Origin: an uncultured Hyphomicrobiales bacterium
GTDB taxonomy: Bacteria; Pseudomonadota; Alphaproteobacteria; Rhizobiales; Devosiaceae
DNA length: 64,000 nt
Direction: 5' to 3'
Assembly: GCA_903828145.1 (NCBI GenBank)
Contig: CAIKKY010000015.1
Coordinates: 1-64,000, forward strand
Under the pieces are notes generated by a model that was not told the origin of the DNA, did no database searches, and saw nothing but the letters and a program-made list of their open reading frames with translations. The translations under genes were made by a program, and so were the position numbers. Shown here piece by piece: positions 1 to 64,000 of the stretch. Numbering within the stretch: the first letter of the stretch is position 1; each line of letters starts with the position of its first letter.

Positions 1-513
1 GCCCCTGACCACCCGGCACTGACCCCAGTTCCGGGATCACCGGCAGACTGCCCTGCAGCCCGAGGAAAGCCTCCTCGAACAGGAGGGCAGGGGGAACGGA
101 AGGCTCCGTCCCCGGAACGCACCTCCCGGGCGTCCCAACGAGGGCATGACGGGATTTAGGCAGACGTGCCTTGACGGCGCCCCGAGGGGCGTCCACGTAA
201 CGGATAACCATGTGGTCCTCTTGTTGATGCAAGAGTTGAGCGCGTGGCCAGGTCGCTGCCGCGCCTGCAAGCGCGGTGGCGGCCGCCCCTCTGCAAAGGG
301 ACATTCGCCGATCTGGCCAATCCCCGCGACGCGGGAACACTCTCACTATATCGATGATTTACCCGTTGGCAAGTCCCGGAAATCTTCCACAGACATCGAC
401 GAAAGGGCGGCAGTAATCCACTGCGCTTTCACTCTGCGCCTTGACGCGATTTATCGACACCTTTAGCGCTGTTCTGGTTTTATTCCTTCAAACGTCGACT
501 GCGAGCGCTGAAC
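1..513. other. Region without a recognised gene
   Basis: The two ORFs in the track here (37..270 minus, 146..466 plus) show no domain, no convincing ribosome binding site and low-complexity arginine-rich composition, so I do not call them. The last part, AT-richer than the rest, presumably holds the promoter of the gene starting at 514. No tRNA-like or repeat structure was seen. Confidence 0.5.
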
Positions 514-1092
514 GTGACTACCTCCACTGAGATCAAGACAATCCAAGATTACATCTACGCCCTGCAGCAGAAGCCCGCGCCGGTGTTGCCCGACGAGGAC
601 CAAGACGCCTACCTGATGGTTCGGCATGACCTGCTGATGGAGTTGGCCCCGAACACCAGATACCAGGTCCGGTTGGCCGAGAACCTCGTCTACATTGAAT
701 GGGAGATTGACCGTCATCAGCGCCTGCTCGCGGCGGCCGTGAAGGCCGTTACGCGTCAGGGCGTGCAGCGCCAGCTTGAGGCGCTTAATGGTCTTCACAG
801 TAATGCCGAACGGAGGTCCGTCCGGGACCTTGAGACGATCACCAATTCTATCATTTCCGGAGACCCGGATCGGCGCCAGCAGGCGGCGCAGGTCCTCGAG
901 AGCTATGGGTACTCAGCCTCGGAGTTCGTCGCCTCCGCGTTTCGCGTTGACAACACGCATGTGCTCTATCACGAAGCCAAGATCGAAAGTCTGTTTATTC
1001 AGCGGCGCCAACTGAAGGCAGATTATGATGCGCTCAGGGCCAAGGCGCGCCCAGCGGACCACGTCATCGATGCCGAGGTTATCGTCGATTGA
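514..1092 (+). CDS. Unknown 192-aa helical protein, first of a coupled pair
   Basis: I do not recognise the family. The GTG start at 514 gives 192 residues, soluble, with no signal peptide or membrane segment. It is rich in charged and Leu/Ala/Gln residues, which suggests helices or coiled coil, especially around residues 60-90 and 150-180. It ends on TGA overlapping the TTG start of the next gene by 4 bases, so the two are probably translated together and may act as a complex (inference). The neighbourhood is accessory, with decayed genes downstream, which fits a horizontally acquired two-gene unit. Confidence 0.7.
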   Translation: MTTSTEIKTIQDYIYALQQKPAPVLPDEDQDAYLMVRHDLLMELAPNTRYQVRLAENLVYIEWEIDRHQRLLAAAVKAVTRQGVQRQLEALNGLHSNAERRSVRDLETITNSIISGDPDRRQQAAQVLESYGYSASEFVASAFRVDNTHVLYHEAKIESLFIQRRQLKADYDALRAKARPADHVIDAEVIVD

Positions 1093-1667
1093 CCAGTCAT
1101 TTGAAGCGCATCACCAATCGGCTCAACGCCCAAAAGAGCACTGGCCCCAAGACCGAGGCTGGCAAGTATCGGGCCGCGCGAAATGCGCTGCGTCATGGCA
1201 TGACAGCCACGCCGCCGCCCGGTAGCATTTCAGAAGTGTTCGCTGAAATCGCAGGCGACGATGCCAGCCTGCCGTTTCCGGGGGACAGCGATGATAAATT
1301 GCAGGTGGCGCTGCGCCTCGCCACCGCTGAGGTTCGGTTGCGGCAGGTGATCGATGCCGAACGACAAAAACTCGCAGAGGGCGGATTTGTCGGCCTATTG
1401 GATGATACCGTCGACCGCATCTTGGACCTCATCGATCCCGACGATCCACTTAATGGCCCGACAACCGAGCGTGACCTCAAGCAGGCTATGCGCCTCGTAA
1501 CTCGGGCGCAGAGGCTTGACCGGGTTGCCGGACGGCGCACCTATGCATTGATGTTGCGCTATCGTCAGGAAGCAATGCTATTGCGCAGCAGGGCACTGCG
1601 GAATTGGCTCGCCGAGAGTGAACGCACTGAAGGTATTTCGGGAGAACCCGAAACAAAGCCAAGTTAA
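1089..1667 (+). CDS. Unknown protein with N-terminal STGPKTEAGK / NALRHG motif
   Basis: This 192-aa protein starts at a TTG that overlaps the stop of the upstream gene. Residues 1-40 carry the signature NRLNAQKSTGPKTEAGK followed by NALRHGM. Many uncharacterised proteins of rhizobia, planctomycetes and other bacteria share this short motif (STGP+T..GK...NALKHG); I know of no assigned function. The rest is predicted helical, with many Arg and Leu residues (for example MRLVTRAQRLDRVAGRR). The positively charged N-terminus could bind nucleic acid, but that is speculation. The gene forms a tight two-gene unit with the 514..1092 gene. Confidence 0.75.
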   Translation: MTSHLKRITNRLNAQKSTGPKTEAGKYRAARNALRHGMTATPPPGSISEVFAEIAGDDASLPFPGDSDDKLQVALRLATAEVRLRQVIDAERQKLAEGGFVGLLDDTVDRILDLIDPDDPLNGPTTERDLKQAMRLVTRAQRLDRVAGRRTYALMLRYRQEAMLLRSRALRNWLAESERTEGISGEPETKPS

Positions 1668-1935
1668 GTAGTAGTAGCTATTTTTGCGGTTTTTGCAGTT
1701 CAGTCATAGAAGTCTGTCGGGATCACCAGCAACTGTCTACGCGCGGCGCGCCCGGCGCTCGCCTGATGCCCCGATTGGCGCGCCGTGGCTGATATGAGCG
1801 TGGCGCAGAGGGGCGCGACCACCGGCCGTGTCATCGACGCCAAATCCGAAATCAAGCGCGAGAGGTGCGGCGAGGTGAAAGTGGCCCGCGTGGCGCGATC
1901 CGTCATTCGGCGGTTTTCACCGATGGATTGTGTGA

Positions 1936-2277
1936 TGGACGCTGACCTTGGCAGCGCTCAGTGGGCATCGGTTGCTGTTCGAAAAATTCGATGAGCTGGA
2001 CAGTGGCGTTGTGGCCGGGCCCGGCACGGCGCTCACCTGGATGCTCGTCGAATTTGCACGCGCCCTGCCCAAGAGCCGTCGCCTGTCGGTGCTGATGCGC
2101 ATGGCCGCGCAGGTGCTGTTCTTCTGGGTCAAGCATGTCGACCGACTGCTGGGGCAGTCCCGACGGGCGCAGGAGGCGGCATCCTGCACTTATTTTTATG
2201 GGCGCTGGCGCGAGACGGCGGTCACGCCGCTCGACATCATCGCCCGCTATGGCGAGACCGGTTTCCGCCATCTGTGA
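1936..2277 (+). pseudogene. C-terminal remnant of a class I SAM methyltransferase-like gene
   Basis: The frame 1936-2277 encodes about 110 residues (LLFEKFDELDSGVVAGPG..., ending AASCTYFYGRW...). They resemble the C-terminal lobe of class I SAM-dependent methyltransferases, where an FDE..SG...GP..AL.W segment precedes a final AS..YF.G strand. The SAM-binding Rossmann motifs that should lie upstream are absent, and a TGA stops the frame at 1933. I therefore read it as a truncated gene. The match rests on remembered family patterns and is moderately uncertain; a short independent ORF is the alternative. Confidence 0.4.
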
Positions 2278-2303
2278 CCTTTTGGGCCGTCTCTGGCGCA
2301 GCG

Positions 2304-3074
2304 TTATCGCGGATCGAGCTTTCCGGCCCATTCCCGCACCGCGAGGTTGAGCAAGTCGAGGTTGTCGGGCAGGTTCCAGCGCAGGTGAAACGCTGGCGCG
2401 ATTGAGCGAAAGTCCGTGGCGATGGGCTTTATGGTCGGCCAACCGGCGCGGGAAAATGCCCGCAAAGCCCGATCCATATGGTAGGCGCTCGTGACGAGGA
2501 CCCAGGTCTCGCCCTTGGCCGGCGCGGCGATGGCGAGCGTAAGAGACGCGTTTTCTGCGGTGTTTCGCGATTGCGATTCCGTTTGAATGCGCCCCTCAGC
2601 AATGCCCTGCCAGACCAGGAAATCCTTCATGGCATCGGCCTCGGGTCGCGCCGGGCTCGCGGGAAAGACGTTTGCATCCCCGCCCGAGGCAATGAGGCGC
2701 GCCGCAGGGAACTGTCGCGCCAGCCATAGCGCCATCGTCAGGCGGTCGCCGGCGCTGTTGAGGTCCCACTGATCCGGGCCTGTGCCGCTGCGCGAGGTGA
2801 TGCCGCCGCCCAGAACAACGATGCCGTCCACATGGGCCGGCGGCGAAATGCCCTCGTAAGGCCGTTCGAGTGGCGCGAGGAGCATGGCCCCAAGGGGCAG
2901 GGTAGCGACCAGCACGAAGGCGCCCGCAGTCACCAGCGCAAGAACGGCGCCGATGCGCCGATGGCCGAACCAAATAAATGCGACGCCCGCGACGAGGGTT
3001 GTCAGCAGGATGACGTCGACCTTGGTGAGCCAGCCGACTACTTTTACCAGCAGAAACGCAGCATCGTTTATCAT
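2304..3074 (-). CDS. YdcF/SanA/ElyC-family (DUF218) membrane protein
   Basis: The protein has 256 residues. Two N-terminal hydrophobic segments (about residues 20-60) anchor a DUF218 domain starting near residue 80, with the hallmark DGIVVLGGG, then LIASGGDANV, ESQSRNTAENA and a serine/tyrosine strand LVTSAYHMDRA. ElyC/SanA/YdcF proteins act at the cell envelope in peptidoglycan or enterobacterial common antigen homeostasis. The exact reaction is not settled. An AGAGGG Shine-Dalgarno sits 6 bases before the ATG. The gene stands alone on the minus strand, converging on the methyltransferase remnant. Confidence 0.88.
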   Translation of the reverse strand: MINDAAFLLVKVVGWLTKVDVILLTTLVAGVAFIWFGHRRIGAVLALVTAGAFVLVATLPLGAMLLAPLERPYEGISPPAHVDGIVVLGGGITSRSGTGPDQWDLNSAGDRLTMALWLARQFPAARLIASGGDANVFPASPARPEADAMKDFLVWQGIAEGRIQTESQSRNTAENASLTLAIAAPAKGETWVLVTSAYHMDRALRAFSRAGWPTIKPIATDFRSIAPAFHLRWNLPDNLDLLNLAVREWAGKLDPR

Positions 3075-3249
3075 CGAGAGCCCTCTTCATTGGGTTGGGA
3101 CCCAGTGTCTGTGTCAGACGCTAGTGTTAGCGCTGCCGCGTATAGAGGCTAGAGAACTCTCATGGGGCTTTGCGGAGCCGCGCAGCCGAGCACTTAAGCC
3201 GGAGTGGTGGTAAGTGGGCAATCTTCTTCTTAAGGCCGTAGGGATTTAG

Positions 3250-3510
3250 GTGCTCATTGGATCGGCGGGCGAAGCCTCGGCCCACCCTCACATCTTTGTC
3301 GATGCCACGACGACGGTCGTCTTTGATGATCAGGGCAGGTTTTTATCGATCGAGAACGTCTGGACGCTCGATGAAGCGTTCTTCATTTGGCAGATACATG
3401 GTCCCGACATCAACGGTGACGGCCAGACGGCTTCTGCTGAGATGCAGGACCCGGCGTAGGAAAACGTCGGGGGCTTGACTGAGTATATTTGCTATTCCTC
3501 GGCCGGTGAG
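3250..3510 (+). pseudogene. DUF1007 family gene, truncated and interrupted by an in-frame TAG
   Basis: From a GTG at 3250 the frame encodes an N-terminus typical of DUF1007 periplasmic proteins: AHPHIFVDA, then VVFDDQGRF, NVWTLDEAF and a DINGDG calcium-loop-like stretch. A TAG at 3457-3459 ends the ORF after 69 residues. The same frame then continues with ENVGGLTEY, the expected next block of the family. Similarity fades after about 3510, so most of the roughly 200-aa protein is missing. DUF1007 proteins often accompany nickel/cobalt or zinc transport genes; none is nearby. This is a fossil with both a nonsense codon and a 3' deletion. Confidence 0.7.
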
Positions 3511-3671
3511 GGGCCGGCTCGATACCAATTACCTGTTATGGGGTGTATCCAAGTTCACGCAAAAGTCCTTATGTCCCCTTTCGGACACAGATGTTCTAAA
3601 AGCGTAATCCAGCGGCTGCGCTGAAAAGCCCACTATGCTATGAAAGTCATGCATGAACAAAAGGTGTCAGC

Positions 3672-4358
3672 ATGATCCGTTCGTCTTTGATTGCCCTCGC
3701 GGCCGTAACCGTCTTCGCCGCACCCGTTATGGCGGCTGATCTTCTCGTAGCCGAGCCCGCTTCGCAGCCTGCGATGAGCTCGAGCGAATGGTATCTGAGC
3801 CTGCACGTTGGTGGCGTGTCGATTGCGCCAGTAGAGACAACCTTTGTTTATGGCGGTCCCAATACGGGTGACGTTTCCTCTGACTATGGCTACCGCCTCG
3901 GTGGCGCCGTCGGCGTTGAGTTGTCTGACAATGTGGCGATTGAAGGCGAGCTTTCTTATGCGACAGTCAATCTGTCGGAATTTGACTACGGCGTGGGAAC
4001 GGATTCCGTTGAAGGGACCGCGGCCACGACCTCGTTGATGGCTAATTTTGTGCTTGGTACTGACATGGGCGGTCTCCGTCCCTACGTTGGCGTCGGTGCG
4101 GGCGCCGTGAATGTATCTCTCGACATTCCTGAATTGGTGTTTGGCGGTGGAGATGCACTTAACGATAATGACTGGACCTGGGGCGCTCAGGTGTTTGCTG
4201 GGCTGGAAGTGCCAGTGGGCGAGAATGTCTATCTCGGCGCCCGGTATCGTTTCCAGTGGATCGGGGACACTTCGTTCAATGACGATAACAGCGACCCGGT
4301 TTCGCTTGGTACAATTGATGCCCAGTCGGCTGAATTGACCCTGCGTTTCTCGTTGTAA
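3672..4358 (+). CDS. Outer membrane beta-barrel protein (Omp25/31-like)
   Basis: The protein has 228 residues, with a signal peptide (MIRSSLIALAAVTVF...) cleaved after about residue 21 (MAADLL). The mature part alternates hydrophobic and polar residues as in an 8-stranded barrel: EWYLSLHVGG, GYRLGGAVGVEL, LRPYVGVGAGAV, YLGARYRFQW, and a last strand ELTLRFSL. This matches the OmpA-like outer membrane beta-barrel domain common in rhizobial porin-family proteins. AAGGTGTCAGC before the ATG is a weak ribosome binding site. A strong terminator follows directly, so it is transcribed as a single gene. Confidence 0.85.
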   Translation: MIRSSLIALAAVTVFAAPVMAADLLVAEPASQPAMSSSEWYLSLHVGGVSIAPVETTFVYGGPNTGDVSSDYGYRLGGAVGVELSDNVAIEGELSYATVNLSEFDYGVGTDSVEGTAATTSLMANFVLGTDMGGLRPYVGVGAGAVNVSLDIPELVFGGGDALNDNDWTWGAQVFAGLEVPVGENVYLGARYRFQWIGDTSFNDDNSDPVSLGTIDAQSAELTLRFSL

Positions 4359-4382
4359 TCTCGGTCAATTCCGAGCGTTTTC

Positions 4383-4421
4383 AGAGGTGCGGCATCTCAC
4401 GGTGCCGCGCCTCTTTTATTT
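4383..4421 (+). terminator. Rho-independent terminator of the beta-barrel gene
   Basis: An 11-bp stem GAGGTGCGGCA / TGCCGCGCCTC (one G-T wobble), extended by A-T at its base, is followed by TTTTATTT. It lies 25 bases after the stop codon of the outer membrane protein gene. Confidence 0.85.
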
Positions 4422-4460
4422 ACGGGCAGAACCAAACATCGGCGCAACAGGAAGGCTCTG

Positions 4461-4619
4461 ATGCAACGTGGTTCTGATGTCGAAAACAGCGGAATTATTC
4501 CAGGCAGTTGCGTAATCATACAGAGCAGCCTTGGTGCCAGCCATCACGCCCTCACCGCCATGTTGGGGGAGGAAAAGCGTGCTGATCTCAGATCAAAGAT
4601 ACAAAGGGGGTTCGAATGA
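4461..4619 (+). CDS. Possible 52-aa leader-type protein coupled to the next gene
   Basis: This ORF is too short for the supplied track. ATG at 4461 is preceded by AGGAAGG with 5-base spacing, and its TGA (4617-4619) overlaps the ATG of the 4616 gene in an ATGA arrangement. The product (MQRGSDVENSGII... to ...SKIQRGFE) has no signal peptide or recognisable domain. The good ribosome binding site and coupled end argue for translation, perhaps mainly to couple the downstream secreted protein. Without conservation data this stays tentative. Confidence 0.4.
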   Translation: MQRGSDVENSGIIPGSCVIIQSSLGASHHALTAMLGEEKRADLRSKIQRGFE

Positions 4620-5020
4620 AGGCGTTTGTCGCTACACTTGCAGGGTCATTGGTTGCGGGTTTTAGCTTTAATGCCTTGGCAGTGCCGCCATGTGAGATCC
4701 CGGTAGAGCCAAAATCCAGCCTGACGTTCATGATTGGTATCGCTGCTGAGTTCGGCGGCAGCAAGGACGATCAGACCGTTGGCATCACGGCTAAGGTGCT
4801 TTCAACAAACAAACCGAACAGCGTGGTGTTTGGTGGCGGCGTGACGTTCTTTCCGTGGGCGAAGGATGAGCAGCTCGGCCTCGACGTGAGCGGTGGTCTC
4901 CTGCTCAACAACCTGGCGCTGCTTGGTGGCTATGATCTGCTGCGCCAGCAGTTGCAGGTTAGCGGTGGCTGGGCACCGACCATGGATAGTATCCCGAGCA
5001 AGTTGTTCTCTATCTGCTAG
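4616..5020 (+). CDS. Small secreted protein of unknown function
   Basis: The protein has 134 residues. A clear signal peptide (MKAFVATLAGSLVAGFSFNALA) precedes a mature part of about 112 residues with glycine-rich amphipathic strands (FMIGIAAEFGG, VVFGGGVTFFPW, LGLDVSGGLLLNNLALLGGYDL) reminiscent of a small beta-barrel or beta-sandwich. A conserved-looking Cys lies near the new N-terminus (PPCEIP) and another is the last residue. I do not recognise the family. GGGGGTTCGA precedes the ATG. Confidence 0.6.
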   Translation: MKAFVATLAGSLVAGFSFNALAVPPCEIPVEPKSSLTFMIGIAAEFGGSKDDQTVGITAKVLSTNKPNSVVFGGGVTFFPWAKDEQLGLDVSGGLLLNNLALLGGYDLLRQQLQVSGGWAPTMDSIPSKLFSIC

Positions 5021-5084
5021 TTTGGCCAAATGCCCTTCGCCAACCAATGATTGGGCAGGAACCACGCCAGATCGTGGGGACGCA

Positions 5085-5372
5085 ATGAAGACGCGCCGCA
5101 TTGTCCGCCTCCACACCCAGCCAGATGATTTCGATCCTGCGATCTGGCGGCAGGTCGAGGGGCCGCAGACCATCACGCTCAGTGTTCTCCACGCCGTCAT
5201 CCAGTCCGTGATGGGTTTCGAGGACCATCATCTCTTCCAGTTCGAGGTCGAAGATCAACGGTACGGTATTCCCCATCCTGGATGGGATGATGGCGTGGGC
5301 GATGCTCGAAACACCTGGCTCAAAGCCCTTATTGCGCGCGGTATGACCCTGTTCAGGTCCACCTATGACTGA
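5085..5372 (+). pseudogene. Truncated pRiA4b ORF-3 family gene
   Basis: ATG at 5085, not the longer ORF start, begins MKTRRIVRLHTQPDDFDPAIWRQV and continues with ITLSVLHAVIQSVMGFEDHHLFQFEV, the N-terminal signature of the plasmid pRiA4b ORF-3-like family (PF07929). The frame stops with TGA after FRSTYD, where intact members read on into a ...YDFGD.W motif. Beyond the stop the same frame gives INPEELNPRKIR, which resembles the C-terminal part, so an internal deletion is likely. Intact members are about 170-200 residues; this one has 95. Their function is unknown and they often sit on mobile DNA. Confidence 0.65.
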
Positions 5373-5537
5373 ACTGCTCCGATCAACCCGGAGGAGCTCA
5401 ATCCGCGCAAAATCAGGACGTGGCTAGGGTTTGGATTAGTGGGTGAAAATATGGGCAAAGAAATTCGTTCAATTTGACGTGTGTCAACGTGCTCTTCGGG
5501 ACATCGCATATCCTAAACACTAGTGAGGGACATTCAA

Positions 5538-6041
5538 ATGACCGTAGCACGACTGTTGATTACGTCTTGTTTCTTGGCTTCCCTGGCCACGCCCGCCGTC
5601 CCGGCAGGGGCGCCAGAGATACTCTACAATAATGCTCCATGGGTGGTGTTCAGGATCGCAGATGCCCAGCGACCGGTCTGTATGGCCCAGGTGCCGCTTG
5701 AGGCAGGAAAGCTGTTCCAGTTTGTCGGCTTTGGGAAAATGAATGCTGTGATCAGCGCCCAGGCGCCTGAGTGGGTGTTTAGCAAGCACCAGGCCCTGGT
5801 GAGGTTCAGTGCCGATGGTACTTCGTTCGCTTTGGGCGGCGCCCACTACGATCAGACCATGATCATGCTACCAGGTCCGGTCGACGCGCTCTACTCGGTT
5901 ATGAGGTCGATCAATGACGCAGACGAGCTAAGCGTCTCCGACGAGAACAGCAAGCTGCTGGGAACTTTTCCCATCACCGGAATGGCCGAAGCCCTTCGGC
6001 TCTGGAAAGACTGCACAGATAAGCTTTCGGCAGGCGACTGA
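5538..6041 (+). CDS. Secreted protein of unknown function
   Basis: I chose ATG at 5538 over the GTG at 5523 because GAGGGA lies 8 bases upstream and a signal peptide (MTVARLLITSCFLASLATPAVPAG) then starts at residue 1. The mature protein (about 143 residues) has two cysteines, RPVCMAQ and WKDCTDK, that could form a disulfide. Its general strand pattern (WVVFRI...FSADGTSFALGG...) recalls small periplasmic proteins such as the IalB-like or DUF-type secreted proteins of alphaproteobacteria. No firm family is assigned. The gene at 8652 has a similar layout. Confidence 0.65.
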   Translation: MTVARLLITSCFLASLATPAVPAGAPEILYNNAPWVVFRIADAQRPVCMAQVPLEAGKLFQFVGFGKMNAVISAQAPEWVFSKHQALVRFSADGTSFALGGAHYDQTMIMLPGPVDALYSVMRSINDADELSVSDENSKLLGTFPITGMAEALRLWKDCTDKLSAGD

Positions 6042-6196
6042 ACCAACGAGGCCCGCTCCTTCGCAGCGTCAGGCAGGACCTTGGGCGGAAACGCTTGGTG
6101 CCTTTGTGATTGTCTTCTCCACAAATTCGGCCTGGCTCGGACATGCCGTGGTCGACGGAAATCAAGATCGTCCGAACCATCATAGGGAGGCGAGCG

Positions 6197-7285
6197 ATGA
6201 GACTTGTGGGCGGCGTTGCCATCTTGGTCTTCCTGTTTTTCTCCCAAATGGTTCTGGCGCAGGCGGACCCGGTGCAACCCGCACTTGAGGCCATTCAAGC
6301 CAGAGACTATGCGCGGGCGGCAACACTCCTTGAGCCGCTGGCAAGAGGGGGTAACCCCGGTGCGCAGCAGTTGCTTGCGGGCCTCTACGAGAATGGACTG
6401 GGAGTGCCGCGCAATCTGGCGACGGCAGCGTCCTGGTACGAAGAGTCGGCTAGGCTAGGGCTCGCCTTCGGCCAACTCATGATTGGCGATATGCTGATGG
6501 TTGGAGCGGGCGTGGCTCGAGACCCGGACAAGGCACTTGAGTGGTATCGAAGGGCGGCAGAGCAGGGCTACGCGGAGGCCGAGTTCCGGGTTGCAATGCT
6601 TCTGCACGAAGGCGAGGTGATTGGGGGACCGTACACATCGCGCTCGCCAGCAGAAGACCTTCTCGAAGCGATTTCATGGTATAAGAAGGCCTCTGCGCAT
6701 GGCGTAGAACGCGCATTGCTGCGTCTTAACGCGATCGTGCCCAACGAGATTTGGGGCGGCGATGCGGTCGATGCTTTTACACTGGTTGAGGCCAGAGCAG
6801 CGGTAATCGCCGCAACGAGCAGCAGGGCATTGGAGGGCAAACCGATCAAACTTGCCTATCTGCCGCTTGGTGCAGGGATCATGGTCAGTCCGGGCTGGGA
6901 TCCTGAACACGCAGGTGACGTGGCGGAGCTGGCCGCGCTGTTTGTCTCCAAGGCTCAAGACAAGCTCAAGTCGGCCGAGCACGCCTATTTGCCCAAAGAC
7001 CTCCTAGTGGTATCCGCCGGCAAGTGCGAGCCCGATGCAAAAGCGCTGACGAGCCTGTTCGTCGATGACGTTTTGTTAAATTCGAGCGCCGACCCGTCAA
7101 AAAGCGCCTGGTTTGGCGCAATCGAGGGAGACCATATCGTCATTGGAACCTCCTATTCTGACATCGACGAATACTATGGCCTCATTACCTTCTACGCCCA
7201 TGCCTACTATGGCATCTGGAGGGAAGGCTCCGCAGAGCTGTGGAACCCAACCCGCAGCTGCTCAATCACGCTCAGCGCTCATTAG
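6197..7285 (+). CDS. Secreted Sel1-repeat protein
   Basis: ATG at 6197 is preferred over the ORF start at 6110 because GGGAGG lies 6 bases upstream and a signal peptide (MRLVGGVAILVFLFFSQMVLAQA) follows. The 362-aa product has three to four Sel1-like repeats in its first 170 residues (AQQLLAGLYENGLGVPRN, WYEESARLG, WYRRAAEQGYAEAEFR, WYKKASAHGVE). The C-terminal half, about 180 residues, I do not recognise; it has two cysteines (GKCEPD, RSCSIT). Sel1 proteins act as periplasmic or cell-surface interaction scaffolds. The partner is unknown. Confidence 0.8.
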   Translation: MRLVGGVAILVFLFFSQMVLAQADPVQPALEAIQARDYARAATLLEPLARGGNPGAQQLLAGLYENGLGVPRNLATAASWYEESARLGLAFGQLMIGDMLMVGAGVARDPDKALEWYRRAAEQGYAEAEFRVAMLLHEGEVIGGPYTSRSPAEDLLEAISWYKKASAHGVERALLRLNAIVPNEIWGGDAVDAFTLVEARAAVIAATSSRALEGKPIKLAYLPLGAGIMVSPGWDPEHAGDVAELAALFVSKAQDKLKSAEHAYLPKDLLVVSAGKCEPDAKALTSLFVDDVLLNSSADPSKSAWFGAIEGDHIVIGTSYSDIDEYYGLITFYAHAYYGIWREGSAELWNPTRSCSITLSAH

Positions 7286-7335
7286 TGGATCGTGGTCCAC
7301 TCGGCCCGACGCCCAAAGAGGGGACGTGCTCCTCA

Positions 7336-7455
7336 AAAACCGAGGGAACCTGGGGCTCAGGTCAATCCCAAAAGGGTCAAGTTGGTCCCGGCTATTGCGC
7401 GGAAGCCCGTAAAAGAGCACCCCGTAAAACCGGAAGGAACCTGGAGCTAGGGTCA
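7336..7455 (+). repeat. Imperfect 29-30 bp direct repeat, two copies
   Basis: Copy 1 (7336-7364) and copy 2 (7426-7455) share the pattern AAAACCG..GGAACCTGG.GCT..GGTCA and are 90 bp apart in the spacer after the Sel1 gene. The function is unknown. They could be remnants of a regulatory or mobile-element end. Confidence 0.5.
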
Positions 7456-7507
7456 CAGCCAATCGATGCTCTCTACCTGCGGCAGAGTCTCGGGCTCGGC
7501 AAGCTGA

Positions 7508-7855
7508 CTAGCCCGGCGTGCCTTCAGCGTGGGACCGCTCTGCCGCAAGCTCGAGGATCAGCCGGCCGCAGGCTGTCCGATCCGGCAGGCCGTCGGCAAG
7601 GCGCGGCACGCGCGCGATCACCTGCACGACACGCGGGGCGGCCCAGGCACCGATTTTCTGGCGGCAGAGGCTCCGCGTCAGCGCTTTCAACTGGGCCAGA
7701 TTGTAGCCCTCTTCGATGACCACGAAGGCGAAAAGCTCGTCCGCTGCGCCGGACTTGGGGTTTTTGAACAGGACCGCGTCGCTGATCCCGTCGAGGGCTG
7801 CAAGTGCGGCCTCGAGCGCCAGCAGATCTACCGTATGACCATCGAGCACCGCTGC
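7508..7855 (-). pseudogene. C-terminal fragment of an acyl-CoA synthetase / AMP-binding enzyme
   Basis: On the minus strand, residues from VLDGHTVDLLALEAAL through DELFAFVVIEEG to AAPRVVQVIARVPRLADG and PDR match the layout of the C-terminal AMP-binding domain (PF13193): an L..LE..L strand, an F.V strand, then a P..V....+PR...G..DR end. The large N-terminal adenylation domain is missing. The catalytic lysine that normally follows RL.DGK appears replaced (ADGLPDR). The ORF is open further upstream to 7999, but that part shows no homology and overlaps the promoter of the divergent pentapeptide gene. Confidence 0.45.
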
Positions 7856-7992
7856 GTGAGGCGGGGCCGCCTGTGGGCAAGGACCGCATGAGCCGATGGC
7901 GGCTGTGCCACAGTGGCCAAGGTTCCCTGTCCCCCATGCAATCTTCACCGCGGCGCGGTTTGCGCTAAGATGATCGCGAAGGAGAATCCATA

Positions 7993-8541
7993 ATGGCAAG
8001 GCTTCGACTACCTCTTTTGGCGCTTATGGCGCTGGTGCTGCCGGTTTCGGCCTTTGATCAGGCCCAGGTGGATCAGTTTCAGGCCACCGGCGAATGCCGA
8101 GAGTGCGACCTTTCGGGCTATGAATTCCCCTATGGCGTCGGCCTTCGCGGCGCGGTGCTTGGGGGTGCCAATCTGCTCGGTGCATCGCTCGTGCGCGCCG
8201 ATCTGAGCGAAGCCGATCTGAGCGGAGCAACGCTACAGGGGGCAGACCTCAGCGGGGCATTTCTCTCGGGAGCGGACCTGCGGGAGGCAGGACTTGGCGC
8301 GGCCAATCTGCGGGGATCAAACCTGAGCGGTGCCGTGCTCTCTGGCGCTGACCTCAAGGGGGCGAACCTGAGTGGCGCCAATCTGCGCGGCGCTGACCTC
8401 AGCGGTGCTGATCTCGCCGGGGCCGATCTCACCGATGCGGACCTGCGCGGCGCAAACCTCACCCATGCCGATGTGACAGGTCTCGACTCCAGTCGGCTGA
8501 TTATTGACGACACCACGGCGGGCCTCGCCCCGGCCCGCTGA
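7993..8541 (+). CDS. Secreted pentapeptide-repeat protein
   Basis: The protein has 182 residues. A signal peptide (MARLRLPLLALMALVLPVSA) is followed by a short Cys-containing segment (GECRECDLSGYEF) and then about 20 consecutive A(D/N)LxG pentapeptides from residue 50 to 155 (ADLSGADLAGADL and similar). These fold as a right-handed quadrilateral beta-helix about five coils long. GAAGGAGAATCCATA places a good ribosome binding site before the ATG. Many secreted pentapeptide proteins of alphaproteobacteria share the CxxCDLSG cap. The role is unknown. Confidence 0.88.
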   Translation: MARLRLPLLALMALVLPVSAFDQAQVDQFQATGECRECDLSGYEFPYGVGLRGAVLGGANLLGASLVRADLSEADLSGATLQGADLSGAFLSGADLREAGLGAANLRGSNLSGAVLSGADLKGANLSGANLRGADLSGADLAGADLTDADLRGANLTHADVTGLDSSRLIIDDTTAGLAPAR

Positions 8542-8651
8542 CCCGGCGCAGCGGCCGTCCGGTTGACCGTCCGCCGCACGCGGTGTCAGATAGTCAAAGA
8601 CCCCCGGTGCCAAAAAGGCCGCTGGGGGCCAAGGGGGCATGAGGACAAAGG

Positions 8652-9137
8652 ATGAGCATGACAAAAAGGGCAGTGCTGGCGCTGCTCATGGCGGTATCGG
8701 TCGGGGCGAGCGGGGCTGCCGAACTGCCGGATATCGCTGCTGGCACCCCTTTTGCCACCAAGGGAAAATGGGAGGTGACGCGCCTTGGAGAAGGCTGCGC
8801 TGCGGTCTATCACTTTTCGCCCAAAGCCGAACTTTGGCTCTTTGGACCCTCGCCCGACACGATGATGGCCGGTATCGCGTTCCCGTCTGACGGAATGTCG
8901 GCCGATGGGGCCAAGTTTTCCATGATGCTCGAAGGGTCGAAGTTCGACAATTTGGCCCTCTTGGGTTCGGCCCATGGTCAGTCCGTTGTGGGGCTCATGG
9001 CCGGCCCTGAGTTTTTCGAGAAGCTGCGCTATACGCGCATGCTGAAGGTCATTGAAAACGGCTATCTCCGCGTCGGCATGCAGCTTTACCAGCAATTGTC
9101 TGCCCTCGACGAACTGGGCGCCTGCCTGACACGCTGA
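8652..9137 (+). CDS. Secreted protein of unknown function
   Basis: The protein has 161 residues. GAGG lies 7 bases before the ATG. A signal peptide (MTKRAVLALLMAVSVGASGAA) is followed by a soluble domain with two cysteines, EGCAAVYHF near residue 55 and GACLTR at the very end, probably disulfide-linked. The strand pattern (W.VTRLGEGC, ELWLFG, KFSMMLEGSKF, YLRVGMQL) is like that of the 5538 gene, but I cannot show homology by eye. It lies downstream of the pentapeptide gene with a 110-bp gap. Confidence 0.65.
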   Translation: MSMTKRAVLALLMAVSVGASGAAELPDIAAGTPFATKGKWEVTRLGEGCAAVYHFSPKAELWLFGPSPDTMMAGIAFPSDGMSADGAKFSMMLEGSKFDNLALLGSAHGQSVVGLMAGPEFFEKLRYTRMLKVIENGYLRVGMQLYQQLSALDELGACLTR

Positions 9138-9246
9138 AGGGTGCCGCGTGCGCGTTTGGCCCAGCGGGCCAGCGCGTCCTTGATCCGCGTCAAACCGCCC
9201 ATGGCTCCAGGTGCCATGCCTTTCGCCTGTTCAAGGGGAGGCGGGC

Positions 9247-9342
9247 ATGGATATTTTCTGGACTTTTGCGGGGATCGGCGTTCTCGTTCTGCTGGTGCTC
9301 GCGGGCGTCGCTCTGCTTGTGGCGGCGGGAAAGCGCAAATAG
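9247..9342 (+). CDS. 31-aa single-pass membrane microprotein
   Basis: This ORF is too short for the track. ATG 9247 is preceded by AAGGGGAGGCGGGC, a strong Shine-Dalgarno about 6 bases away. The product MDIFWTFAGIGVLVLLVLAGV... is one hydrophobic helix of about 22 residues ending in a positive tail (GKRK). That gives a clear N-out/C-in orientation typical of real small membrane proteins. No known family is recognised. It stands alone between the 8652 gene and the iolE-like gene. Confidence 0.6.
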   Translation: MDIFWTFAGIGVLVLLVLAGVALLVAAGKRK

Positions 9343-9452
9343 GCGGGGTTTGGTGCGCCTGCCCCGACAACGGGCCGTACACGGGCCATATTGCCTCGGG
9401 CGCGGGACGGCTTTAAAGCCCGTGTCCAGCGCTGCTCTTTGGAACCCGTGCC

Positions 9453-10349
9453 ATGATCCTGTTCGGAACTAACCCCATCGCCTGGTCAAATGACGACGAC
9501 TGGTCGCTCGGCGATCATTTATCGCTGGAGGATTGCCTCTCCGACTGCCGGACAATTGGGTTCGATGGGATCGAGAAGGGCCATAAGATGCCCGACGATG
9601 GCGTGGCGCTGAAGGCGAAGCTCGGCGACTATGGGCTCAAATTCGCAGCGGGCTGGTTTTCGACTCAGATCCTCGTCAATGATCTGGATACCGAACTGGC
9701 CCGGCTGAAAGCCTGGATCGATTTCACCAAGGCGGCCGGGGGTGATCACATCAACGCCTGCGAGTGTTCCAACACGGTGCATGGCAATGATCAGGTGCCG
9801 GTGAACAACCGACCCATCATGACCGATGCCGAGTGGGACCGCTTCTCACAAGGCTATGAAGCGCTTTCAGCCTTTGCGGCCAGCGAGGGCGTGCGGATGG
9901 GCTATCACCACCACATGGGCACCATCATTGAATCGCAGCCCGATATCGAGCGGTTCATGGCCATGGCCGGCCCCTTCACGGGGCTGCTGCTCGATACGGG
10001 GCACGCCACGTTCGGCGGCGGCGACGCCGTAGCGCTGGCGAAGAAATACATGGATCGGGTGACCCATATCCATTGCAAGAACATCCGTCCCGCCAGGATG
10101 GCCGAAGTGCGCGCCGAAAACCTGTCCTTCCTTGAAGGGGTGCGGCGCGGGGCCTTCACCGTGCCCGGCGATGCCGAGGGCTGTATTGATTTCGAGCCCG
10201 TGCTGCAGGTCGCCGCCGATGCGGGCTATGCCGGCTGGATCGTGATCGAGGCCGAGCAGGACAGCCTCAGATATGATCCGCTGACCTATCAGGGGCTGGG
10301 TCTGCGGACGCTGAAGGCGCTATCGGCCAAGGTTGGGCTCATAGGCTAG
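9453..10349 (+). CDS. iolE: Inosose dehydratase-like TIM-barrel enzyme (IolE family)
   Basis: The 298-aa xylose-isomerase-like TIM barrel is close to IolE, which dehydrates 2-keto-myo-inositol. Its opening FGTNPIAWSNDDDW is diagnostic of IolE. Further motifs are GFDGIEKGHK, NACECSNTVHG, GYHHHMGT, LLLDTGHATF, HIHCKNIR and the final metal-ligand strand WIVIEAEQD. The His/Asp/Glu residues form the divalent-metal site of the fold. No other iol genes (iolB, iolC, iolD, idhA) are in the window, so the substrate could be a different keto-polyol. The next gene encodes a glycoside-hydrolase-like protein. Confidence 0.85.
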   Translation: MILFGTNPIAWSNDDDWSLGDHLSLEDCLSDCRTIGFDGIEKGHKMPDDGVALKAKLGDYGLKFAAGWFSTQILVNDLDTELARLKAWIDFTKAAGGDHINACECSNTVHGNDQVPVNNRPIMTDAEWDRFSQGYEALSAFAASEGVRMGYHHHMGTIIESQPDIERFMAMAGPFTGLLLDTGHATFGGGDAVALAKKYMDRVTHIHCKNIRPARMAEVRAENLSFLEGVRRGAFTVPGDAEGCIDFEPVLQVAADAGYAGWIVIEAEQDSLRYDPLTYQGLGLRTLKALSAKVGLIG

Positions 10350-10508
10350 GCTGAACGGCGTCTGGGCGCGTTTACCGATCTCGGCCTATCCCATCCTGGG
10401 CCATAGTCTGGGCGTTCATTTTGCCGCGTGCCGGGGTGCTGGCAGAACGGCCAGGCCTCGACTATTCTTCGGCCTCCGCTTGGGGCCATCGAGGTGAGGG
10501 GGTGCGCG

Positions 10509-12158
10509 TTGCGCTATTTTTCGGACCGGGTTCTGGTTGAGGGCGCAGCGGCCGTTCCGCATGCGCTCCGCCGTTTGCGTGAAGCGTTTCCCGCTGTGGA
10601 CTGGCAGCCTCTTGCCGCAGAGGGCGGGGAGGGGCCGCGGCTGCGGCTCATCCCGTCGCCTACCCGGGCTGAGGGGAGCTATCGGATCACCGCGACCCAA
10701 AGCGGTATGCCGCAGGTGGACATCGAAGGCGGGCCGTTTTCGGGACTCATCTTTGGCGTAGAAGACCTAATCGCGCGGGGCGGCAGCCATCCGGGCCGGT
10801 TGCTGCTGCCCGAGCGCACCGTTGATGAAACGCCGGGGCTCACCTACCGCACGTTCTGGAACTGGGACCATTCCACCAATTGGGACCTCTCCCAGATCGG
10901 GATGCAGGAAATCGGGGTGTTCAACCCCTATGGCAAGCCGCCGGGCGGCTTCCTCAGTGATTTTTACCGCTGCGTGGATTTCTGTTCGAAGAACAAGATC
11001 GCTGCCGTGGTGATCTATGGCTTTTTGCGCGATACGCATGGCGGGGTTGAAGCGGCGCAGGCGCTGTGCCGCTATGCCACCGAACGCGGGGTGCGCATCC
11101 TGCCCGGCATTGCCATTGGCAGCTATGGCGGGGTGTATTGGGAGGGGAACAACCGGTTCAACCTTTCCACCTGGCTCAAAGCCCATCCGCAGCATGCGGC
11201 GACCTTCAACAAGCCGGTGGGGTTCCAGATCGTTGATCTGAAGTTCCCGCTCAATTTCCCGCCGTCAGATTACACCCGGTCGGCCTGTCCCTCGGCGCCC
11301 GAGACCATGGCGTGGATGGAAGAGGGAGTAGCCTGGCTCACCGAGACCTTTGATATCGGCGGGATCAATATCGAGGCCGGCGATTATGGCGTGTGCGATT
11401 GCGCCCGCTGTCGGGAGCGCCGCAATAATGAGGCCGAAGCGGCGCGTCGCGGCGATGTCTATGGCGACTACTGGAGCCATACCGATATGGCCGACAATTT
11501 CCCGCGGCTCTACCGCACGGCCAAGGCGCTGAAGCCTGATCTGTGGCTCTATTCGGAAATCCAGTGGGATAATCTGCTCGATCCGGTGGCGCATGAGGCG
11601 CAGCGGCGGTTGCCGAAGGGCGGAATTTACCAGCACACGACCAACCGCACCTATTGGGGCCGGCTCGAGCGCGAGTTGACCCGCGCCTATGTCGAGGGTC
11701 TGCCGACCCAGCCCAATGTGCTGCGCTGCCAGTTTGCCAGCCAGTGGAACGGCGATGAACGAACCGAACGCTATGCGCTTAACGCGCGGGTATTTGGCGA
11801 GATGTCGGCGCTTTGCCACAAGACCGGGCTCAAGGGGCTGACTGTGTGGGGCGAGCCCTCGCCCTACCACGCCACGGTCGAGATGAGCTATCTTGCCTTT
11901 GCCCGCTTTGGCTGGACCCCTGAACTTCGGTGGGATGATTTCGTGGCCGACGACATGGGGCCGCTGCTGGGCGGGGCCGACGCGGCGGCGGAGTTTGTGG
12001 CCATTGCCGAGACGCTCGATGGCGCTCAGGTCATGGACCCGGACCACCTACGCGCGCTCAAGATCCGCACGGCCGCGCACCGGGCCGACACGGAAGCCGG
12101 TCGGCGCTGGCTGAGCCTTGAGGACCAGATCGCGCGGAGACTCTATATGGGTGCGTAA
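10509..12158 (+). CDS. Glycoside-hydrolase-like TIM-barrel protein with CxCxxC cluster
   Basis: I place the start at TTG 10509 because GAGGGGG lies 6 bases upstream and no domain is lost; the ORF is open to a GTG at 10428. The 549-aa protein has an N-terminal alpha/beta domain like the one preceding the barrels of GH20, GH67 and GH84 enzymes (residues 1-105). A TIM barrel follows with YRTFWNWDHSTNWDL, GVRILPGIAIGSYGG, INIEAGDYGVCDCARCRERR, LYSEIQWDN and LTVWGEPSPYH. The CDCARC triad near an acidic loop recurs in uncharacterised barrels of the DUF4838/GH-related group. No signal peptide is present, so it acts in the cytoplasm. Substrate unknown; the IolE-like neighbour suggests polyol or uronate metabolism (inference). 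Confidence 0.6.
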   Translation: MRYFSDRVLVEGAAAVPHALRRLREAFPAVDWQPLAAEGGEGPRLRLIPSPTRAEGSYRITATQSGMPQVDIEGGPFSGLIFGVEDLIARGGSHPGRLLLPERTVDETPGLTYRTFWNWDHSTNWDLSQIGMQEIGVFNPYGKPPGGFLSDFYRCVDFCSKNKIAAVVIYGFLRDTHGGVEAAQALCRYATERGVRILPGIAIGSYGGVYWEGNNRFNLSTWLKAHPQHAATFNKPVGFQIVDLKFPLNFPPSDYTRSACPSAPETMAWMEEGVAWLTETFDIGGINIEAGDYGVCDCARCRERRNNEAEAARRGDVYGDYWSHTDMADNFPRLYRTAKALKPDLWLYSEIQWDNLLDPVAHEAQRRLPKGGIYQHTTNRTYWGRLERELTRAYVEGLPTQPNVLRCQFASQWNGDERTERYALNARVFGEMSALCHKTGLKGLTVWGEPSPYHATVEMSYLAFARFGWTPELRWDDFVADDMGPLLGGADAAAEFVAIAETLDGAQVMDPDHLRALKIRTAAHRADTEAGRRWLSLEDQIARRLYMGA

Positions 12159-12408
12159 GGCGACCTGGCGGCGCGGGGCCTGCCTAATCGCCAATCCGGC
12201 GCACAGCGATAGTTGCGCGTCTATTGGGGCTCTTCAGACTGTTGGCCCCGGGACTAGGTTGATCTCGGCGCGATCGAGGTCAGCACGCCGCTGGTGACTG
12301 ATCATGCCACAGCCGATGGCTACAATAAACACTTTGCCGGCCCGGTTTTCCTCGGGAGCCGAAACCTATACAAGCGTCGCTCAAGATTTAATGGGCGGAA
12401 TTCCATCG

Positions 12409-13875
12409 ATGGCGGAAAATTGGCCGACCGACGCCGATCTGGTCGCACGGCTGAGCGCCGGGGCGTCACGGGTGCGGATTGCTGTTGTTGGCGACGTCAT
12501 GCTGGACCGCTTCACCGACGGTGCAGTGCATGCCCGTGAGGCCGATAGCACTGCGCCTGTGCTCGTTCACGCGACGATTCATGATGCTGCGGGCGGCGCG
12601 GCAAATGTGGCACTCAATGCGGCAGCCCTGGGGGCTGAGGTTCAGCTTGTCGGTCTGGTGGGGGCTGATGAGGCCGGGGTGGCGCTTGGAGCCCTGATTG
12701 CGGCGCACGGGGTAAAGGCGGCGGAGCTGATTGCGGAGGCTGACCGGCCGACGACGGTGAAACACCGTTTCCGCGATCAGGGCAGAACGCTGCTGCGGGT
12801 TGATCGCGAAAGCCGTGTTTCGCCGGATGGCGCGACGGACTTCCGGCTTGAGGCCGCGGCGCTGGCTGCGCTCGGGTCATCTGATGTTCTGGTTCTGTCT
12901 GATTATGTGAAGGGCGTGCTCGGCCCTGGTCTCGCAGCGCGCCTTGTCCGGGAAGCGCGCCAACGCGGGGTGCCGGTGCTGGTCGATACGAAAGCCGCGA
13001 GCCCTGAGGGTTTTGCTGGGGCGACCTGTCTGACGCCCAATGAGCAGGAATTGCAGCGGCTAACCGGGTGTGGTGAGGGCGACCAGGCCTTGGCCGAGGG
13101 GGCGCGCGCACTCCGAGTCCGGCTGGGGGTCGAGGCGGTGATTGTGACCCTCGGGGCACGCGGTGCGGCGCTGTTTGCGGCTGGGATGGAGCACCGCCTG
13201 GGGGCAGGCAGCGGCGGACTGACGGTTGATCCGAGCGGGGCGGGGGACAGTTTTCTCGCGGCTGTTGCCGTGGGCCTGGGCCGCGGCCTGCCACTGGTTG
13301 ACGCGGCGCGTCTTGGACATCTGGCGGGTCGACAGGCGAGCATGCGATCGGGCACCAGCATTGTCGGGATTGATGATCTGCTGTCTGCTCCGGATGAGGT
13401 GGTCAACGGGACGGGGGATGACGAAACCTTGCGCGCCGTTGCGGGCTGGCGGCGGGCGGGTCTCAGGATCGGGTTCACCAATGGCTGTTTTGACCTGCTA
13501 CATGCCGGGCATGTGCATCTGTTGGCGGAGGCGCGGGCCGCCTGCGATCGGCTGATCGTGGGTGTCAACACCGATGGGTCGGTGCGTGGCCTGAAGGGGC
13601 CGGGCCGACCCGTTCATCGGCTCGAGCACCGGATGGCGGTGCTTGCTGCGCTGCGGGCTGTGGACCATGTCGTTGCCTTTTCAGAGTCAACGCCGCTTCG
13701 GCTCATTGAGGCGATCCGGCCCGATGTGCTGATCAAGGGCAGCGACTACCGGATCGACCAGGTTGTGGGCGCGCCGCTGGTTGCGGCCTATGGTGGGCGG
13801 GTGCTGCTCGTCGATCTCGTGGCCGACCTCAGCACGAGCGCCAGTCTGGCGCATGCAGAAAGTGGGGCCGCATGA
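12409..13875 (+). CDS. hldE: Bifunctional heptose-7-phosphate kinase / heptose-1-phosphate adenylyltransferase
   Basis: HldE makes D-glycero-D-manno-heptose-1,7-bisphosphate and later ADP-heptose for LPS or capsule. ATG 12409 (MAENWPTDADL) gives 488 residues, near the usual 475; the ORF is open to 12304. Residues 20-320 are the PfkB kinase (VVGDVMLDRF, GGAANVALN, catalytic GAGDSF near 276). Residues 350-488 are the cytidylyltransferase-fold domain (TNGCFDLLHAGHVHLL near 355, GVNTDGSV, VLIKGSDY). gmhA overlaps its stop by 4 bases and gmhB follows in the same way, giving three enzymes of one pathway in an operon. The epimerase HldD is not in the window. Confidence 0.95.
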   Translation: MAENWPTDADLVARLSAGASRVRIAVVGDVMLDRFTDGAVHAREADSTAPVLVHATIHDAAGGAANVALNAAALGAEVQLVGLVGADEAGVALGALIAAHGVKAAELIAEADRPTTVKHRFRDQGRTLLRVDRESRVSPDGATDFRLEAAALAALGSSDVLVLSDYVKGVLGPGLAARLVREARQRGVPVLVDTKAASPEGFAGATCLTPNEQELQRLTGCGEGDQALAEGARALRVRLGVEAVIVTLGARGAALFAAGMEHRLGAGSGGLTVDPSGAGDSFLAAVAVGLGRGLPLVDAARLGHLAGRQASMRSGTSIVGIDDLLSAPDEVVNGTGDDETLRAVAGWRRAGLRIGFTNGCFDLLHAGHVHLLAEARAACDRLIVGVNTDGSVRGLKGPGRPVHRLEHRMAVLAALRAVDHVVAFSESTPLRLIEAIRPDVLIKGSDYRIDQVVGAPLVAAYGGRVLLVDLVADLSTSASLAHAESGAA

Positions 13876-14453
13876 GTTTTCACGATCATCTTGAGCGTAG
13901 GCAGGCGCTGCTGCGGGGGCTCGATGCGGCGGCGCTTCAGGCGAGACTTGAGCGGGCCGTTTTGATGCTCGTCGCGGCGGCGCGGGCGCGCTTGCCGATA
14001 CTCGTCTGCGGCAATGGCGGCTCGGCAGCGGATGCCCAGCATATTGTTGCGGAACTCGTCGGCCAGTTTAGTGCGCCCCGCGTGGCGCTTGATGTCCGCG
14101 CACTGGCGGCCGATCCAGCGCTTTTGACGGCGCTCGCTAATGATTTTGGCTATGCCGAGGTGTTTACTCGACAAGTTGAAGCTTATGGTCGGCCCGGTGG
14201 GCTCCTGTTGGCGCTCTCGACGAGTGGGCAGTCCGTATCAGTCCTGCGCGCTGCGGAGGCGGCCCGGCGCTGCGGCATGCAGGTCATTGCGTTCACGGGC
14301 GCGACCGGTGGCGGGCTGGCTGACTTGGCCGATATCAGCTTGCTCGTGCCTGCCACCGAAGCGGCGCTCGTGCAGGAGGGCCATGCGGCCCTTTATCACT
14401 ACCTTTGTGCGCGGATCGACGCCGCCTTTTCGTCGGATGCGACGAGCGCATGA
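13872..14453 (+). CDS. gmhA: Sedoheptulose-7-phosphate isomerase
   Basis: The protein has 193 residues, a single SIS domain as in GmhA. It converts sedoheptulose-7-phosphate to D-glycero-D-manno-heptose-7-phosphate, the first step of ADP-heptose synthesis. Motifs are CGNGGSAADAQHIVAEL (residues 49-65), LLALSTSGQSVSVLRA for phosphate binding, and EGHAALYHYLC with the conserved C-terminal His region. The start ATG overlaps the hldE stop (ATGA) and its own stop overlaps gmhB, so all three are translationally coupled. Confidence 0.95.
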   Translation: MSFHDHLERRQALLRGLDAAALQARLERAVLMLVAAARARLPILVCGNGGSAADAQHIVAELVGQFSAPRVALDVRALAADPALLTALANDFGYAEVFTRQVEAYGRPGGLLLALSTSGQSVSVLRAAEAARRCGMQVIAFTGATGGGLADLADISLLVPATEAALVQEGHAALYHYLCARIDAAFSSDATSA

Positions 14454-15016
14454 CCGGGCTCGTCGATCCGGGCCTGCATGTGTGGCAGGGGGATATTGAC
14501 TCGCTTGCCCGGCCCGGCCCGGCGTTGTTTCTCGATCGGGACGGCACGCTTATGCTCGATACGGGCTATCCCCGCTACCCCGACGAGGTGAGCATTTTAA
14601 CCCCCGGACTTCCAACGCTGCGCCTTGCCCTGAGCCTGGGGCTGCCGCTGGTGGTGGTGACCAATCAATCCGGCATCGCGCGCGGGCTATTGACCTGGTC
14701 GGATTACGAGGCGGTTTCGGCTCAGCTTCGCGACGATCTGAGCGCTGTGGGGGTTCGTCTCGCCCTGATGATTGCCTGTGCGTGGCACCCGGAAAGTCAG
14801 GCGGGCCTGGCCCATCCCGATCCGCCGATGCGAAAGCCAAACCCCGGCATGTTCCAGCTTGCCGCGCAGCGGCTGAATATTGACCTCAGCCAGTCGCTGA
14901 TGCTGGGGGATCAGCCCAGCGACCTGCAGGCCGGGCAGGCGGCGGGGCTCAAAGCAGGCTTTCTGGTAGGCGACTGGGACCGGCTGTCGGCCGCGGTTGC
15001 CGCCGCCGCCCGGTAA
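14450..15016 (+). CDS. gmhB: D-glycero-D-manno-heptose-1,7-bisphosphate 7-phosphatase
   Basis: HAD-family phosphatase of 188 residues; ATG 14450 overlaps the gmhA stop. It shows the four HAD motifs: FLDRDGTLMLDTGY (nucleophile Asp), VVTNQSGIARG, RKPNPGMF and LGDQPSDLQAG. In canonical GmhB a zinc loop C.H...C.C precedes the RKP motif. Here it reads CAWHPESQAGLAHPDPPMRKP, so the first Cys and His are kept but the two later cysteines are gone. Zinc binding is probably weakened or lost. It completes the hldE-gmhA-gmhB operon and converges on the sulfotransferase gene. Confidence 0.9.
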   Translation: MTGLVDPGLHVWQGDIDSLARPGPALFLDRDGTLMLDTGYPRYPDEVSILTPGLPTLRLALSLGLPLVVVTNQSGIARGLLTWSDYEAVSAQLRDDLSAVGVRLALMIACAWHPESQAGLAHPDPPMRKPNPGMFQLAAQRLNIDLSQSLMLGDQPSDLQAGQAAGLKAGFLVGDWDRLSAAVAAAAR

Positions 15017-15054
15017 CGCAGACGGTCGGTGCCACAATCCGCTGGACCTGATGA

Positions 15055-15966
15055 TCAAGGGCCCGGAGGGGTGTTGGACTTTACATAGCCAAGCTCGACA
15101 AGCAGAGGCCGAAGGCGTGCGGTTACCCGCCAGACGGTGATCGGATTTCGTCGCCTGAACTGGCCCACCCGCGTTAGGCTGATACTCGACCGGATGAGGG
15201 CCAGTGCGGATAGCTCGGGGGCTAGGCCTGCAAACGCAAGGAGATCGGCACAGGTTTCATCAAACGCGGTGCAGAGGCTTTCATAGCGCAGTTCATGGTA
15301 GCGCGCGCCCAGCATGGCTCCAAAGCGCCGACCAACAGTAACGCTGTTGTGCCAGTGTTGCGCGTTATAAAGATGCGGCCAACGCTGATAGACTGGTCCG
15401 CTGCACCGCCCGAAGAGCAGGCCATTCCAGAATCCAATACCCACAGCATTCACATAGACTTTCTGCCAGAACGGATCACGCGGGGCCACGTGATTGCTGA
15501 ACGCTACATCGCGACCATCGCGGATCATGTGCACAAAGCGGGCTGCCGGAAAGAGCACGGCGAGAACCGGTACGATATAAACCGTCTCGCAAAGCTTCCA
15601 CCCCCAAGGCCCGCCGCGATAGTCGCGCATATGGCCAATAAGGGCCTCGGCGGCTGCGGTGGTGATCTCCTGTTCGAGCGCGCCATCGGCGCCAAGTCGC
15701 CAGAATTCTGGGTAGAGGCGCCGGACGCTTAACTTTACAAAAGGCAGGAGTTCAACAGAATCGCCCGACTCGTTGCAGCCCGACCCCATGAACACTCCAG
15801 CGGCCCCGAGTACGCGGGCGAGAAGCCGGCTTCCGGAGTGCGATTTGTTGAAGGCGATGATCGGCGGGGGCAGGGCCGTCAGCACCTCGGCCAGCGCGCT
15901 GATCGAGCGGGCACTTCGCATGGCGCCCAATAGGGCCGGGGTCATCGGTGAGGGCTCGGGGCGCAT
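15055..15966 (-). CDS. Sulfotransferase-family protein
   Basis: The ORF runs to 16350, but homology begins after the ATG at 15966 (MRPEPSPMTPAL), giving 303 residues. Near residue 40, FNKSHSGSRLLARVL is a variant of the PAPS 5'-phosphosulfate loop. Further on, GWKLCETVYIVPVLAVLFP and FVHMIRDGRDVAFS match the 3'-phosphate motif of P-loop sulfotransferases. Such enzymes transfer sulfate from PAPS to a sugar or lipid acceptor. Sitting between heptose and CapK-like genes, the acceptor may be a cell-surface glycan (inference). No signal peptide is seen. Confidence 0.8.
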   Translation of the reverse strand: MRPEPSPMTPALLGAMRSARSISALAEVLTALPPPIIAFNKSHSGSRLLARVLGAAGVFMGSGCNESGDSVELLPFVKLSVRRLYPEFWRLGADGALEQEITTAAAEALIGHMRDYRGGPWGWKLCETVYIVPVLAVLFPAARFVHMIRDGRDVAFSNHVAPRDPFWQKVYVNAVGIGFWNGLLFGRCSGPVYQRWPHLYNAQHWHNSVTVGRRFGAMLGARYHELRYESLCTAFDETCADLLAFAGLAPELSALALIRSSISLTRVGQFRRRNPITVWRVTARLRPLLVELGYVKSNTPPGP

Positions 15967-16726
15967 CAGACATCGTCCAGGGGTTGGGTTTAGCAGCGTG
16001 TCGAGACGCAGATCCTTATTAAGCTGCGCGCTGTGTCCGACCGGATAGGACCGGGCTTGGTCCCTTCGGTTTAGGCCTCTTTGCACCACGGTCTTTGAAG
16101 CGCTTTCGATCATGCGAATGTTCGACCGTGGACCCTTTTTTTCGACGGGCCCGTTGGATGCGGCAAGCCCAACTTGCTCGAAAATGGTAGCGATGCGGCG
16201 CGTTAGGGGCTGCGACAGCGTGTTGGGCGTGTCACGCCCTTGACCAAGCGCTTGAGCGAGAGCGGGCCGCGACCGGCGCTGTCGGTCGGATTGCTGAAGA
16301 CGGGGGCAGAGGGGGATTGCGCCCAACGCCACCAAACCGGTGCAGATCATGCTGCCGCGGTTCTCGGAATTCCTTGCAGCAACCGGCGCGGGTGGGCCGT
16401 GCTACCCCCGAAAGGCTGAGCTGAGGCACGGTTCCCCGAAATCAAGAAAGGCGCGGGTCCGGGGCGGCATGTGGCCGCTCACAGGGTGAATGAGGTGGAC
16501 CGCCCCAATCTGATCGAATTCTCAAGCTTTGCAGTTGCTCAAGACCGTTTCACCTCGAGTGCCGACCAGGCCGCCATTGTGCTCCGCGCCGCCGGGCAAG
16601 GCGGGTCCCCCGGTCCGGTGTGGCCCCGAGGCAGCTCTCACGTCCCTTGCCACCCGGGTGCCCGCTGAGGCATCTGGGGGGCAAGCCGTCTTCCTCGGGG
16701 GGGGACGGCGTTTGGAGGCCCTGAGC
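15967..16726. other. Long intergenic region between divergent glycan genes
   Basis: About 760 bases separate the sulfotransferase (minus) and the CapK-like gene (plus). The open frames across it are extensions of the two flanking genes or arginine/proline-rich shadows with no domain. I see no RNA gene or repeat. It presumably holds both promoters. Confidence 0.5.
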
Positions 16727-18019
16727 GTGCCGGATGCACTTGGCGTTTTTGCGTTTTTAGAGCAGAGCCAGTGGTGGACGCCCGAGAAGATGCGGGCGTT
16801 TCAGGCGCAAAACCTGCGCGAACTCACCCAGCATGCGCGCGCAACAACCCGCTATGGCCAGGATCACTGTGCGGATTTCGGCGATGCGCGTACGCCTTTC
16901 GATTGGGCGGCGTGGGCGCGGCAACCGATTTTAACGCGCGAAGATGTTGCAACCCGCTACGCGGACTTCCTCTCCAACCGTCCGCCGGCCGGGCATGGCC
17001 CGTTTTCGGAAGTGCGCTCCTCAGGCTCGACGGGGCATCCGGTGCGGGTCCGGACCACGCGCCTCGTCAATGATATGGCGCGGGCGGCCAATTGGCGGGC
17101 CCATCGCTGGGCAGGGATCGACTGGGGCCAGACGCTGTTTGGCGTCATGGGCGAACGGCCCGGGCTTGAGGTCGGGGCGGTGCTCGGACCCTGGGGGCCG
17201 AAGTCTGACCCGCAATCGGCAAGGGGCCGGTTGGTCTATTGTCCTTATGAGGAAGACGATACGCGCCTTCTGACCGCGCTGCGCAAAAGCCGGGCCTCCT
17301 ATCTCGCGACAACGCCGCATCACGCCGTGCATCTTTGTGAAGTGGCCGTGGCCAAGGGCATTGAGATACGGCTCGATACCGTGATGGCGCGCGGCGCCAC
17401 GGTGACCGATGCCGTTCGCCAGCAGCTGGCTGCGGTTTTCGGAGCCCGGGTGTTTGAACAATACAGCTCGAAAGAGGGTGGGGTCATGGCGCATCCCTGC
17501 CCCGAGGGCGGGGGCTATCACGTGGCGTCTGACTGCCTCCTGATGGAGATTGTCGATGATGCCGGCCAGCCGGTGGCGGAGGGTGTTGAGGGGCGGGTGG
17601 TCATTACGCCTTTCGGGTCCACGGCCATGCCGCTTATCCGCTACGATCAGGGCGATCGCGCTGTGCAGGGGGGCGGCTGTACATGCGGGCGGGGGCTGGG
17701 CCACATCCACTCGCTTGCCGGACGCACGCGCAGTTTTCTGCGCCATGTCACTGGCGAGGAGCGCCGCATCACGTTCGATGACGTTGCGTTCTACAGGCTG
17801 TTGGGCGCGGGACAGATTCAGGTCGCGCAGGTGGGCCCGACCGAGTACGAAATCCGGTACACGAGGCATGATTGGGGCGTGGTGCCCAACCCGGACGCCT
17901 TTCTTCAACAGGCGCGGCCGCAGTTTTTTGATGATGTCGCGATCCGGCTCAAGGCTGTTGATCGGGCGGCGCTTAATGCCAGCGGCAAGTGGCGCGATAC
18001 CGTGGTGGAATGGTCGTGA
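16727..18019 (+). CDS. CapK/PaaK-like adenylate-forming enzyme
   Basis: The start is moved from 16529 to GTG 16727, because GGAGG lies 8 bases before it and the upstream 66 codons look non-coding. The 430-aa product resembles phenylacetate-CoA ligase/CapK proteins: an SSGSTGHPVRV phosphate-binding loop, FEQYSSKEGG near the active site, IRYDQGDRA, a small Cys pair (CTCGRG) and a LAGRTR hinge before the C-terminal domain. CapK-type members occur in polysaccharide clusters and are thought to activate a carboxylate; the substrate is unknown. Genomic context (heptose operon, sulfotransferase) points to surface glycan modification. Confidence 0.8.
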   Translation: MPDALGVFAFLEQSQWWTPEKMRAFQAQNLRELTQHARATTRYGQDHCADFGDARTPFDWAAWARQPILTREDVATRYADFLSNRPPAGHGPFSEVRSSGSTGHPVRVRTTRLVNDMARAANWRAHRWAGIDWGQTLFGVMGERPGLEVGAVLGPWGPKSDPQSARGRLVYCPYEEDDTRLLTALRKSRASYLATTPHHAVHLCEVAVAKGIEIRLDTVMARGATVTDAVRQQLAAVFGARVFEQYSSKEGGVMAHPCPEGGGYHVASDCLLMEIVDDAGQPVAEGVEGRVVITPFGSTAMPLIRYDQGDRAVQGGGCTCGRGLGHIHSLAGRTRSFLRHVTGEERRITFDDVAFYRLLGAGQIQVAQVGPTEYEIRYTRHDWGVVPNPDAFLQQARPQFFDDVAIRLKAVDRAALNASGKWRDTVVEWS

Positions 18020-18084
18020 TGCCAAGCGCCAAAACCGTCTTGGATCGTGATGCCAGTCGAGACATGAGTTTCTCCTTATTCATA

Positions 18085-18192
18085 ATGTTACGCTAGTCAG
18101 AGTCGTAACATCTGTCATTGTCTCTCATATGAGATTTTAAACAATTTGCGGTTTGACCTGACAGAATTTGTCATGTCTCGCTGATAGACATG
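18085..18192 (+). promoter_or_regulatory. Four inverted repeats upstream of the WYL regulator
   Basis: Within 110 bases lie ATGTTACG-N11-CGTAACAT (18085-18111), the palindrome TCTCATATGAGA (18123-18134), TGACA-GAATT-TGTCA (18159-18173) and CATGTCT-N7-AGACATG (18172-18192). All are perfect. The region is AT-rich, unlike its surroundings, and ends 22 bases before the regulator start. They are plausible operators for autoregulation. Confidence 0.6.
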
Positions 18193-18214
18193 TGATTTTT
18201 CCCGAGAGGGGCCC

Positions 18215-19213
18215 ATGTCCTTTTCAAAGGCCGAGCAACTGCTTGATCTCGCCGTCTTTATTTCGGCCAGCCAGCAAGGGATCACGCTCGATCAGGTTGT
18301 TGAGCGCTATGGTGTGCATCTGCGCACGGCGCAGCGCATGATGCGGGCGCTTGAGAACCGCTTTCCCGATGTTCATACCGCCCCTGATGGGGAGGGCCGC
18401 AAGCGGTGGACCATGCTGCGAGCGGATTCGCTGTCGCTGGTTGCAACCAGCGCCGATGAGCTGGCGGCCTGCGTCCTCGGGATTGAACACCTGAGGCGGG
18501 CGCATCTCGACATCGAGGCGCGGCACCTCGAAAGCCTCAGGGACAAGATCATGGCGACCCTGCCGCGCCAGCGGGTTAACCGGCTCGCGCCGGATTTTGA
18601 GGCGCTCCTCGAAGCGCAGGGCTTTGTGGCGCGGCCCGGGCCAAAGGCGCGCCTTGCGCCCGCCATTGCCGCGACCATTGCCGAGGCGATCAAGGCGTGC
18701 CGACCGCTTGAGATTGCCTATACATCGCACCTTGAGGATGCGCCGCAAACGCGCATCGTCTGGCCGCTCGGGCTCCTGACCGGCACGCGGCGCTATCTGG
18801 CCGCTGTTGATCCGCAAAGCCGCCGACCAGGCACGGTCAAGACCTATCGGCTCGAGTCCATTGCTGCCGCGACGCTGGGGGACGGTTATTTCGTGCGGCC
18901 GCCGCGTTTTGATCTTCAGGCCTTTGCCAATCAGGCCTTTGGCCTGTTCCAGCGCGCCGATGAAACCGGAGATATCGTGTGGCGCTTTGCGCCTAGCGCC
19001 GCCGAGCACGCGGCAGGGCTTCTGTTCCACCCGCTGCAAACCGAGGAGTGGCAGGCGGATGGTGCACTGATCGTGCGCTTTCGGGCCTCGGGCTTTCTGG
19101 AAATGGCCTGGTACCTCTACCAGTGGGGTGATGCCGTCGAGGTGCTGAGCCCTGCGCCGCTCAGGGCGCTGGTGGCGGGATATGAGCGCACGGACTTCCC
19201 AGCCTTCCCGTAA
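18215..19213 (+). CDS. WYL-domain transcriptional regulator
   Basis: The protein has 332 residues. Residues 5-60 form a winged helix-turn-helix (GITLDQVVERYGVHLRTAQRMMRAL). A linker follows, and residues 150-230 hold the WYL domain with LEIAYTSH and GTRRYLAAVD. A WCX-like C-terminal domain (IVWRFAPSAAEHAAGLLFHPLQ) completes the YafY/PafC-type architecture. WYL domains sense ligands, including nucleic acids, and many such regulators control stress or phage-defence genes. None of the adjacent genes is a known defence gene. The upstream palindromes suggest self-repression. GAGAGGGGCCC precedes the ATG. Confidence 0.88.
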   Translation: MSFSKAEQLLDLAVFISASQQGITLDQVVERYGVHLRTAQRMMRALENRFPDVHTAPDGEGRKRWTMLRADSLSLVATSADELAACVLGIEHLRRAHLDIEARHLESLRDKIMATLPRQRVNRLAPDFEALLEAQGFVARPGPKARLAPAIAATIAEAIKACRPLEIAYTSHLEDAPQTRIVWPLGLLTGTRRYLAAVDPQSRRPGTVKTYRLESIAAATLGDGYFVRPPRFDLQAFANQAFGLFQRADETGDIVWRFAPSAAEHAAGLLFHPLQTEEWQADGALIVRFRASGFLEMAWYLYQWGDAVEVLSPAPLRALVAGYERTDFPAFP

Positions 19214-19252
19214 GGGCCTTGCAGCCGCCCAGCGGCGCGCGGCGTGGGTGGT

Positions 19253-20512
19253 CTAGCGGAACCGCCGCGCGGCATCGAGGGACAGGCCGAGGCCGACGCT
19301 GCCAAAGGCATCGGTTTCAACCGGCTTTGCCTCTGGCAAAAGGCCGCGCAGCCCTGCGGTAATGGCGGGGACACGCGTCGATCCGCCAGTGAGAATCAGG
19401 GTGTCGATGGCGCTGCGCGCAACCCCGGCGGCGCGGAGCGCGCGCTCGATGGCGTCGGTGATCCCGGCGGATGCGCCGGCGATGGTGCGGCTGAATTCGG
19501 CGCGCGTCATCGGCGTATCAAGCGCTACGTCGCGGGTGCGGAACTGGAATTCGGTCGCGTCGGCCTCGCTGAGGGCGATCTTGCTGTCCTCGACCCGGCC
19601 GGCCAGCCGGTGGCCCTGCCGGTCTTCGACCAGGGCGAGCATTTTGGCGGCAAGGTCGGGCCATTGTGCCTCCTTTACCGTCGAGCGCAGCTCGGCAATG
19701 GTTTTGGCAGTGTAGAGCCGGTTGATGCGGTGCCAGGTGGCCAGATCGTAATAGGGCCCGGAGGGCAGGGGGCGTTTGCCGTCGGCGGTTTCGGTACCAT
19801 AGCCCAAAAGTGGCATGACCTTGCGCAAGGAGAGCAGGCGATCCAGATCGGTGCCGCCAATATGGACGCCGGTGGTGGCCAGGATATCGGCTTTGCGGTC
19901 GATGGCGCGGGCGCGTTCGGGCGAAACGCGGATGACGGTAAAGTCTGAGGTGCCGCCGCCAATATCGGCAACGAGCGCGAGTTCTTCGGCGCTGACCTGC
20001 TGTTCATAATCGAGCGCGGCCGCAATCGGTTCGAACTGGAATTCGACATGGCGATAGCCGGTGGCGCGCACGGCGGCTTCGAGCTGGCTCTGTGCCAGCG
20101 CGTCGGCGGCGTCGTCGTCATCGACAAACCGCACCGGGCGGCCGCAGACGATCTGGGTGATCGGCACACCGAGTTTCGTTTCGGCGCGGGCTTTGATCTC
20201 GGCGATGAAGAGCCCGAGAATGTCGGCAAAGGGCAGGACGCGGCGCTTGATGCGGGTCGAATCGGCAAACAGGGCGGTGCCCAGCACCGATTTTATCGAG
20301 CGCATCAGGCGGCCATCAGCGCCGCCGACATAATCGTTGATCGCCCGGCGGCCAAACAGCATCGTGTCGTCTTCAAACGAAAAGAAGATCGCCGAGGGAA
20401 TTGTAGGCTTGCCATCCTCAAGCGGCACGAGGCGCGCCGGTGTCGTGCCATCGGTCACGGCGAGGGTGGAGTTCGAGGTGCCGAAATCGAGGCCACAATG
20501 GTGTCGCGTCAC
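19253..20512 (-). CDS. Hsp70-family chaperone, YegD-like
   Basis: GTG 20512 (VTRHHCGLDFGTSNS) is the likely start; the longer ORF adds a non-homologous tail. The 419-aa product consists of the actin-like Hsp70 ATPase domain only: LDFGTSNSTLAV (phosphate 1), LVADIGGGTSDFTVIRV (phosphate 2) and LILTGGSTRVPAI (adenosine). It lacks the substrate-binding domain, as in E. coli YegD. The role is unknown, probably chaperone-like. It is separated from the upstream MFS gene by 133 bases on the same strand and could be co-transcribed with it. Confidence 0.9.
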   Translation of the reverse strand: MTRHHCGLDFGTSNSTLAVTDGTTPARLVPLEDGKPTIPSAIFFSFEDDTMLFGRRAINDYVGGADGRLMRSIKSVLGTALFADSTRIKRRVLPFADILGLFIAEIKARAETKLGVPITQIVCGRPVRFVDDDDAADALAQSQLEAAVRATGYRHVEFQFEPIAAALDYEQQVSAEELALVADIGGGTSDFTVIRVSPERARAIDRKADILATTGVHIGGTDLDRLLSLRKVMPLLGYGTETADGKRPLPSGPYYDLATWHRINRLYTAKTIAELRSTVKEAQWPDLAAKMLALVEDRQGHRLAGRVEDSKIALSEADATEFQFRTRDVALDTPMTRAEFSRTIAGASAGITDAIERALRAAGVARSAIDTLILTGGSTRVPAITAGLRGLLPEAKPVETDAFGSVGLGLSLDAARRFR

Positions 20513-20645
20513 TGGCAGTCTCTTTTCGGCTCGGTCGGGCGGCGTGGTTTCGCAGCCGGACGGGCTGGTTAGAGGCAGCCGGGCTCGGGCGCAACCCTTC
20601 GTGGGGGCACAGAGCAATAATTGACGGCAAGGGGGCCCGTTGGGC

Positions 20646-21860
20646 TCAGGCGGCCGTCAGCGCCCCCACGGGGCCCTCAGCGGGGGGCGGTGGGGCAGGG
20701 AACACCAGTGCCAGGGCCGCCGCCGCGAGGCCAATGCTGGCCGATGCAATATAGAGCCAGTGATAGGTGCCGAAAGTATCGTAGAGCCAGCCGCCGCCGA
20801 GCGGGCCGAAGGCCATGCCGAGGCTCGAGGTCAGGGTCATGCCGCCCAGCACCGTGCCCATGACGCGGCTCGGAAAATACGCGCCTGCGAGCACCGAATA
20901 GAGCGGCATGACGCCGCCATAGACTGCGCCGAGGACGAGCGCGAGAAGATAGAAATGGGTGAGTTCGCTCACATAGATATAGCTGAAAATCCCGGCGGCC
21001 TGGAGCGCGAGCCCGCCGATGATGACGCGTCGCGCCCCGAACCGGTCGGACAGCGTGCCGAAAATCAGCCGTCCGAACAGTCCGGCGACTCCTTCGACAC
21101 TGTAGATGGTCGCTGCCCCGAGCGCCGAGGCGCCGCAGATCATGGCGTAGCTGACGGTATGGAAGATCGGGCCCGAATGCGCCGCGCAGCAGAGGAAAAA
21201 TGTGGCGGCAAGGACGATAAAATGTGGGGTCCGCAGGGCAGTGAGCGCGGCTGAGCCCGGTTGGCGCGCCGGACCCACGGTGTCAGCCGCCAGAGGCGCA
21301 GGCGCGCGGCGGAGCAGGAGGCTCGCCGGGATCAGCAGCACGAGGGCCGCAAGGGCGATCCACAGCATGGTGCTGCGCCATCCGGCGGCGTCAATCAGCA
21401 AGGAAGCGACCGGCGTGATGACCATGGGTGCGATGCCGCCGCCCACCGAGACCAGCGAAACGGCGAGGCCGCGATTCTTGTCGAACCAACTGAGCGTGGC
21501 CGAGATGATCGGCGCGAAGAAAGCGCCGCCTGACCCACCGACGAGGGCGCCATAGGCACATTGAAACACCCACAGGTCGCGCGCCTGACTGGCGAGGATC
21601 AGACCGGCGACGAGCAGACCTGAGGCGATCAACACCACCGGCCGGGCCCCGATCCGGTCGCTGAGCGCGCCCCAGCCGAACCCGGCAATGCCCATGGCGA
21701 CAAAGCCGATGGTCATGGCGGCGGAGATACCGGCCCGGCTCCAACCGGTGTCGGTTGCGATGGGTTGCAGGTAAACGGGCAGGGCAAATATCGCGCCCAT
21801 GGCCACGCAGGTAATGACCGCCCCGGCGGCGACGAGCACCCAGCCATAATGCCTGTTCAT
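20646..21860 (-). CDS. MFS transporter, OFA/monocarboxylate-type
   Basis: The start is set at ATG 21860 (MNRHYGWVLVAAG) with AGGA 5 bases upstream. It gives 403 residues and 12 predicted membrane helices. Motif A after helix 2 reads GWGALSDRIGARPV and is repeated after helix 8 as FGTLSDRFGARR, as in major facilitator transporters. The NRHYGWVLV opening and overall layout match the oxalate/formate antiporter-like group that moves small carboxylates. The substrate cannot be read from sequence. Confidence 0.88.
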   Translation of the reverse strand: MNRHYGWVLVAAGAVITCVAMGAIFALPVYLQPIATDTGWSRAGISAAMTIGFVAMGIAGFGWGALSDRIGARPVVLIASGLLVAGLILASQARDLWVFQCAYGALVGGSGGAFFAPIISATLSWFDKNRGLAVSLVSVGGGIAPMVITPVASLLIDAAGWRSTMLWIALAALVLLIPASLLLRRAPAPLAADTVGPARQPGSAALTALRTPHFIVLAATFFLCCAAHSGPIFHTVSYAMICGASALGAATIYSVEGVAGLFGRLIFGTLSDRFGARRVIIGGLALQAAGIFSYIYVSELTHFYLLALVLGAVYGGVMPLYSVLAGAYFPSRVMGTVLGGMTLTSSLGMAFGPLGGGWLYDTFGTYHWLYIASASIGLAAAALALVFPAPPPPAEGPVGALTAA

Positions 21861-22049
21861 CGTCCTCACCTGCCTCATGTGCCCGCGGCTCTCGATAGAA
21901 GCATAATGGGCGTATCGGAAAACACCAGACCACGCTGGTTGTGCCGGTATTGCCTTAACGTCAGCGGTCGGCGCGGGTTTCCGACGCGACGCGGGCGGTA
22001 TATGACCGCTCATCCGGCCGGGCCGGTGACGGGTCGATCAGGGTCAGCC

Positions 22050-22817
22050 ATGCCGCAGTTTTCATCGGACGGAATTGCCATCAGCTATGCCGTGTATGGC
22101 GCAGGGCCGCCGGTGCTCCTGATCCACGGCTTTGCCTCCTCGGGGCGGATCAACTGGGTGGATACGGGCTGGGTCGATACGCTCACCGCTGCGGGATACC
22201 AGGCGATCACGCTCGATAACCGTGGGCATGGCGAGAGCCGCAAGCTTTATGATCCGCAGCTGTATTTCGCCCATGAAATGGCCGAGGACGCGCGGCGGCT
22301 GCTCGATCACCTCGGCATCGACCGGGCGGCGGTGCTTGGCTATTCGATGGGGGCGCGCCTTGCGGCGTTTTTCGCGCTCAACCATCCGGATCGGGTTGCG
22401 GCGGCAGTTTTTGGGGGCATGGGCCTGAACCTCATCGCCGGACTTGATGATTCAGAGGCCATCATCGCAGCGCTTCAGGCCGAACGGATCGAGACGATCA
22501 CCTCGGCGGTGGGGTTGATGTTCCGCCGCTTTGCCGAGCAGACCGGGTCGGACCGGGCGGCGCTTGCGGCCTGCATGATCCATTCGCGCGAGCCGATGGC
22601 TGAGGCCGATGTCCGGCGGATTGCCGTGCCTGTGCTGGTGGCGGTGGGCAGTGCCGATGGCATGGCCGGCGCGCCGGAGCCGCTGGTGGCGCTCCTGCCT
22701 GCGGCTGAGGGCTTTGTGATCGATGGCCGCGACCATATGAAGGGGACCGGTGACCGGAGCTTCAAGGCGCGCACGCTCGATTTTCTCGCCCGTCAACCGG
22801 CATGGTCGCGGCTTTAG
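22050..22817 (+). CDS. Alpha/beta hydrolase
   Basis: ATG 22050 (MPQFSSDGIAISY) gives 255 residues; the ORF start at 21765 is not credible because it overlaps the divergent MFS promoter and lacks homology. The fold is shown by LLIHGFASSG (oxyanion hole), LDNRGHGES, the nucleophile elbow GYSMGAR (Ser near residue 100), an acid near VAVGSADG and the catalytic His in DGRDHMKGTGD. It belongs to the broad esterase/lipase-like family; the substrate is unknown. It runs towards cysE with a 68-base gap and may share its transcript. Confidence 0.88.
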   Translation: MPQFSSDGIAISYAVYGAGPPVLLIHGFASSGRINWVDTGWVDTLTAAGYQAITLDNRGHGESRKLYDPQLYFAHEMAEDARRLLDHLGIDRAAVLGYSMGARLAAFFALNHPDRVAAAVFGGMGLNLIAGLDDSEAIIAALQAERIETITSAVGLMFRRFAEQTGSDRAALAACMIHSREPMAEADVRRIAVPVLVAVGSADGMAGAPEPLVALLPAAEGFVIDGRDHMKGTGDRSFKARTLDFLARQPAWSRL

Positions 22818-22885
22818 CCCGCCAAGGGGCTTGGTACGCGGCGCCAAAACGCCTATATCGGCGCTTCACGATCAAGGGGCCAAGA

Positions 22886-23710
22886 ATGAGCTCGACACAG
22901 CCGATAGCCAGCCCCGCCGCCTTCGACCCCGTTTGGGAAGCCGTCCTGGCGGGTGCCAAGCAGGTGGCGCAGCGCGAACCGGCGCTCGGCAATCTGATCT
23001 ATTCCAATGTCCTCAACCACGACAGCTTTGAAGAAGCGCTGGCACACCGGCTGGCCGAGCGCCTCGACCATGCCGATGTCTCGGCGGATCTGATCCGGCA
23101 GGCGTTCAAGGACGCCCTGGAGATGCGGCCGGCCATTGGGCTCGACGCGCGGGCCGATCTCGCGGCAACGCTCGAGCGCGACCCCGCGCTGCACAAGGCC
23201 GTCGATGGATTTCTCTATTTCAAGGGCTATCACGCCATTCAGACGCACCGCTTTGCCCATGCGCTGTGGGCGGGCGGGCGCAAGGATTTTGCACTCTATC
23301 TGCAAAGCCGCTCGTCGGCCGTGTTCCAGGTGGACATCAACCCGGCAGCGCGGATCGGTCGGGGCATCATGCTCGACCATGCCACGGGCTTTGTCGTGGG
23401 CGAGACGGCAGTGATTGGCGACAATGTGTCGATCCTGCAGGGGGTGACGCTGGGCGGTACCGGCAAATCCGACGAAGACCGGCACCCCAAAATCAGCGAC
23501 GGCGTGCTTATCGGCGCCGGGGCCATTGTGCTGGGCAATATCCGGGTGGGCGAGTGCGCCCGCATTGCCGCAGGGGCCGTGGTGGTCAAGGACGTGCCGC
23601 CGCGCGTGACCGTGGCCGGTGTACCGGCGCGTATCATTGGCGAGGCCGGCACGGCGCATCCGTCGACCGTGATGGACCACGTGGCTGCTGTCAGCGACAT
23701 AAGCGGCTGA
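22886..23710 (+). CDS. cysE: Serine O-acetyltransferase
   Basis: ATG 22886 (MSSTQPIASPAAF) gives 274 residues, normal for CysE. The enzyme acetylates L-serine with acetyl-CoA to O-acetylserine, the carbon skeleton for cysteine. Residues 15-150 form the helical N-terminal domain (GYHAIQTHRFAHALW). From about 155 a left-handed beta-helix of hexapeptides follows (VDINPAARIGRGIMLDHATGFVVGE, GVTLGGTGK, IGAGAIVLG), with the active-site His in LDHATG and the DVPPRVTVAGVPARII end. The DUF3126 gene follows, an arrangement common in alphaproteobacteria. Confidence 0.95.
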   Translation: MSSTQPIASPAAFDPVWEAVLAGAKQVAQREPALGNLIYSNVLNHDSFEEALAHRLAERLDHADVSADLIRQAFKDALEMRPAIGLDARADLAATLERDPALHKAVDGFLYFKGYHAIQTHRFAHALWAGGRKDFALYLQSRSSAVFQVDINPAARIGRGIMLDHATGFVVGETAVIGDNVSILQGVTLGGTGKSDEDRHPKISDGVLIGAGAIVLGNIRVGECARIAAGAVVVKDVPPRVTVAGVPARIIGEAGTAHPSTVMDHVAAVSDISG

Positions 23711-23816
23711 AGCGCCGTAATTCGGCCAAAGGGACGGGGAAAAAGCCGGGGCGGGATTGCCGCGGCGCCCGATCTTCCTATTGTGGCGGCCTTAACGAGA
23801 CTGGAGTCTGTGGCGC

Positions 23817-24035
23817 ATGAACCACCCCGAAATCCTGAAGCTTCAAAAGTTTTTGCAGCAGAAGTTCAATAACCGCTCGATCGATGTGCGTCCGCGCAAC
23901 AAGCAGAACGACAGCGTGGAAGTGTTTATCGGCGAGGAGTTCATCGGGCTCATCTATGTCGACGATGAAGACGGCGACCGCTCGTATAATTTCCAGATGG
24001 CGATCCTCGACGTCGATCTCGAAGAGATCAACTGA
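23817..24035 (+). CDS. DUF3126 family protein
   Basis: The protein has 72 residues, MNHPEILKLQKFLQQKFNN followed by VRPRNKQNDSVEVFIGEEFIGLIYVDDEDGDRSYNFQMAILD. This is a compact, very acidic-ended protein of the alphaproteobacterial DUF3126 family. Its function is unknown, but it is regularly found beside cysE, as here. A strong terminator follows 73 bases downstream. Confidence 0.88.
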   Translation: MNHPEILKLQKFLQQKFNNRSIDVRPRNKQNDSVEVFIGEEFIGLIYVDDEDGDRSYNFQMAILDVDLEEIN

Positions 24036-24108
24036 CGCCTTAACCATGACGTAAGGCGACAGGAGCCAAGTCCCGGTCGCTGCGCTATGGCTAACAAACG
24101 GTTAAAGC

Positions 24109-24134
24109 AAAGCCCGCTTTTGCGGGCTTTCGTT
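24109..24134 (+). terminator. Rho-independent terminator after cysE-DUF3126
   Basis: A perfect 9-bp stem AAAGCCCGC-TTTT-GCGGGCTTT is followed by CGTTT. It ends the cysE-DUF3126 transcript just before the 24146 gene. Confidence 0.88.
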
Positions 24135-24145
24135 TGGGGGGCAGG

Positions 24146-24463
24146 ATGCGGGAGCTGGTGCTGGCCGCGTTTTTCGTGGGCTTCGGCATGGCGTCGGCGG
24201 CAACGCTGACGCATCTGGTGCAAGCGGTCAGCGGGCAAACGCTCGGGTTCGGTCTGGGCCGCGGCGGCGTTGTGCGCCGCCTCTCCAGCCTCATGGTCAC
24301 CGCCATCTGCGGGCCCTATGTGCTGCTGCAGGTGGGTCGGCTGGCTGAGCGCGAGGGCCAGTTGAGCGTCGGTCCGGCGCTGGTTTTGGCCCTTGTGGCC
24401 TTTGGCTGGGCCTTCATTTCGGGGCTGATGCTGCTCGCTGCCCTCATCAATGTCGGGCTTTAG
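24146..24463 (+). CDS. Small membrane protein of unknown function
   Basis: ATG 24146 follows GGGGGGCAGG. The 105-aa product has three hydrophobic helices (residues 3-25, about 52-68 and 80-104) with a basic loop RGGVVRRLSSL between the first two. The gene is compact, lies directly after a terminator, and its stop overlaps the end of the convergent BTLCP gene by 4 bases. I do not recognise the family; it looks like a conserved small inner-membrane protein of rhizobia. Confidence 0.65.
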   Translation: MRELVLAAFFVGFGMASAATLTHLVQAVSGQTLGFGLGRGGVVRRLSSLMVTAICGPYVLLQVGRLAEREGQLSVGPALVLALVAFGWAFISGLMLLAALINVGL

Positions 24464-25083
24464 TTGGTGCTGAGCATATTGCGGTTATCAATGAGCCGCA
24501 CCCAGAGGCCGGGGTTCAGTTCGGACTGCCGCTTCAGATAGCGATAGGGCGTCTCGGTCCACAGCCGGACCCGGGGGTCCTGGTTGTCGAGCACCAGATC
24601 GCCGCGATCAGTGCGCACCATCAAAATGGCGTGGCCTTCACCCCGCTGATCGCGCGCTACGGTCATAAGCAGCACCGAAGGGCTGAAGCCCAAAGCGATG
24701 AGTTCGCGGCGCTTTTCGAGCGCGATATCCTCGCAATCGCCTGCGGTGGCCGGATAGGTCCAGAATTCCGCCACATGATAGAGCCGCTGGTCGGTGATGG
24801 GCACAATTCGCCGGTTGACGGCGGTATTGACCGCCTCGATCGTGACATAGGTGCCGGCATCGAGCCGGATCGGTCCCGAGTGCCCGCCGGGGCGGCAGTC
24901 GGCCTCGTGACGGGCACAGAACGCCCCTGCGCCAACCGGAATGCTGGTCTGCGGCCCTTCGGGCACAAAGGCCGTCCGCCCGAGATCGGGCGCAGCGGCG
25001 CGGGAGGGGATAACAAGCACGAGCAGCATCAGACCGAAGACAATGGTCAGGGTAACGCTGTTGGCAAAAACGGCGCGGGACAT
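24460..25083 (-). CDS. Transglutaminase-like cysteine peptidase (BTLCP, LapG-like)
   Basis: The protein has 207 residues with an N-terminal signal or anchor (residues 10-30). The BTLCP domain (PF06035) shows the catalytic triad Cys117 in AGDCEDIALEKR, His151 in GEGHAILMV and Asp166 in LVLDN. Pseudomonas LapG, the prototype, is a calcium-dependent periplasmic protease that clips a biofilm adhesin under c-di-GMP control. No large adhesin or LapD-like gene is in the window, but the gene upstream on the same strand encodes a PilZ protein (117-base gap). A paralogue lies at 47134. Confidence 0.92.
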   Translation of the reverse strand: MSRAVFANSVTLTIVFGLMLLVLVIPSRAAAPDLGRTAFVPEGPQTSIPVGAGAFCARHEADCRPGGHSGPIRLDAGTYVTIEAVNTAVNRRIVPITDQRLYHVAEFWTYPATAGDCEDIALEKRRELIALGFSPSVLLMTVARDQRGEGHAILMVRTDRGDLVLDNQDPRVRLWTETPYRYLKRQSELNPGLWVRLIDNRNMLSTN

Positions 25084-25200
25084 GGGATAACCTCAACTGT
25101 GAGGTTGATCCTGCCCGCTCGGCCTTGCGGGGTCTGAAAACTGGATGACGTGTTTTGAGGCGAATTACCGCCTGCGCAGCAAGAGCCGGTTAACCAAGGC

Positions 25201-25842
25201 TCAGACGGGCCGCAGCGCCGCCTCAATCGTGGCGAGACCCTGCGGCTGAGCGCTCGGTACGCCGTCGCTCGCGGCGAGGAATTCGAGCCCGATTCCCTCG
25301 CTGAAATGGCGGACGACCCGGGCGCGGATGCGGCCCACCGAGGCCAGCGTGCCAATCGCCGGACGCACCTTGATTTCAACACCGGCGCCCGAGAGTGAAA
25401 TATCGATGATCCGGCACGGATAGGCCCGGCCGTCATCGAGCTTCAGTTCAGTAAAGCGGGTGGTGGGAACAACACGCTCGTGGCGGCGGTCTTCGGGCAG
25501 CGCCAGCGCGTCTTTATTGGCCAGCCAGGTGAGCTGGGCGGCGAGCTTGTCGCGCTTACGCGGGCTCATGTCGAGATCGAGAAGGAAGCCGCGCACGCCG
25601 CGTTCGCCAATCGACCCCTCGATGCGGCCAAGCTGATCGAGATAGGCGATAACGCGCGCCCCGGCCACGCCCGTCTCAGGGCCTTCGACCCAGCAGTCGC
25701 CGGGCGACATGCTGGTTATGGTGCAGGGATATTCGCGCTGGTCGGGCAGCATATAGCGCCCGTTGACGGTGACAGTGACCCGCTGAAACCGCGGCAGATC
25801 GGCGGCACGCGGCCTCATGGAACGGACGCTTGTCTCAAGCAT
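25201..25842 (-). CDS. Tandem PilZ-domain protein, likely c-di-GMP receptor
   Basis: The protein has 213 residues with two PilZ modules. The second, from about residue 115, has the full c-di-GMP signature: RRHER (RxxxR) followed by DISLSGAG (DxSxxG). The first (residues 18-110) keeps the fold (RFQRVTVTV, ITSMSPGDCWVEG) but its motifs are degenerate, so it is probably a non-binding or dimerising copy. The protein is cytoplasmic. Position upstream of the LapG-like gene suggests a link between c-di-GMP and surface proteolysis (inference). Confidence 0.85.
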   Translation of the reverse strand: MLETSVRSMRPRAADLPRFQRVTVTVNGRYMLPDQREYPCTITSMSPGDCWVEGPETGVAGARVIAYLDQLGRIEGSIGERGVRGFLLDLDMSPRKRDKLAAQLTWLANKDALALPEDRRHERVVPTTRFTELKLDDGRAYPCRIIDISLSGAGVEIKVRPAIGTLASVGRIRARVVRHFSEGIGLEFLAASDGVPSAQPQGLATIEAALRPV

Positions 25843-25929
25843 GTCGGGGGACCCTGAACTCTGTCCCCTGTCTGATAGCCACCGGCGCTTAAGAAAAAGT
25901 CTACGGATTTATTGGTATTGAAGCCGTGC

Positions 25930-26604
25930 TCAGTTTCGTCCGCCGTCGATGACGGCAAGATGCGCATAGCGGCGCGCAGCGCGGCCATGAAACTGGCTGG
26001 CAATGGGCGCCTCCACGATGGCCGCTTGCCGTTCGGCCCGGGGCTGGGGGGCCTGATCGCGGCCACCATTGGCCGCAACACGCAGGCCGCCGAGATCGGA
26101 CGCGCCGGTCTCGTCGGGCCAGATCAGCCTGAGCCCGGTAATGCGCTGTTCGATCACCGGCTGCACGCCGAACCAGTAGGGTTCCTCGATGGCCGTCATG
26201 GCGCCCAGAATGCGGGCGTCGGCGCTGCCATTGTGCCTGAGCGGCAGGAGAATGGTTTCGATCGAGACGCGGGTGCCGACGGCGGTGGTGCCCTGAAACG
26301 TAACGAGCGCCACGGCATTATCTTCGGTTACGGCGCGGATGAGCGTATCGATGGCGTCGCGGTCGCGCTGGTGCCAGAGCCGCGAAAACGAGCGGTCTTT
26401 CAGTTCGCGCGCATAGGCAGAGCACAGGTGCGAGCCGGCAAGCCGGAAGTCATATTCACCATCGGAGTTAAGCTGCAGAATGAAAGCGTTCCCGAGCGCA
26501 GTGCGGATGGAGGTGGGATCAATCTCGCGGCGACCCGGGGCCGTACGCGCGCCCCGCAGGCGGTTCCAATAGTCGAAAAGTTCCCGGGTGCTGGGCTTTT
26601 GCAT
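25930..26604 (-). CDS. PAS_5-domain protein
   Basis: ATG 26604 (MQKPSTRELFDYWNRLRG) begins the conserved domain; the longer ORF adds 21 unrelated residues. The 224-aa protein belongs to the alphaproteobacterial PAS_5 (PF07310) family, recognisable by L..YW..LRG.R.AP.R..IDP..IR..L...F+L and YDFRLAGSHLC. No output domain is attached. Members are thought to be signalling or stress-linked, but no clear role is established. It is divergent from the rhomboid gene. Confidence 0.82.
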   Translation of the reverse strand: MQKPSTRELFDYWNRLRGARTAPGRREIDPTSIRTALGNAFILQLNSDGEYDFRLAGSHLCSAYARELKDRSFSRLWHQRDRDAIDTLIRAVTEDNAVALVTFQGTTAVGTRVSIETILLPLRHNGSADARILGAMTAIEEPYWFGVQPVIEQRITGLRLIWPDETGASDLGGLRVAANGGRDQAPQPRAERQAAIVEAPIASQFHGRAARRYAHLAVIDGGRN

Positions 26605-26808
26605 GGGGCTGGTCTCAAAAAATGCGGTGGGCCCGGGCCGGGCTTGTTTCGAGGCGGACACTCGCAAAAACCGCCACGGAAATCGCCCTTAAACACTTGT
26701 TAGGGTTAATGCGCGTCGGGCCTGTGGATAGGTTTGCCGCTTGCGCTCGTTTTCAAACTGCCGTCACAACTGCCGCAGTAGCAACGAGCGCCCAGAGGGC
26801 CGATCGCC

Positions 26809-27531
26809 ATGAGCACCGAACCTGCCGCGCGCGAGCCGATTTTCAACCTGCCGACGGTCGTGACCGCGCTGATCGGGCTGATGGCGGCCATTCATGTGGC
26901 CGCGACTTTTGCACTCGACGATGCAGGGCGCGAGCAGCTGACCGTGTGGCTCGCGTTCATTCCCTATCGGATTGAAGCGCCGAGCCTGATCCCGGGAGGG
27001 CTCTGGCCGCTCCTGTGGACGCCCATCACCCATGCGTTTTTGCACGGCGGGTGGGAACACCTCGGTCTCAACATGGCCTGGCTCATGATTTTCGGCACGC
27101 CCGTCGCCCGGCGCTATGGGGCCGTGCCCACGCTTTTGCTGTTCATCGCCAGTGCGGTGGCCGGGGCAGGGCTCTTTATGGCGACAAGCCTTGGTCAGGT
27201 GCAGGTACTGGTTGGGGCTTCGGGCGGCATCGCCGGGCTCACCGGGGCGGCGTGCCGGTTCATGTTCCAGCCGGTTTTGATGCGGATCGACCCCGAGACC
27301 GGGCTTCCGGTGCCTGCGGGCCGGGCGACGGCCCCGCTGGCGCTGCTCATTCGGGACCGGCGCGCCATGGCGTTCATTGCGGTTTGGGTGGTGCTCAATG
27401 CGGCGGTGCCGCTTTATGCACTGGTGGCGGGGGGCGGGGTGTCGATTGCCTGGCAGGCCCATATCGGCGGATTTGCCGCCGGTCTTCTGGGCTTGCCGCT
27501 GGTGGAGCGCTGGGCGCGGGCCCAGCGCTGA
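26809..27531 (+). CDS. Rhomboid family intramembrane serine protease
   Basis: The protein has 240 residues and six or seven membrane helices. Family motifs are HAFLHGGWEHLGLNMAWL (H..HG...H...N), the nucleophile VGASGGIAGLTGA (GxSG), and WQAHIGGFAAGLLGLPL with the catalytic His in helix 6. All key residues are present, so it should be active in cleaving transmembrane substrates. The substrate is unknown. The insertion between the GxSG helix and the last helices (FMFQPVLMRIDPETGLPV...) is typical of rhizobial rhomboids. Confidence 0.92.
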   Translation: MSTEPAAREPIFNLPTVVTALIGLMAAIHVAATFALDDAGREQLTVWLAFIPYRIEAPSLIPGGLWPLLWTPITHAFLHGGWEHLGLNMAWLMIFGTPVARRYGAVPTLLLFIASAVAGAGLFMATSLGQVQVLVGASGGIAGLTGAACRFMFQPVLMRIDPETGLPVPAGRATAPLALLIRDRRAMAFIAVWVVLNAAVPLYALVAGGGVSIAWQAHIGGFAAGLLGLPLVERWARAQR

Positions 27532-27534
27532 GGC

Positions 27535-28062
27535 TTAGCGGTCGAACGGCACCTTCGCCGTCAGGATTTCGCCCGAGTTGTTGAACTCGACTTCGAATTC
27601 CACCACGATCTGCCCATTGTCGAGGCTGATCTTTGACCCGATGCGCACCATGTTGCCACCGCGATCGGTATCGCGCTCAGCGAGATCGAAAGTGATTCGC
27701 CCCTCGTTGATGCGGCCAACGGCGATGCCGGTGAACCCGGCGTTTGAACTCATGGCGGCTTCGTAATGGCGGGTCGCGTCGTTGAACGCGATTGTGCCCG
27801 ACACCGAGAGGTTCATATCGACGAGCGAACAGCGGCCGGCATAGTTGACCTTGGCCTGGTTGCCCTTGGCTACATTCAGCCGACAGCGGAACGGTTCAGA
27901 TCCGGCGCCGCCCGTGAGCGCGCCCTGACCCTGCCAATTGCCGATATAAGACGACAAAAGATCCAGTTCACGCTGGCCGGCCTGGCTGCCCGTCGGCGCG
28001 ACCATTGCCGCAAGCCCGACCAATGCCACGGCGACGGCCTTCGAAAACGGTGTAAAACTCAT
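27535..28062 (-). CDS. Secreted protein of unknown function
   Basis: ATG 28062 is preceded by AGAGGGAAGAGGAAG. The 175-aa product has a signal peptide (MSFTPFSKAVAVALVGLAAMVAPTGSQA). A beta-rich domain follows (LLSSYIGNWQGQGAL..., FRCRLNVAKG, GRCSLVDMNLSVSGTI, FTGIAVGRI, ITFDLAERD) with two cysteines that could pair. The GNWQG.G opening recalls lipocalin-like or DUF1579-like barrels. I do not assign a family. It is divergent from the ABC ATPase gene. Confidence 0.75.
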   Translation of the reverse strand: MSFTPFSKAVAVALVGLAAMVAPTGSQAGQRELDLLSSYIGNWQGQGALTGGAGSEPFRCRLNVAKGNQAKVNYAGRCSLVDMNLSVSGTIAFNDATRHYEAAMSSNAGFTGIAVGRINEGRITFDLAERDTDRGGNMVRIGSKISLDNGQIVVEFEVEFNNSGEILTAKVPFDR

Positions 28063-28198
28063 CTTCCTCTTCCCTCTCATTCGGCCGAGACTGCTTATTG
28101 CCAGGCGTTTCGCAAGATGTTTCTGTGTTTGCGCGGCGCGAAATGACGCAAATACGGGTTCTTCCGACCCCGACGTGAGCTTCCGGAGACGTGTATTA

Positions 28199-28969
28199 AT
28201 GACGACTAGTGCCTCAACCTCTGCACCAGTGTTCGGTGCCTTGTCGTCTGATAATTCGTCCAACGGGGGCGAATCCGGGCTGATCGTGGCCCGGCACCTA
28301 GACTACACCGTTCCGGTGGGCAGTCAGAGCCTCAAAATCCTCAATGATGTGTCCCTTGAGGTAAGCCCCGCCGAGGTGCTCGCGATTGTTGGTCCGTCGG
28401 GCAGCGGCAAGACCTCGCTTCTCATGCTTCTTGCGGGACTCGAACGGCCGACCGGGGGCGATATCACGCTGAATGGACAAAGCCTGTCCGGTCTCAGCGA
28501 AGATGGGCTGGCCGAGCTGCGGCGGCAGGCGGTGGGCATTGTGTTCCAGAGCTTCAATCTCGTGCCCTCGGTTTCAGCGCTCGATAATGTGAGCCTTGCG
28601 CTCGAAATCGCGCGGCCAGACCTCAAGCTGTCCGAATGCCGGACGCTCGCGCGGGAAGCGCTGGAGGAAGTTGGACTCGGGCACCGGCTTGAGCACCGCC
28701 CTTCGGCGCTGTCGGGCGGCGAACAGCAGCGTGTGGGCCTGGCGCGGGCCATGGCGGCGCGGCCGAGGCTGCTGCTCGCCGACGAGCCAACCGGTAATCT
28801 CGATCAGGAGACCGGGGCGCGGGTGATTGAGCTGATGTTTTCGCTGGCGCGAAAGCACAAGACGGCCATCATCCTCATTACGCATGACCCGGTGCTCGCC
28901 AAGCGCGCCGACCGCATGCTGACGCTCTCGAAGGGCACGATTCTGCCGCCGGGCACGGGTGCAGCGTGA
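28199..28969 (+). CDS. ABC transporter ATP-binding protein (YbbA/LolD-type)
   Basis: ATG 28199 gives 256 residues. Walker A GPSGSGKTSLL, Q-loop FQSFNLVPS, signature LSGGEQQRVGLARAM, Walker B LLLADEPTGNLD and switch His in LITHDP are all intact. The next gene, overlapping by 4 bases (GTGA), encodes an FtsX-type permease, as in the ybbA-ybbP pair of enterobacteria. Such MacB-superfamily systems extrude or transfer lipids, peptides or hydrophobic molecules. The exact cargo is unknown. Confidence 0.92.
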   Translation: MTTSASTSAPVFGALSSDNSSNGGESGLIVARHLDYTVPVGSQSLKILNDVSLEVSPAEVLAIVGPSGSGKTSLLMLLAGLERPTGGDITLNGQSLSGLSEDGLAELRRQAVGIVFQSFNLVPSVSALDNVSLALEIARPDLKLSECRTLAREALEEVGLGHRLEHRPSALSGGEQQRVGLARAMAARPRLLLADEPTGNLDQETGARVIELMFSLARKHKTAIILITHDPVLAKRADRMLTLSKGTILPPGTGAA

Positions 28970-31521
28970 CACAGGGATTATGGCGGGCAATCCGGTTCGG
29001 CATTGCCGATCTGAGGGGCGACTGGCGGCGGTTCATTCTGATGATCGCCTGCCTCGCCATCGGCACGGCGCTGATTGCTGCGGTGAACTCGGTGGCCTCA
29101 CGCATTACCGATGCCGTGAATGAAGATGCGGCCATCATTATGGGCGGCGATGTTGAACTGATGCGCGGCGACCGCCCGGCAACGGCAGACGAAGTGGCGA
29201 TCATCGCCCAGTTCGGAGCCGTTGCGCATACGGTTGATCTCAATGTGCGGGCCGAAGCGGACGCCCGCGACGGTTTTGTCGATCTCGTGGCGGTTGACGG
29301 TGCCTATCCGCTGGCGGGGCAGGTGGCGGCGCCCGACCTGATGGGCAGCAACATCGCTGCCGCACTCGATCCCGGCCCCGATGGCATGCTCGGTGCGCTC
29401 GCCGACCCGATGCTGATGGGCAAGCTCGGGCTCAGCGTGGGCGATCTCGTGCGGATCGGCGGCACGCCCTTTGTCATCCGCGGAACGCTGCTCGGGATTC
29501 CCGATGGGCCGGCGCGCGGGTTCCGGCTCGGCTATCCGGTGATGATCAATACCGTGGGTCTGGCCAATCTCTCGGACCAGACCTCGCCCCTGCCGGGGCT
29601 TGGCACCTGGTATCGCTACAAGCTGAAGCTCAGCGGGGCCGATGCCGGGGCGGTGATAGAAAGCCTCAAGGCCAAGCTTGGTGAAACCGGCTGGCAGATT
29701 CGCTCGGCGCGCGAAGGCCTCGGGCCGATGCTGCATTACTATGATGTATTCATGCGCTTTCTCGTGATCGTCGGGCTCGCCTCGCTGCTGATTGGCGGGG
29801 TCAGCGTTTCCTCGGTCATGTCGGGCTATATCGCGGACCGGGCGCGCACCGTGGCGGTGTTGCGGAGCCTCGGGGCCGCGCGGGCGCGGGTCTGGACGCA
29901 TTTCATCACCCAGGTGCTGGTGCTCTCGCTCATTGGGACGCTGATCGGTGTGGTGATTGGCGCGCTCATTGCGTTTTTCGCCATGCCGTTTGTCAGTGCT
30001 GCGCTTGGCATTGCCATGGCGGGGCGGCTCTATTGGGAACCGCTCGCCGTCGCCGTTGGAATTGGCGTTCTGACCTCGCTGGTTTTCGCCTATGTGCCGC
30101 TCTACAGCACCGAACTTGTGACCCCGATGGAGCTGTTCCGGGGTGGCCTCTCCGGCCCGGCGACCCGGGTGCCGTGGCGGAAGCTGATCGGCACGCGCGC
30201 GGGCTTCGTGCTCGGGCTGATGATTCTTGCCGTGCTCGGGCTGGCGCAGTTGAGCACGCGGGATTTCATGCTGCTGTTGCTGTTCGGCCTCGGGGCGCTG
30301 GTGCTTGCAGGCGCCATGTTGTTGACGGCGCATGCCGCGCGCTTTGTGGCGGGGACCGCCACCAGTCTGCCCGTTGCCGTGCTCCGCTCGGTGGCGCGCA
30401 ATATCAAGGGCTCAGCGCCGCATGTGAATGCGGTGGTGCTGTCTGTCGGACTTGCGGTTGCGGTGCTCGTGGTGATTGCCACGCTGCGGCAGAACCTGCA
30501 GCAGGAATTTCTCGGTGCGTCGGTGTTCGACGCGCCGAGCTTTGTGGCGGCTGATCTCTTCGATGATGAGGCGGCCGCGATTGCGGCGATGAAGGACGGG
30601 GGGCAGGGCATTGAACAGGCGGCGGTGGCGCCGCTCCTGCGCGGGTCGGTCACGGCCATCGGCGACACGCCGGTAAGTGCTATTGCCCCCAAGGGCAGCG
30701 AAGCGGCCTTCCTGCTCTCGGGCGAAATTCCCATGACCTACCGGGCTCAGATGCCTGAGGATTCGCGCCTCGTTGCGGGGGAGTGGTGGCCAGCTGATTA
30801 TGCCGGGCCGCCACTTGTCTCTCTGCATCAGGCGTTACGGGGCAGCCTTGGGCTCAAGGTGGGCGATACGGTTACCCTCGATATTTTCGGTGACAGGATC
30901 AGCGCCACCATCGCCAATTTCCGCGACTATTCATGGCAGGGCGGGATCGATTTCCTGGTGACCTTTGCCCCCGGCACACTCGAGGCCTATCCGGCGACCC
31001 TGCTGTCCACCGTCAAGGCGGTGCCGGGCGAGGAAGACCGGGTGGAGGCCCGACTGGCCGAGGCGCTGCCCGATGTGCGGTTCATTGCTATCGGCGAAAC
31101 GCTCAATCAGGTGACTTCGGCGCTTAACCAACTCTCGCTCGCCACGGCGGCGGTTGGTGGCCTGGCAATTGGCAACGGGTTTCTCGTCTTGATTGGCAGC
31201 CTCGCGTCCGGTCTGCGCGCCCGGCAGAAGGTGGTGATGATCATGCGGGTCCTGGGCGCACGGCGCGCGCCAATCCTCGCGATCTATCTGGTGCAATATC
31301 TGGTGCTGAGCCTCGTTGCGGCGCTGGTCGGGGCCGGGTTCGGGCTGGGCTTCGCCTATCTGCTGTCCGGTCCGCTGATTACGGTCGAATTCCGGGCCGA
31401 GCCCGTGCAGATGATGATCATCGCTTTGGGAGCCACGGGCTTTGTGGCGGTCTTGGGCGGGCTCACGCTTTTCGGGGCGGTGACGCGGCGTCTGGCGCCG
31501 ATGATCCGCGCCATTGATTAG
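28966..31521 (+). CDS. FtsX-family ABC transporter permease (YbbP-like)
   Basis: The protein has 851 residues. GTG 28966 overlaps the ATPase stop. One N-terminal helix (FILMIACLAIGTALIAAVNS) is followed by a large periplasmic domain, an FtsX core of three helices (about residues 260-400), two further helices, a second periplasmic domain (about 510-700) and a second FtsX core ending at the C-terminus. This 10-helix, two-core plan is that of YbbP permeases. It pairs with the upstream ATPase. No substrate can be read; inner-membrane location is certain. Confidence 0.9.
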   Translation: MTQGLWRAIRFGIADLRGDWRRFILMIACLAIGTALIAAVNSVASRITDAVNEDAAIIMGGDVELMRGDRPATADEVAIIAQFGAVAHTVDLNVRAEADARDGFVDLVAVDGAYPLAGQVAAPDLMGSNIAAALDPGPDGMLGALADPMLMGKLGLSVGDLVRIGGTPFVIRGTLLGIPDGPARGFRLGYPVMINTVGLANLSDQTSPLPGLGTWYRYKLKLSGADAGAVIESLKAKLGETGWQIRSAREGLGPMLHYYDVFMRFLVIVGLASLLIGGVSVSSVMSGYIADRARTVAVLRSLGAARARVWTHFITQVLVLSLIGTLIGVVIGALIAFFAMPFVSAALGIAMAGRLYWEPLAVAVGIGVLTSLVFAYVPLYSTELVTPMELFRGGLSGPATRVPWRKLIGTRAGFVLGLMILAVLGLAQLSTRDFMLLLLFGLGALVLAGAMLLTAHAARFVAGTATSLPVAVLRSVARNIKGSAPHVNAVVLSVGLAVAVLVVIATLRQNLQQEFLGASVFDAPSFVAADLFDDEAAAIAAMKDGGQGIEQAAVAPLLRGSVTAIGDTPVSAIAPKGSEAAFLLSGEIPMTYRAQMPEDSRLVAGEWWPADYAGPPLVSLHQALRGSLGLKVGDTVTLDIFGDRISATIANFRDYSWQGGIDFLVTFAPGTLEAYPATLLSTVKAVPGEEDRVEARLAEALPDVRFIAIGETLNQVTSALNQLSLATAAVGGLAIGNGFLVLIGSLASGLRARQKVVMIMRVLGARRAPILAIYLVQYLVLSLVAALVGAGFGLGFAYLLSGPLITVEFRAEPVQMMIIALGATGFVAVLGGLTLFGAVTRRLAPMIRAID

Positions 31522-31623
31522 GGGCGGAACGCGCCGCCTCTTGCCAGATTTGAGGTCAGCGGACGCGGCGGGCGCTGTCGTGTTAATCAGGTGCCGGCCC
31601 GAATTTGGCCAAGGGGACTGCCC

Positions 31624-31839
31624 ATGAGCGATGCACTGAAAGACCGGATCGACCAGCTGGAAACGCTGGTGGCGTTCCAGGAGCAATCGATTGAAGAGCT
31701 GAATGTCGCGCTGGCGCAGCAGTTCAAGGACATCGAGGCCTTGAAGCACGAGCTGAAAATGCTGGGGGCGGCGCTCCGCGATATGGAAACGCACCCGGCG
31801 CTCGCCGCTGGCCGCGAACCGCCGCCGCCCCATTACTGA
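31624..31839 (+). CDS. slyX: SlyX family protein
   Basis: ATG 31624 gives a 71-aa coiled-coil protein: DRIDQLETLVAFQEQSIEELN and LAQQFKDIEALKHEL in heptads, ending with the proline tail PPPPHY characteristic of SlyX. The function is unknown; it is a small conserved cytoplasmic protein. It converges on hisI. Confidence 0.9.
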   Translation: MSDALKDRIDQLETLVAFQEQSIEELNVALAQQFKDIEALKHELKMLGAALRDMETHPALAAGREPPPPHY

Positions 31840-31870
31840 GGGCTGGGCATCGGCCCTGCCAGCCCCTGAT

Positions 31871-32311
31871 TTAAGAGTGGTAGACGGCCGCCGGATCGAA
31901 CAGCGGCGCGTCGCCGGTTTGGCTGAGGGTGCCGTCGGGTTCGACCTGGCGATAAAAGCAGCTCACCCGGCCCGTGTGACAGGCCGCGCCGCGCCCGGTC
32001 TGTTCGACAAGCACCAGAACGGCATCCTGATCGCAATCGGTGCGCATCGCGACAAGCCGCTGGATTTCGCCTGATGTTTCGCCCTTTTTCCACAGCCGCC
32101 CCCGCGAGCGGGAGAAATAATGCACCTCGCCGGTCTCGAGCGTCAGCCGCAGCGCCTCGGCGTTCATATGCGCGAGCATGAGCACGCGCCCGGTGGCCGC
32201 GTCCTGCGCAATGGCGGTGACAAGGCCGCTGGCATCGAAGCGGGGCGCAAAACGCGCGCCTTCTTCGATCTCGGCGGCGGTGAGGGCAGTGGGGGAGGTG
32301 AAGCTGATCAT
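31871..32311 (-). CDS. hisI: Phosphoribosyl-AMP cyclohydrolase
   Basis: ATG 32311 ([18 protein letters not shown]) gives 146 residues. The enzyme opens the adenine ring of phosphoribosyl-AMP, step three of histidine synthesis. Motifs are [33 protein letters not shown], the metal-binding DCDQDA and the zinc [11 protein letters not shown]. It is the monofunctional type, without the HisE domain. The gene lies 56 bases downstream of folE on the same strand, so the two are probably co-transcribed although their pathways differ. Confidence 0.95.
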
Positions 32312-32367
32312 GGCAAAGAAATAGCCCGGCACGCGGCCGGGCTCAACTCTTGTCGAACAGGATCGGA

Positions 32368-32985
32368 TCAGCGCTTTATGCAGAGTGCGAAGAAGCGATC
32401 CTGCTCGTGCCGGTCTTCGGCGAAGACGCCGGTGAAGCGCTGGGTAATGGTGGACGAGCCATGGGCCCGGACGCCGCGCATCGACATGCACATATGCTCG
32501 GCCTCGACCATCACGGCGGCGCCGCGCGGGTTGAGGTTCTCATTTATGGCGTCGATGATCTGCGCCGTCATGTTTTCCTGCACCTGCAGGCGACGGGCAT
32601 AGACCTCAACGAGCCGCGCGAGCTTTGAGAGCCCGACAACCCCATCATGCGGCAGATAGGCGATATGCACCTTGCCGATGAAGGGCACCATGTGGTGCTC
32701 GCAATGGGACGAGAAGGGGATATCCTTGACGAAAACGATGTCGTCGTAGCCGCCGACTTCCTTGAAGGTCTTGGAGAGCACCTTCTCGGCGTCGTCCTCA
32801 TAGCCGGCGAAGAACTCGCCAAAGGCTTTGGTCACGCGTTTCGGGGTTTCGAGGAGTCCTTCGCGTTCGGGATCATCGCCGGCCCAGGCAATGAGCGTGC
32901 GCACGGCCGCCTCAGCTTCGTCTCGAGTGGGGCGCTTGATGTCACGAATGGGAGAATAGACCTTAGGCTTCAGGCTGGCGTCCAT
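32368..32985 (-). CDS. folE: GTP cyclohydrolase I
   Basis: ATG 32985 ([15 protein letters not shown]) follows GAGG at 9 bases, making 205 residues. FolE converts GTP to dihydroneopterin triphosphate for folate and queuosine. It has the zinc and active-site motifs [11 protein letters not shown] and [11 protein letters not shown], plus [12 protein letters not shown] and the C-terminal STITQRFTG. This is the zinc-dependent type IA enzyme. Confidence 0.95.
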
Positions 32986-33147
32986 GATTGGCATCCTCGT
33001 CTGAGTTTCAGGTCGTTTACGGCGGTCTTGCGCCCGTGGACCACTGAGGAGGAACAAATATCCTCTCATTCTGGCGTCGACCCCGGTCCCTCTCTATATA
33101 GGCACTTGGCCCCGCCTGCACAGGGCTACTCGGTAGATGGACGTAGA

Positions 33148-33585
33148 ATGACCCTGTCGGATCTCTATTCGGCCCGGATTCTGGAGCTTGCCGGCAATGC
33201 GCCGAGCGCGCCGCGCCTCACTTCGCCCGATGGGTCGGCGCGGCGGCGAGCGCGGCTATGCGGCTCGACGATCGAGGTGGATGTCACGGTGTCTGATGGA
33301 GTGATCACCGGCTACGGGCATAGTGTAAAGGCCTGTGCGCTGGGGCAGACCTCGGCGGCCATTGTGGCGCGGGTGGCGCTCGGCACCGAGGCGGCGGAGA
33401 TTCGCCGGGTCCGGGCGGCGATGACCGCCATGCTGAAAGCCGATGGACCGCCGCCCGAGGGCGAGCGCTGGCAGGATCTGCGCTATCTGGAACCGGTGCG
33501 CGATTATCCGGCGCGGCACGAGTCGACCCTGCTCGTCTTCGATGCGCTGTGCGATGCACTGGACGCGGCCGAGGGGACCCCATGA
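33148..33585 (+). CDS. NifU/IscU-like iron-sulfur scaffold-type protein
   Basis: ATG 33148 (MTLSDLYSARILELAGN) gives 145 residues. The arrangement ARLCGSTIEVDV..., GHSVKACALGQTSAAIVA and the terminal YPARHESTLLVFDAL matches the alphaproteobacterial iron-sulfur cluster assembly scaffold family related to NifU N-domains. Two of the family cysteines are visible (LCGS and ACALGQ); the third position is not obvious. Its ATGA overlap with yidD shows a two-gene operon often seen in this order in rhizobia. It is divergent from folE. Confidence 0.82.
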   Translation: MTLSDLYSARILELAGNAPSAPRLTSPDGSARRRARLCGSTIEVDVTVSDGVITGYGHSVKACALGQTSAAIVARVALGTEAAEIRRVRAAMTAMLKADGPPPEGERWQDLRYLEPVRDYPARHESTLLVFDALCDALDAAEGTP

Positions 33586-33884
33586 CGCGAAACTGGTGGC
33601 GGTACCTTGATTGGCCGTTGCGGGCGATCGCTTATCTGCTGTTGCAGGGCTACCGCTATTCGCTGAGCCTGTTCATGGGGCGCACGTGCCGGCACCTGCC
33701 GACCTGCTCGGAATTCACGCGCGACGCGATCCTGCAGCATGGATTTTGGCCGGGCGGCTGGATGGGGCTTGCGCGGCTCTACCGCTGTCGGCCTACGGGA
33801 ACGCATGGCTATGATCCGGTTCCCGACCGGGTGCCCGAGGGGGCCCGGTGGTTCCGGCCCTGGACCTATGGTCGCTGGCGCTGA
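33582..33884 (+). CDS. yidD: Membrane protein insertion efficiency factor
   Basis: The protein has 100 residues. ATG 33582 overlaps the stop of the upstream gene. YidD hallmarks are RAIAYLLLQGYRYSLSLFMGRTCRHLPTCSEF, then A+..HG...G...GL.RL.RC and the end HGYDPVPD. The protein assists YidC-dependent membrane insertion. It is usually beside rnpA/yidC, but in rhizobia it is often next to this Fe-S scaffold-like gene, as here. Confidence 0.93.
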   Translation: MTRNWWRYLDWPLRAIAYLLLQGYRYSLSLFMGRTCRHLPTCSEFTRDAILQHGFWPGGWMGLARLYRCRPTGTHGYDPVPDRVPEGARWFRPWTYGRWR

Positions 33885-33968
33885 GCGTTAATGACATTTG
33901 GCCGTGGGCCGTGCTAGAGACGCCGCGCGCCCGCTTTGGGGCGCTCAACCCTGTTTTTGGAGATGAAA

Positions 33969-35936
33969 ATGATCAAGGTGACGTTCCCTGACGGTGCGGT
34001 TCGCGAGTTTGCGCCCGGCACCACCGGGACCACCGTGGTCAACTCCATCTCGCCCTCTCTCGCCAAAAAGACGGTGGCGATGAAGTGGAACGGCGTTCTG
34101 TCTGACCTTGCCGATGGGCTGATGGCGGACGGGCGGATCGAATTCGTCCTGCGCGAGAGTGCTGATGGGCTGGGACTCATCCGCCACGACGTGGCGCATG
34201 TGCTGGCCGAAGCGGTGCAGGAATTGTGGCCCGACACGCAGGTGACGATCGGCCCGGTGATCGAAAACGGCTTCTATTACGATTTCAAGCGCGATGCGCC
34301 GTTCAGCGAAGACGATTTCGCGGTGATCGAAAAGAAGATGGCCGAGATCATCAACCGTGGCGCGGCCTTCACCAAGGAAGTCTGGAGCCGCGACGAGGCC
34401 AAGCGCGTGTTTGCCGCCAAGGGCGAACACTTCAAGGTCGAGCTGATCGACGCGATCCCTGCGGATCAATCGATCAAGATCTACAAGCAGGGCCAGTGGT
34501 TTGACCTCTGCCGTGGCCCGCATATGCGCTCGACCAAGGACATCGGGCTGGCGTTCAAGCTGACCAAGGTTGCCGGGGCCTATTGGCGCGGCGACAGCCG
34601 GAACCCGGTGCTGAGCCGGATCTATGGCACCGCGTTCCAAAGCCAGAAGGAGCTCGATGAGTACCTTCACATGCTGGAAGAGGCGGAAAAGCGCGACCAT
34701 CGCAAGATCGGCCGCGACCTTGACCTGTTCCACCTGCAGGAAGAGGCGCAGGGGTCGGTGTTCTGGCACCCCAAGGGCTTTGTCATTTACAACCAGATGG
34801 AAGCCTATATCCGGCGCCGCATCAACGCGTCCGGATATCAGGAAGTCAAAACCCCGCAGCTCATGAACTCGAAATTCTGGGAAGCGTCGGGCCACTGGGG
34901 CAAGTATCGCGAAAACATGTTCGTCGTGCCCGACGAGGTTCCCTCAACCGAGGACGAGGGTCCGGTGCTGTCGGGCGAAGGCGACCTGATGGCGCTGAAG
35001 CCGATGAATTGCCCGGCCCATATCCAGATCTTCAACCAGGGGATCAAGTCCTACCGCGACCTGCCGCTGCGCATGGCGGAATTTGGCTGCTGCCATCGCA
35101 ACGAGGCCCATGGCGCGCTCCATGGCCTGTTACGCGTAAGGCAGATGACGCAGGACGATGCCCATATTTTCTGCCGCGAAGACCAGATCCAGGGCGAGAC
35201 CGAGCATTTCGTGCGGCTGCTGTACTCGGTTTACGAGCACATGGGCTTTGACAATGTGGTCATCAAACTCGCGACCCGGCCCGAAAAGTTCGGTGGCACG
35301 ATTGAGCGCTGGGACTCGGCGGAAAAAGCCCTTGGCGATGCCTTGAAGGCGACGGGCTATGATTATGTCATTGCCGAAGGCGAAGGGGCGTTTTATGCAC
35401 CCAAGCTCGAGTTCCACCTTAAGGACGCCATCGGGCGCTCGTGGCAGGTGGGCACGCTGCAGCTTGATTACGTTCTGCCCGAGCGGCTTGGGGCCATGTA
35501 TGTGGCCGAAGATGGCACCAAGCATTACGCCGTGATGCTGCACCGCGCCATTTTGGGCTCACTCGAGCGCTTCATCGGCATGATGATCGAGCATTACGCC
35601 GGTAAGATGCCGATGTGGCTGGCCCCGACGCAGGTTGTGGTCGCCACCATCGTGTCGGAGGCCGACGATTATGCGCAAAAGCTGGTCGAGCGGCTGCGCG
35701 CGGGCGGTATCCGGGCCGAACTCGATATCCGCAACGAAAAGATCAACTACAAGGTGCGTGAGCACTCGGTGCAGAAAGTGCCGCTGATGTTCGTTGTGGG
35801 CAAGCGCGAGGCCGAGGAACAGTCGGTATCGGTGCGGCGTCTCGGCACCGAGGGGCAACGGGTCATCGCGGCCAATGATGCGATCATCGAGCTGATGGCC
35901 GAAGCCGTGCCGCCCGACCTCAAGCAGACCGCCTGA
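33969..35936 (+). CDS. thrS: Threonyl-tRNA synthetase
   Basis: ATG 33969 (MIKVTFPDG) is spaced 6 bases from GGAG; ATG 33963 is the alternative. The protein has 655 residues with the full plan: TGS domain (1-62), editing domain ([25 protein letters not shown] with its zinc-like Cys/His), class II catalytic core ([13 protein letters not shown] with the zinc Cys; [29 protein letters not shown]), and a C-terminal anticodon-binding domain. No T-box or leader hairpin was seen upstream. Confidence 0.97.
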
Positions 35937-35939
35937 GCC

Positions 35940-36296
35940 TCAGGCCGCGCTGACGCGCCATAAACACGATCCTGCCGGGGGCGCACACGGCCCCGGCACC
36001 ATCCGCGTGAGAATAAGCGCGCTATGGCGTCCCGTGGCGCGCAGACCGTACCACAGCCCCCGCGCGATCAGGAGATGGCCGCCCGGCAAGGCGGCCATGA
36101 CCGCACCATTGACCATCACGTCAAGATGGCCCTCAACCAGCACAATCAGCGTGTCGGCGGTGGTGGAGCGGCGAGTCTCAAGGCTGTGTCCCGGCGGGAC
36201 GCGGGTCAAGCGCGCATGGTAGCCGAGCGCGGCATCTGCCGGGTTGGCAATGGTCAGCACGCGGTTGCCCGCGAGGAGGAGCGCGTGGTCGGTCAT
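35940..36296 (-). CDS. Small cupin-like protein
   Basis: ATG 36296 (MTDHALLLAGNRV) is preceded by GGAGGG. The 118-aa product has the strand pattern of a cupin: VPPGHSLETRRSTTADTLIVLVEGHLDVMVNG, then LPGGHLLIARGLWYGLRATG. The metal-ligand histidines of enzymes are mostly missing, so it may be a binding or sensor cupin. It overlaps no gene and converges tightly on thrS (3-base gap). Function unknown. Confidence 0.6.
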   Translation of the reverse strand: MTDHALLLAGNRVLTIANPADAALGYHARLTRVPPGHSLETRRSTTADTLIVLVEGHLDVMVNGAVMAALPGGHLLIARGLWYGLRATGRHSALILTRMVPGPCAPPAGSCLWRVSAA

Positions 36297-36454
36297 CTGC
36301 AGGCTCCCTCCACAGGGCCAATGCATACCGCTCAGGGTTTCGCTTATACATCGGGACGCTGGCCCCGTCTTGTTCGGGTGGATGCGCGCATCGGCCACGT
36401 GCAGTTTGGTGTCAGACCCGCTACAAGAGCGCCGTTGAGCCGGAGTTCTCTGCC

Positions 36455-37192
36455 GTGAATGGTTTGTCGCTGCCGCTGGTGTTTGGAGCCGGGGTGCTGA
36501 GTTTTCTCAGCCCCTGCGTGTTGCCGCTGGTGCCGCCCTATCTCACCTATATGAGCGGGGCGAGTTTCGAGGACATGCTCGAATCGCACGCCAAGGCTGG
36601 CGAAAGCTGGCGGCGGAGCGTCGTGACCTCGCTGTTTTTCGTCCTCGGCTTCGGGCTCGTGTTCGTTCTCCTCGGTATTACGGCCACCGCGTTGGGGCAG
36701 GCCTTTCGCGCGGCGCTACCGGTTCTGACGCCGCTCGCGGGCGTGCTCATCATCGGTTTAGGCCTCCACTTCATGGGGCTTATGCGGCTTCAGGTCATCG
36801 ACCGGCAGTTGCGGCACAATGGTCCGGGCGTGGCGAGCGGGCCGCTCGGCGGATTTCTGCTCGGGCTGGCATTTGCCATTGGCTGGACGCCCTGTATCGG
36901 GCCGGTGCTCGCAGCCATTCTGGCCGTGGCCTCCACCCAGGCGACCGCCTGGGACGGGGCGCTGCTGCTCGGGGTCTATTCGCTGGGGCTTGGTGTGCCG
37001 TTTATCCTCGCCGGGATCGCCATCGGGCCGTTTCTCAGCTTTTTCCAGGGGTTCAAACGGCATTTACGCAAAGTGGAATATGCCATGGGCGGCCTGCTGG
37101 TGGTGACGGGCGTGCTGTTTCTGACCGGGCAGTTCACGCGGATTTCCTACTGGTTTTTAGAAACCTTCCCCGCTTTGCAGCAATTCGGCTGA
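36455..37192 (+). CDS. ccdA: Cytochrome c biogenesis protein CcdA
   Basis: The protein has 245 residues from GTG 36455, with six membrane helices. The redox cysteines lie in FLSPCVLPLVPPYLTYMSG (helix 1) and GWTPCIGPVLAAIL (helix 4), the duplicated CcdA/DsbD-beta pattern. It carries electrons from cytoplasmic thioredoxin to periplasmic thioredoxin-like proteins for cytochrome c maturation. A conserved inter-helix segment DRQLRHNGPG is rhizobial in style. Confidence 0.94.
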   Translation: MNGLSLPLVFGAGVLSFLSPCVLPLVPPYLTYMSGASFEDMLESHAKAGESWRRSVVTSLFFVLGFGLVFVLLGITATALGQAFRAALPVLTPLAGVLIIGLGLHFMGLMRLQVIDRQLRHNGPGVASGPLGGFLLGLAFAIGWTPCIGPVLAAILAVASTQATAWDGALLLGVYSLGLGVPFILAGIAIGPFLSFFQGFKRHLRKVEYAMGGLLVVTGVLFLTGQFTRISYWFLETFPALQQFG

Positions 37193-37247
37193 GCATAAGA
37201 GCGTGCTTTGCCTCGACGCGCCGCTTTGGCTGGCTTAGCGGTGTGTC

Positions 37248-39041
37248 ATGGATGACGCGCGACGCTATTTCCTTGATGTGAGCCAGTCTGTGCTCGGGCG
37301 CCCGTGGGTTGAGCGGCTGACCCCGGCGCAGGCGCGCATTGCCGAGGCCATCAGCCAGCGCAGCGACTTGACGCAGATCCTCGCGCGCATCGTGGCGGCG
37401 CGCGATGTCGGCATCGACGAGGCCGACGCCTATCTGACCCCGACCGTGCGCGCCTTGATGCCCGACCCCTCGACGCTGGCCGATATGGACCGGCTGGCCG
37501 ATCGGCTGGCCGACGCGATCGAGGCCAAAGACGCCATCGCGCTGTTTGGCGACTATGACGTGGATGGGGCCAGTTCGGTGGCGCTGATGACGCGCTATCT
37601 CACCCAGTGGGGGCTCAGCCCCGACATTCATATCCCCGACCGGATTTTCGAGGGCTATGGCCCGAACATCCAGGCCATCGACGGGCTGATCGGGCGGGGC
37701 GCCCGGGTGCTGATTACGCTGGATTGCGGCACCACCAGCGATGGGCCGATTGCCCACGCCCGGGCCAATGGGCTCGATGTGCTGGTGATCGACCATCACC
37801 TCTTTGATGCCGCACTGCCGCCGGCGACGGCGCTCGTCAATCCGAACCGGCCCGATGACCTCTCGGGGCTCGGCTATCTCTGCGCCGCCGGTGTCACCTT
37901 CATGGTGCTCGTCGCGACCAACCGCGTGCTGCGGGCGCGCGGCCATTCGGTCGTGCCCGATCTGATGGCGATGCTTGATCTCGTCGCGCTCGCGACCATT
38001 GCCGATGTGGTGCCGCTCAAAGGGCTCAACCGGGCGTTTGTGACACGCGGGCTCGAGGTGGCGCGGGCAGGGCGCAACGCGGGTCTGCGCGCGCTGAGCC
38101 TCGCCGCGCGGATCAGCGGGCCGCTCACTGCCTATCACCTCGGGTTTCTGATCGGTCCCCGGATCAATGCCGGTGGCCGGATTGGCGATGCGGCGCTTGG
38201 GGCGCGGCTCCTGTCGCTCGATGATGAGGCCGAAGCCACCTTAATTGCGACAAAGCTCAATGAGCTTAATACCGAACGCCAGCGCATTGAGCTTGAGGCG
38301 GTCGAGGAAGCCATGCGCGCCGCCGAACTGGAAATTGGCGGCGGCGATGGCCCACCGGTTCTGGTGCTGGCCTCGGCCAACTGGCACCCCGGTGTCGTGG
38401 GGCTCGTCGCGGCGCGGCTCAAGGAGCGGTTCGACCGGCCGGCTTTTGCGATTGCCCAGATGCCTGATGGCAAGGGCACCGGGTCGGGCCGGTCCGTGGC
38501 GGGGGTCGATCTGGGGCGTGCGGTCATCGCAGCGGTTGACAGGGGCATCATCAAAAAAGGTGGCGGGCACGCCATGGCCGCCGGGGTGACCGTGATGGGC
38601 GAGGAGATGGCCGCGTTTCGCGCCCATCTGTTTGCCGAACTTGCGGGCCAGGTGCAGGCGGCGCGGGCGACGGCCGCGCTCGCGATTGACGCGGCGCTCT
38701 CGGCGCGCGGGGCCAATATCGATTTCGTCAAATCCATTGAACGGGCCGGACCCTTCGGGTCGGGCAGCCCACAGCCGGTGTTCGTGTTTCCGGCGCATCG
38801 GGTCAACTTCGCCGAAGTGGTCGGCACCGGCGGGCATGTGCGGTTTTCGCTCGCTGCCGATGACGGGGCGCGACTCAAGGGCATTGCCTTTCGCGCGACC
38901 CAGACGGCGCTCGGGGAGACCCTGCTCGGCGCGCGGGCGGGAACGCCGCTGCACCTTGCGGGCACTTTGGCCGTCGATATCTACCAGGGGCGCGAAGAGG
39001 TGCAGGTACGCGCCATCGACGCCGCCGTGCCGTCCCGTTGA
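37248..39041 (+). CDS. recJ: Single-stranded-DNA-specific exonuclease RecJ
   Basis: The protein has 597 residues. The DHH phosphoesterase core shows LFGDYDVDGASS, LDCGTT and VIDHHLFD. The DHHA1 domain has GKGTGSGRSV and KKGGGHAMAAG, followed by the OB-like C-terminal domain (VFPAHRVNFAEV). RecJ degrades single-stranded DNA 5' to 3' in recombination and mismatch repair. The final TGA forms part of a TGATCC promoter element of the next operon. Confidence 0.95.
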   Translation: MDDARRYFLDVSQSVLGRPWVERLTPAQARIAEAISQRSDLTQILARIVAARDVGIDEADAYLTPTVRALMPDPSTLADMDRLADRLADAIEAKDAIALFGDYDVDGASSVALMTRYLTQWGLSPDIHIPDRIFEGYGPNIQAIDGLIGRGARVLITLDCGTTSDGPIAHARANGLDVLVIDHHLFDAALPPATALVNPNRPDDLSGLGYLCAAGVTFMVLVATNRVLRARGHSVVPDLMAMLDLVALATIADVVPLKGLNRAFVTRGLEVARAGRNAGLRALSLAARISGPLTAYHLGFLIGPRINAGGRIGDAALGARLLSLDDEAEATLIATKLNELNTERQRIELEAVEEAMRAAELEIGGGDGPPVLVLASANWHPGVVGLVAARLKERFDRPAFAIAQMPDGKGTGSGRSVAGVDLGRAVIAAVDRGIIKKGGGHAMAAGVTVMGEEMAAFRAHLFAELAGQVQAARATAALAIDAALSARGANIDFVKSIERAGPFGSGSPQPVFVFPAHRVNFAEVVGTGGHVRFSLAADDGARLKGIAFRATQTALGETLLGARAGTPLHLAGTLAVDIYQGREEVQVRAIDAAVPSR

Positions 39042-39068
39042 TCCGGCGCGGCTTCATCATCGTAATCA
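39039..39068 (+). promoter_or_regulatory. Candidate RpoE/ChrR-type ECF promoter
   Basis: TGATCC at 39039-39044, overlapping the recJ stop, is followed by 18 bases and TAATCA at 39063-39068, 33 bases before the ATG of the FAD oxidase gene. The same arrangement precedes rpoE in this window. TGATC is the reported -35 core of Rhodobacter sigma-E promoters. Confidence 0.55.
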
Positions 39069-39101
39069 AGACCAGTAACCAGCGCGGGCGGCACTACCTT
39101 C

Positions 39102-40442
39102 ATGCATAAGACGATCGCCGTAATCGGCTCGGGCATTTCCGGGCTCTCGGCGGCTTGGCTCTCCGGCCAGGCCCACGATGTGACCCTCTTTGAGAAGGCC
39201 CCGGTGCTCGGCGGGCATTCCAATACCGTGGTGGTCGATACCGCTGATGGCGCCGTGCCGGTTGATACCGGCTTCATCGTCTTCAATGAGCTGAACTATG
39301 AAAACCTGACGGCGATGTTCGCCCATCTGGGGGTCGAAACGGCGCCGAGCGACATGGGCTTTGCCGTGTCGGTGGGCAATGGCCGGATGGAATATTCGGG
39401 CCAGAACCTCAAAGGGCTGTTCGGGCAGAAGCGCAATATCGTCAAGCCGCGCCACTGGCGGCTCGTGGGCGACATTTTGAGGTTCTTCCGCGAAGCCGAA
39501 ACGCAGGCGCGGTCGATCCCCGATAGCATGAGCATTGGCGACTTCCTCGATGCCCATGGCTATTCCGAGGCTTTTGCCGAAGACCACCTGCTGCCGATTT
39601 CGGCGGCCATCTGGTCGACCCCGGCGCGCTCCATGCTGGAGTTTCCGGCGCAGAGCTTCATCAAGTTCTTTGCCAACCATCACCTGCTTAAGGTCAATAT
39701 CAACGAGCGGCCGACCTGGCGGACAGTGCAGGGCGGCTCGCGCCACTATGTGTCGGCGCTGGCGGCGTCCGGCCGGTTCAAGGCCGAGACCAATGCGCGC
39801 ATTGCTCAGGTCGAGCGGCACGCTGAGGGCGTTGATCTCGTATTTTCCGATGGCGCGCGGCGGCGCTTTGACGAAGTGGTGTTCGCCTGCCATGCCGATG
39901 AGGCGCTGGCGCTGCTGCACACGTCGGATGACGATGAGCGCGCAGTGCTGTCGGCCTTCGGCTGGACGCAGAATCATGCGGTGCTGCACACCGATCAGAG
40001 TTTCATGCCCAAGCGTCGCCACCTGTGGAGCGCCTGGAATTACCGGCGAACCGCCGAGTGCGATGGCACGCAGCTGTCGCTGAGCTACTGGATGAATAAG
40101 CTGCAGCCGCTGCCTACGGCGACGCCGGTGTTCGTAACGCTGAATCCCGGCCATGATTTCGCCCCTGGCTCGGTGCATTATGAGACGACCTATTCGCACC
40201 CGCTGTTCGACGCGAAGTCGGTGCGGGCGCAGCATGAGATGGGGCGCATCCAGGGGCGCGGTGGCCTCTGGTATGCCGGGGCGTGGCTTGGCTACGGGTT
40301 CCATGAAGATGGGCTGCAGGCCGGGCTCGAAGTGGCCGAGCGCCTCGGGGGCGTCCGCCGCCCCTGGCAGGTCAAGAAGGCACGCGACCGGATTGCCCAT
40401 ACCTGGGCCGGTGAGGAAGAGGCATTGTGGGCAGCGGAATAG
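39102..40442 (+). CDS. FAD-dependent amine-oxidase-like desaturase (UfaD-like)
   Basis: The protein has 446 residues. An N-terminal Rossmann motif IAVIGSGISGLSAAWL, an FEKAPVLGGHSNTV motif, DTGFIVFN and a C-terminal FAD segment (LWYAGAWLGYGFHEDGLQAGLEVAERL) are those of the NAD/FAD-binding amine oxidase family found with DUF1365 and CFA-synthase genes. In Rhodobacter the homologue UfaD works with UfaM in making methylated and furan fatty acids from vaccenoyl phospholipids. That role here is inferred from the conserved cluster. It overlaps the DUF1365 gene by 16 bases. Confidence 0.88.
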   Translation: MHKTIAVIGSGISGLSAAWLSGQAHDVTLFEKAPVLGGHSNTVVVDTADGAVPVDTGFIVFNELNYENLTAMFAHLGVETAPSDMGFAVSVGNGRMEYSGQNLKGLFGQKRNIVKPRHWRLVGDILRFFREAETQARSIPDSMSIGDFLDAHGYSEAFAEDHLLPISAAIWSTPARSMLEFPAQSFIKFFANHHLLKVNINERPTWRTVQGGSRHYVSALAASGRFKAETNARIAQVERHAEGVDLVFSDGARRRFDEVVFACHADEALALLHTSDDDERAVLSAFGWTQNHAVLHTDQSFMPKRRHLWSAWNYRRTAECDGTQLSLSYWMNKLQPLPTATPVFVTLNPGHDFAPGSVHYETTYSHPLFDAKSVRAQHEMGRIQGRGGLWYAGAWLGYGFHEDGLQAGLEVAERLGGVRRPWQVKKARDRIAHTWAGEEEALWAAE

Positions 40443-41176
40443 ACGGCATCGGTGCGATCTATGTGGGCGAGGTGGTGCACAAGCGCCTTCGCCCCAAGGC
40501 GCACAGCCTCACCTACACGGTGTTTTCGCTGCTTGTTGATCTCGATCGGGTGGAGGAGCTGCCCAAGCGGCTCAGGTTGTTTTCGCTCAACCGGTTCAAC
40601 CTCGTTTCGCTCTATTTTGCCGACTTCGGCCCGCATGACGGCACGAACCCGGCCGCATTCATTCGGCAGCGGGCGCTCGAGGCCGGGGTGACCGAACCGA
40701 TCGCGCGGGTGCGTATGCTCGCTTACCCCCGTATTTTTGGCTACGCGTTCAATCCGCTCTCGGCCTATTTTCTCGAGAATGCCGCCGGGGAGACTGTCGG
40801 TCTGGTGCATGAAGTGCACAATACCTTTGGCGAGCGGCATTTTTATGTGGATGCCGTCACCCCCGGTCCGCTCCTCACCCATAGCGCCGACAAGGCGTTC
40901 TATGTTTCGCCGTTCAACACGCTTGAAGGCCGCTACCGGTTCACGGTGCGGCCGCCCGAGGCCGAGGTGTTTTTAGGCATTGTGCTTGAAACGGACGAGG
41001 GGCCGCTGATGTCAGCCTGGTTCAAGGGGGCGCGGCGGGTGCTGAGCGATGGGCTCTTGGGCAAACTCATGCTTGCATATCCCCTGATGACCGCTAAAGT
41101 ATTTGCTGGAATACATTTTGAAGCACTGAGGCTTTGGCTCAAAGGCATCCCCCTGACGCTGAAGCTGAGGTCGTAG
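40427..41176 (+). CDS. DUF1365 family protein
   Basis: GTG 40427 follows GAGGAAGAGG, and the gene overlaps the previous one by 16 bases. The 249-aa protein has the DUF1365 signature: YVGEVVHKRLRPKAHSLTYTVFSLLVDLD, RVRMLAYPRIFGYAFNPLSAYF, EVHNTFGERHFYV and KAFYVSPFN. The biochemical role is unknown. It is nearly always between the FAD oxidase and the CFA-type methyltransferase and is therefore linked to fatty-acid tail modification. Confidence 0.92.
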   Translation: MGSGIDGIGAIYVGEVVHKRLRPKAHSLTYTVFSLLVDLDRVEELPKRLRLFSLNRFNLVSLYFADFGPHDGTNPAAFIRQRALEAGVTEPIARVRMLAYPRIFGYAFNPLSAYFLENAAGETVGLVHEVHNTFGERHFYVDAVTPGPLLTHSADKAFYVSPFNTLEGRYRFTVRPPEAEVFLGIVLETDEGPLMSAWFKGARRVLSDGLLGKLMLAYPLMTAKVFAGIHFEALRLWLKGIPLTLKLRS

Positions 41177-41178
41177 TG

Positions 41179-42453
41179 ATGCCGGGCCAGAGGGCCCGCA
41201 AGGATCGGGTTGAGGGAATGGACAAGATTGCGGTCCAGGATCGGCCGGGATCGGCCTCTTTCATGACGCATGTGCTGTCGCGCGTGGCGGTGTTTTTTGC
41301 CCGGCGGCTGATCGGTCGGCCGCGCCATGGTGCGATCACGCTGACCTATCCCAATGGGGAAAGCCAGACCTATGGCGACCCGTTGAGCGGGCAGCACGCG
41401 AAAATGCGGCTCAGGAATTTCGATGTGCTGGGCAAAGTCCTGCGGCGCGGCACGTTGGGCTTTGCGCAATCCTATATGGATGGCGATGTCGAGGTGGAGG
41501 AACTGGCGACGCTGTTCCGCTACTTCCTGCAAAACCGGACCGAGCACGACCATCGCGAAAAGAGCTGGTACGGCCAGGCCGCGCATGATGTGGCCTATCA
41601 CATGAGCCGCAACAACTCGAAAGAGGGCTCGAAAAAGAACATTTCCGAGCACTATGACCTCGGCAATGATTTCTATGCCGAGTGGCTCGACCCCTCGATG
41701 ACGTATTCGTCGGCCTATTTCACCGATGAGGCAGAGGGGCTTGAAGACGCCCAATATGCCAAATACCGCCGCGTGGCGGAGATGGCCGGAGTCAAGGACG
41801 GCGCACGTGTCCTCGAAATCGGCTGCGGCTGGGGCGGCTTTGCCGAAACGGCGGCCAAGGATTACCGGGCCGAAGTCTATGGCATCACCCTCTCGGTCGA
41901 GCAGCTCAATTACGCGCAGGACCGCCTCCGGCAGAAGGGGCTCGATAACCGCGCCACGCTGCACCTTGAAGACTACCGCGATACCCGGGGCCTGTTTGAT
42001 CACGTCGCCTCGATCGAAATGATCGAAGCGGTGGGCGAAGAACATTGGCCGAGCTATTTCCAGACGATTCATGACCGGCTGAAGCCGGGCGGTACGGCGG
42101 CGGTGCAGGCCATTACCATCGTCGAGGAAGATTTCGATGAATACCGGGCGCGGCCCGACTTCATCCAGCGCTACATTTTCCCCGGTGGCATGCTGTTGAC
42201 CAAAACGGCAATGAAGGAGCAGGGCGATCGGGTCGGACTCGTTCTTGAAGAGGTCGATACGTTCCGGCTTGCCTATGCCAAGACGCTGAAACTGTGGCGC
42301 GAGCGCTTTCTTGAGCGCTGGCAGGTGATCCGGCAGCTGGGCTATTCGGAAGAATTCCGCCGCAAGTGGGAATACTACCTCGCCTATTGTGAGGCCGGCT
42401 TCACCGAAGGCACCATTGATGTCGGGATCTACAAATACCGTAAGCCGGCCTGA
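41179..42453 (+). CDS. cfa: Cyclopropane-fatty-acid-synthase family methyltransferase
   Basis: ATG 41179 lies two bases after the DUF1365 stop, with GAGG upstream; 424 residues. The N-terminal lipid-binding domain contains YMDGDVEVEELATLFRYFL. The SAM domain has NISEHYDLGNDFY, MTYSSAYF, VLEIGCGWGGFAE, GITLSVEQ, SIEMIEAVGEEHW and FIQRYIFPGGML, all standard for CFA synthase. In the FAD-DUF1365 context it could be the UfaM-type enzyme that adds a methyl branch for furan fatty acids rather than a cyclopropane maker. Sequence alone does not decide. Confidence 0.92.
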   Translation: MPGQRARKDRVEGMDKIAVQDRPGSASFMTHVLSRVAVFFARRLIGRPRHGAITLTYPNGESQTYGDPLSGQHAKMRLRNFDVLGKVLRRGTLGFAQSYMDGDVEVEELATLFRYFLQNRTEHDHREKSWYGQAAHDVAYHMSRNNSKEGSKKNISEHYDLGNDFYAEWLDPSMTYSSAYFTDEAEGLEDAQYAKYRRVAEMAGVKDGARVLEIGCGWGGFAETAAKDYRAEVYGITLSVEQLNYAQDRLRQKGLDNRATLHLEDYRDTRGLFDHVASIEMIEAVGEEHWPSYFQTIHDRLKPGGTAAVQAITIVEEDFDEYRARPDFIQRYIFPGGMLLTKTAMKEQGDRVGLVLEEVDTFRLAYAKTLKLWRERFLERWQVIRQLGYSEEFRRKWEYYLAYCEAGFTEGTIDVGIYKYRKPA

Positions 42454-42483
42454 GGGGTCGGACGGGTTCGAACAGCGTGAGGG

Positions 42484-42510
42484 AAAGGCCGGGTTAACCC
42501 GGCCTTTTCT
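42484..42510. terminator. Bidirectional Rho-independent terminator
   Basis: AAAGGCCGGG-TTAA-CCCGGCCTTT is a perfect 10-bp stem with a T run after it (TTTTCTGTTT) on the plus strand and an A/T-rich flank on the other. It sits between the convergent cfa and nucleoside hydrolase genes. Confidence 0.88.
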
Positions 42511-42512
42511 GT

Positions 42513-43466
42513 TTAGGCCCCCAAAAGCGTATCGCGATAGAGCGCGATGACTTCGGCGGATTGCACGCCGGTGAGCACAGTGTGGCTCGGACGATTGTCC
42601 CAGGGGCCCGGTGGGTAAGTGCGTCCATCGGGCTTCAGAATGGTCTGGCCTATGGCAATGCCATTGGGCACCACGCGGATGGCGCCCGTTACCCCGGTGA
42701 AGAGATCGGGCCTGAGCGCGGCGGCAACCGCCGAACTATCGTGGACATAAAAGCCCTCGAGCCCGGCCGAGGTGCGGTGGAAGTCCTGATAAAAGCGCGA
42801 AATGGCGCGCATGAAGCGGCCATCCTCGCCGCCATTGGCCGCGAGATCGGCGAGAAACGCCTCGGTCATGATGGTCTGCTGCGTCACGTCGAGCCCGGCG
42901 ACCGTCATGGGCCAGGCGGCGCCGAATACGACGTCGGCGGCGACAGGGTCGCCCCAGATATTGGCCTCGGCGACCGGCGTCACATTGCCGGTGTGGCCGT
43001 TCCGCCCAAAGGCGCCCCCCATGATGACAACCTGCTTGACGAGGCCCGCAATCTCGGGTGCATCGCGCAGCGCCAGCGCGAGATTGGTCATGCGGCCAAC
43101 GGCAATCAGCGTGATCTGGTGCGGATTGGCCCGCACGAGGTCGATGATCAGCCGATGCGCCGGACGCGGATCCACGCGCCTTAGGCTCGGGGTGATGTCA
43201 ATATTGCCCAGTCCGTTTTCGCCATGCACGAAGGTTGGCGGCGGATCGGCTTCGCCCACGAGCGGGCCTGCCGCCCCTTCAGCCACCGGCACAGCGAGCC
43301 CAAAGCGGTCAGCGAGGACCAGCGCGTTGCGCGTGGCGGTGCCAATCGTCGCGTTTCCGAACACCGTGGTGATGGCAAGAAGTCGCACCCTGCGGGCCCG
43401 CGCCAGAAAGAGCAGGGCCATGGCGTCGTCAATGCCGGGGTCAGTATCGAAGATCACATCAAGCAT
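42513..43466 (-). CDS. Inosine-uridine-preferring nucleoside hydrolase
   Basis: ATG 43466 (MLDVIFDTDPGIDDAMALLFL) begins exactly at the calcium-binding DTDPGIDDA motif, giving 317 residues; the rest of the long ORF is not homologous. Further family features are VVIMGGAF, EANIWGDPVAA, TVAGLDVTQQ and the late YVHDSSAVAAAL with an active-site His. The enzyme splits ribonucleosides to base and ribose in purine or pyrimidine salvage. It is divergent from the 43650 gene. Confidence 0.92.
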   Translation of the reverse strand: MLDVIFDTDPGIDDAMALLFLARARRVRLLAITTVFGNATIGTATRNALVLADRFGLAVPVAEGAAGPLVGEADPPPTFVHGENGLGNIDITPSLRRVDPRPAHRLIIDLVRANPHQITLIAVGRMTNLALALRDAPEIAGLVKQVVIMGGAFGRNGHTGNVTPVAEANIWGDPVAADVVFGAAWPMTVAGLDVTQQTIMTEAFLADLAANGGEDGRFMRAISRFYQDFHRTSAGLEGFYVHDSSAVAAALRPDLFTGVTGAIRVVPNGIAIGQTILKPDGRTYPPGPWDNRPSHTVLTGVQSAEVIALYRDTLLGA

Positions 43467-43592
43467 GAAGAAGAAATCCGTTAGCGCAGACAAGAGTTTG
43501 GCACGATGGGGTCGCCACGTCGAGGTCGGCCGTCCCGTATACTGAGACCCGTGCCCTCGCTTGGGCGACTTGCTGCTATGCATACCAATAAG

Positions 43593-43621
43593 TTGACATA
43601 TTATAAGGGTTACTGGATAGA
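43593..43621 (+). promoter_or_regulatory. Candidate sigma-70 promoter
   Basis: TTGACA (43593-43598), 17-base spacer, GATAGA (43616-43621), in an AT-rich stretch 29 bases before the ATG at 43650. The -35 is perfect for the housekeeping sigma factor, the -10 is partial. Confidence 0.5.
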
Positions 43622-43649
43622 ACAGTTCGTTTTTGTAAGGGATTTTTTG

Positions 43650-44834
43650 ATGCGGATTAGTACGAGGGCGCTGATTGCAGGCGTTGCGTTGAGTTTCGGG
43701 CTTGGGTCTTCGGCGCTGGCGCTGGAGCCCCCGTTTATGGGGCTGGATGCCAAGGCGCTCGTTGCACAGTGCCTCGTTGCCGATAATTGTCTCGACGCTG
43801 TGCGGGCCTATGTGGCGCGGGCCAAGGCCCTGGCGCCCAGCGAACGCGACCGGGCCCTCGTGGGGCTGGTGCTGGCGTTTGGCCACGCGGTACAGAGCGC
43901 TCCGACCGAGACGAAGGCAGATGTCGCTGTGGCCCTGCGATTTGTCGCTGACAATGCGGCGTCCTGGGTCCTCACGCAGCGGATTTTCGCCATTGCGGCG
44001 GAGATTACCGGCTCGCTTGAGACGACCGGATCGATCGGTCTGAGCGCGGTGGCCGAGGCTTCGCCCCTGTCTGGGTCTGAGAGTGGACCGCTGCCGGCCC
44101 CGACCGACCGGTTGATTGCACCGGCAGGACCGACACTTTCCCAATGGGCGTCCCTCACGCTGCGGGGAGATACGCCGGTCCAAGAGGCCATAAGCGGACC
44201 GACATCGGGGCTCGACGGGGTTCTGACCGATCTGCCGAAGCGAGTGCCCGATGCCGTCCCGGTGGTGCCAGCGGCAGACCAGCTCGCGGCACTCCTTGCG
44301 GCGGCGTCGCAGTCGCAGGCCGAGCAGGCGCGACTATCCGGACCGGACGTCCGGATACTCATGATGGTTGTGCCGCTACCGCCTACCCCGGACAATGACA
44401 TGCCCCGGCCTGAGGCGCCGACGATCGTCGACGATGGGACCCTCGTGCCCGACATTTTGGGCGAGGTCACGGCGGCCAGTCCCATGGCCATCAGCCCGGC
44501 CTTTTTCGGTTTTGGCGATGTGTCTGTTTTCGACTACTGGTCCGCTGAACCGGCCGATTCAGAAGGCGGCCTGGGTGTCGATGACCTGCCTCAAGAACAA
44601 TCGCAGGTCGACGGCGCAAGCGCGGCCCCTGCTGAGCCTGATACCGAAACCGACGCGGACAGCGGAATGCCTGTTGATGAGGAGCCCGTTACGGCGGTTG
44701 GAGACCTTGGCGAGGCTACGACCGAGCCTCATGGCGACGCCGTTGAGCCGCCCGATGGCGGGAGCAGCGAGCAAGCAGACCCAGTGTCGCAGCCGGCCGA
44801 CAGCGCCGAGACGCAAACTACGCCCGACCTGTGA
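43650..44834 (+). CDS. Secreted acidic low-complexity protein with a new N-terminal domain
   Basis: ATG 43650 is preceded by AAGGG at 8 bases. The 394-aa product has a signal peptide (residues 1-25), then a domain of about 90 residues: LVAQCLVADNCLDAVRAYVARAKAL, then RDRALVGLVLAFGHAVQS. The same pattern makes up almost the whole 48538 protein. After that comes a long Pro/Ala/Asp/Glu-rich tail without predicted fold, ending in QTTPDL. The two cysteines of the domain (AQC, NCL) are shared with the paralogue. Function unknown. A strong terminator follows. Confidence 0.7.
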   Translation: MRISTRALIAGVALSFGLGSSALALEPPFMGLDAKALVAQCLVADNCLDAVRAYVARAKALAPSERDRALVGLVLAFGHAVQSAPTETKADVAVALRFVADNAASWVLTQRIFAIAAEITGSLETTGSIGLSAVAEASPLSGSESGPLPAPTDRLIAPAGPTLSQWASLTLRGDTPVQEAISGPTSGLDGVLTDLPKRVPDAVPVVPAADQLAALLAAASQSQAEQARLSGPDVRILMMVVPLPPTPDNDMPRPEAPTIVDDGTLVPDILGEVTAASPMAISPAFFGFGDVSVFDYWSAEPADSEGGLGVDDLPQEQSQVDGASAAPAEPDTETDADSGMPVDEEPVTAVGDLGEATTEPHGDAVEPPDGGSSEQADPVSQPADSAETQTTPDL

Positions 44835-44847
44835 GGTCAAACGACAG

Positions 44848-44876
44848 GCCCGGCGCTATTTTTGCGCCGGGTCTTT
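44848..44876. terminator. Hairpin terminator overlapping the SDR gene end
   Basis: CCCGGCGC-TATTTTT-GCGCCGGG followed by TCTTTC lies just after the 43650 gene. Its right arm is also the last codons of the convergent SDR gene, so it may serve both. Confidence 0.75.
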
Positions 44877-45629
44877 CGGCATCATCAGGCGGGTGAGCGC
44901 AAAAAACAGCGGGTAAGGCAGAAGCCGGATCAGCTTCATCACAAAGGTGATCCGCCGCGGGAAGGCCACTTCAAAGCGCTTGGAGCCGAAAAGGCCCGCC
45001 AGCATGCGATCGGCCGCGGCGTCGGTTTCAAGCAGAAGCGGCATGGGGAAATCATTGCGGGCGGTCAGTTCGGATTTGTAAAAACCCGGGTTGACCACGC
45101 GGACCGCGATGTTGCGCGGCGCGAGTTCGGTACGCATGGTCTGGGCAAGGCTGATGAGCGCGGCCTTCGACGCATTGTACGCGGCGGCACGCGGCAGGCC
45201 AAAATAGCCGACCAGCGAGGCAATGATGGCGATTTCACCACCCGCGGGCTGGCTTTCCATCTGCTTCACCAGCGGGTTGAGCACACGCACCAGCCCGAGC
45301 AGGTTGGTATTGATCACGGTCTCAAACGCAGAAAACTCATAATCGCCGATATCCATGGGCGACCAGGCACCCGCGCCATAGATGAACAGGTCGATGGCGC
45401 CCTGATCGAGCACGATCTGCCGCAGCACCCGCTGGATTGCTACCGTGTCGGTGACATCGAGCGGATAAGGCTGGATGCGCGGATTGGCCGAAGCCACCGC
45501 CTCCAGCATCTCCCGACGGCGACCCGATATTGCTACATGCCAGCCGGCCTGCGCCAGCTTGCGCGCAGCGGCCGCGCCAATGCCCGAGCCGCCGCCAATA
45601 ATCCACGCGGTGCGGCGCGGGGTCGTCAT
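44856..45629 (-). CDS. Short-chain dehydrogenase/reductase in the rpoE-chrR operon
   Basis: The protein has 257 residues. NAD(P)-binding GGGSGIGAAAARKLAQ, GAGAWSP, the catalytic YNASKAAL (Tyr-Lys) and Ser in IASLVGYFG are all present, so it should be active. The start overlaps the chrR stop by 4 bases, making it the third gene of rpoE-chrR-SDR. An SDR is part of the sigma-E regulon in several alphaproteobacteria with the FAD/DUF1365/CFA genes. The substrate is unknown. Confidence 0.9.
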   Translation of the reverse strand: MTTPRRTAWIIGGGSGIGAAAARKLAQAGWHVAISGRRREMLEAVASANPRIQPYPLDVTDTVAIQRVLRQIVLDQGAIDLFIYGAGAWSPMDIGDYEFSAFETVINTNLLGLVRVLNPLVKQMESQPAGGEIAIIASLVGYFGLPRAAAYNASKAALISLAQTMRTELAPRNIAVRVVNPGFYKSELTARNDFPMPLLLETDAAADRMLAGLFGSKRFEVAFPRRITFVMKLIRLLPYPLFFALTRLMMPKDPAQK

Positions 45630-46285
45630 AAGCCGAAGAACGGCTGGAGCGCGCGGATTACCCGGTTGCGGAAGCTCAGTCTGGCATCAACGGCCACAAG
45701 GCAGATGCAATCCTGCCCGGCTTCGGCAATCGGCTGGTGCTCGACGTCTTCGTCATGGTCGGCAATATCGCCAACCCCAAATCGGCCAAAGCGATCCTGA
45801 TAGGCGCCCTGAAGGATGAGGGTGAGTTCCTGCCCGCCGTGGCTGTGCTCAGGCACGGGACGGCCCCCGGCAACGCGCAGCAGCATGAGGCGGCCATCGA
45901 CGCCGGGGCTGACCGGCAGATCAGCGACCGAGACGCCGGGGCCGGACCAGCGCCAGCGCACCGACTCGAGGCCGCCAGCAAGGCGGGATGCCAGCGGCGC
46001 GGGCAGGCGGCTATCGGCCGCCGCCTTTGACCGTGAGGTCTCGCGGGTCAATTCAATCGAATCATCGGCCCGCGCCAACAGCCGGTCGAGCGCGCCGGGG
46101 CTCATGGCGGCCTCGCCGGCCGAGGCCAGCACGGCGCCCCCAATGGTGTCGATGCGCTTTTTCTGCTCACGGCAGGCTTCGCACATCGCCACATGGGTGG
46201 CGACCACAACGGCATAGGGCTCCTCCAGCGTTCCTGCTGAGAACGCCATGAGGGTCGAGATGTCGGGGTGGAAGGCGATGGTCAA
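45626..46285 (-). CDS. chrR: ChrR-type zinc anti-sigma factor
   Basis: The protein has 219 residues. The N-terminal zinc anti-sigma domain has His6 and the H31-x3-C35-x2-C38 motif (HVAMCEAC). The C-terminal half is a cupin (VPEHSHGGQELTLILQGAYQDRF, GDIADHDEDVEHQP) with the His/Glu metal set described for ChrR. In Rhodobacter, ChrR holds sigma-E inactive until singlet oxygen or certain peroxides trigger its breakdown through the cupin domain. The gene overlaps rpoE upstream and the SDR downstream, 4 bases each. Confidence 0.93.
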   Translation of the reverse strand: MTIAFHPDISTLMAFSAGTLEEPYAVVVATHVAMCEACREQKKRIDTIGGAVLASAGEAAMSPGALDRLLARADDSIELTRETSRSKAAADSRLPAPLASRLAGGLESVRWRWSGPGVSVADLPVSPGVDGRLMLLRVAGGRPVPEHSHGGQELTLILQGAYQDRFGRFGVGDIADHDEDVEHQPIAEAGQDCICLVAVDARLSFRNRVIRALQPFFGL

Positions 46286-46878
46286 TGCAGATCCTCCAAC
46301 AGAGGGCGGAGCCGCTCGTAAGCGAGACGGAGCCGGGACTTCACGGTACCGAGCGGAATACCAATCCGTTCGGCAATTTCTGAGTGGGCGAGGTCTTGAA
46401 CAAAGCTCAATTCCACGACTTTACGCTGGTCCACTGGCAGATGTTCGATGGCCTTGGCGACCCGGGCGATGATCTGGGACTGCTCCACAGTATCGCTGCC
46501 GAGCGGCGCATCGGACGCCAGTTCAACGTCGTCGAGGTCAACCCAGGGTTTGCTGGAGTGACGCCGGACCAGATCGATGCGCAGATTGCGCGCGATGGTA
46601 AAAATCCAGGTGCTGGCCGCGCCTTTTTCCGGGGAATAAAGGTGCGCCTTGCGCCAGACGGTGAGGAGCGCTTCCTGGGTCAGATCTTCGGCCTGGGCCT
46701 GATCAGCACCCAGGCGCAACATCATGGATTTGATACGCGGCGCGAAAAGCTGGAACAGGCGGGTCAACGCTTCCCGGTCGCGGGCCTCGGCCACACGACG
46801 GATCAGCTCGATCGGCTCAATGCTGACTGCCGTGCGATCCGGGTTGCCTTCAAATTCTTCCATAGTGACCGCGTACAT
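46282..46878 (-). CDS. rpoE: ECF sigma factor, RpoE of the ChrR-controlled group
   Basis: The protein has 198 residues. Region 2 (residues 40-105: LTRLFQLFAPRIKSMMLRLG, AEDLTQEALLTVWRK, STWIFTIARNLRIDLVRR) and region 4 (140-195: EQSQIIARVAKAIEHLPVDQRKVVELSF, GIPLGTVKSRLRLAYERLR) are complete. With chrR directly downstream it belongs to the ECF11-like group answering singlet oxygen. ATG at 46863 is an alternative start. The upstream TGATCC promoter indicates autoregulation. Confidence 0.94.
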   Translation of the reverse strand: MYAVTMEEFEGNPDRTAVSIEPIELIRRVAEARDREALTRLFQLFAPRIKSMMLRLGADQAQAEDLTQEALLTVWRKAHLYSPEKGAASTWIFTIARNLRIDLVRRHSSKPWVDLDDVELASDAPLGSDTVEQSQIIARVAKAIEHLPVDQRKVVELSFVQDLAHSEIAERIGIPLGTVKSRLRLAYERLRPLLEDLH

Positions 46879-46906
46879 CTGCGGGCGCGCTCCAGACCGA
46901 TTGGGC

Positions 46907-46936
46907 TTTTAACGCCCGGGTGCGCCCCTTGGATCA
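46907..46936 (-). promoter_or_regulatory. Candidate autoregulatory RpoE promoter
   Basis: Reading the minus strand: TGATCC (46936-46931), 18 bases, TTAAAA (46912-46907), ending 29 bases before the rpoE ATG. It has the same -35 and spacing as the element before the FAD oxidase gene at 39039. Confidence 0.55.
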
Positions 46937-47133
46937 GGTATTCGGTCCTCGACGGCCAATTTTGTGCCCCGGTGCGGCCAAGGTCAAGGCGATCACGGTG
47001 CATCTCGGTCGCTTATAGAGCCGTCGTTACGCGATTGGATAAAATTGCACACAAATTGCAGCGTCCGTCCTAAAGGGGAGGCAAGGGGCAGGGGGCATGG
47101 TGGCGGGAACAGATTTCCTTCAGGTCTTTCCCG

Positions 47134-47697
47134 ATGCCCATTCTGCTCCGCATTTCGCCGCTCACGGCCCGTGCCGCGTCCCGCTTCAGTGCGGCGCTCA
47201 TCGCGGTGTTTGCGCTGTCGCTCTCGTTTGTGCTGACGACGGCCCCGGCCCGGGCGGAGGGCGGCGTTGCGCCTTTGGGCTATCAGTTGTTCTGCCTCAC
47301 CATGCCGGCTGAATGCCAGCCGGGCGGGCGCGATCATATGAGCCTCGATGACGCGAAGATTGCGCTGCTGAAGGCCGTGAATGCCCGGGTGAATGCATCG
47401 ATCCGCCCAAAGCATGACGGCGAGGTTGACGTGTGGAGCGTCAATGTGTCCGTCGGGGATTGCGAGGACTATGTGTTGACCAAGCGCCATGTGCTGATTG
47501 CGGCGGGCCTGCCGCCGAGCGCGCTGCGCATTGGCTATGTGAAGACCCGCAGCGGCGAGGGCCATGCGATCCTGATCATCAAGGCCGACGGCCGCGATCT
47601 GGTGCTCGATAATCTGGTGAGCGCGGTACGCCCCTTGAGCCAGACCGGCTATCGCCTGATTTCAGCCTCGGGGGCCAACCCCCTGCGCTGGAGCTGA
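47134..47697 (+). CDS. Second transglutaminase-like cysteine peptidase (BTLCP)
   Basis: The protein has 187 residues with a signal peptide to about residue 41 (APARA). The catalytic triad is Cys110 in VGDCEDYVLTKR, His144 in GEGHAILII and Asp159 in LVLDN. It is paralogous to the 24460 protein and to LapG. CLTMPAECQPGG near the N-terminus is the Cys-containing strand common to this rhizobial branch. It lies at the edge of the exopolysaccharide locus, so a role in remodelling surface proteins is plausible but unproven. Confidence 0.92.
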   Translation: MPILLRISPLTARAASRFSAALIAVFALSLSFVLTTAPARAEGGVAPLGYQLFCLTMPAECQPGGRDHMSLDDAKIALLKAVNARVNASIRPKHDGEVDVWSVNVSVGDCEDYVLTKRHVLIAAGLPPSALRIGYVKTRSGEGHAILIIKADGRDLVLDNLVSAVRPLSQTGYRLISASGANPLRWS

Positions 47698-47701
47698 AGA
47701 A

Positions 47702-48280
47702 CTAGAGCCAGGTGGCCGGTTTTTCGGTGCCCAGGATGGCGGCGAGCAGGCTTTCATAGCGATCGAACGGATTGCCGGTGTCCGGCGCCATGCCGCCAGT
47801 CAATGTCCACAGGGATTCGGCGCGCCGAAATACCGGGCTCAGGTCGTCCCCGGTGACAATTCCTGCCATGAGCTGGTCGCGCAGGGCCGCGAGGTCGGCC
47901 AAAGTATTGGCAGCAGCATCCGCCTCGTTCTCGCCCGGAGGGAACACCGCGCCGCCCGCGCGGATCGTGTAGGCGATTGAGGTCAGGAAATAGCACCCCT
48001 CGGCCAGCAGGTCGCGATCGATCATGGCGGCGTCAGCAACCAGCACATCGGGGTCTGACCACCCGGAAATCCGGCGCTTCAGCCCTGCCATCACTGCATT
48101 TGCCGGAAGGATATCGAACCGCACGCGCGTGAGCGTGAGGAGGATCAGACGCGAGGCCGTGCGTGTTGCGAGCGATTGCACAGGGGCTGTGACAGGGGCC
48201 GATGCGCCCAGATCGGCAGCGGTGACGGGCAGGGACGGTGCCGCGAGACTCAAGGCGCAAAGCATAAGGAGGGTACGCAT
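47702..48280 (-). CDS. Secreted protein of unknown function
   Basis: ATG 48280 (MRTLLMLCALSLAAPSLPVTAADLG) starts a signal peptide; the longer ORF begins with TTG seven codons earlier. The 192-aa product is largely helical: LILLTLTRVRFDILPANAVMAGLKRR and NTLADLAALRDQLMAGIVTGDDLS. One cysteine (EGCYFL). No family recognised. It converges on the BTLCP gene with a 4-base gap and is divergent from the 48538 gene. Confidence 0.65.
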   Translation of the reverse strand: MRTLLMLCALSLAAPSLPVTAADLGASAPVTAPVQSLATRTASRLILLTLTRVRFDILPANAVMAGLKRRISGWSDPDVLVADAAMIDRDLLAEGCYFLTSIAYTIRAGGAVFPPGENEADAAANTLADLAALRDQLMAGIVTGDDLSPVFRRAESLWTLTGGMAPDTGNPFDRYESLLAAILGTEKPATWL

Positions 48281-48537
48281 GGTGAACGGCCCGTTAAACA
48301 ACAGTGAACTGGCTCCAAATAACGAATGCTACGGCCCATAGCTTACTGAATAATGTGTTATGGTTACCGCGTATGATTTAGATTAAATTTGAAACATCAG
48401 GAAATTTTCTTTGAACAACGGGGCGTTGCCGCGCTTGAATGGTCGCTGAGAGGATAGTGGGTCGACGCTTCAAGGTGTTGACAGAATACCGAAAAACCCT
48501 CATGTGTGGCGGACGTTGGAATTAGGAGACGCAGCAC

Positions 48538-48960
48538 ATGCGCAAGTTCTTGTCTGTCAGTTTGCTTGCGGCGGCGGTTTCGCTGTCGGGCAGCAATGCC
48601 TTCGCCGTTGTTGAGACTCCGGTGGATGTCGCCGGGATCGTGGCACAATGCGAGACGGCGGCCGCCTCGACCGGTCAGTGCCTAGCAGTGGTGCGCGCTT
48701 ATCTCGCGCAGTTGAAGGCCTTGCCGGCTGCGTCGCGCGATCAGGCCATTACCAATCTGGTCCTCGCGCTCGCTCCTTTGGGTCAGAGCAGGGCGGCCAA
48801 TGCGGCCTTCCGCAGGGAACTGGCTCAGGCTGTCCGTGAGGTTGCAAAGTTGGCCTCCACACCACAGCAGGTGGCCAGCCTTCAGAACATTGCCGGCGGT
48901 ATTGAACGCGGCAGTGTGCAGACCGCTGCGGTGCCGGAGACGCTGGGCAGCGATCGCTAA
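48538..48960 (+). CDS. Small secreted protein with the domain shared with the 43650 protein
   Basis: ATG 48538 is preceded by AGGAG. The 140-aa product has a signal peptide (MRKFLSVSLLAAAVSLSGSNAFA). A helical domain of about 100 residues follows: IVAQCETAAASTGQCLAVVRAYLAQLKAL, RDQAITNLVLALAPLGQSR, then VREVAKLASTP and IAGGIERGSVQTAAV. Residues 30-130 align with residues 30-125 of the 43650 protein, including the two cysteines. Downstream lie exopolysaccharide genes, with which it may be transcribed (71-base gap). Function unknown. Confidence 0.7.
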   Translation: MRKFLSVSLLAAAVSLSGSNAFAVVETPVDVAGIVAQCETAAASTGQCLAVVRAYLAQLKALPAASRDQAITNLVLALAPLGQSRAANAAFRRELAQAVREVAKLASTPQQVASLQNIAGGIERGSVQTAAVPETLGSDR

Positions 48961-49031
48961 ACAACTCCGCCCGCGCAGGGGACGCGCGGGCCGAGCCGGT
49001 CTTGGCGGACAGATCCCGGTGGAGTTTACCT

Positions 49032-49706
49032 TTGCGGCCTTGGGCGGCAATCACGGCGCTTGTGCTGTTTTCGGCGTGCCTCATGATTGTGGCGGCGGTC
49101 GAATTCGGCCGTGAGCTGACGCCAGCGTTGATTGCATCGACCCCGCCAACAGCCCGGTTTGCCGCCATGGTGGGCGGCGACACCGGCCCGGCGCATTCTT
49201 ACAGCTCAAAAGAGCAGTTTTTCCGCGATTGTCTCGACATCAGCCGCTCGATTGTAGGCCAGGCGCAGCCGACCAGCCGTCGCGAGGCTTTTGATGCGCG
49301 CTGTGGCCGCGCGGCGACCGAGAGCGTTGGTGCCATGCCGCTCTATGCGCGGGGCTGGCTGGTGCTCGCGGCGCTGGCCAAGGCGGCTGGCAATGAGGCG
49401 GGCTTTGCCGACGATCTCATTCGCGCCTTTCGTGCGGCCCCCCATGCGCACTATCTGGCCCAGACCCGCGTTGCCCTTGTGGGCGCCGATTACGGCCAAA
49501 GTCGCGAAGACGTTCAGGCGCTCTATCGCAGCGACATCGTTACCCTGCTCTCCGGCATGGCGGGGCGCGATCTCGTCGCGGCGCGCTTCATCGACTTCCC
49601 CAACGAGCGACCGGCGATTCGCGCGGCGCTTGACGGCGCGACGGCCAATGAACAGGCCGGGTTCCTTGCGGCGCTAAAAGCGCGCGGTGTTGAGGGGTCG
49701 CCATGA
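49032..49706 (+). CDS. Membrane-anchored periplasmic protein of the exopolysaccharide locus
   Basis: I prefer TTG 49032 with GGAG 7 bases upstream over TTG 49002. The 224-aa product has one N-terminal helix (AAITALVLFSACLMIVAAV) and a periplasmic helical domain with two cysteines (FFRDCLDISRS, FDARCGRAA). The C-terminal part (YARGWLVLAALAKAAGNEAGFADDLIRAF) looks like helical repeats. The stop overlaps the start of the polymerase/ligase gene. I know no family name; the position suggests a partner of the polymerase or of the co-polymerase. Confidence 0.7.
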   Translation: MRPWAAITALVLFSACLMIVAAVEFGRELTPALIASTPPTARFAAMVGGDTGPAHSYSSKEQFFRDCLDISRSIVGQAQPTSRREAFDARCGRAATESVGAMPLYARGWLVLAALAKAAGNEAGFADDLIRAFRAAPHAHYLAQTRVALVGADYGQSREDVQALYRSDIVTLLSGMAGRDLVAARFIDFPNERPAIRAALDGATANEQAGFLAALKARGVEGSP

Positions 49707-51145
49707 GTGATGATCCGGACAGCCTTGAGGTGCCGCAACTGGACGGGCTGGCCCGCCCGGTCCGGTCGCCCTTGATGCTGACTGGCGGCGCCTCCGACCG
49801 ACGGGGCAGCGGGGCGCAGGCGCTCAACGAGATTGCCGCCGTGCTTCTGGCGCTTGTCACCCTCGTTTCAGCCGTACCGCTCGGCAGCGGACGGCCGCTG
49901 TGGGTTATGGGGTTTGCCACGCTCATCAGCGCGGTGGGCACGCTTTATGGCGTGGGGCTTCTCATGGTCGGCGGCAAACTCAGGCGGGCCGTGGCCCCGC
50001 TCCTTCCCGAGGCGCTGATCTGGTGCGTGTTCACGGCGGCGCTCGGGGCGCAGCTCATGCCGCTCGTTCCGCTTTGGCCGGGTCTTGCGGCGACGCTCGG
50101 TGGGGAAGCCCTGCTGCAGAGCCAGCTCAGTCTCGACCCCGGGGAGACCGGCCAGATGCTGATTGCCATGCTGGCCATCGCGCTGCTGTTTTACCTGACA
50201 GCGCAGGTGGCCGCGAACCGGGCCCGGGCCCGGCTGCTGATGCGGCTGATCTTCGCGGGTCTTGTGGCCTATGCGGCCTATGGGCTTTTGGCCCTCACGC
50301 AGTTTGGCGATACGCTGCTCGGCTTCAAAAAAACCACCTATCTCGGCTTTGCCACGGGCACCTTTGTCAACCGGAACAGCTTTGCAACCTTCCTTGCGAT
50401 GGGCCTGGCCCTTGGTGCGGCTATTGGTGTCGATACGCTGTTGCGCCCCACGCGCGATGGGTGGGTGGGGCGCGCGCTGCGGGTGGGGATCGTGGTGGCG
50501 TGTGAGGCGCTGCTGCTGATTACGCTGCTTGCGACTGGCAGCCGCATGGGGGCGACCGCCGCCGTGACCGGCCTCATTGTTGTGCTGGTGCCGGGGATTG
50601 CCGCGCTCAGGCCGCGCCTGGGACAAATTGCGCTCATCCTGGTGGGCCTGGTTCTGGCCGCGCTGCTGGTGCTGGCGCTGTTCGGCGAGAGCCTGCTCAG
50701 CCGGGCCATTGTGCAGAGCCTCACCGAAGATGCGCGGGTGGAGCTGCACCGCGGCGTCTGGGCCGCGATCTGGCAGCGGCCGTGGTTTGGCTATGGCGGG
50801 GGCAGTTTCGCCTCGGTGTTTCCGGCGTTTTCGCCTGCCGACCTGGCCGGGGACCTGATTTTTGACCGCAGCCATTCGACCTATCTGGCCCTGTGGTTCG
50901 AGATGGGGCTCGTGGTGGGCAGTCTGCCGATGCTGATGGTGCTGATTATGGCCGGGCGACTTGTGCGGCGCGTGCTCGATGGATCGGAACGGATGACGGC
51001 GCTCGGCGCACTCGGCGTGATTGGTGTCGTGGCCGTGCATTCGCTCATGGATTTCAGCCTTGAAATCTATGCCAATGCGCTGCTCTTCACCTTCATCCTC
51101 GCGCTGGGGGTTGCCGGGACGCGCGCGACAAAGAGGTCGGCATGA
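49703..51145 (+). CDS. O-antigen ligase/Wzy-like polymerase
   Basis: The protein has 480 residues and about 11 membrane helices. The large periplasmic loop of the Wzy_C family is present with RVELHRGVWAAIWQRPWFGYGGGSF and the following RSHSTYLALWFEMG. Such proteins join oligosaccharide repeat units or attach glycans to acceptors at the periplasmic face. Overlaps of 4 bases on both sides tie it to the 49032 and 51142 genes. Whether it polymerises or ligates cannot be told from sequence. Confidence 0.85.
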   Translation: MSDDPDSLEVPQLDGLARPVRSPLMLTGGASDRRGSGAQALNEIAAVLLALVTLVSAVPLGSGRPLWVMGFATLISAVGTLYGVGLLMVGGKLRRAVAPLLPEALIWCVFTAALGAQLMPLVPLWPGLAATLGGEALLQSQLSLDPGETGQMLIAMLAIALLFYLTAQVAANRARARLLMRLIFAGLVAYAAYGLLALTQFGDTLLGFKKTTYLGFATGTFVNRNSFATFLAMGLALGAAIGVDTLLRPTRDGWVGRALRVGIVVACEALLLITLLATGSRMGATAAVTGLIVVLVPGIAALRPRLGQIALILVGLVLAALLVLALFGESLLSRAIVQSLTEDARVELHRGVWAAIWQRPWFGYGGGSFASVFPAFSPADLAGDLIFDRSHSTYLALWFEMGLVVGSLPMLMVLIMAGRLVRRVLDGSERMTALGALGVIGVVAVHSLMDFSLEIYANALLFTFILALGVAGTRATKRSA

Positions 51146-51975
51146 TCTGGTCTGCGCTGCTTCGCCGCCTGACCGGTCGCCAGCCGCCGACTTCGGGGCT
51201 GGTCCGCCGCCGGATTGACCCCACGGGCCCGTTCTATGCCGTGGGCGATGTTCATGGCCATCTCGACGCGCTCCTCGCTCTTGAGGCGCTGATCGTCGCT
51301 GATGCGAGGGAGCAGGGGGGGCAGCCAACCCTTGTCTATCTCGGCGACCTGATCGACCGCGGGCCGCAGAGCGCCGGGGTGCTGGATTGCCTGATGGCCA
51401 GGGACGAGTCTGTGACGCGGCTGGCGCTTGGCGGCAACCATGAAGCGCTGATGCTCGAGTTTCTCGCGCGCCCCAGGCGTGAGCATGAATGGCTTGAATT
51501 CGGCGGACGCGAGACCCTGCTCTCATACGGCATCAGCGACGACGACCTGCGGCGGGCTGAGGCCGTGCCGCGCCGGCTTGAGCAGATCGTCCGGGCCCAT
51601 GTGCCCGACGAGCATGTGCGTTTTCTCGCCGGACTGCCGCATCTGATCGAGGCGCCCGGGCATCTTCTCGTGCATGCGGGGTTGAGGCCCGGTGTGGGGC
51701 TCGAGCAGCAGAGCGCAGGGGACCTCCTCTGGTATCGCGATGATTTCGAGGCCGATTATGCCGGGCTCGGCGCGCGCGTGGTGCATGGGCATACCCCGGG
51801 CCCGGCGGTGCGGATGAAGCCGTTCCGCCTCAATCTCGATACCGGCGCTTACCGGGGCGGACCGCTGAGCGCGGCCCGGCTGAGCGCCCATGCTGATCCC
51901 TTCATTCTCGCGGTGGCTCAAGGCTCCCGCGGTGGTGCCTGGACCCCCTGGTCCGGCCCGACATCGACATCCTGA
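51142..51975 (+). CDS. PPP-type metallophosphoesterase
   Basis: The protein has 277 residues. Calcineurin-like motifs are complete: AVGDVHGHLDAL, VYLGDLIDRGPQS, LGGNHE and VVHGHTPGP. It resembles bacterial serine/threonine phosphatases and ApaH-like enzymes. It is cytoplasmic, translationally coupled to the polymerase gene, and 15 bases upstream of the tyrosine kinase gene. In many capsule systems a low-molecular-weight tyrosine phosphatase (Wzb) or a PHP phosphatase occupies this place, so this enzyme may be the functional counterpart (inference). Confidence 0.9.
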   Translation: MIWSALLRRLTGRQPPTSGLVRRRIDPTGPFYAVGDVHGHLDALLALEALIVADAREQGGQPTLVYLGDLIDRGPQSAGVLDCLMARDESVTRLALGGNHEALMLEFLARPRREHEWLEFGGRETLLSYGISDDDLRRAEAVPRRLEQIVRAHVPDEHVRFLAGLPHLIEAPGHLLVHAGLRPGVGLEQQSAGDLLWYRDDFEADYAGLGARVVHGHTPGPAVRMKPFRLNLDTGAYRGGPLSAARLSAHADPFILAVAQGSRGGAWTPWSGPTSTS

Positions 51976-51990
51976 ACAGGCGGAACTGAC

Positions 51991-54135
51991 ATGGACGCGA
52001 CGATTGATCTCAAGGCCGTTCTGGGCCTTCTCCAGCGGCGGTTCTGGCTGGTTGCGCTGGTCATGGCGCTGGTGCTCGGGGTCGCGGGGATCGTGCTGTT
52101 GACACTGAAGCCCGTCTATACGGCAACGGCGCTGGTGCTGGTCGATCCCAGCAAGAAGAACCTGATGGACCCCGAGTCTCAGCTGTCGGGGTCGAGTTCG
52201 GATTCGCTGCGGGTAGACAGCGAGGTGGAACTCGTGAAGTCCGAGACCACGCTGCTCAGCGTTACCGATCAGCTCGATCTCGTCTCCGACCCGGAATTTG
52301 GCCTGTCGCTGGGGCTCAAGGACATGATCCTTGCCTTTTTGCGTCTCGGCGAGCCGACCCTGCCCACGGGCGAGGAAGCCGTGCAGGCCGTGATCGACAA
52401 ATTGCGGCAATCCGTCGGCGCACAGCGCAAGGGGCTGACCTATCTCATTGCGGTGAATGCGAAATCCGGCCGTCCGGAGTTTGCTGCCGCGCTCGCCAAT
52501 GCCGTTGCCGACACCTACATTCTCCAGCAGCTTAACGCGAAGGTGGAGTCCATCCGCGCCTCAGGCCGGGTGGTGGACGGGCGGATTGCCGAGGCCAATG
52601 CGGCGGTGGCGCAATCGGAAGAGGCGTTTGACAGTTTCGTTGAGCAAAATCTCGACCGGATCAGCGCCGCCACGGGCCGGAGCGATCTCGCCGGGGTGCG
52701 CGAAGAGCTGCAAAAGCTGAATTCGAGCCGCACCGAAGCGCAGCTTGTAGCCGATCTGGCGCAGCAGAGCCTCGCGAGCCGGGACTGGAGCAAGCTGGCC
52801 GACAGCGTGAAGGACGAGGCGATCCGTCGGCTTGAAACCGAGCGCCGGAAACTGCTCGAAAGCCTGAGCACAGCTGCCGAGGGCGCCAAGCCCTATGTCG
52901 ATCTGCAGGCGAGCCTCAACAGCGTGGAAGCCGAGCTGAACACGGCGGGCGAAGGGGCGGTGACCGCGCTGAAAAAGCAGGTGGCCGAAACGCAGGCGCG
53001 CGCCACTGAAATGCGTGCCGATTTGAGAAAGACGATTTTGCAGGGCGATCTGCCCTCGGACATCCTCACCAGCATCTATGCGATGCAGCAGAATTCTGAA
53101 ATCGCGCGAAGCCAGTATCAGACGCTGCTGACGCGGCAGACGGAACTCTCGAACCAGGAATATCTGCAATTGCCGGATGCACGGGTGGTGTCGCCGGCGA
53201 CGCCGCCCTCGAAGCCGAGTTTCCCCACACCGTCGATTATCCTGTTCGCTGCTGCGGCGGCGGGGCTGGGGCTCGGCATTGCGCTGGCGCTGCTCGTTGA
53301 AAATTTCGTCGGCGGGTTCACCAGTGAGGCTCAGGCCGAAACACTGCTGCGCACGCCCATTGTCTCGGTGATCCCCCGGTACCGCACGCAACGCCGCGGC
53401 GGCACGGAGTCGCTCTCGGCGGCGGATGCGCTGGTGGTGTCGCCCCTCTCCGTTTACTCCGAAGCGATCCGGCGGATCCGCATCGGCATAGATCAGGCGA
53501 TCCGACGGGCGCGGGCCGGGGGCGCGGGCGGGCGGGGCCCCGGTGTGGTGGTCATGGTCTCCTCGGCGGCTCCCAGCGAGGGTAAATCCACGGTATCGCT
53601 CTCGTTGGCGCGGGCCTATGCGCTGTCGGGCCAGACGACGCTGCTGATTGATTGCGATCTGCGCAAGCCGAGCGTGCATCGGCAGATCGGGCTCGATCCG
53701 TCCAACGGGCTCCTCGATTTTCTGAGCAATGCCGGCGATGATTTCGACATCAAGAAAATCATGACCATCGACAAGGGTTCCGGCGCGCAGGTGGTGCTGG
53801 GGTCGCGGCGCAGCGATATTCCGACGGATCAGCTGATTGCCGGCAAGACCTTCGCCCGCCTCATAACGGCGGCCCGGAAGAATTTCGATGTGGTGGTGCT
53901 CGATACCCCGCCCGTCGGCCCGGTGGTCGATGGGCTCTATCTGAAGAGCTTCGCCGATGCGATCGTGTTCGTGGTCAAATGGTCGGCCACGCCGCAGCAG
54001 GAAGTGCGCGCGGCGGTGACATCACTGGATGAGGCCAAGGGCAGTGACGTGCCGCTCGTTGCTGTGCTCAATATGGAGAACACGAGCCGCATCGCCTATC
54101 GCGGCCGCTATGGCGGCTATTACACCGAGGAATAG
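51991..54135 (+). CDS. Polysaccharide co-polymerase with BY-kinase domain (ExoP/Wzc-like)
   Basis: The protein has 714 residues. A Wzz domain is bounded by membrane helices at about 20-40 and 414-437, with a coiled-coil periplasmic part between (190-390). The cytoplasmic bacterial tyrosine kinase has Walker A SSAAPSEGKST (524-534), Walker A' LLIDCDLRKP (551-560) and Walker B VVVLDTPPV (634-642). The C-terminus YRGRYGGYYTEE carries four tyrosines (703, 707, 710, 711) for autophosphorylation. It controls chain length and export of exopolysaccharide. It ends the operon starting at 49032 or 48538. Confidence 0.93.
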   Translation: MDATIDLKAVLGLLQRRFWLVALVMALVLGVAGIVLLTLKPVYTATALVLVDPSKKNLMDPESQLSGSSSDSLRVDSEVELVKSETTLLSVTDQLDLVSDPEFGLSLGLKDMILAFLRLGEPTLPTGEEAVQAVIDKLRQSVGAQRKGLTYLIAVNAKSGRPEFAAALANAVADTYILQQLNAKVESIRASGRVVDGRIAEANAAVAQSEEAFDSFVEQNLDRISAATGRSDLAGVREELQKLNSSRTEAQLVADLAQQSLASRDWSKLADSVKDEAIRRLETERRKLLESLSTAAEGAKPYVDLQASLNSVEAELNTAGEGAVTALKKQVAETQARATEMRADLRKTILQGDLPSDILTSIYAMQQNSEIARSQYQTLLTRQTELSNQEYLQLPDARVVSPATPPSKPSFPTPSIILFAAAAAGLGLGIALALLVENFVGGFTSEAQAETLLRTPIVSVIPRYRTQRRGGTESLSAADALVVSPLSVYSEAIRRIRIGIDQAIRRARAGGAGGRGPGVVVMVSSAAPSEGKSTVSLSLARAYALSGQTTLLIDCDLRKPSVHRQIGLDPSNGLLDFLSNAGDDFDIKKIMTIDKGSGAQVVLGSRRSDIPTDQLIAGKTFARLITAARKNFDVVVLDTPPVGPVVDGLYLKSFADAIVFVVKWSATPQQEVRAAVTSLDEAKGSDVPLVAVLNMENTSRIAYRGRYGGYYTEE

Positions 54136-54146
54136 GGCCGCGCCGA

Positions 54147-54422
54147 TCAGTGGTGCATCGGCCGGGGGCCGAGAAGATCCGATGACAGGCGGTCGGCGGC
54201 GCGGCGCGATTCATCAATGGCAGCGCGGCTCGGTGCCGAGGTGCGGGGCACGGGCCGGGGAGCCGGTGCAGCTCGGTCGGCCTGCGGCCAGGACTTCTGG
54301 TTCCTGGGCAGACGAGCTGCTGATTTTACCGGGAGCTTGGGGCTGGGAGAGGACAGGGCCGCGCCCATCAGCACGAGCACCAGTATACCCAGACCTATCA
54401 TTGATGAGACCATAAATTCCAT
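54147..54422 (-). CDS. Small single-pass membrane protein
   Basis: ATG 54422 is preceded by GTGAGG at about 8 bases. The 91-aa product begins with one helix (MVSSMIGLGILVLVLMGAAL) and continues with a basic, Pro/Ala/Arg-rich cytoplasmic or periplasmic tail of 65 residues without predicted fold. It converges on the BY-kinase gene (11-base gap). Family not recognised. Confidence 0.5.
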   Translation of the reverse strand: MEFMVSSMIGLGILVLVLMGAALSSPSPKLPVKSAARLPRNQKSWPQADRAAPAPRPVPRTSAPSRAAIDESRRAADRLSSDLLGPRPMHH

Positions 54423-54554
54423 AACAACACCTCACTAACGTGAGCAGAGACTGCCGATGATGGCAGCTTCACGCAACACAATGTGCTACCCATGGCAAAT
54501 GCGCATGGATAATTGGCGTGCTTAATCTGGAAAATTTTAGCTAAAGACTAAAGC

Positions 54555-54716
54555 TCAGCCGTGCGTGATGGCGAGGACCAGGGCCACAACCGGCAACCAC
54601 GCCAGAACAGCCAGCCCGAGCAGCGTCCAGCCGAGCGGCAGGGACAGGCCCGCCGGAACGGCAAGGCCGGTCGCGGGGGGGATGTGGACTGACGAGACTG
54701 AAGCGAGTGTGTTCAT
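54555..54716 (-). CDS. Possible 53-aa membrane protein
   Basis: From ATG 54716 the frame encodes MNTLASVSSVHIPPATG and one long hydrophobic helix (LGWTLLGLAVLAWLPVVALVLA) to the end. The ribosome binding site is weak. The hydrophobic design and isolated position make a real small membrane protein possible, but there is little other support. Confidence 0.35.
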   Translation of the reverse strand: MNTLASVSSVHIPPATGLAVPAGLSLPLGWTLLGLAVLAWLPVVALVLAITHG

Positions 54717-55050
54717 GGCGACCAGTCTGCCCGCGAAGTCGCACGCTGACCAGCATCGCATCAACGCGTAGTTTCGAAGGCGTTAAGCCTGCCGGGCAAA
54801 ATGAACCGGTGGGGGGAGGAACTGGTGCGCCGGTCGGCATGAAACTGAGAACTCTTATGTTATTCAATTCCTTATATAATTTTGAGCCGCGACGGGCGAA
54901 GGGGAGCGAAAGGACGGCCGGTGGACGACAACGAATAAGTCCTGAAAGTGCAGTCTTGCCACAACGCGCGCCGCTCACGGGCGGGTCATGGGCATCCAAG
55001 TCAACCTGCCCGCTGATCCCGTGTAAATCTCCAGTTGGCTGGGGCCTACG
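54717..55050. other. Spacer without recognised gene
   Basis: About 330 bases between the small membrane ORF and the IS3 fossil. It contains an AT-rich patch (54855-54885) and no ORF with a visible domain. It probably marks the boundary between the exopolysaccharide locus and the mobile region. Confidence 0.45.
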
Positions 55051-55251
55051 AACCTCGGACCAGACGTAATAGAGGCTCTGGGCAATGCCTTCCTTGCGGC
55101 AGATCTCGGCGATGCTTTCTTAGCCGCGGAGGCCGTCCTGCACGATCCGGATCTAGTCTTCGGCAGAGAACTGACGCCGAGTCGCACGCTGGATGTCCTT
55201 CGCCAGCTGCTCGTCAGGCGTCGTCTTCGAGGTCACGGGGCTTGGTCTCAT
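55051..55251 (-). pseudogene. Decayed IS3-family OrfA with two nonsense codons
   Basis: From ATG 55251 (GGAACGAAG upstream) the minus strand encodes TPDEQLAKDIQRATRRQFSA, then E-D-stop-IRIVQDGLRG-stop-ESIAEICRKEGIAQSLYYVW. This is a clear match to the helix-turn-helix OrfA of IS3-family transposases (usual text: RR+FSAE+KIRIVL+GLRGE+SIAELCR+EGI..S.YY.W). The stops are TAG at 55155-55153 and TAA at 55122-55120, both in frame. The sequence breaks off after YYVWSE, so the C-terminus and OrfB are lost. Confidence 0.85.
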
Positions 55252-55474
55252 CTTCGTTCCTACGTCACTGCGATGAGACGCAAAACCCTCTTATACGCGT
55301 AAACCTATACCTGCCTCAGGGGTGCTGACAGGGAACAAATAGACCTAGCTACGCTTACCCTGCAGCCCGGGGCGGCGACTTGCTCTCAAGCTGGGGCATT
55401 TCATCCAGCGCATGATCGGCCAAAGCTCCTGCTGTCAGTCGTTGATTTTATCCGGCGAAGGCACGTCAAGCGGC

Positions 55475-57649
55475 TCAAAGTGCCACTCGATAGGCTGCGA
55501 AAATGCTGAGCCCCACGATACCATTCTGTCCGAGGCTCTCTGCTACCCCTTTGACGGAGAGCGTGCGGCGGGGATCGAGGTCGTGTTCAACACCGCCGCT
55601 CAAGCGGATGTTCGTACCCGACGAAATACCCGGGGAAGCAAAGGATATGTCCTCCAAGCCTGCAATGCTGCTGGTCGCCCTGAGCAAATCGCTCGACCGC
55701 AGCAATCCAAGCTCAACTTCGGCACCAAACCTGAAGCGAGTGGACGGGCCGATTGCGCTGGTTAGTTCTGCACCTGCTAAGACTGTTGCTGAACGATATG
55801 TATATGGGTCGAAGGTCATGCCTTCGTCGACGCCAGTTTCCAGCACATCAGAATAGCCCTGACGCCGGACATAGTTGAAGCGTCCCTCCACATATCCCTG
55901 TAGCACGGAGCCCGTTTGAACATTGGCTCCCCAGCCAAGTCGTGCGGAGAGGGCATAGCTGTCCATGTCGGCAGTGCCCTCCGCAAAAGTTGCAGTTCCG
56001 ACGTAATTCCTGTGCGACAGATCGACCGAGCTGCGATCCACAATGGCAGCGACCCGGGCGAAAAAGCCCGTATAGTTGTCGTTTTCAGCATAGCTAGCCG
56101 AAGCGCCGAGCGTTATGCCGCCATTGTCCGTTACGCTCCCAACACTGCTTCCCCCGACGGAGAGGTCGGCGAAGCCCGTTACATGAATGCGATCGTCAAG
56201 TTTTTGGGCATAGCTTGCCCAGAGGCCGTTGGCTCCGGTACCCGCCATTGACGACATGCGGATGCCACCTTCCAGGCAGGCGTTCTGAGGACCGAAGGCT
56301 GAGCATTCATGATCGAGTGCCCGTGACAGCGCAGCGAGCCGCCCGCTCGTCACTCGGCTCAGACTTTCAAGGCCGGGATCGAGGATGTCGAGGTCCCATG
56401 AAAAGCCCGCAACACTCTCGCGCAGCATCCAGATGCTGTCGCCATACAACCCGAAAGCTCGATGGTCGCCGGGCGTGGACTGCGCAAACTCATTGGCGAT
56501 ATCCTCTGCGCTCAGCCCCGTCAGCACATCGGTATAAGTCCGACGCTGGAGGCTCGATCCGGCAAAGTCATTTTCCGAGCTGCCAGCATAGACACCAAAA
56601 GTCATTTGCCCGGAATGATAGGTCGGATCGATAGCAAACTGGCCATAGGCATCATCATAGATCACGACATTGTATGTGTTGGGCAGGCGGCCCTGATACG
56701 TCAACGCGCGCCCGAAACTACCCGACGTTCCCTGGTAATTGTTGATCTCGCCAATCCGGGCATCATCGGCGACATAGATGTCCGGTGTGGACGAGTTGGT
56801 GGCGGAAATCTCGCCGAAATTGGTGATCGAGGGGATGACCGGGCTGTAGATGTTGCAGCCAGCCCAGTTGGGAAGCTCATGGCATGCCGTGACAATGTTG
56901 ATCGCTGATTCCGGCCCGGTGATGCGGCCGGTATACAGGTTGAAGATGCCGCCGATCGTTGAACTGTCCTCGATCTGGATGGCATTTTCCTGACCGGTAG
57001 TCTGGATGGTCCCGGCATTCCACAACCCACCCTCGAATTTGGAATTCCATTCCAGTAGCATCGCGTGGCTGGATGAGGTAATCAGCCCCCCTGCGCGGTT
57101 GTAAAATGCCCCTTTCACGTCGGAATCGAACATGTGGACCGCAAATCCGCCCGTCGATTGCACAAGGCCGGAATTGTCCACATTCCCCAAGAGCCCGGAA
57201 TCGTAGTCAAGGAAAATGGCCTTGCCATCGGTCAGCAGGCTACCCGCGTTGAATATAGATCCGCCGGTTTTCTGTCGAATCTTGACGGCATCCTCGCCAG
57301 TCGTGGTTACATCGGCACCCGAAGACACCGTGATGGACTCGCCGGTGTCGAGGTCGCATCGACTGGAGACTGAACCGCTGACAGTGATAATGCCCGAGAC
57401 AGCGGCCGGACATGCGGACGCATTAGTCGGCAGCCATGACGCAATCAAGGCAATCGAGAGACAGAAGAACAGGTCTGAGACCGACACAGACCTTTTCCCA
57501 GCACTCAAGGCCTGCCTACGTCTCAAGGCAGTCTTCGCGCTGGAGGTGATCGCGGCAAGGTAACGCTGCAGGAGGGGGTGTCGCGCGTCGCGACCAATAA
57601 GACCTCCCCACGCCAGGCCTGTGACCTGAGTGGTATTGTTCCTGATCAT
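55475..57649 (-). CDS. Autotransporter (type V secretion) protein
   Basis: ATG 57649 follows a GGGGGG run at 7 bases; 724 residues. An extended basic N-region (RRRQALSAGKRSVS) precedes the signal core LFFCLSIALIASWLPTNASA. The passenger (about 70-400) is built of short Gly/Asn-rich strand repeats (ITTTGEDAVKIRQKTGGSIFNAGSL, FYNRAGGLITSSSH, IFNLYTGRITGPESAINI), a beta-helix pattern. From about 450 the autotransporter beta-barrel follows (LWASYAQKL, GGITLGASASY, GWGANVQTGSVLQGYVEGRFNYVR, and a last strand IFAAYRVAL). Probable adhesin or surface factor. It is divergent from the HilA-like regulator and lies in the mobile region. Confidence 0.88.
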   Translation of the reverse strand: MIRNNTTQVTGLAWGGLIGRDARHPLLQRYLAAITSSAKTALRRRQALSAGKRSVSVSDLFFCLSIALIASWLPTNASACPAAVSGIITVSGSVSSRCDLDTGESITVSSGADVTTTGEDAVKIRQKTGGSIFNAGSLLTDGKAIFLDYDSGLLGNVDNSGLVQSTGGFAVHMFDSDVKGAFYNRAGGLITSSSHAMLLEWNSKFEGGLWNAGTIQTTGQENAIQIEDSSTIGGIFNLYTGRITGPESAINIVTACHELPNWAGCNIYSPVIPSITNFGEISATNSSTPDIYVADDARIGEINNYQGTSGSFGRALTYQGRLPNTYNVVIYDDAYGQFAIDPTYHSGQMTFGVYAGSSENDFAGSSLQRRTYTDVLTGLSAEDIANEFAQSTPGDHRAFGLYGDSIWMLRESVAGFSWDLDILDPGLESLSRVTSGRLAALSRALDHECSAFGPQNACLEGGIRMSSMAGTGANGLWASYAQKLDDRIHVTGFADLSVGGSSVGSVTDNGGITLGASASYAENDNYTGFFARVAAIVDRSSVDLSHRNYVGTATFAEGTADMDSYALSARLGWGANVQTGSVLQGYVEGRFNYVRRQGYSDVLETGVDEGMTFDPYTYRSATVLAGAELTSAIGPSTRFRFGAEVELGLLRSSDLLRATSSIAGLEDISFASPGISSGTNIRLSGGVEHDLDPRRTLSVKGVAESLGQNGIVGLSIFAAYRVAL

Positions 57650-57894
57650 TTCTAGCCCCCCTTGGACCGGCATCTCATGCCAGACTGCAGCAGCCGTAGT
57701 TCTATCTAAAACAGACCGAACTGGACTGACGTATTCTTGACCAATCCTGACCAGAGCAGGCACGTTGTATGGGGCTCAACCTGATAGTCTTACGGATGCA
57801 TTACATGATCCAAATGGTGTCTTCAGATGTGTCGGAACGAACGGGCGTATAGCTGGCGCTCTCCGATGGCCTTGTCAGTCGGAGTTAATAGCCG

Positions 57895-59205
57895 ATGAAA
57901 TCCGACAGCAGGCAATATCACTTCGGTCCCTTCACTTTCTCTGTGGCGCGGGGTCTGCATCGCGGCGAGGAGCCAATTCCGCTGCCGCCACGGGTTCAGG
58001 CCCTGCTGCTCCATCTCCTGGACGCGAGGGGGGATTTTGTCCGCAAAGATGTGCTCAGGGAAGCAATAGGTGACGGAACACCCGCCTCCGACGCCAGCCT
58101 CTGGCGATCCGTGTACCTGCTCCGAACCGCTCTCCAAGACACGAACGAACAAATCATCCGCACTGGTTACGGCAAGGGCGTGCGGATTATCGCCGACTTC
58201 CCGGAAGACCCATCGCCACCGCAAGTCTCCGGGATTGTAGAGACCCAGCAGCACTGGGGAATGTCGGGACTGTCTGCTCATTTCGCTCAACATGCGGCCA
58301 CTGGCGAGCAGATGATCCGCACCGCCTTCGAGCTAGCATCTACCCGAACTGACCGACAGTTTCAGCTCGCAGGGGCGGTGCTGAAGGAGGCGCTGAAGCG
58401 CTTCCCAAACCTTGCTCTTGCGCCGAGCGTACATGCCGATGTGGAAACATCACGGATGTTCCGAGGATATGCTCCAGCTGGCGTGCTTGCCCACAATGCC
58501 CGGCAGCTCTTGGCGAAGGCGTTGAGTATCCAGCCCGGCTTGCCCTCCGCCCTTGCCACTCAGGGCTTGCTCTTAGGCGTAATTGATGACGACATTCCAG
58601 CCGGCCTTGAACTTATTGATGCATCGCTGCTGGCTGCACCAAGGGCATGGCTGTCCGGCTTCTATAAGGCATGGCTGCTCATCGGCCAGAGACGGCTTGC
58701 CGATGCGCTTGCGACACTCGATAGCGCTTTGATGGCAAGCCCGCTGGAGCGCGGCCTGCTTGGACTTAAGGGCTACGTCCTTTGGGTCAGCGGGAACGTC
58801 GATGGATGCGACGCCTTCGTAACCGAGAACCTCCGTCTTCGCCCAGATATTGACCTCCTGTGGATCTTGGACGCCGTTGTCGCGCTCAATCGGAAGCAGC
58901 ATGCCAAAGCTAATTCCAGCATGGCCTTTGCTGTCGCGCTGCATCCCGACGATACCTACGTGCTTGCGAACCACACTTGGCTTCTGGCGGCCACTGGGCA
59001 TCAGACAGAAGCGCTGGAGTTCTTGGTGAAGGCTAGCAAGAGGCGGTCGGGGTATATGTCCCCGGTTCACATTGCCATGATCCGTGCCGCCTTGGACGAC
59101 AAGGTCTCGGCAAGAAATATGCTGAAGATCGCCGACGCCGACCGGGACCCATGGCGGCTCCTGGCCTGGTGTGATCCAAGACTGACGACCTTAGGTCGGC
59201 CTTAG
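57895..59205 (+). CDS. HilA-like winged-helix regulator with helical repeats
   Basis: The protein has 436 residues. Residues 5-105 form an OmpR/PhoB-type winged helix (YHFGPFTFSVARGLHRGEEPIPLPPRVQALLLHLL, FVRKDVLREAIG, SDASLWRSVYLLRTAL, GYGKGVRI). The remaining 330 residues are TPR-like helical hairpins (LLAKALSIQPGLPSALATQGLLLG, RLADALATLDSALMASPLERGLLGLKGYVLW). There is no receiver and no membrane helix, the plan of HilA-type virulence regulators. It is divergent from the autotransporter, 245 bases apart, and is likely its regulator (inference). Confidence 0.82.
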   Translation: MKSDSRQYHFGPFTFSVARGLHRGEEPIPLPPRVQALLLHLLDARGDFVRKDVLREAIGDGTPASDASLWRSVYLLRTALQDTNEQIIRTGYGKGVRIIADFPEDPSPPQVSGIVETQQHWGMSGLSAHFAQHAATGEQMIRTAFELASTRTDRQFQLAGAVLKEALKRFPNLALAPSVHADVETSRMFRGYAPAGVLAHNARQLLAKALSIQPGLPSALATQGLLLGVIDDDIPAGLELIDASLLAAPRAWLSGFYKAWLLIGQRRLADALATLDSALMASPLERGLLGLKGYVLWVSGNVDGCDAFVTENLRLRPDIDLLWILDAVVALNRKQHAKANSSMAFAVALHPDDTYVLANHTWLLAATGHQTEALEFLVKASKRRSGYMSPVHIAMIRAALDDKVSARNMLKIADADRDPWRLLAWCDPRLTTLGRP

Positions 59206-59252
59206 GCGGCCGGTGCGACGGCGTTCGATGTCTGCCGCATACGAGCAGCACT

Positions 59253-59345
59253 TCACTCGTGGTAGCTGTATGGGGCGATCGGCAGAACCCTGCAGATCGG
59301 CTCGACCCCACTAGCATCCCGGTGCTCATCTATGAAGGCGATCAT
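59253..59345 (-). pseudogene. 5' fragment of IS3-family OrfB
   Basis: ATG 59345 overlaps the orfA stop, as in IS3 elements. The frame reads [20 protein letters not shown] and then LPIAPYSYHE before a TGA at 59255-59253, only 30 codons. The DDE catalytic domain (about 250 residues) is absent. The element cannot move on its own. Confidence 0.85.
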
Positions 59346-59671
59346 CGCTTACACGGGCGGTCGAGCTCCGCGTGGGCGAAATATGCGGAGGCCTTGCGCA
59401 GGACCTCGTTGGCCTGACGCAGTTCCCGGTTCTCCCGTTCCAGGGACTTGAGCTTCTCGGCGATATCCGTCGTCACGCCGGCACGCTTGCCACTGTCGAC
59501 CTCGGCCTTCTTGAGCCAATCATTGAGGGTGTGCGCCGAACAGCCGATCTTGCCCGCCACCGACACCACGGCCGCCCAGCGGGCCGGATACTCCCCGCCA
59601 TGTTCCTGCACCATCCGCACCGCTCTGGCGCGTACCTCACCTGAAAACTTGCTCGTCGTCTTGCTGGTCAT
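59342..59671 (-). CDS. IS3-family transposase OrfA
   Basis: ATG 59671 ([20 protein letters not shown]) gives 109 residues: a helix-turn-helix ([28 protein letters not shown]), a leucine-zipper-like coiled coil ([27 protein letters not shown]) and the end ELDRPCKR. OrfA looks intact, but its OrfB partner is truncated, so it is part of a dead element. Confidence 0.92.
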
Positions 59672-59762
59672 GCTCCATCCTCGTCTGTTCAAGGTTGGGC
59701 ATACGGGCGCCTGCAGGTGGGACCCCGTTCCATCCAAGGGAAGACGAACCCGCTGAGTAGCA

Positions 59763-59856
59763 TGGGGCCCATCTGCGCCGCCTCCACAATGAACCTGAAC
59801 AGTTGCATGGGGCGCTCACTTTGCCGACCCCGCAGATCAAGGACAGGACAGTGACT
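59763..59856 (+). ncRNA. Possible bridge RNA of the IS110 element
   Basis: The left non-coding segment can fold with a GCGCC (59775-59779) / GGCGC (59811-59815) stem. Its 31-base loop contains ACAGTTGC (59799-59806), repeated at the right end of the element (60790-60797). IS110 elements are known to encode a bridge RNA whose loops pair with target and donor DNA. That this is one is inference from position and this repeat. Confidence 0.25.
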
Positions 59857-60786
59857 ATGTCCCACACCTATATCGGCGTCGACGTCGCAAAAGACTGGAT
59901 CGACGTGTTCGACCCTTCCACCTCCCGGCATGAAAGTATTCCAACCGAGAAACATTCCCTTCGAAGGTTTGCAGCGAGCGTTGGCCAAGCCATCGTCGTT
60001 CTTGAAGCATCTGGCGGCTATGAGCGCCCGATCCTCGCCGCCCTATCCGAAGCCGAGCGCCATGCGGTATGCGTGAACCCTCGACATGCCCGGGAATTTG
60101 CGCGCGCCACGGGACGCTTAGCCAAGAGTGACCGCGTTGATGCGACGGTCCTCGCTGAGATGGGAAGAGCCCTCGAGTTGGCTCCCGCTTCCCCACGCTC
60201 GGCAGAACGCCAGCGTCTGTCAGACCTCACCGCGCATCGAAACGATATCACCGCCATGATCGTCGCCGAGAAGAACAGGCTGAGAGCGACAACGGACCAA
60301 TGGATCCGACGCAGTATTCTGCAACATATGCGGGCCTTGCAGGGCAGCCAGGCGAAAGTCGAAGCTGAGATGGAAGCCGTGATCCAAGAGCACGATGACC
60401 TGCGCGACCAATATGCGCGTCTGCGCTGCGTCAAGGGGATCGGGCCCGTCATCGCGGCCACCTTGATCGCACAAATCCCTGAACTCGGTCAGCTCGATCC
60501 AAGACGGATCGCGGCCCTCGCCGGACTGGCCCCGTACGCGAACGGCTCAGGTCATCGACGCGGCAGGCGCAGCATCTGGGGAGGACGCGGGACACTGCGC
60601 CGGTGCCTCTATCTTGCCGCTCTTACCGCAAGCAGGTTTGATCCACGGTTCAACGCCTTTAAGGAACGCCTCATTGCAACTGGAAAGGCAAGAAAGCTTG
60701 TCATCGTGGCCTGTGCCCGCAAGCTGCTGACAGTTCTTGATGCGATGATACGGACCAAGACTGCCTACCAAGAACTCCCCTCCTGA
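59857..60786 (+). CDS. IS110-family DEDD transposase
   Basis: ATG 59857 follows GGACAGGACAG; 309 residues. The RuvC-like N-terminal domain has the acidic residues in YIGVDVAKDWIDV, VLEASGGYE and KSDRVDATVLAEMG. A coiled-coil linker follows. The Transposase_20 C-terminal domain has VKGIGPVIAATLIAQIPELG, IAALAGLAPYANGSG and RRGRRSIWGGRGTLRRCLYLAA, with the conserved serine in the segment GRRSIWGG. All expected parts are present, so it may be active. Confidence 0.94.
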   Translation: MSHTYIGVDVAKDWIDVFDPSTSRHESIPTEKHSLRRFAASVGQAIVVLEASGGYERPILAALSEAERHAVCVNPRHAREFARATGRLAKSDRVDATVLAEMGRALELAPASPRSAERQRLSDLTAHRNDITAMIVAEKNRLRATTDQWIRRSILQHMRALQGSQAKVEAEMEAVIQEHDDLRDQYARLRCVKGIGPVIAATLIAQIPELGQLDPRRIAALAGLAPYANGSGHRRGRRSIWGGRGTLRRCLYLAALTASRFDPRFNAFKERLIATGKARKLVIVACARKLLTVLDAMIRTKTAYQELPS

Positions 60787-60831
60787 AACACAGTTGCTAC
60801 TCAGGAGTTGGAGCCTCCAGCAAACCCGTTG

Positions 60832-61137
60832 CGGTTCAATGGCGCCGTGCTGATCACCAATAGCTGCTTCAGCGACCTCAATGCGCACTTCGACGGCTAT
60901 GCTGTCGGTAGCAAGAATGCCGACATCGCGCTCGCCAACGGCGCCAAGCAGAAGCTGGTTGGCCTCCTGGTGCAGCAGCTTAGGGCCGAGGGAATCCATG
61001 TTGCCCAGATCACCATCGCGGGCAGCATCAAGGGCACCAGATGGGAAGGCGAGAACCCGATCGCGCCGTCCACCGTGGACGACAAGTTCTTCGACCTCTA
61101 GCGGGGCCGCGGCGAGAGCTACGCCCGCCTGTCATAA
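60832..61137 (+). pseudogene. 3' remnant of a short-chain dehydrogenase/reductase gene
   Basis: The frame after the IS110 element reads NGAVLITNSCFSDLNAHFDGYAVGSKNADIAL, then KLVGLLVQQLRAEGIHVAQITIAGSIKGT. This corresponds to the active-site strand, a tyrosine-containing motif and the post-catalytic VTIAG strand of SDR enzymes. The cofactor-binding N-terminus is missing. A TAG at 61099-61101 follows KFFDL, while the same frame continues RGRGESYARL as expected of the C-terminus. It is cut 5' near the IS110 right end and carries a nonsense codon. Confidence 0.6.
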
Positions 61138-61142
61138 GCCTT

Positions 61143-61183
61143 AGCGGGGAGCGGACAGCTACCGAGTTTGTCCGCTCCCCGCT
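61143..61183. terminator. Strong hairpin, probable terminator
   Basis: AGCGGGGAGCGGACA and TGTCCGCTCCCCGCT form a perfect 15-bp stem with an 11-base loop right after the SDR remnant. No U-tract follows, so it may be a Rho-assisted stop or a processing signal. Confidence 0.6.
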
Positions 61184-61255
61184 TGGCGTCAGCCAGCAAA
61201 CCCCCTATCGTCGCTTCGCCGTCGGCCGTGCGCCGCAATTGCGGCGTGTGACGAT

Positions 61256-62242
61256 ATGGGTGTTGCCTTGGACGTGAGTTTTGCTTTTGAGCCTGGCGCC
61301 CTCAATCGGGCGGCCTATCTGCGGGCCTCAGACACCGCACATCGCGATCCCGCCGCCCGAACAATGGTGTTCTGGCGCGGCAAGCTGCTGCTCAACGACG
61401 ACGGCCTGCCTGTCCGCGTGCCGCTCGATCATCCGGCTCTGGCATATTGTCGCGAGGCGCCAATCCTGCTCGGGCTAGGCGATGATGGCCCGCGCTTTGC
61501 TGTCGATCTGGCGCTGTTCCAGCCGCACGAGGATGCGGCGAGCGTCGGCTAGTTCACCGATGCGAGCCTGCAGGTCCATCCCGCCTTCCTCGGCGCGCAT
61601 TTCGGCGAAATCCGCGGCGTCATGGCCGGCCTCACCCCGCTCGATGGCGAATGCGTGGCAGTTGGGCGCGCCCTGCAAAGCTGGCACGGCACGCACCGCT
61701 TCTGCGCCAACTGCGGCGCCCCGAGCGTCGTCGAGCTTTCCGGCTGGCAGCGCAAGTGCCCCAGTTGCGCCACCCAGCATTTCCCCCGCACCGATCCGGT
61801 TGTGATCATGGCCATCACCCACGGCGATCGTCTGCTGCTGGGTGGCGGCCCCAGTTGGCCCGAACGCATGTATTCGCTACTCGCTGGCTTCGTTGAACCC
61901 GGTGAGACCATTGAAGCCGCGGTGCGGCGCGAAACGCTGGAGGAATCAGCCGTTCGCGTGGGCCCGGTCAGCTACGTCGCCAACCAGCCCTGGCCCTTCC
62001 CGATGTCGCTGATGTTCGGCTGCCATGGCGAAGCGCTGACCGACGCCATCACGATCGACCCGGTCGAATTGGCGGACGCGCGCTGGGTCAGCTGCGGCGA
62101 GGTGAAGGCGATCCTTTCAGGCGAACACCCCAGTATCGGCATACCACGCAAGGGCGCCATCGCCGGCGCCCTGATCACCGCGTGGGCCAAACGGCACCTT
62201 GCTGACGCCCGCAACATTTCCGCGCTGAGCGCCGGCAAGCGG
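61256..62242 (+). pseudogene. nudC: NAD+ diphosphatase gene interrupted by an in-frame TAG
   Basis: Two ORFs in the same frame (61256-61552 and 61622 onward) together form NudC. A lone TAG at 61550-61552 separates DAASVG from FTDASLQVHPAFLGAHFGEIRGVMAGL, which continues the family text. The zinc ribbon (CANCGAP...KCPSC), the Nudix box (GFVEPGETIEAAVRRETLEES) and the NudC array QPWPFPMSLM are present. The Nudix box ends EESAV instead of EExG, replacing a conserved Gly. The natural stop is missing and the frame runs on to 62587, antisense to the next gene. NudC hydrolyses NADH and removes NAD caps from RNA; this copy is probably inactive unless TAG is read through. Confidence 0.8.
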
Positions 62243-62475
62243 TTACTCCCCGAGTCCCTGCGGCAGCGTGCTTATGCGGAGCAGCACCTGCGGGTCGTCA
62301 TAGGTGTCGGTTTCAACGTCGATTTTGGCCCGATTGGCCCAGACACCCGACCGGCTGGGGCCAGCCGGTCGGCCGTGGCGATCGCTGCTTCGGCGCTTTT
62401 GGCCGCCTGTGGCGCGTACGGTTCGAGCTTTCGGCCTTTCTGGCGAAAACCCTGCACGAAATACATGATTGTCAT
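62243..62475 (-). pseudogene. Small conserved-looking gene with a one-base frameshift
   Basis: ATG 62475 is preceded by CAGGAG at 6 bases. The frame begins MTIMYFVQGFRQKGRKLEP, then QAAKSAEAAIATADRLAP. At a run of four C (62358-62361 on the plus strand read as GGGG) the sense moves to another frame: SRSGVWANRAKIDVETDTY, then DPQVLLRISTLPQGLGE and TAA. One extra base would restore a 77-aa protein of the type found in Devosia-like genomes (a YFVQGF... and ...VDVETDTYD pattern as I remember it). Either a recent mutation or a homopolymer sequencing error. Function unknown. Confidence 0.6.
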
Positions 62476-62600
62476 TGCAACTCCTGTGCCGCGTTGCCTG
62501 TCACCGCCCACGCCACAGCCTGCCATGAATTCCGAAGAGGGCAGCAAAGACTGCCCTCCGTCCCTCGCCACGATCAGCTGCCGCTGATCGGGCTCTCCAG

Positions 62601-62630
62601 CAAAGAAAAGGGGGCGGCCGTAGCCGCCCC
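62601..62630 (-). terminator. Rho-independent terminator of the sugar-acid operon
   Basis: On the minus strand GGGGCGGC-TACG-GCCGCCCC is followed by CTTTTCTTTG. It lies 10 bases after the stop of the RraA-like gene. Confidence 0.85.
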
Positions 62631-62639
62631 TGTTCACAA

Positions 62640-63407
62640 TCAGCGGCTGGGGCTCGGCGGCAGGCCCTTGGATGCCCGCCAGGCCTGATACTCGTCTTCT
62701 GCATCGGGATGCAGCGGATAGTAGCGGCGAAGGTCGGCGCCGATCATCAGCTTTTCGCGGCTGAACACTTCCCACTCGGCGTGCTTCTTGCTGTCTTCGA
62801 CGACCTTTTCGGCCATTGACTGCGGCAGCACCACGACGCCGTCGTCATCGGCCATGATGATATCGCCCGGAATGACGGTGACGCCACCGCACGAGATCGG
62901 CACGTTCACCGCGTTCGGGAAGATCGAAACCTGGACGTGGTAGTTCGGGGTCCAGCCGCGCAGCCAGGTGTTGAGCCCCAGCTTTTGCACATTGGGACGG
63001 TCGCGCATGACGCCGTCGATGACGATGCCGGCGCCGCCGCGGCCTTTGAAATAGGTGGACATCATGTCGCCAAACACGCCCGAACTCATGTCGCCGCGCG
63101 CATCGACTACAACCACGTCACCTTCCTCGATCTCGTAGAGCACGTGGCGGTGGAGTTGAATCTCGGGATCGGAATATTCACCCTCGGCGAAGAGGTCCGG
63201 GCGCTGCGGCAGGAACTGCAGGGTCTGCGCGACGCCGACGATGGAGGCGCCGGGGTTCTGCGAGACCGGGCCGACCATATGCGGGTTGCGGAAGCCGGCG
63301 TGGCCCAGAGAGCCGGCAACAGTCGCGGTGCCGATGTCCCTGAGGGCGTCGAGCAGGTCCTTCGACGGACGCTTGAAGGCGGGAATGGGAGTCTGGGTGG
63401 TGCGCAT
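62640..63407 (-). CDS. RraA/HMG-aldolase family protein
   Basis: The protein has 255 residues with AAGGA 5 bases upstream. Core motifs are DIGTATVAGSLGHAGF, GDVVVVDARGDMSSGVFGDMMSTYFKGRGGAGIVIDGVMRD and VPISCGGVTVIPGDIIMADDDGVVVLP. The G-D-x20-R-D aldolase pattern is present (GDMM...RGGAGIVIDGVMRD). Members are either RNase E inhibitors (RraA) or 4-hydroxy-4-methyl-2-oxoglutarate/oxaloacetate aldolase-like enzymes. The C-terminal extension and the dehydratase gene 23 bases upstream make a catabolic role on a sugar-acid intermediate more likely. Confidence 0.85.
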   Translation of the reverse strand: MRTTQTPIPAFKRPSKDLLDALRDIGTATVAGSLGHAGFRNPHMVGPVSQNPGASIVGVAQTLQFLPQRPDLFAEGEYSDPEIQLHRHVLYEIEEGDVVVVDARGDMSSGVFGDMMSTYFKGRGGAGIVIDGVMRDRPNVQKLGLNTWLRGWTPNYHVQVSIFPNAVNVPISCGGVTVIPGDIIMADDDGVVVLPQSMAEKVVEDSKKHAEWEVFSREKLMIGADLRRYYPLHPDAEDEYQAWRASKGLPPSPSR

Positions 63408-63430
63408 GATGTCCTTGTTATATCAGTGGC

Positions 63431-64000
63431 TTACCAATTGGTGACCGAGCCGTCGCGGCGGGTGAGCATTGGCGCCTGCCAGTTGCGGAAGCTATCGGTA
63501 TTGAGCAGCTTTTCGTTGACCTCTATGCCGAGGCCGGGACCGTCCGGCACCGTAAAGACCGCCCCGTCCAGCACCGGCATTTTCGGGAACAGATCCGCCG
63601 TGGGCGTGCCGGCATAAAGATCGGTAGCGTTGGCGCGCGTTTCGAGCGCGAAGAAATTCGGCACCGCTGCCGACAGGTGGATCGTCGCCGCCGTGCAGAT
63701 CGGCCCGAGCGGGTTATGCGGCATCAGGTCGACATAATGCGCCTCGCTCCAGCCCGCGACCTTCATCGCCTCGGTGAAGCCGCCGACATTGCAGAGATCG
63801 ATGCGGTTGAACTGATGGATGCCGCGTTCGATGTAAGGCAGGAACTGCCATTTCGACGCAAACTCCTCGCCGATCGCAAACGGCACGTCGGTAAGCTTTC
63901 GTAATGATTCGTATGCCTCTGGCGTTTCGTCCCGGATCGGCTCTTCGAGAAAATCGATCGTGCCCGATGGCATCTTCTGGCAAAAGCTCGCCGTTTCCGC
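63431..64000 (-). CDS. Enolase-superfamily sugar-acid dehydratase, 3' part (cut by window end)
   Basis: The reading frame runs out of the window at 64000; 189 residues of the C-terminal part are visible. Mandelate racemase/muconate lactonising enzyme features are IDFLEEPI (metal-ligand Glu), PFAIGEE, IDLCNVGGFTEAMKVAGWSEA and MPHNPLGPI with the His base typical of galactonate- and gluconate-type dehydratases. It would turn an aldonate into a 2-keto-3-deoxy acid. It is first in an operon with the RraA-like gene as far as seen. The ATG at 63973 in the track is internal. Confidence 0.9.
   Translation of the reverse strand, partial: AETASFCQKMPSGTIDFLEEPIRDETPEAYESLRKLTDVPFAIGEEFASKWQFLPYIERGIHQFNRIDLCNVGGFTEAMKVAGWSEAHYVDLMPHNPLGPICTAATIHLSAAVPNFFALETRANATDLYAGTPTADLFPKMPVLDGAVFTVPDGPGLGIEVNEKLLNTDSFRNWQAPMLTRRDGSVTNW

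Follow-up and report, generated by a model that had tools for sequence, protein, structure and literature searches.

Two genes in the window, the whole 64,000-nucleotide stretch of DNA from an uncultured Hyphomicrobiales bacterium that was analyzed, belong on the basis of their sequences to a fast-evolving and unnamed family of Sec-exported proteins. We regard it as almost certain that this is a real secreted disulfide family, the disulfides being predicted. The domain that defines it (hereafter the Cys domain) is probably an overlooked part of the exopolysaccharide (EPS) machinery. The best explanation, in which we place about as much belief as doubt, is that the proteins are disulfide-stapled secreted accessories of a HvyA-like capsule or EPS locus, possibly processed by the BTLCP peptidase of that locus.

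Two window genes share a secreted domain

The longer of the two proteins (43650..44834, + strand, 394 aa) was characterized by its open reading frame, BLASTP, a shuffle test and its tail composition. It consists of a signal peptide (approximately residues 1-24), the Cys domain (approximately residues 25-140) and a tail of about 254 residues rich in Pro, Ala and Asp. The shorter one (48538..48960, + strand, 140 aa), which was additionally examined by alignment and with an AlphaFold model, has a signal peptide at approximately residues 1-23, followed by the Cys domain, and its C-terminus reads TLGSDR. Both reading frames, starting with the ATG codons at 43650 and 48538, yield proteins with Sec-type signal peptides, and the ATG of the 48538 gene is preceded at 9 bases by AGGAG.

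Including the signal peptides, the two proteins align in BLASTP with E = 6e-11 and 40% identity over 114 columns. For the mature parts, without signal peptides, the local alignment score is 125, compared with a mean of 32.8 (sd 5.9, maximum 67) for shuffles of one partner, and none of 5000 shuffles reached the observed score. Thus, the similarity is due neither to the presence of two signal peptides nor to an Ala-rich composition. Chance and composition are also excluded by the recovery of full-length relatives with profiles (see below). The common domain proposed in the first-pass annotation is therefore well founded. The motifs quoted there, (I/L)VAQC, CL..VRAY(L/V)A, KAL, RD.A...LVLA and a late IA..I..GS, are all present, as are the two conserved cysteines, C41 and C47 in the 43650 protein (codons 43770-43772 and 43788-43790) and C38 and C48 in the 48538 protein (codons 48649-48651 and 48679-48681), which are invariant in 56 out of 56 aligned relatives. 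The tail of the 43650 protein has the acidic, Pro/Asp-rich character ascribed to it, with 34 Pro, 28 Asp, and 45 Asp plus Glu versus 7 Lys plus Arg among its 254 residues. The BTLCP gene at 47134, a conserved C-terminal motif and an optional second cysteine pair were absent from that annotation.

A fast-evolving family centered on the Devosiaceae

The genome from which the window derives contains exactly two copies, the 43650 and 48538 genes. A first profile combined the two window proteins with two matches from a relative belonging to the same family, and it retrieved further members in that relative. A second profile (A2) was positive in 35 of 136 genomes of the family and a 28-sequence profile in 44; in these 44 Devosiaceae genomes, the profile searches found about 60 relatives. 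The doubt that the first-pass annotation had attached to its own proposal, that the two sequences might align with no third protein, is decisively removed. A Devosia profile led to five named loci from Devosia species and an unclassified Rhizobiales isolate, and from such named relatives we infer that the window genome belongs to the Devosiaceae. Three clear members were found outside the family but within the order (genomes G326, G116 and G301, E-values of 3e-16 to 1e-12). Among 384 further genomes of the class, searched with profile A2 at E <= 0.001, there was no match besides the window's own genome. Profile A4, which includes both window genes among its rows, gives them scores of 116 and 95 bits.

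Members range from 108 to 442 aa, with Sec-type signal peptides, and relatives share only 21-33% identity with the short window protein. A very short subtype of 116-118 aa, ending in ASPV or close to it, also occurs in Devosiaceae EPS loci.

No member tested has a convincing match for the domain in Pfam, NCBIfam or PHROGs. The only family match among the members is to FecR, in the N-terminal part of one fusion protein (L132:7155-8222), where a FecR domain (PF04773, E 7e-14) is fused ahead of the Cys domain and the protein ends in ASPN. Foldseek searches of the PDB (E <= 0.001) gave no match for either of two AlphaFold models, and the sequence-profile matches in the PDB were to designed Ala-rich helical repeats, a composition effect. 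The proteins resemble small secreted helical disulfide proteins in having a Sec signal, a small helical bundle and one or two cysteine pairs. Known families of that kind, such as Rap1a/Tai or HdeA, were rejected given the lack of both a Pfam and a fold match. Our literature search found no paper on the Cys-domain family. The secreted domain for which the first-pass annotation knew no name is thus unnamed and undescribed as far as the searched libraries go, and the profiles recover a real family around it; the HvyA-like, Wzy/Wzc-type EPS setting is already known.

Paired cysteines and a predicted helical fold

Across the 56 aligned members, the only invariant positions are the two cysteines, C1 and C2, which follow the signal peptide at a spacing of 6-22 residues. 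A hydrophobic stretch precedes C1 in 51 of 56 members. The next most conserved positions of the mature protein are L80 (49/55), L76 (45/55) and A98 (42/55). A second pair, C3 and C4, 31-38 residues apart, is present in full or missing altogether in each of the 55 members scored; L132, whose C1 had been skipped by the script filter, was counted by eye as a four-cysteine protein, and L064 carries an additional cysteine outside the second pair. Because a well-supported tree clade (98/90) groups the four-cysteine L028 with the two-cysteine L029, apart from the four-cysteine clade of Devosia, the sequences suggest that the second pair was probably gained or lost more than once. An all-or-none pair with such a history is what a disulfide predicts.

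Structure prediction, one of the checks suggested in the first-pass annotation, was run on seven sequences, comprising the window sequences and those of the five named loci. The two AlphaFold models (pLDDT 79.5 and 75.5, pTM 0.71 and 0.69) each contain five main helices. Both place C1 and C2 in the first helical hairpin and become disordered at a TAA(I/V) motif. The models thus predict a five-helix domain of approximately 100 residues whose invariant cysteine pair would staple the N-terminal hairpin and whose second pair, which is often present, would staple the C-terminal hairpin.

A conserved border and variable tails

The domain ends at a conserved (T/V)AA(I/V), after which comes either a short tail with a C-terminal AS-x-N or a long low-complexity tail. 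The TAAI stretch is the most conserved one after the helices (T in 32/52, A in 35/52, A in 36/52 and I in 37/51), and both alanines, at alignment columns 131-132, are present in 30 out of 52 sequences. In the 48538 protein it reads TAAV (residues 129-132, positions 48922-48933). The corresponding stretch of the 43650 protein is GLSAVA, which lacks the dialanine.

In short forms a linker leads from the TAAI stretch to the terminus, which in most of them is Ala-Ser-x-Asn or close to that. Of 45 short forms, 35 have AS among their last five residues, where 2.9 are expected and the maximum in 2000 shuffles was 10. In the short window member the terminus is the divergent GSDR, and the tailed 43650 protein has no AS-x-N. 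The terminus is retained in L068, in which a collagen-like GPT repeat lies between the domain and a final SASPN. We also surveyed seven genomes for ASPN-stop codon matches. The gene-like reading frames among the matches read were family members and the rest were short or signal-less frames; a few TCN-codon matches without a locus were left unread.

Nine members, including the 43650 protein, have long tails of low complexity with a high content of Gly, Asn, His, Asp, Pro or Thr. These include DPT and Gly repeats in L031 and GNGGH repeats in L133-L136. At L154:4174-5067, the corresponding place in an EPS locus is taken by a cysteine-free, Ala-rich secreted protein ending in SVSPS, which may be a very distant or a convergent relative.

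The genes are linked to EPS and BTLCP genes

In the window, the 48538 gene lies 41 bp upstream of a same-strand run of four genes whose gaps are at most 15 bp or overlaps. The first (49002..49706, +) encodes p234, a 234-aa EPS-operon protein without a Pfam match. It is followed by genes for a Wzy-type O-antigen ligase/polymerase (49703..51145, +; Wzy_C, E 3.6e-16), a metallophosphatase-like protein (51142..51975, +; assigned from sequence motifs and position rather than a Pfam scan) and a Wzc-type chain-length determinant/BY-kinase (51991..54135, +; Wzz, E 4e-14, AAA_31 and a tyrosine-rich C-terminus). p234 is widely conserved across the EPS loci of the family, usually directly before wzy.

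Upstream of the 48538 gene is a gene for a BTLCP peptidase (47134..47697, +; Peptidase_C93, E 7.9e-39) with a signal peptide and the Cys-His-Asp motifs GDCEDY, GEGHA and LVLDN. Homologues of this type of BTLCP adjoin family members elsewhere. Between the two lies, on the opposite strand, a gene for p199 (47702..48301, -), a 199-aa secreted protein without a Pfam match; it has homologues in L116, L124, L125, L132, L137 and L144, which adjoin the BTLCP in several loci. A second BTLCP gene in the window (24460..25083, -) is of another, higher-scoring type (E 5.5e-58), and five 15-kb loci with BTLCPs of this second type contain neither EPS genes nor family members. Beyond the EPS genes, the sequence suggests a probable autotransporter (55475-57763, -) and an IS110-like transposase (59803-60786, +).

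According to the first-pass annotation, both Cys-domain genes flank rpoE and the EPS genes. This holds for rpoE and chrR, which encode an ECF sigma factor (46282..46878, -) and a ChrR-type anti-sigma factor (45626..46285, -) and lie between the two family members, but the EPS genes adjoin the 48538 gene only. The motif TGATCC-N16-CGTT, upstream of rpoE-chrR at 46911-46936 (-), resembles an autoregulated ECF (RpoE/ChrR) promoter. No such motif was found before either Cys-domain gene. Control of these genes by RpoE was rejected, as the motif occurs before rpoE only and the pattern count, 6 versus 3.1 expected, is near chance.

The clustering with BY-kinase or Wzy genes that the first-pass annotation had proposed to look for holds for most members once sugar transferases are counted too: 45 of 56 members have a homologue of Wzy, Wzc or a sugar transferase within 9 kb. 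A BTLCP gene lies within 1.4 kb of 26 of the 56 members, where 0.14 would be expected from the 1-4 BTLCP genes per genome. The corresponding binomial probability of 2e-52 is not to be taken literally, since the members are related by descent. The linkage recurs in varied arrangements and irrespective of strand, and L107 and L108 show it in a different family of the order. We conclude that the linkage both to Wzy, Wzc or sugar-transferase genes and to BTLCP genes is non-random.

Five tailed members (L133-L136 and L141) have a BTLCP gene nearby and no EPS genes within 9 kb. In L133:6083-12050, the tailed member lies between an upstream type I secretion ABC and HlyD pair and a downstream SdrD_B-like gene, with a BTLCP gene approximately 1.2 kb away, and this is possibly a Lap-like surface-protein locus. 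Conversely, no recognizable family member was found near the EPS-type BTLCPs of L149-L152 and L157-L159. AA or AS is present at the junction in 20 of 26 members with a BTLCP neighbor versus 15 of 30 without one (Fisher test, p = 0.054, on sequences that are not independent). Given this p value, we do not claim that the AA motif and a BTLCP neighbor are statistically associated.

Comparison with HvyA and LapG

In Caulobacter crescentus, the BTLCP HvyA belongs to a capsule locus that also encodes Wzc, Wzy, a metallophosphatase and Wza (PMC4241560). Judged by the genes alone, the window interval 47134-54135 has the same combination of a BTLCP with Wzy, metallophosphatase-like and Wzc genes, and the 51142 gene is the counterpart of the Caulobacter capsule-locus metallophosphatase (PMC4241560). 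It differs in its Cys-domain protein, which is not listed in the published Caulobacter cluster. HvyA prevents capsulation through a Cys-His-Asp triad, the catalytic residues being required, and its overexpression left the levels of the tested capsule-export proteins unchanged (PMC4241560). No target of HvyA is identified in that study, and the accessible text of later HvyA papers found by name gives none.

Another BTLCP, LapG, cuts LapA between Ala108 and Ala109 (PMC3032545). The LapA/LapG system and the Cys-domain loci share a periplasmic protease of the BTLCP family, gene adjacency and, in the case of the tailed L133 member, nearby type I secretion genes. An Ala-Ala where a folded N-terminal module gives way to a tail may be a further common feature: at the column concerned it is present in the 48538 protein (TAAV) and in 30 of 52 relatives, and absent from the 43650 protein (GLSAVA). 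In contrast to LapA, a giant repeat adhesin that is type I secreted and has no Sec signal, the Cys-domain members are small, have a Sec-type signal peptide and a predicted disulfide domain, and lack LapA repeats.

Possible roles of the Cys-domain proteins

It is likely that the Cys-domain proteins serve as accessories of EPS or of the cell surface. As accessories of a HvyA-like capsule or EPS locus they would work in the periplasm or at the surface. The disulfide domain could dock on the EPS apparatus or on the polymer, the C-terminus could act as a recognition tag, and a tail, where present, could reach into the matrix. The neighboring BTLCP might cut or cross-link the protein at the Ala-Ala junction, as LapG does with LapA, and so switch its function or release the tail. 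We put forward only tentatively that the proteins are substrates or direct partners of the BTLCP. Such a role fits because the proteins share an export compartment with the peptidase, the peptidase is encoded alongside and a dialanine sits at the border of fold and tail. We go no further on either the accessory or the BTLCP role because we infer both, the AA association is weak, the tailed window member has no AA and the Caulobacter locus lacks such a protein. A bolder version, which we consider rather improbable, is that these are the missing targets of HvyA-type BTLCPs in this order, namely disulfide-stapled switches of capsule or EPS export that bear a C-terminal tag and would be cut at TAA(I/V), with tailed paralogues as surface proteins that a similar cut would release.

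The strongest competing account, although somewhat unlikely in our judgment, is that of a structural protein of the matrix or surface, whose Cys domain binds polysaccharide or the outer surface and whose tails are spacers or matrix material. The proximity of BTLCP genes would then stem from common regulation or a common function at the surface rather than from a protease acting on its substrate. The tails do evolve freely, from GPT in L068, DPT/Gly in L031 and GNGGH in L133-L136 to acidic Pro/Asp in the 43650 protein, and the neighbors of L133 include a pair of type I secretion genes and an SdrD_B-like protein. Nevertheless, most members have no long tail, short forms retain the AS-x-N end, and the BTLCP remains adjacent even where EPS genes are absent. 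It is unlikely that the proteins are periplasmic chaperones or regulators of the Wzy/Wzc polymerization complex, setting chain length or gating export with no proteolytic processing. This would suit the same-strand position of the 48538 gene 41 bp ahead of p234-wzy-metallophosphatase-wzc and similar positions in L116, L120, L137 and L139, but in many loci (L064-L068, L110-L115) the gene is divergent from wzy/wzc, and there are no EPS genes within 9 kb of the tailed L133-L136 and L141.

A last possibility, to which we give very little credence, is that AS-x-N and TAAI merely reflect the shared ancestry of a poorly constrained small secreted protein and that its linkage to EPS genes arose as a lineage-specific passenger effect, without a direct connection in function. 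The distribution almost wholly within one bacterial family and the very fast divergence (the 21-33% identity given above) are in keeping with it. On the other hand, the linkage holds where the EPS genes are arranged differently and also in a different family of the order, insertions ahead of the C-terminal motif have left it intact, and the gain or loss of cysteines as a pair suggests selection.

BTLCP peptidases are widespread in alphaproteobacteria, and one of them, HvyA, governs the presence or absence of the capsule on the Caulobacter cell. The Cys-domain family provides a concrete candidate for a target or partner of such peptidases, whether or not EPS genes are nearby, and a domain worth naming for dozens of unnamed proteins in the EPS loci of Devosia and related bacteria.

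What the first reader, a model, noticed from the sequence alone, without database searches (positions are those of the whole stretch)
59753..60804. IS110 element with possible bridge RNA whose guide matches its own right end
The 10-bp subterminal inverted repeats are perfect and the DEDD transposase looks whole. The left non-coding segment can form a stem with a large loop containing ACAGTTGC, also present at the right end. In IS110 systems such loops base-pair with donor and target DNA, which makes this a candidate RNA-guided recombinase.
Basis: partly seen in the sequence, partly recalled or inferred. Interest (0 to 1): 0.6.

Follow-up and report, generated by a model that had tools for sequence, protein, structure and literature searches.

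The report
RNA-guided IS110 element inside IS3

Summary
Empty IS3-family copies in the same genome place it at window 59680-60798: CT core, 1,117 bp, no target duplication, inserted 8 bp upstream of an IS3 orfA. The left end (175 nt before the transposase ATG) encodes a bridge RNA. A covariance model built only from relatives hits 59712-59856 at E = 1e-19. Target- and donor-binding loops show compensatory changes.

Its left arm (59753-59762) is the right target guide CTGAGTAG plus the handshake guide CA. Its right arm (60795-60804) is donor TG, core CT and flanking target ACTCAG. ACAGTTGC (59799-59806) is the left donor guide, and TCCATCC (59729-59735) is the left target guide. Across 16 related elements with different targets the guides follow their own targets (0 of 100,000 permutations as good). 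All five catalytic residues are present.

Verdict: RNA-guided recombinase interpretation supported, boundaries and 'inverted repeats' corrected. It is a new member of a known kind. ISEc21 is a known IS110 that targets IS3 elements, at another site. Expression and activity are untested.

The parts
59680..60798 (+). whole IS110-group element between its two CT core copies (59680-59681 and 60797-60798); 1,117 bp counting one core
   Evidence: empty-site comparison with IS3 copies at C11, C30 and C10 of the same genome
59682..59856 (+). left end (LE), non-coding, 175 nt
   Evidence: same layout in relatives
59712..59856 (+). bridge RNA, covariance-model hit
   Evidence: 77.3 bits, E 1.2e-19 with a model built from six relatives, window sequence left out
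59714..59775 (+). target-binding loop (stem, LTG, hairpin, RTG)
   Evidence: consensus fold and pair counts
59729..59735 (+). left target guide TCCATCC, identical to target top strand 59674-59680
   Evidence: sequence; covariation
59753..59760 (+). right target guide CTGAGTAG, complementary to CTACTCAG at 60797-60804
59761..59762 (+). handshake guide CA, complementary to donor TG (60795-60796)
   Evidence: role as described for IS621 in PMC11208158
59794..59847 (+). donor-binding loop
59799..59806 (+). left donor guide ACAGTTGC, identical to right end 60790-60797
59833..59841 (+). right donor guide (tentative, interrupted pairing with CTCGTCTG at the left end), followed by GA complementary to target TC
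   Evidence: inference from IS621 layout; one family-conserved pair is broken here (C at 59682 where relatives have T)
59857..60786 (+). IS110 recombinase (RuvC-like DEDD domain and Tnp domain), 309 aa
60787..60796 (+). short right end; 60790-60796 ACAGTTG is the left-donor half
59342..59671 (-). IS3-family orfA whose upstream region is split by the IS110 insertion; ALIL frameshift pseudoknot at 59271-59387
   Evidence: Pfam HTH_Tnp_1; RF01497 113.7 bits

Best explanation
An IS110-group insertion sequence with a left-end bridge RNA is inserted in the end of an IS3-family element. By analogy with IS621, the excised circle joins right end to left end at the CT core. A bridge RNA is transcribed from that junction and binds a recombinase tetramer. 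Its target-binding loop (LTG TCCATCC, RTG CTGAGTAG) pairs with the IS3 site CTCCATC-CT-ACTCAG, and its donor-binding loop (LDG ACAGTTGC plus an RDG) pairs with the circle junction ACACAGTTG-CT-CGTCTG. The DEDD/Ser composite site cuts after CT, and strands exchange with help from the handshake bases. Shown here: element boundaries, guide/target and guide/donor matches, guide/target covariation, conserved RNA structure, conserved catalytic residues. Inferred from IS621 and ISEc21: transcription, circle formation, catalysis and current activity.
For: Ends fixed by empty IS3 sites with only a CT overlap. The recombinase matches the solved IS621 and ISCro4 proteins (E about 2e-28) with D/E/D/D/S aligned. 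A covariance model trained without the window hits the left end at E 1.2e-19 and finds 16 further loci at E < 1e-4, the relic included. 27 pairs, 92% of cells paired, 10 pairs with two-sided changes, 0 of 500 shuffles as good on four of five measures. Guides match their own targets better than others' across 16 elements with distinct targets, 0 of 100,000 permutations for LT, RT or both. The Neotabrizicola relative, about 53% identical recombinase, has a very similar scaffold, a different target and matching guides, with its empty site found. Handshake bases pair with donor positions 6-7 in most relatives, including a CG/CG switch.
Against: No RNA or transposition data. The junction promoter is weak here (TTGCTC-17-CATACG, 3 of 6 in each hexamer) although the 17-nt spacing is kept in close relatives. 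The right donor guide is the least clear and has a mismatch where relatives pair (C at 59682). The second core base is not matched in LTG or LDG (CA against CT); for the LDG this agrees with IS621, where it stops at the first core base. Only one intact copy was found in the genome, and the close relatives are broken, so it may be silent. Single-sequence folding energy is unremarkable (z -1.5). L041 matches its right target only weakly.
Confidence: 0.95

Rival explanations
1. An IS1111-type element defined by true 10-bp subterminal inverted repeats at 59753 and 60804.
For: The arms are perfectly complementary.
Against: Empty sites show the right arm is mostly host flank. The long non-coding end is on the left (175 nt) and the right end is 10 nt, the opposite of IS1111 (PMC11208160). 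In relatives the arm sequence changes with the target: TTTGCCGGCA, AGAGCCGGCA, AGTGATAGCA.
Confidence: 0.02
2. The short matches are chance, or traces of the insertion itself, and the recombinase chooses its site by protein contacts alone.
For: Each guide is only 7-8 nt; a random 7-mer matches the left end perfectly with P about 0.015 and an 8-mer with about 0.004.
Against: Several words in the expected order and loop positions; conserved stems with compensatory changes; guides co-vary with targets over many independent lineages; relatives have been shown experimentally to use this RNA (PMC11208160, PMC11187229).
Confidence: 0.02
3. A bridge RNA system by ancestry but now defective: intact protein, guide RNA no longer made or unable to pair well with the donor.
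For: Mismatch at 59682, weak -10, single intact copy, the closest relatives with broken or truncated transposases.
Against: The ORF and all catalytic residues are intact, the target guides match, and one exact empty target remains in the genome (C11).
Confidence: 0.3

Closest known systems
IS621 (IS110 group, E. coli; PMC11208160, PMC11208158; PDB 8wt6)
   Same: DEDD/Ser recombinase, left-end bridge RNA with target- and donor-binding loops, LTG/RTG/LDG order, CT core, handshake guide after the RTG, promoter-like spacing across the circle junction in the near clade
   Different: recombinase only distantly similar (phmmer E 2e-28); RTG 8 nt instead of 4; target is an IS3 end, not the IS621 target; donor and scaffold sequences differ; a sister clade uses a CC core
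ISEc21 (IS110 type, PMC11187229)
   Same: upstream non-coding region giving a target-seeking RNA; target lies in IS3-family elements
   Different: ISEc21 targets the codons around the second D of the IS3 DDE domain; this element targets the region just upstream of orfA
IS1111 family, e.g. IS4321/IS5075 (reference 1 of PMC11187229)
   Same: DEDD transposase and RNA guidance; insertion into the ends of another mobile element (Tn21 terminal repeats)
   Different: bridge RNA at the right end and true subterminal inverted repeats, both absent here

Membership tests
IS110 group (left-end bridge RNA) | DEDD RuvC-like domain plus Transposase_20 (Tnp) domain with the catalytic serine | tested here: met
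IS110 group (left-end bridge RNA) | left non-coding end much longer than right | tested here: met
   175 nt against 10 nt
IS110 group (left-end bridge RNA) | structured RNA in the left end with two binding loops | tested here: met
IS110 group (left-end bridge RNA) | LTG/RTG complementary to the target and co-varying with it | tested here: met
IS110 group (left-end bridge RNA) | LDG complementary to the right end | tested here: met
   ACAGTTGC in both places; conserved in the near clade, so it hardly varies there and gives little covariation
IS110 group (left-end bridge RNA) | RDG complementary to the left end | tested here: inconclusive
   interrupted pairing with a mismatch at 59682; inspected by eye, not tested statistically
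IS110 group (left-end bridge RNA) | CT-like core, insertion without target duplication | tested here: met
IS110 group (left-end bridge RNA) | sigma-70-like promoter rebuilt at the circle junction | tested here: inconclusive
   17-nt spacing kept in the near clade, hexamers weak in the window element
IS110 group (left-end bridge RNA) | circular intermediate and RNA bound to the recombinase | not testable with these tools
   needs PCR, RNA sequencing or binding assay
IS1111 group | subterminal inverted repeats of 7-17 bp belonging to the element | tested here: not met
   right arm is core plus flank
IS1111 group | bridge RNA in a long right end | tested here: not met
   right end is 10 nt

The most novel reading that the evidence does not exclude
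In these bacteria several bridge-RNA lineages have independently turned their guides onto conserved parts of IS3-family elements: upstream of orfA (the window's lineage), the IS3 end about 20 bp away (G080/G177), the 3' end of orfA (Paracoccus L100), and elsewhere the DDE codons (ISEc21, literature). This would be recurrent RNA-guided hyperparasitism of one mobile element by another, here also separating the IS3 orfA from its end and probable promoter region.
Probability: 0.35. Interest if true: 0.5.

Novelty: new member of a known kind. Interest (0 to 1): 0.33.

Why it matters
It adds a compact, apparently intact IS110 recombinase with nearly all parts legible from sequence: an 8-nt right target guide, handshake bases that fit the IS621 strand-exchange model, and a target in a conserved IS3 end. 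It also shows a practical trap. A guide that pairs across the element-target junction looks like a perfect terminal inverted repeat and misplaces the element's ends; the same complementarity could be used to find bridge-RNA elements and their targets in raw sequence.

Tried and rejected
Rfam search of the window at gathering threshold and of the element at E up to 5: no bridge-RNA family, only ALIL in the IS3 and a sub-threshold antisense hit to sX15. The wide 17-sequence LE alignment gave almost no consensus structure because distant left ends do not align by sequence; the near-clade alignment was used instead. Single-sequence folding z-scores were unremarkable. The sigma-70 consensus scan of the integrated element found nothing, as expected if the promoter is only rebuilt in the circle. 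HMMER's pairwise alignment put N opposite the IS621 catalytic serine; the family alignment resolves this to S231. The tnp-less copy on C29 was considered as a mobile non-autonomous element and rejected: it lacks the right end and half the donor loop, so it is a relic. Viral contigs gave only distant relatives.

Full report
What is there. The window holds an intact IS110-type recombinase ORF (59857-60786, 309 aa) with both Pfam domains. It is similar over its whole length to the solved IS621 and ISCro4 recombinases. In an alignment of 21 family members with the IS621 chain, the IS621 catalytic residues D11, E60, D102, D105 and S241 correspond to D9, E50, D92, D95 and S231.

Where it begins and ends. 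BLAST of the region against its own genome found three IS3-family copies without the insertion, in which window 59650-59681 is directly followed by 60797 onward with a two-base overlap, CT. The uninterrupted site reads GCTCCATC-CT-ACTCAGGAGTTGGAGCC. The element therefore runs from the CT at 59680-59681 to the CT at 60797-60798. It sits 8 bp upstream of the ATG of an IS3-family orfA on the minus strand (HTH_Tnp_1; ALIL frameshift pseudoknot RF01497 at 59271-59387), so the orfA keeps its apparent ribosome-binding sequence but is cut off from the rest of its upstream end.

What the 'inverted repeat' is. The arms 59753-59762 (CTGAGTAGCA) and 60795-60804 (TGCTACTCAG) are real and perfect. But the right arm is two donor bases (TG), the core (CT) and six bases of target flank (ACTCAG). 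In the IS621 model (PMC11208158) a right target guide pairs with core plus right target on the top strand, and the next two bases are handshake guides that pair with donor positions 6-7 after strand exchange. CTGAGTAG+CA fits that exactly. In relatives with other targets the ten bases change but stay complementary to their own right junction: TTTGCCGGCA/TGCCGGCAAA in L011, AGAGCCGGCA/TGCCGGCTCT in L012, AGTGATAGCA/TGCTATCACC (9 of 10) in L106. Relatives whose donor ends in CG carry CG instead of CA as handshake in three of six cases (L016, L013, L070; not L059, L018, L077).

The other guides. TCCATCC at 59729-59735 equals the left target 59674-59680. A right donor guide is proposed at 59833-59841 followed by GA (complementary to target TC), but pairing is interrupted and a base conserved as T in relatives is C here (59682), so this guide is tentative.

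RNA structure. RNAalifold on nine near-clade left ends gives two stem-loops placed as the IS621 target- and donor-binding loops. Pair counting gives 92% paired cells, 10 pairs with two-sided changes and a covariation score of 0.351 against 0.142 in shuffles. No shuffle reached the observed value on four of the five measures, and sliding the partners destroys the signal. These sequences are related, so the shuffle counts are not probabilities. A covariance model built from six relatives, without the window element or its closest kin, hits 59712-59856 at 77.3 bits, E 1.2e-19, as the only window match up to E = 1. It also hits 16 of the 20 other loci searched, including the relic, at E < 1e-4.

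Guide-target covariation. Ends of relatives were taken from multicopy elements whose flanks diverge at the boundary and otherwise from the conserved end motifs. For each element the best ungapped match of its own 8-nt left and right target words anywhere in its left end was compared with the words of the other elements. With 16 elements of distinct target, mean own matches are 7.06 (right) and 7.00 (left) of 8 against 5.8 for others; 0 of 100,000 permutations reached the observed mean for either side or both. The left-end cut for single-copy relatives was set by the conserved TGT-like start, and relatedness among elements is not corrected for. Two elements (L041, L013) do not rank their own target first. 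The cleanest pair is Neotabrizicola shimadae (about 53% identical recombinase, two plasmid copies). Its scaffold is close to that of the window (GACCCCG[ACACATCC] ... CCCG[AGTGATAG]CATGGGG against GACCCCG[TTCCATCC] ... CCCG[CTGAGTAG]CATGGGG), its target is GGCACATCC-CT-ATCACC in a plasmid gene cluster, and the empty site with exactly that sequence exists in Martelella.

The lineage and its target. Elements with more than 70% identical recombinase, or their remnants, lie at the same IS3 site or, where one side is lost, next to its remaining half: L042, L047/L048, L049 (left end only), L040/L097 and L101 (right end), plus a transposase-less relic at C29 of the same genome. Those relatives have frameshifts, truncations or stops; the window copy is the only intact one found. 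One exact unoccupied target remains in the genome, in an IS3 copy on C11. A sister clade (G080/G177) mostly uses a site about 20 bp further along the same IS3 end, with a CC core. A more distant IS110 in Paracoccus (L100) sits in IS3 orfA with matching guides.

Comparison and novelty. All testable defining features of the IS110 group are met except the right donor guide and the junction promoter, which are inconclusive; IS1111 features are not met. Targeting of IS3-family elements by an IS110 element is already published for ISEc21, at another site (PMC11187229). Longer right target guides are also already reported (PMC11208160). The finding is therefore a new member of a known kind, well supported by sequence, with activity untested.

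Noticed in passing
G000:C29:185530-185739 (L002 1526-1690): Transposase-less relic of a related IS110 at the same IS3 target, about 88% identical left end; right end and half of the donor loop deleted.
   Followed up: yes
L100 (Paracoccus hibiscisoli genome, G578:C28:29118-30029): A different IS110 element inserted at the 3' end of an IS3 orfA (GGCGGAG-CT-CGACC), with bridge-RNA guides TGCGGAGCT and CGGTCGAG that match this site.
   Followed up: partly
L011, L029, L051 (G080, G177): Sister IS110 elements inserted in the same IS3 end about 20 bp away with a CC core, and guides matching that site.
   Followed up: partly
L047 around 2650-2745 (plasmids of NT-25 and NT-26): A second, different IS110-family element abuts about 10 bp from the first in the same IS3 end, so IS3 ends look like nested insertion sites.
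   Followed up: no
window 61256-62587: NADH pyrophosphatase (nudC-like) gene appears split: NUDIX-like N-terminal part ends at a stop at 61550, and zinc ribbon plus NUDIX domain follow in another ORF from 61622.
   Followed up: partly
window 59271-59737 (minus): IS3-family remnant with complete orfA and ALIL frameshift pseudoknot but no orfB found downstream; apparently truncated.
   Followed up: partly
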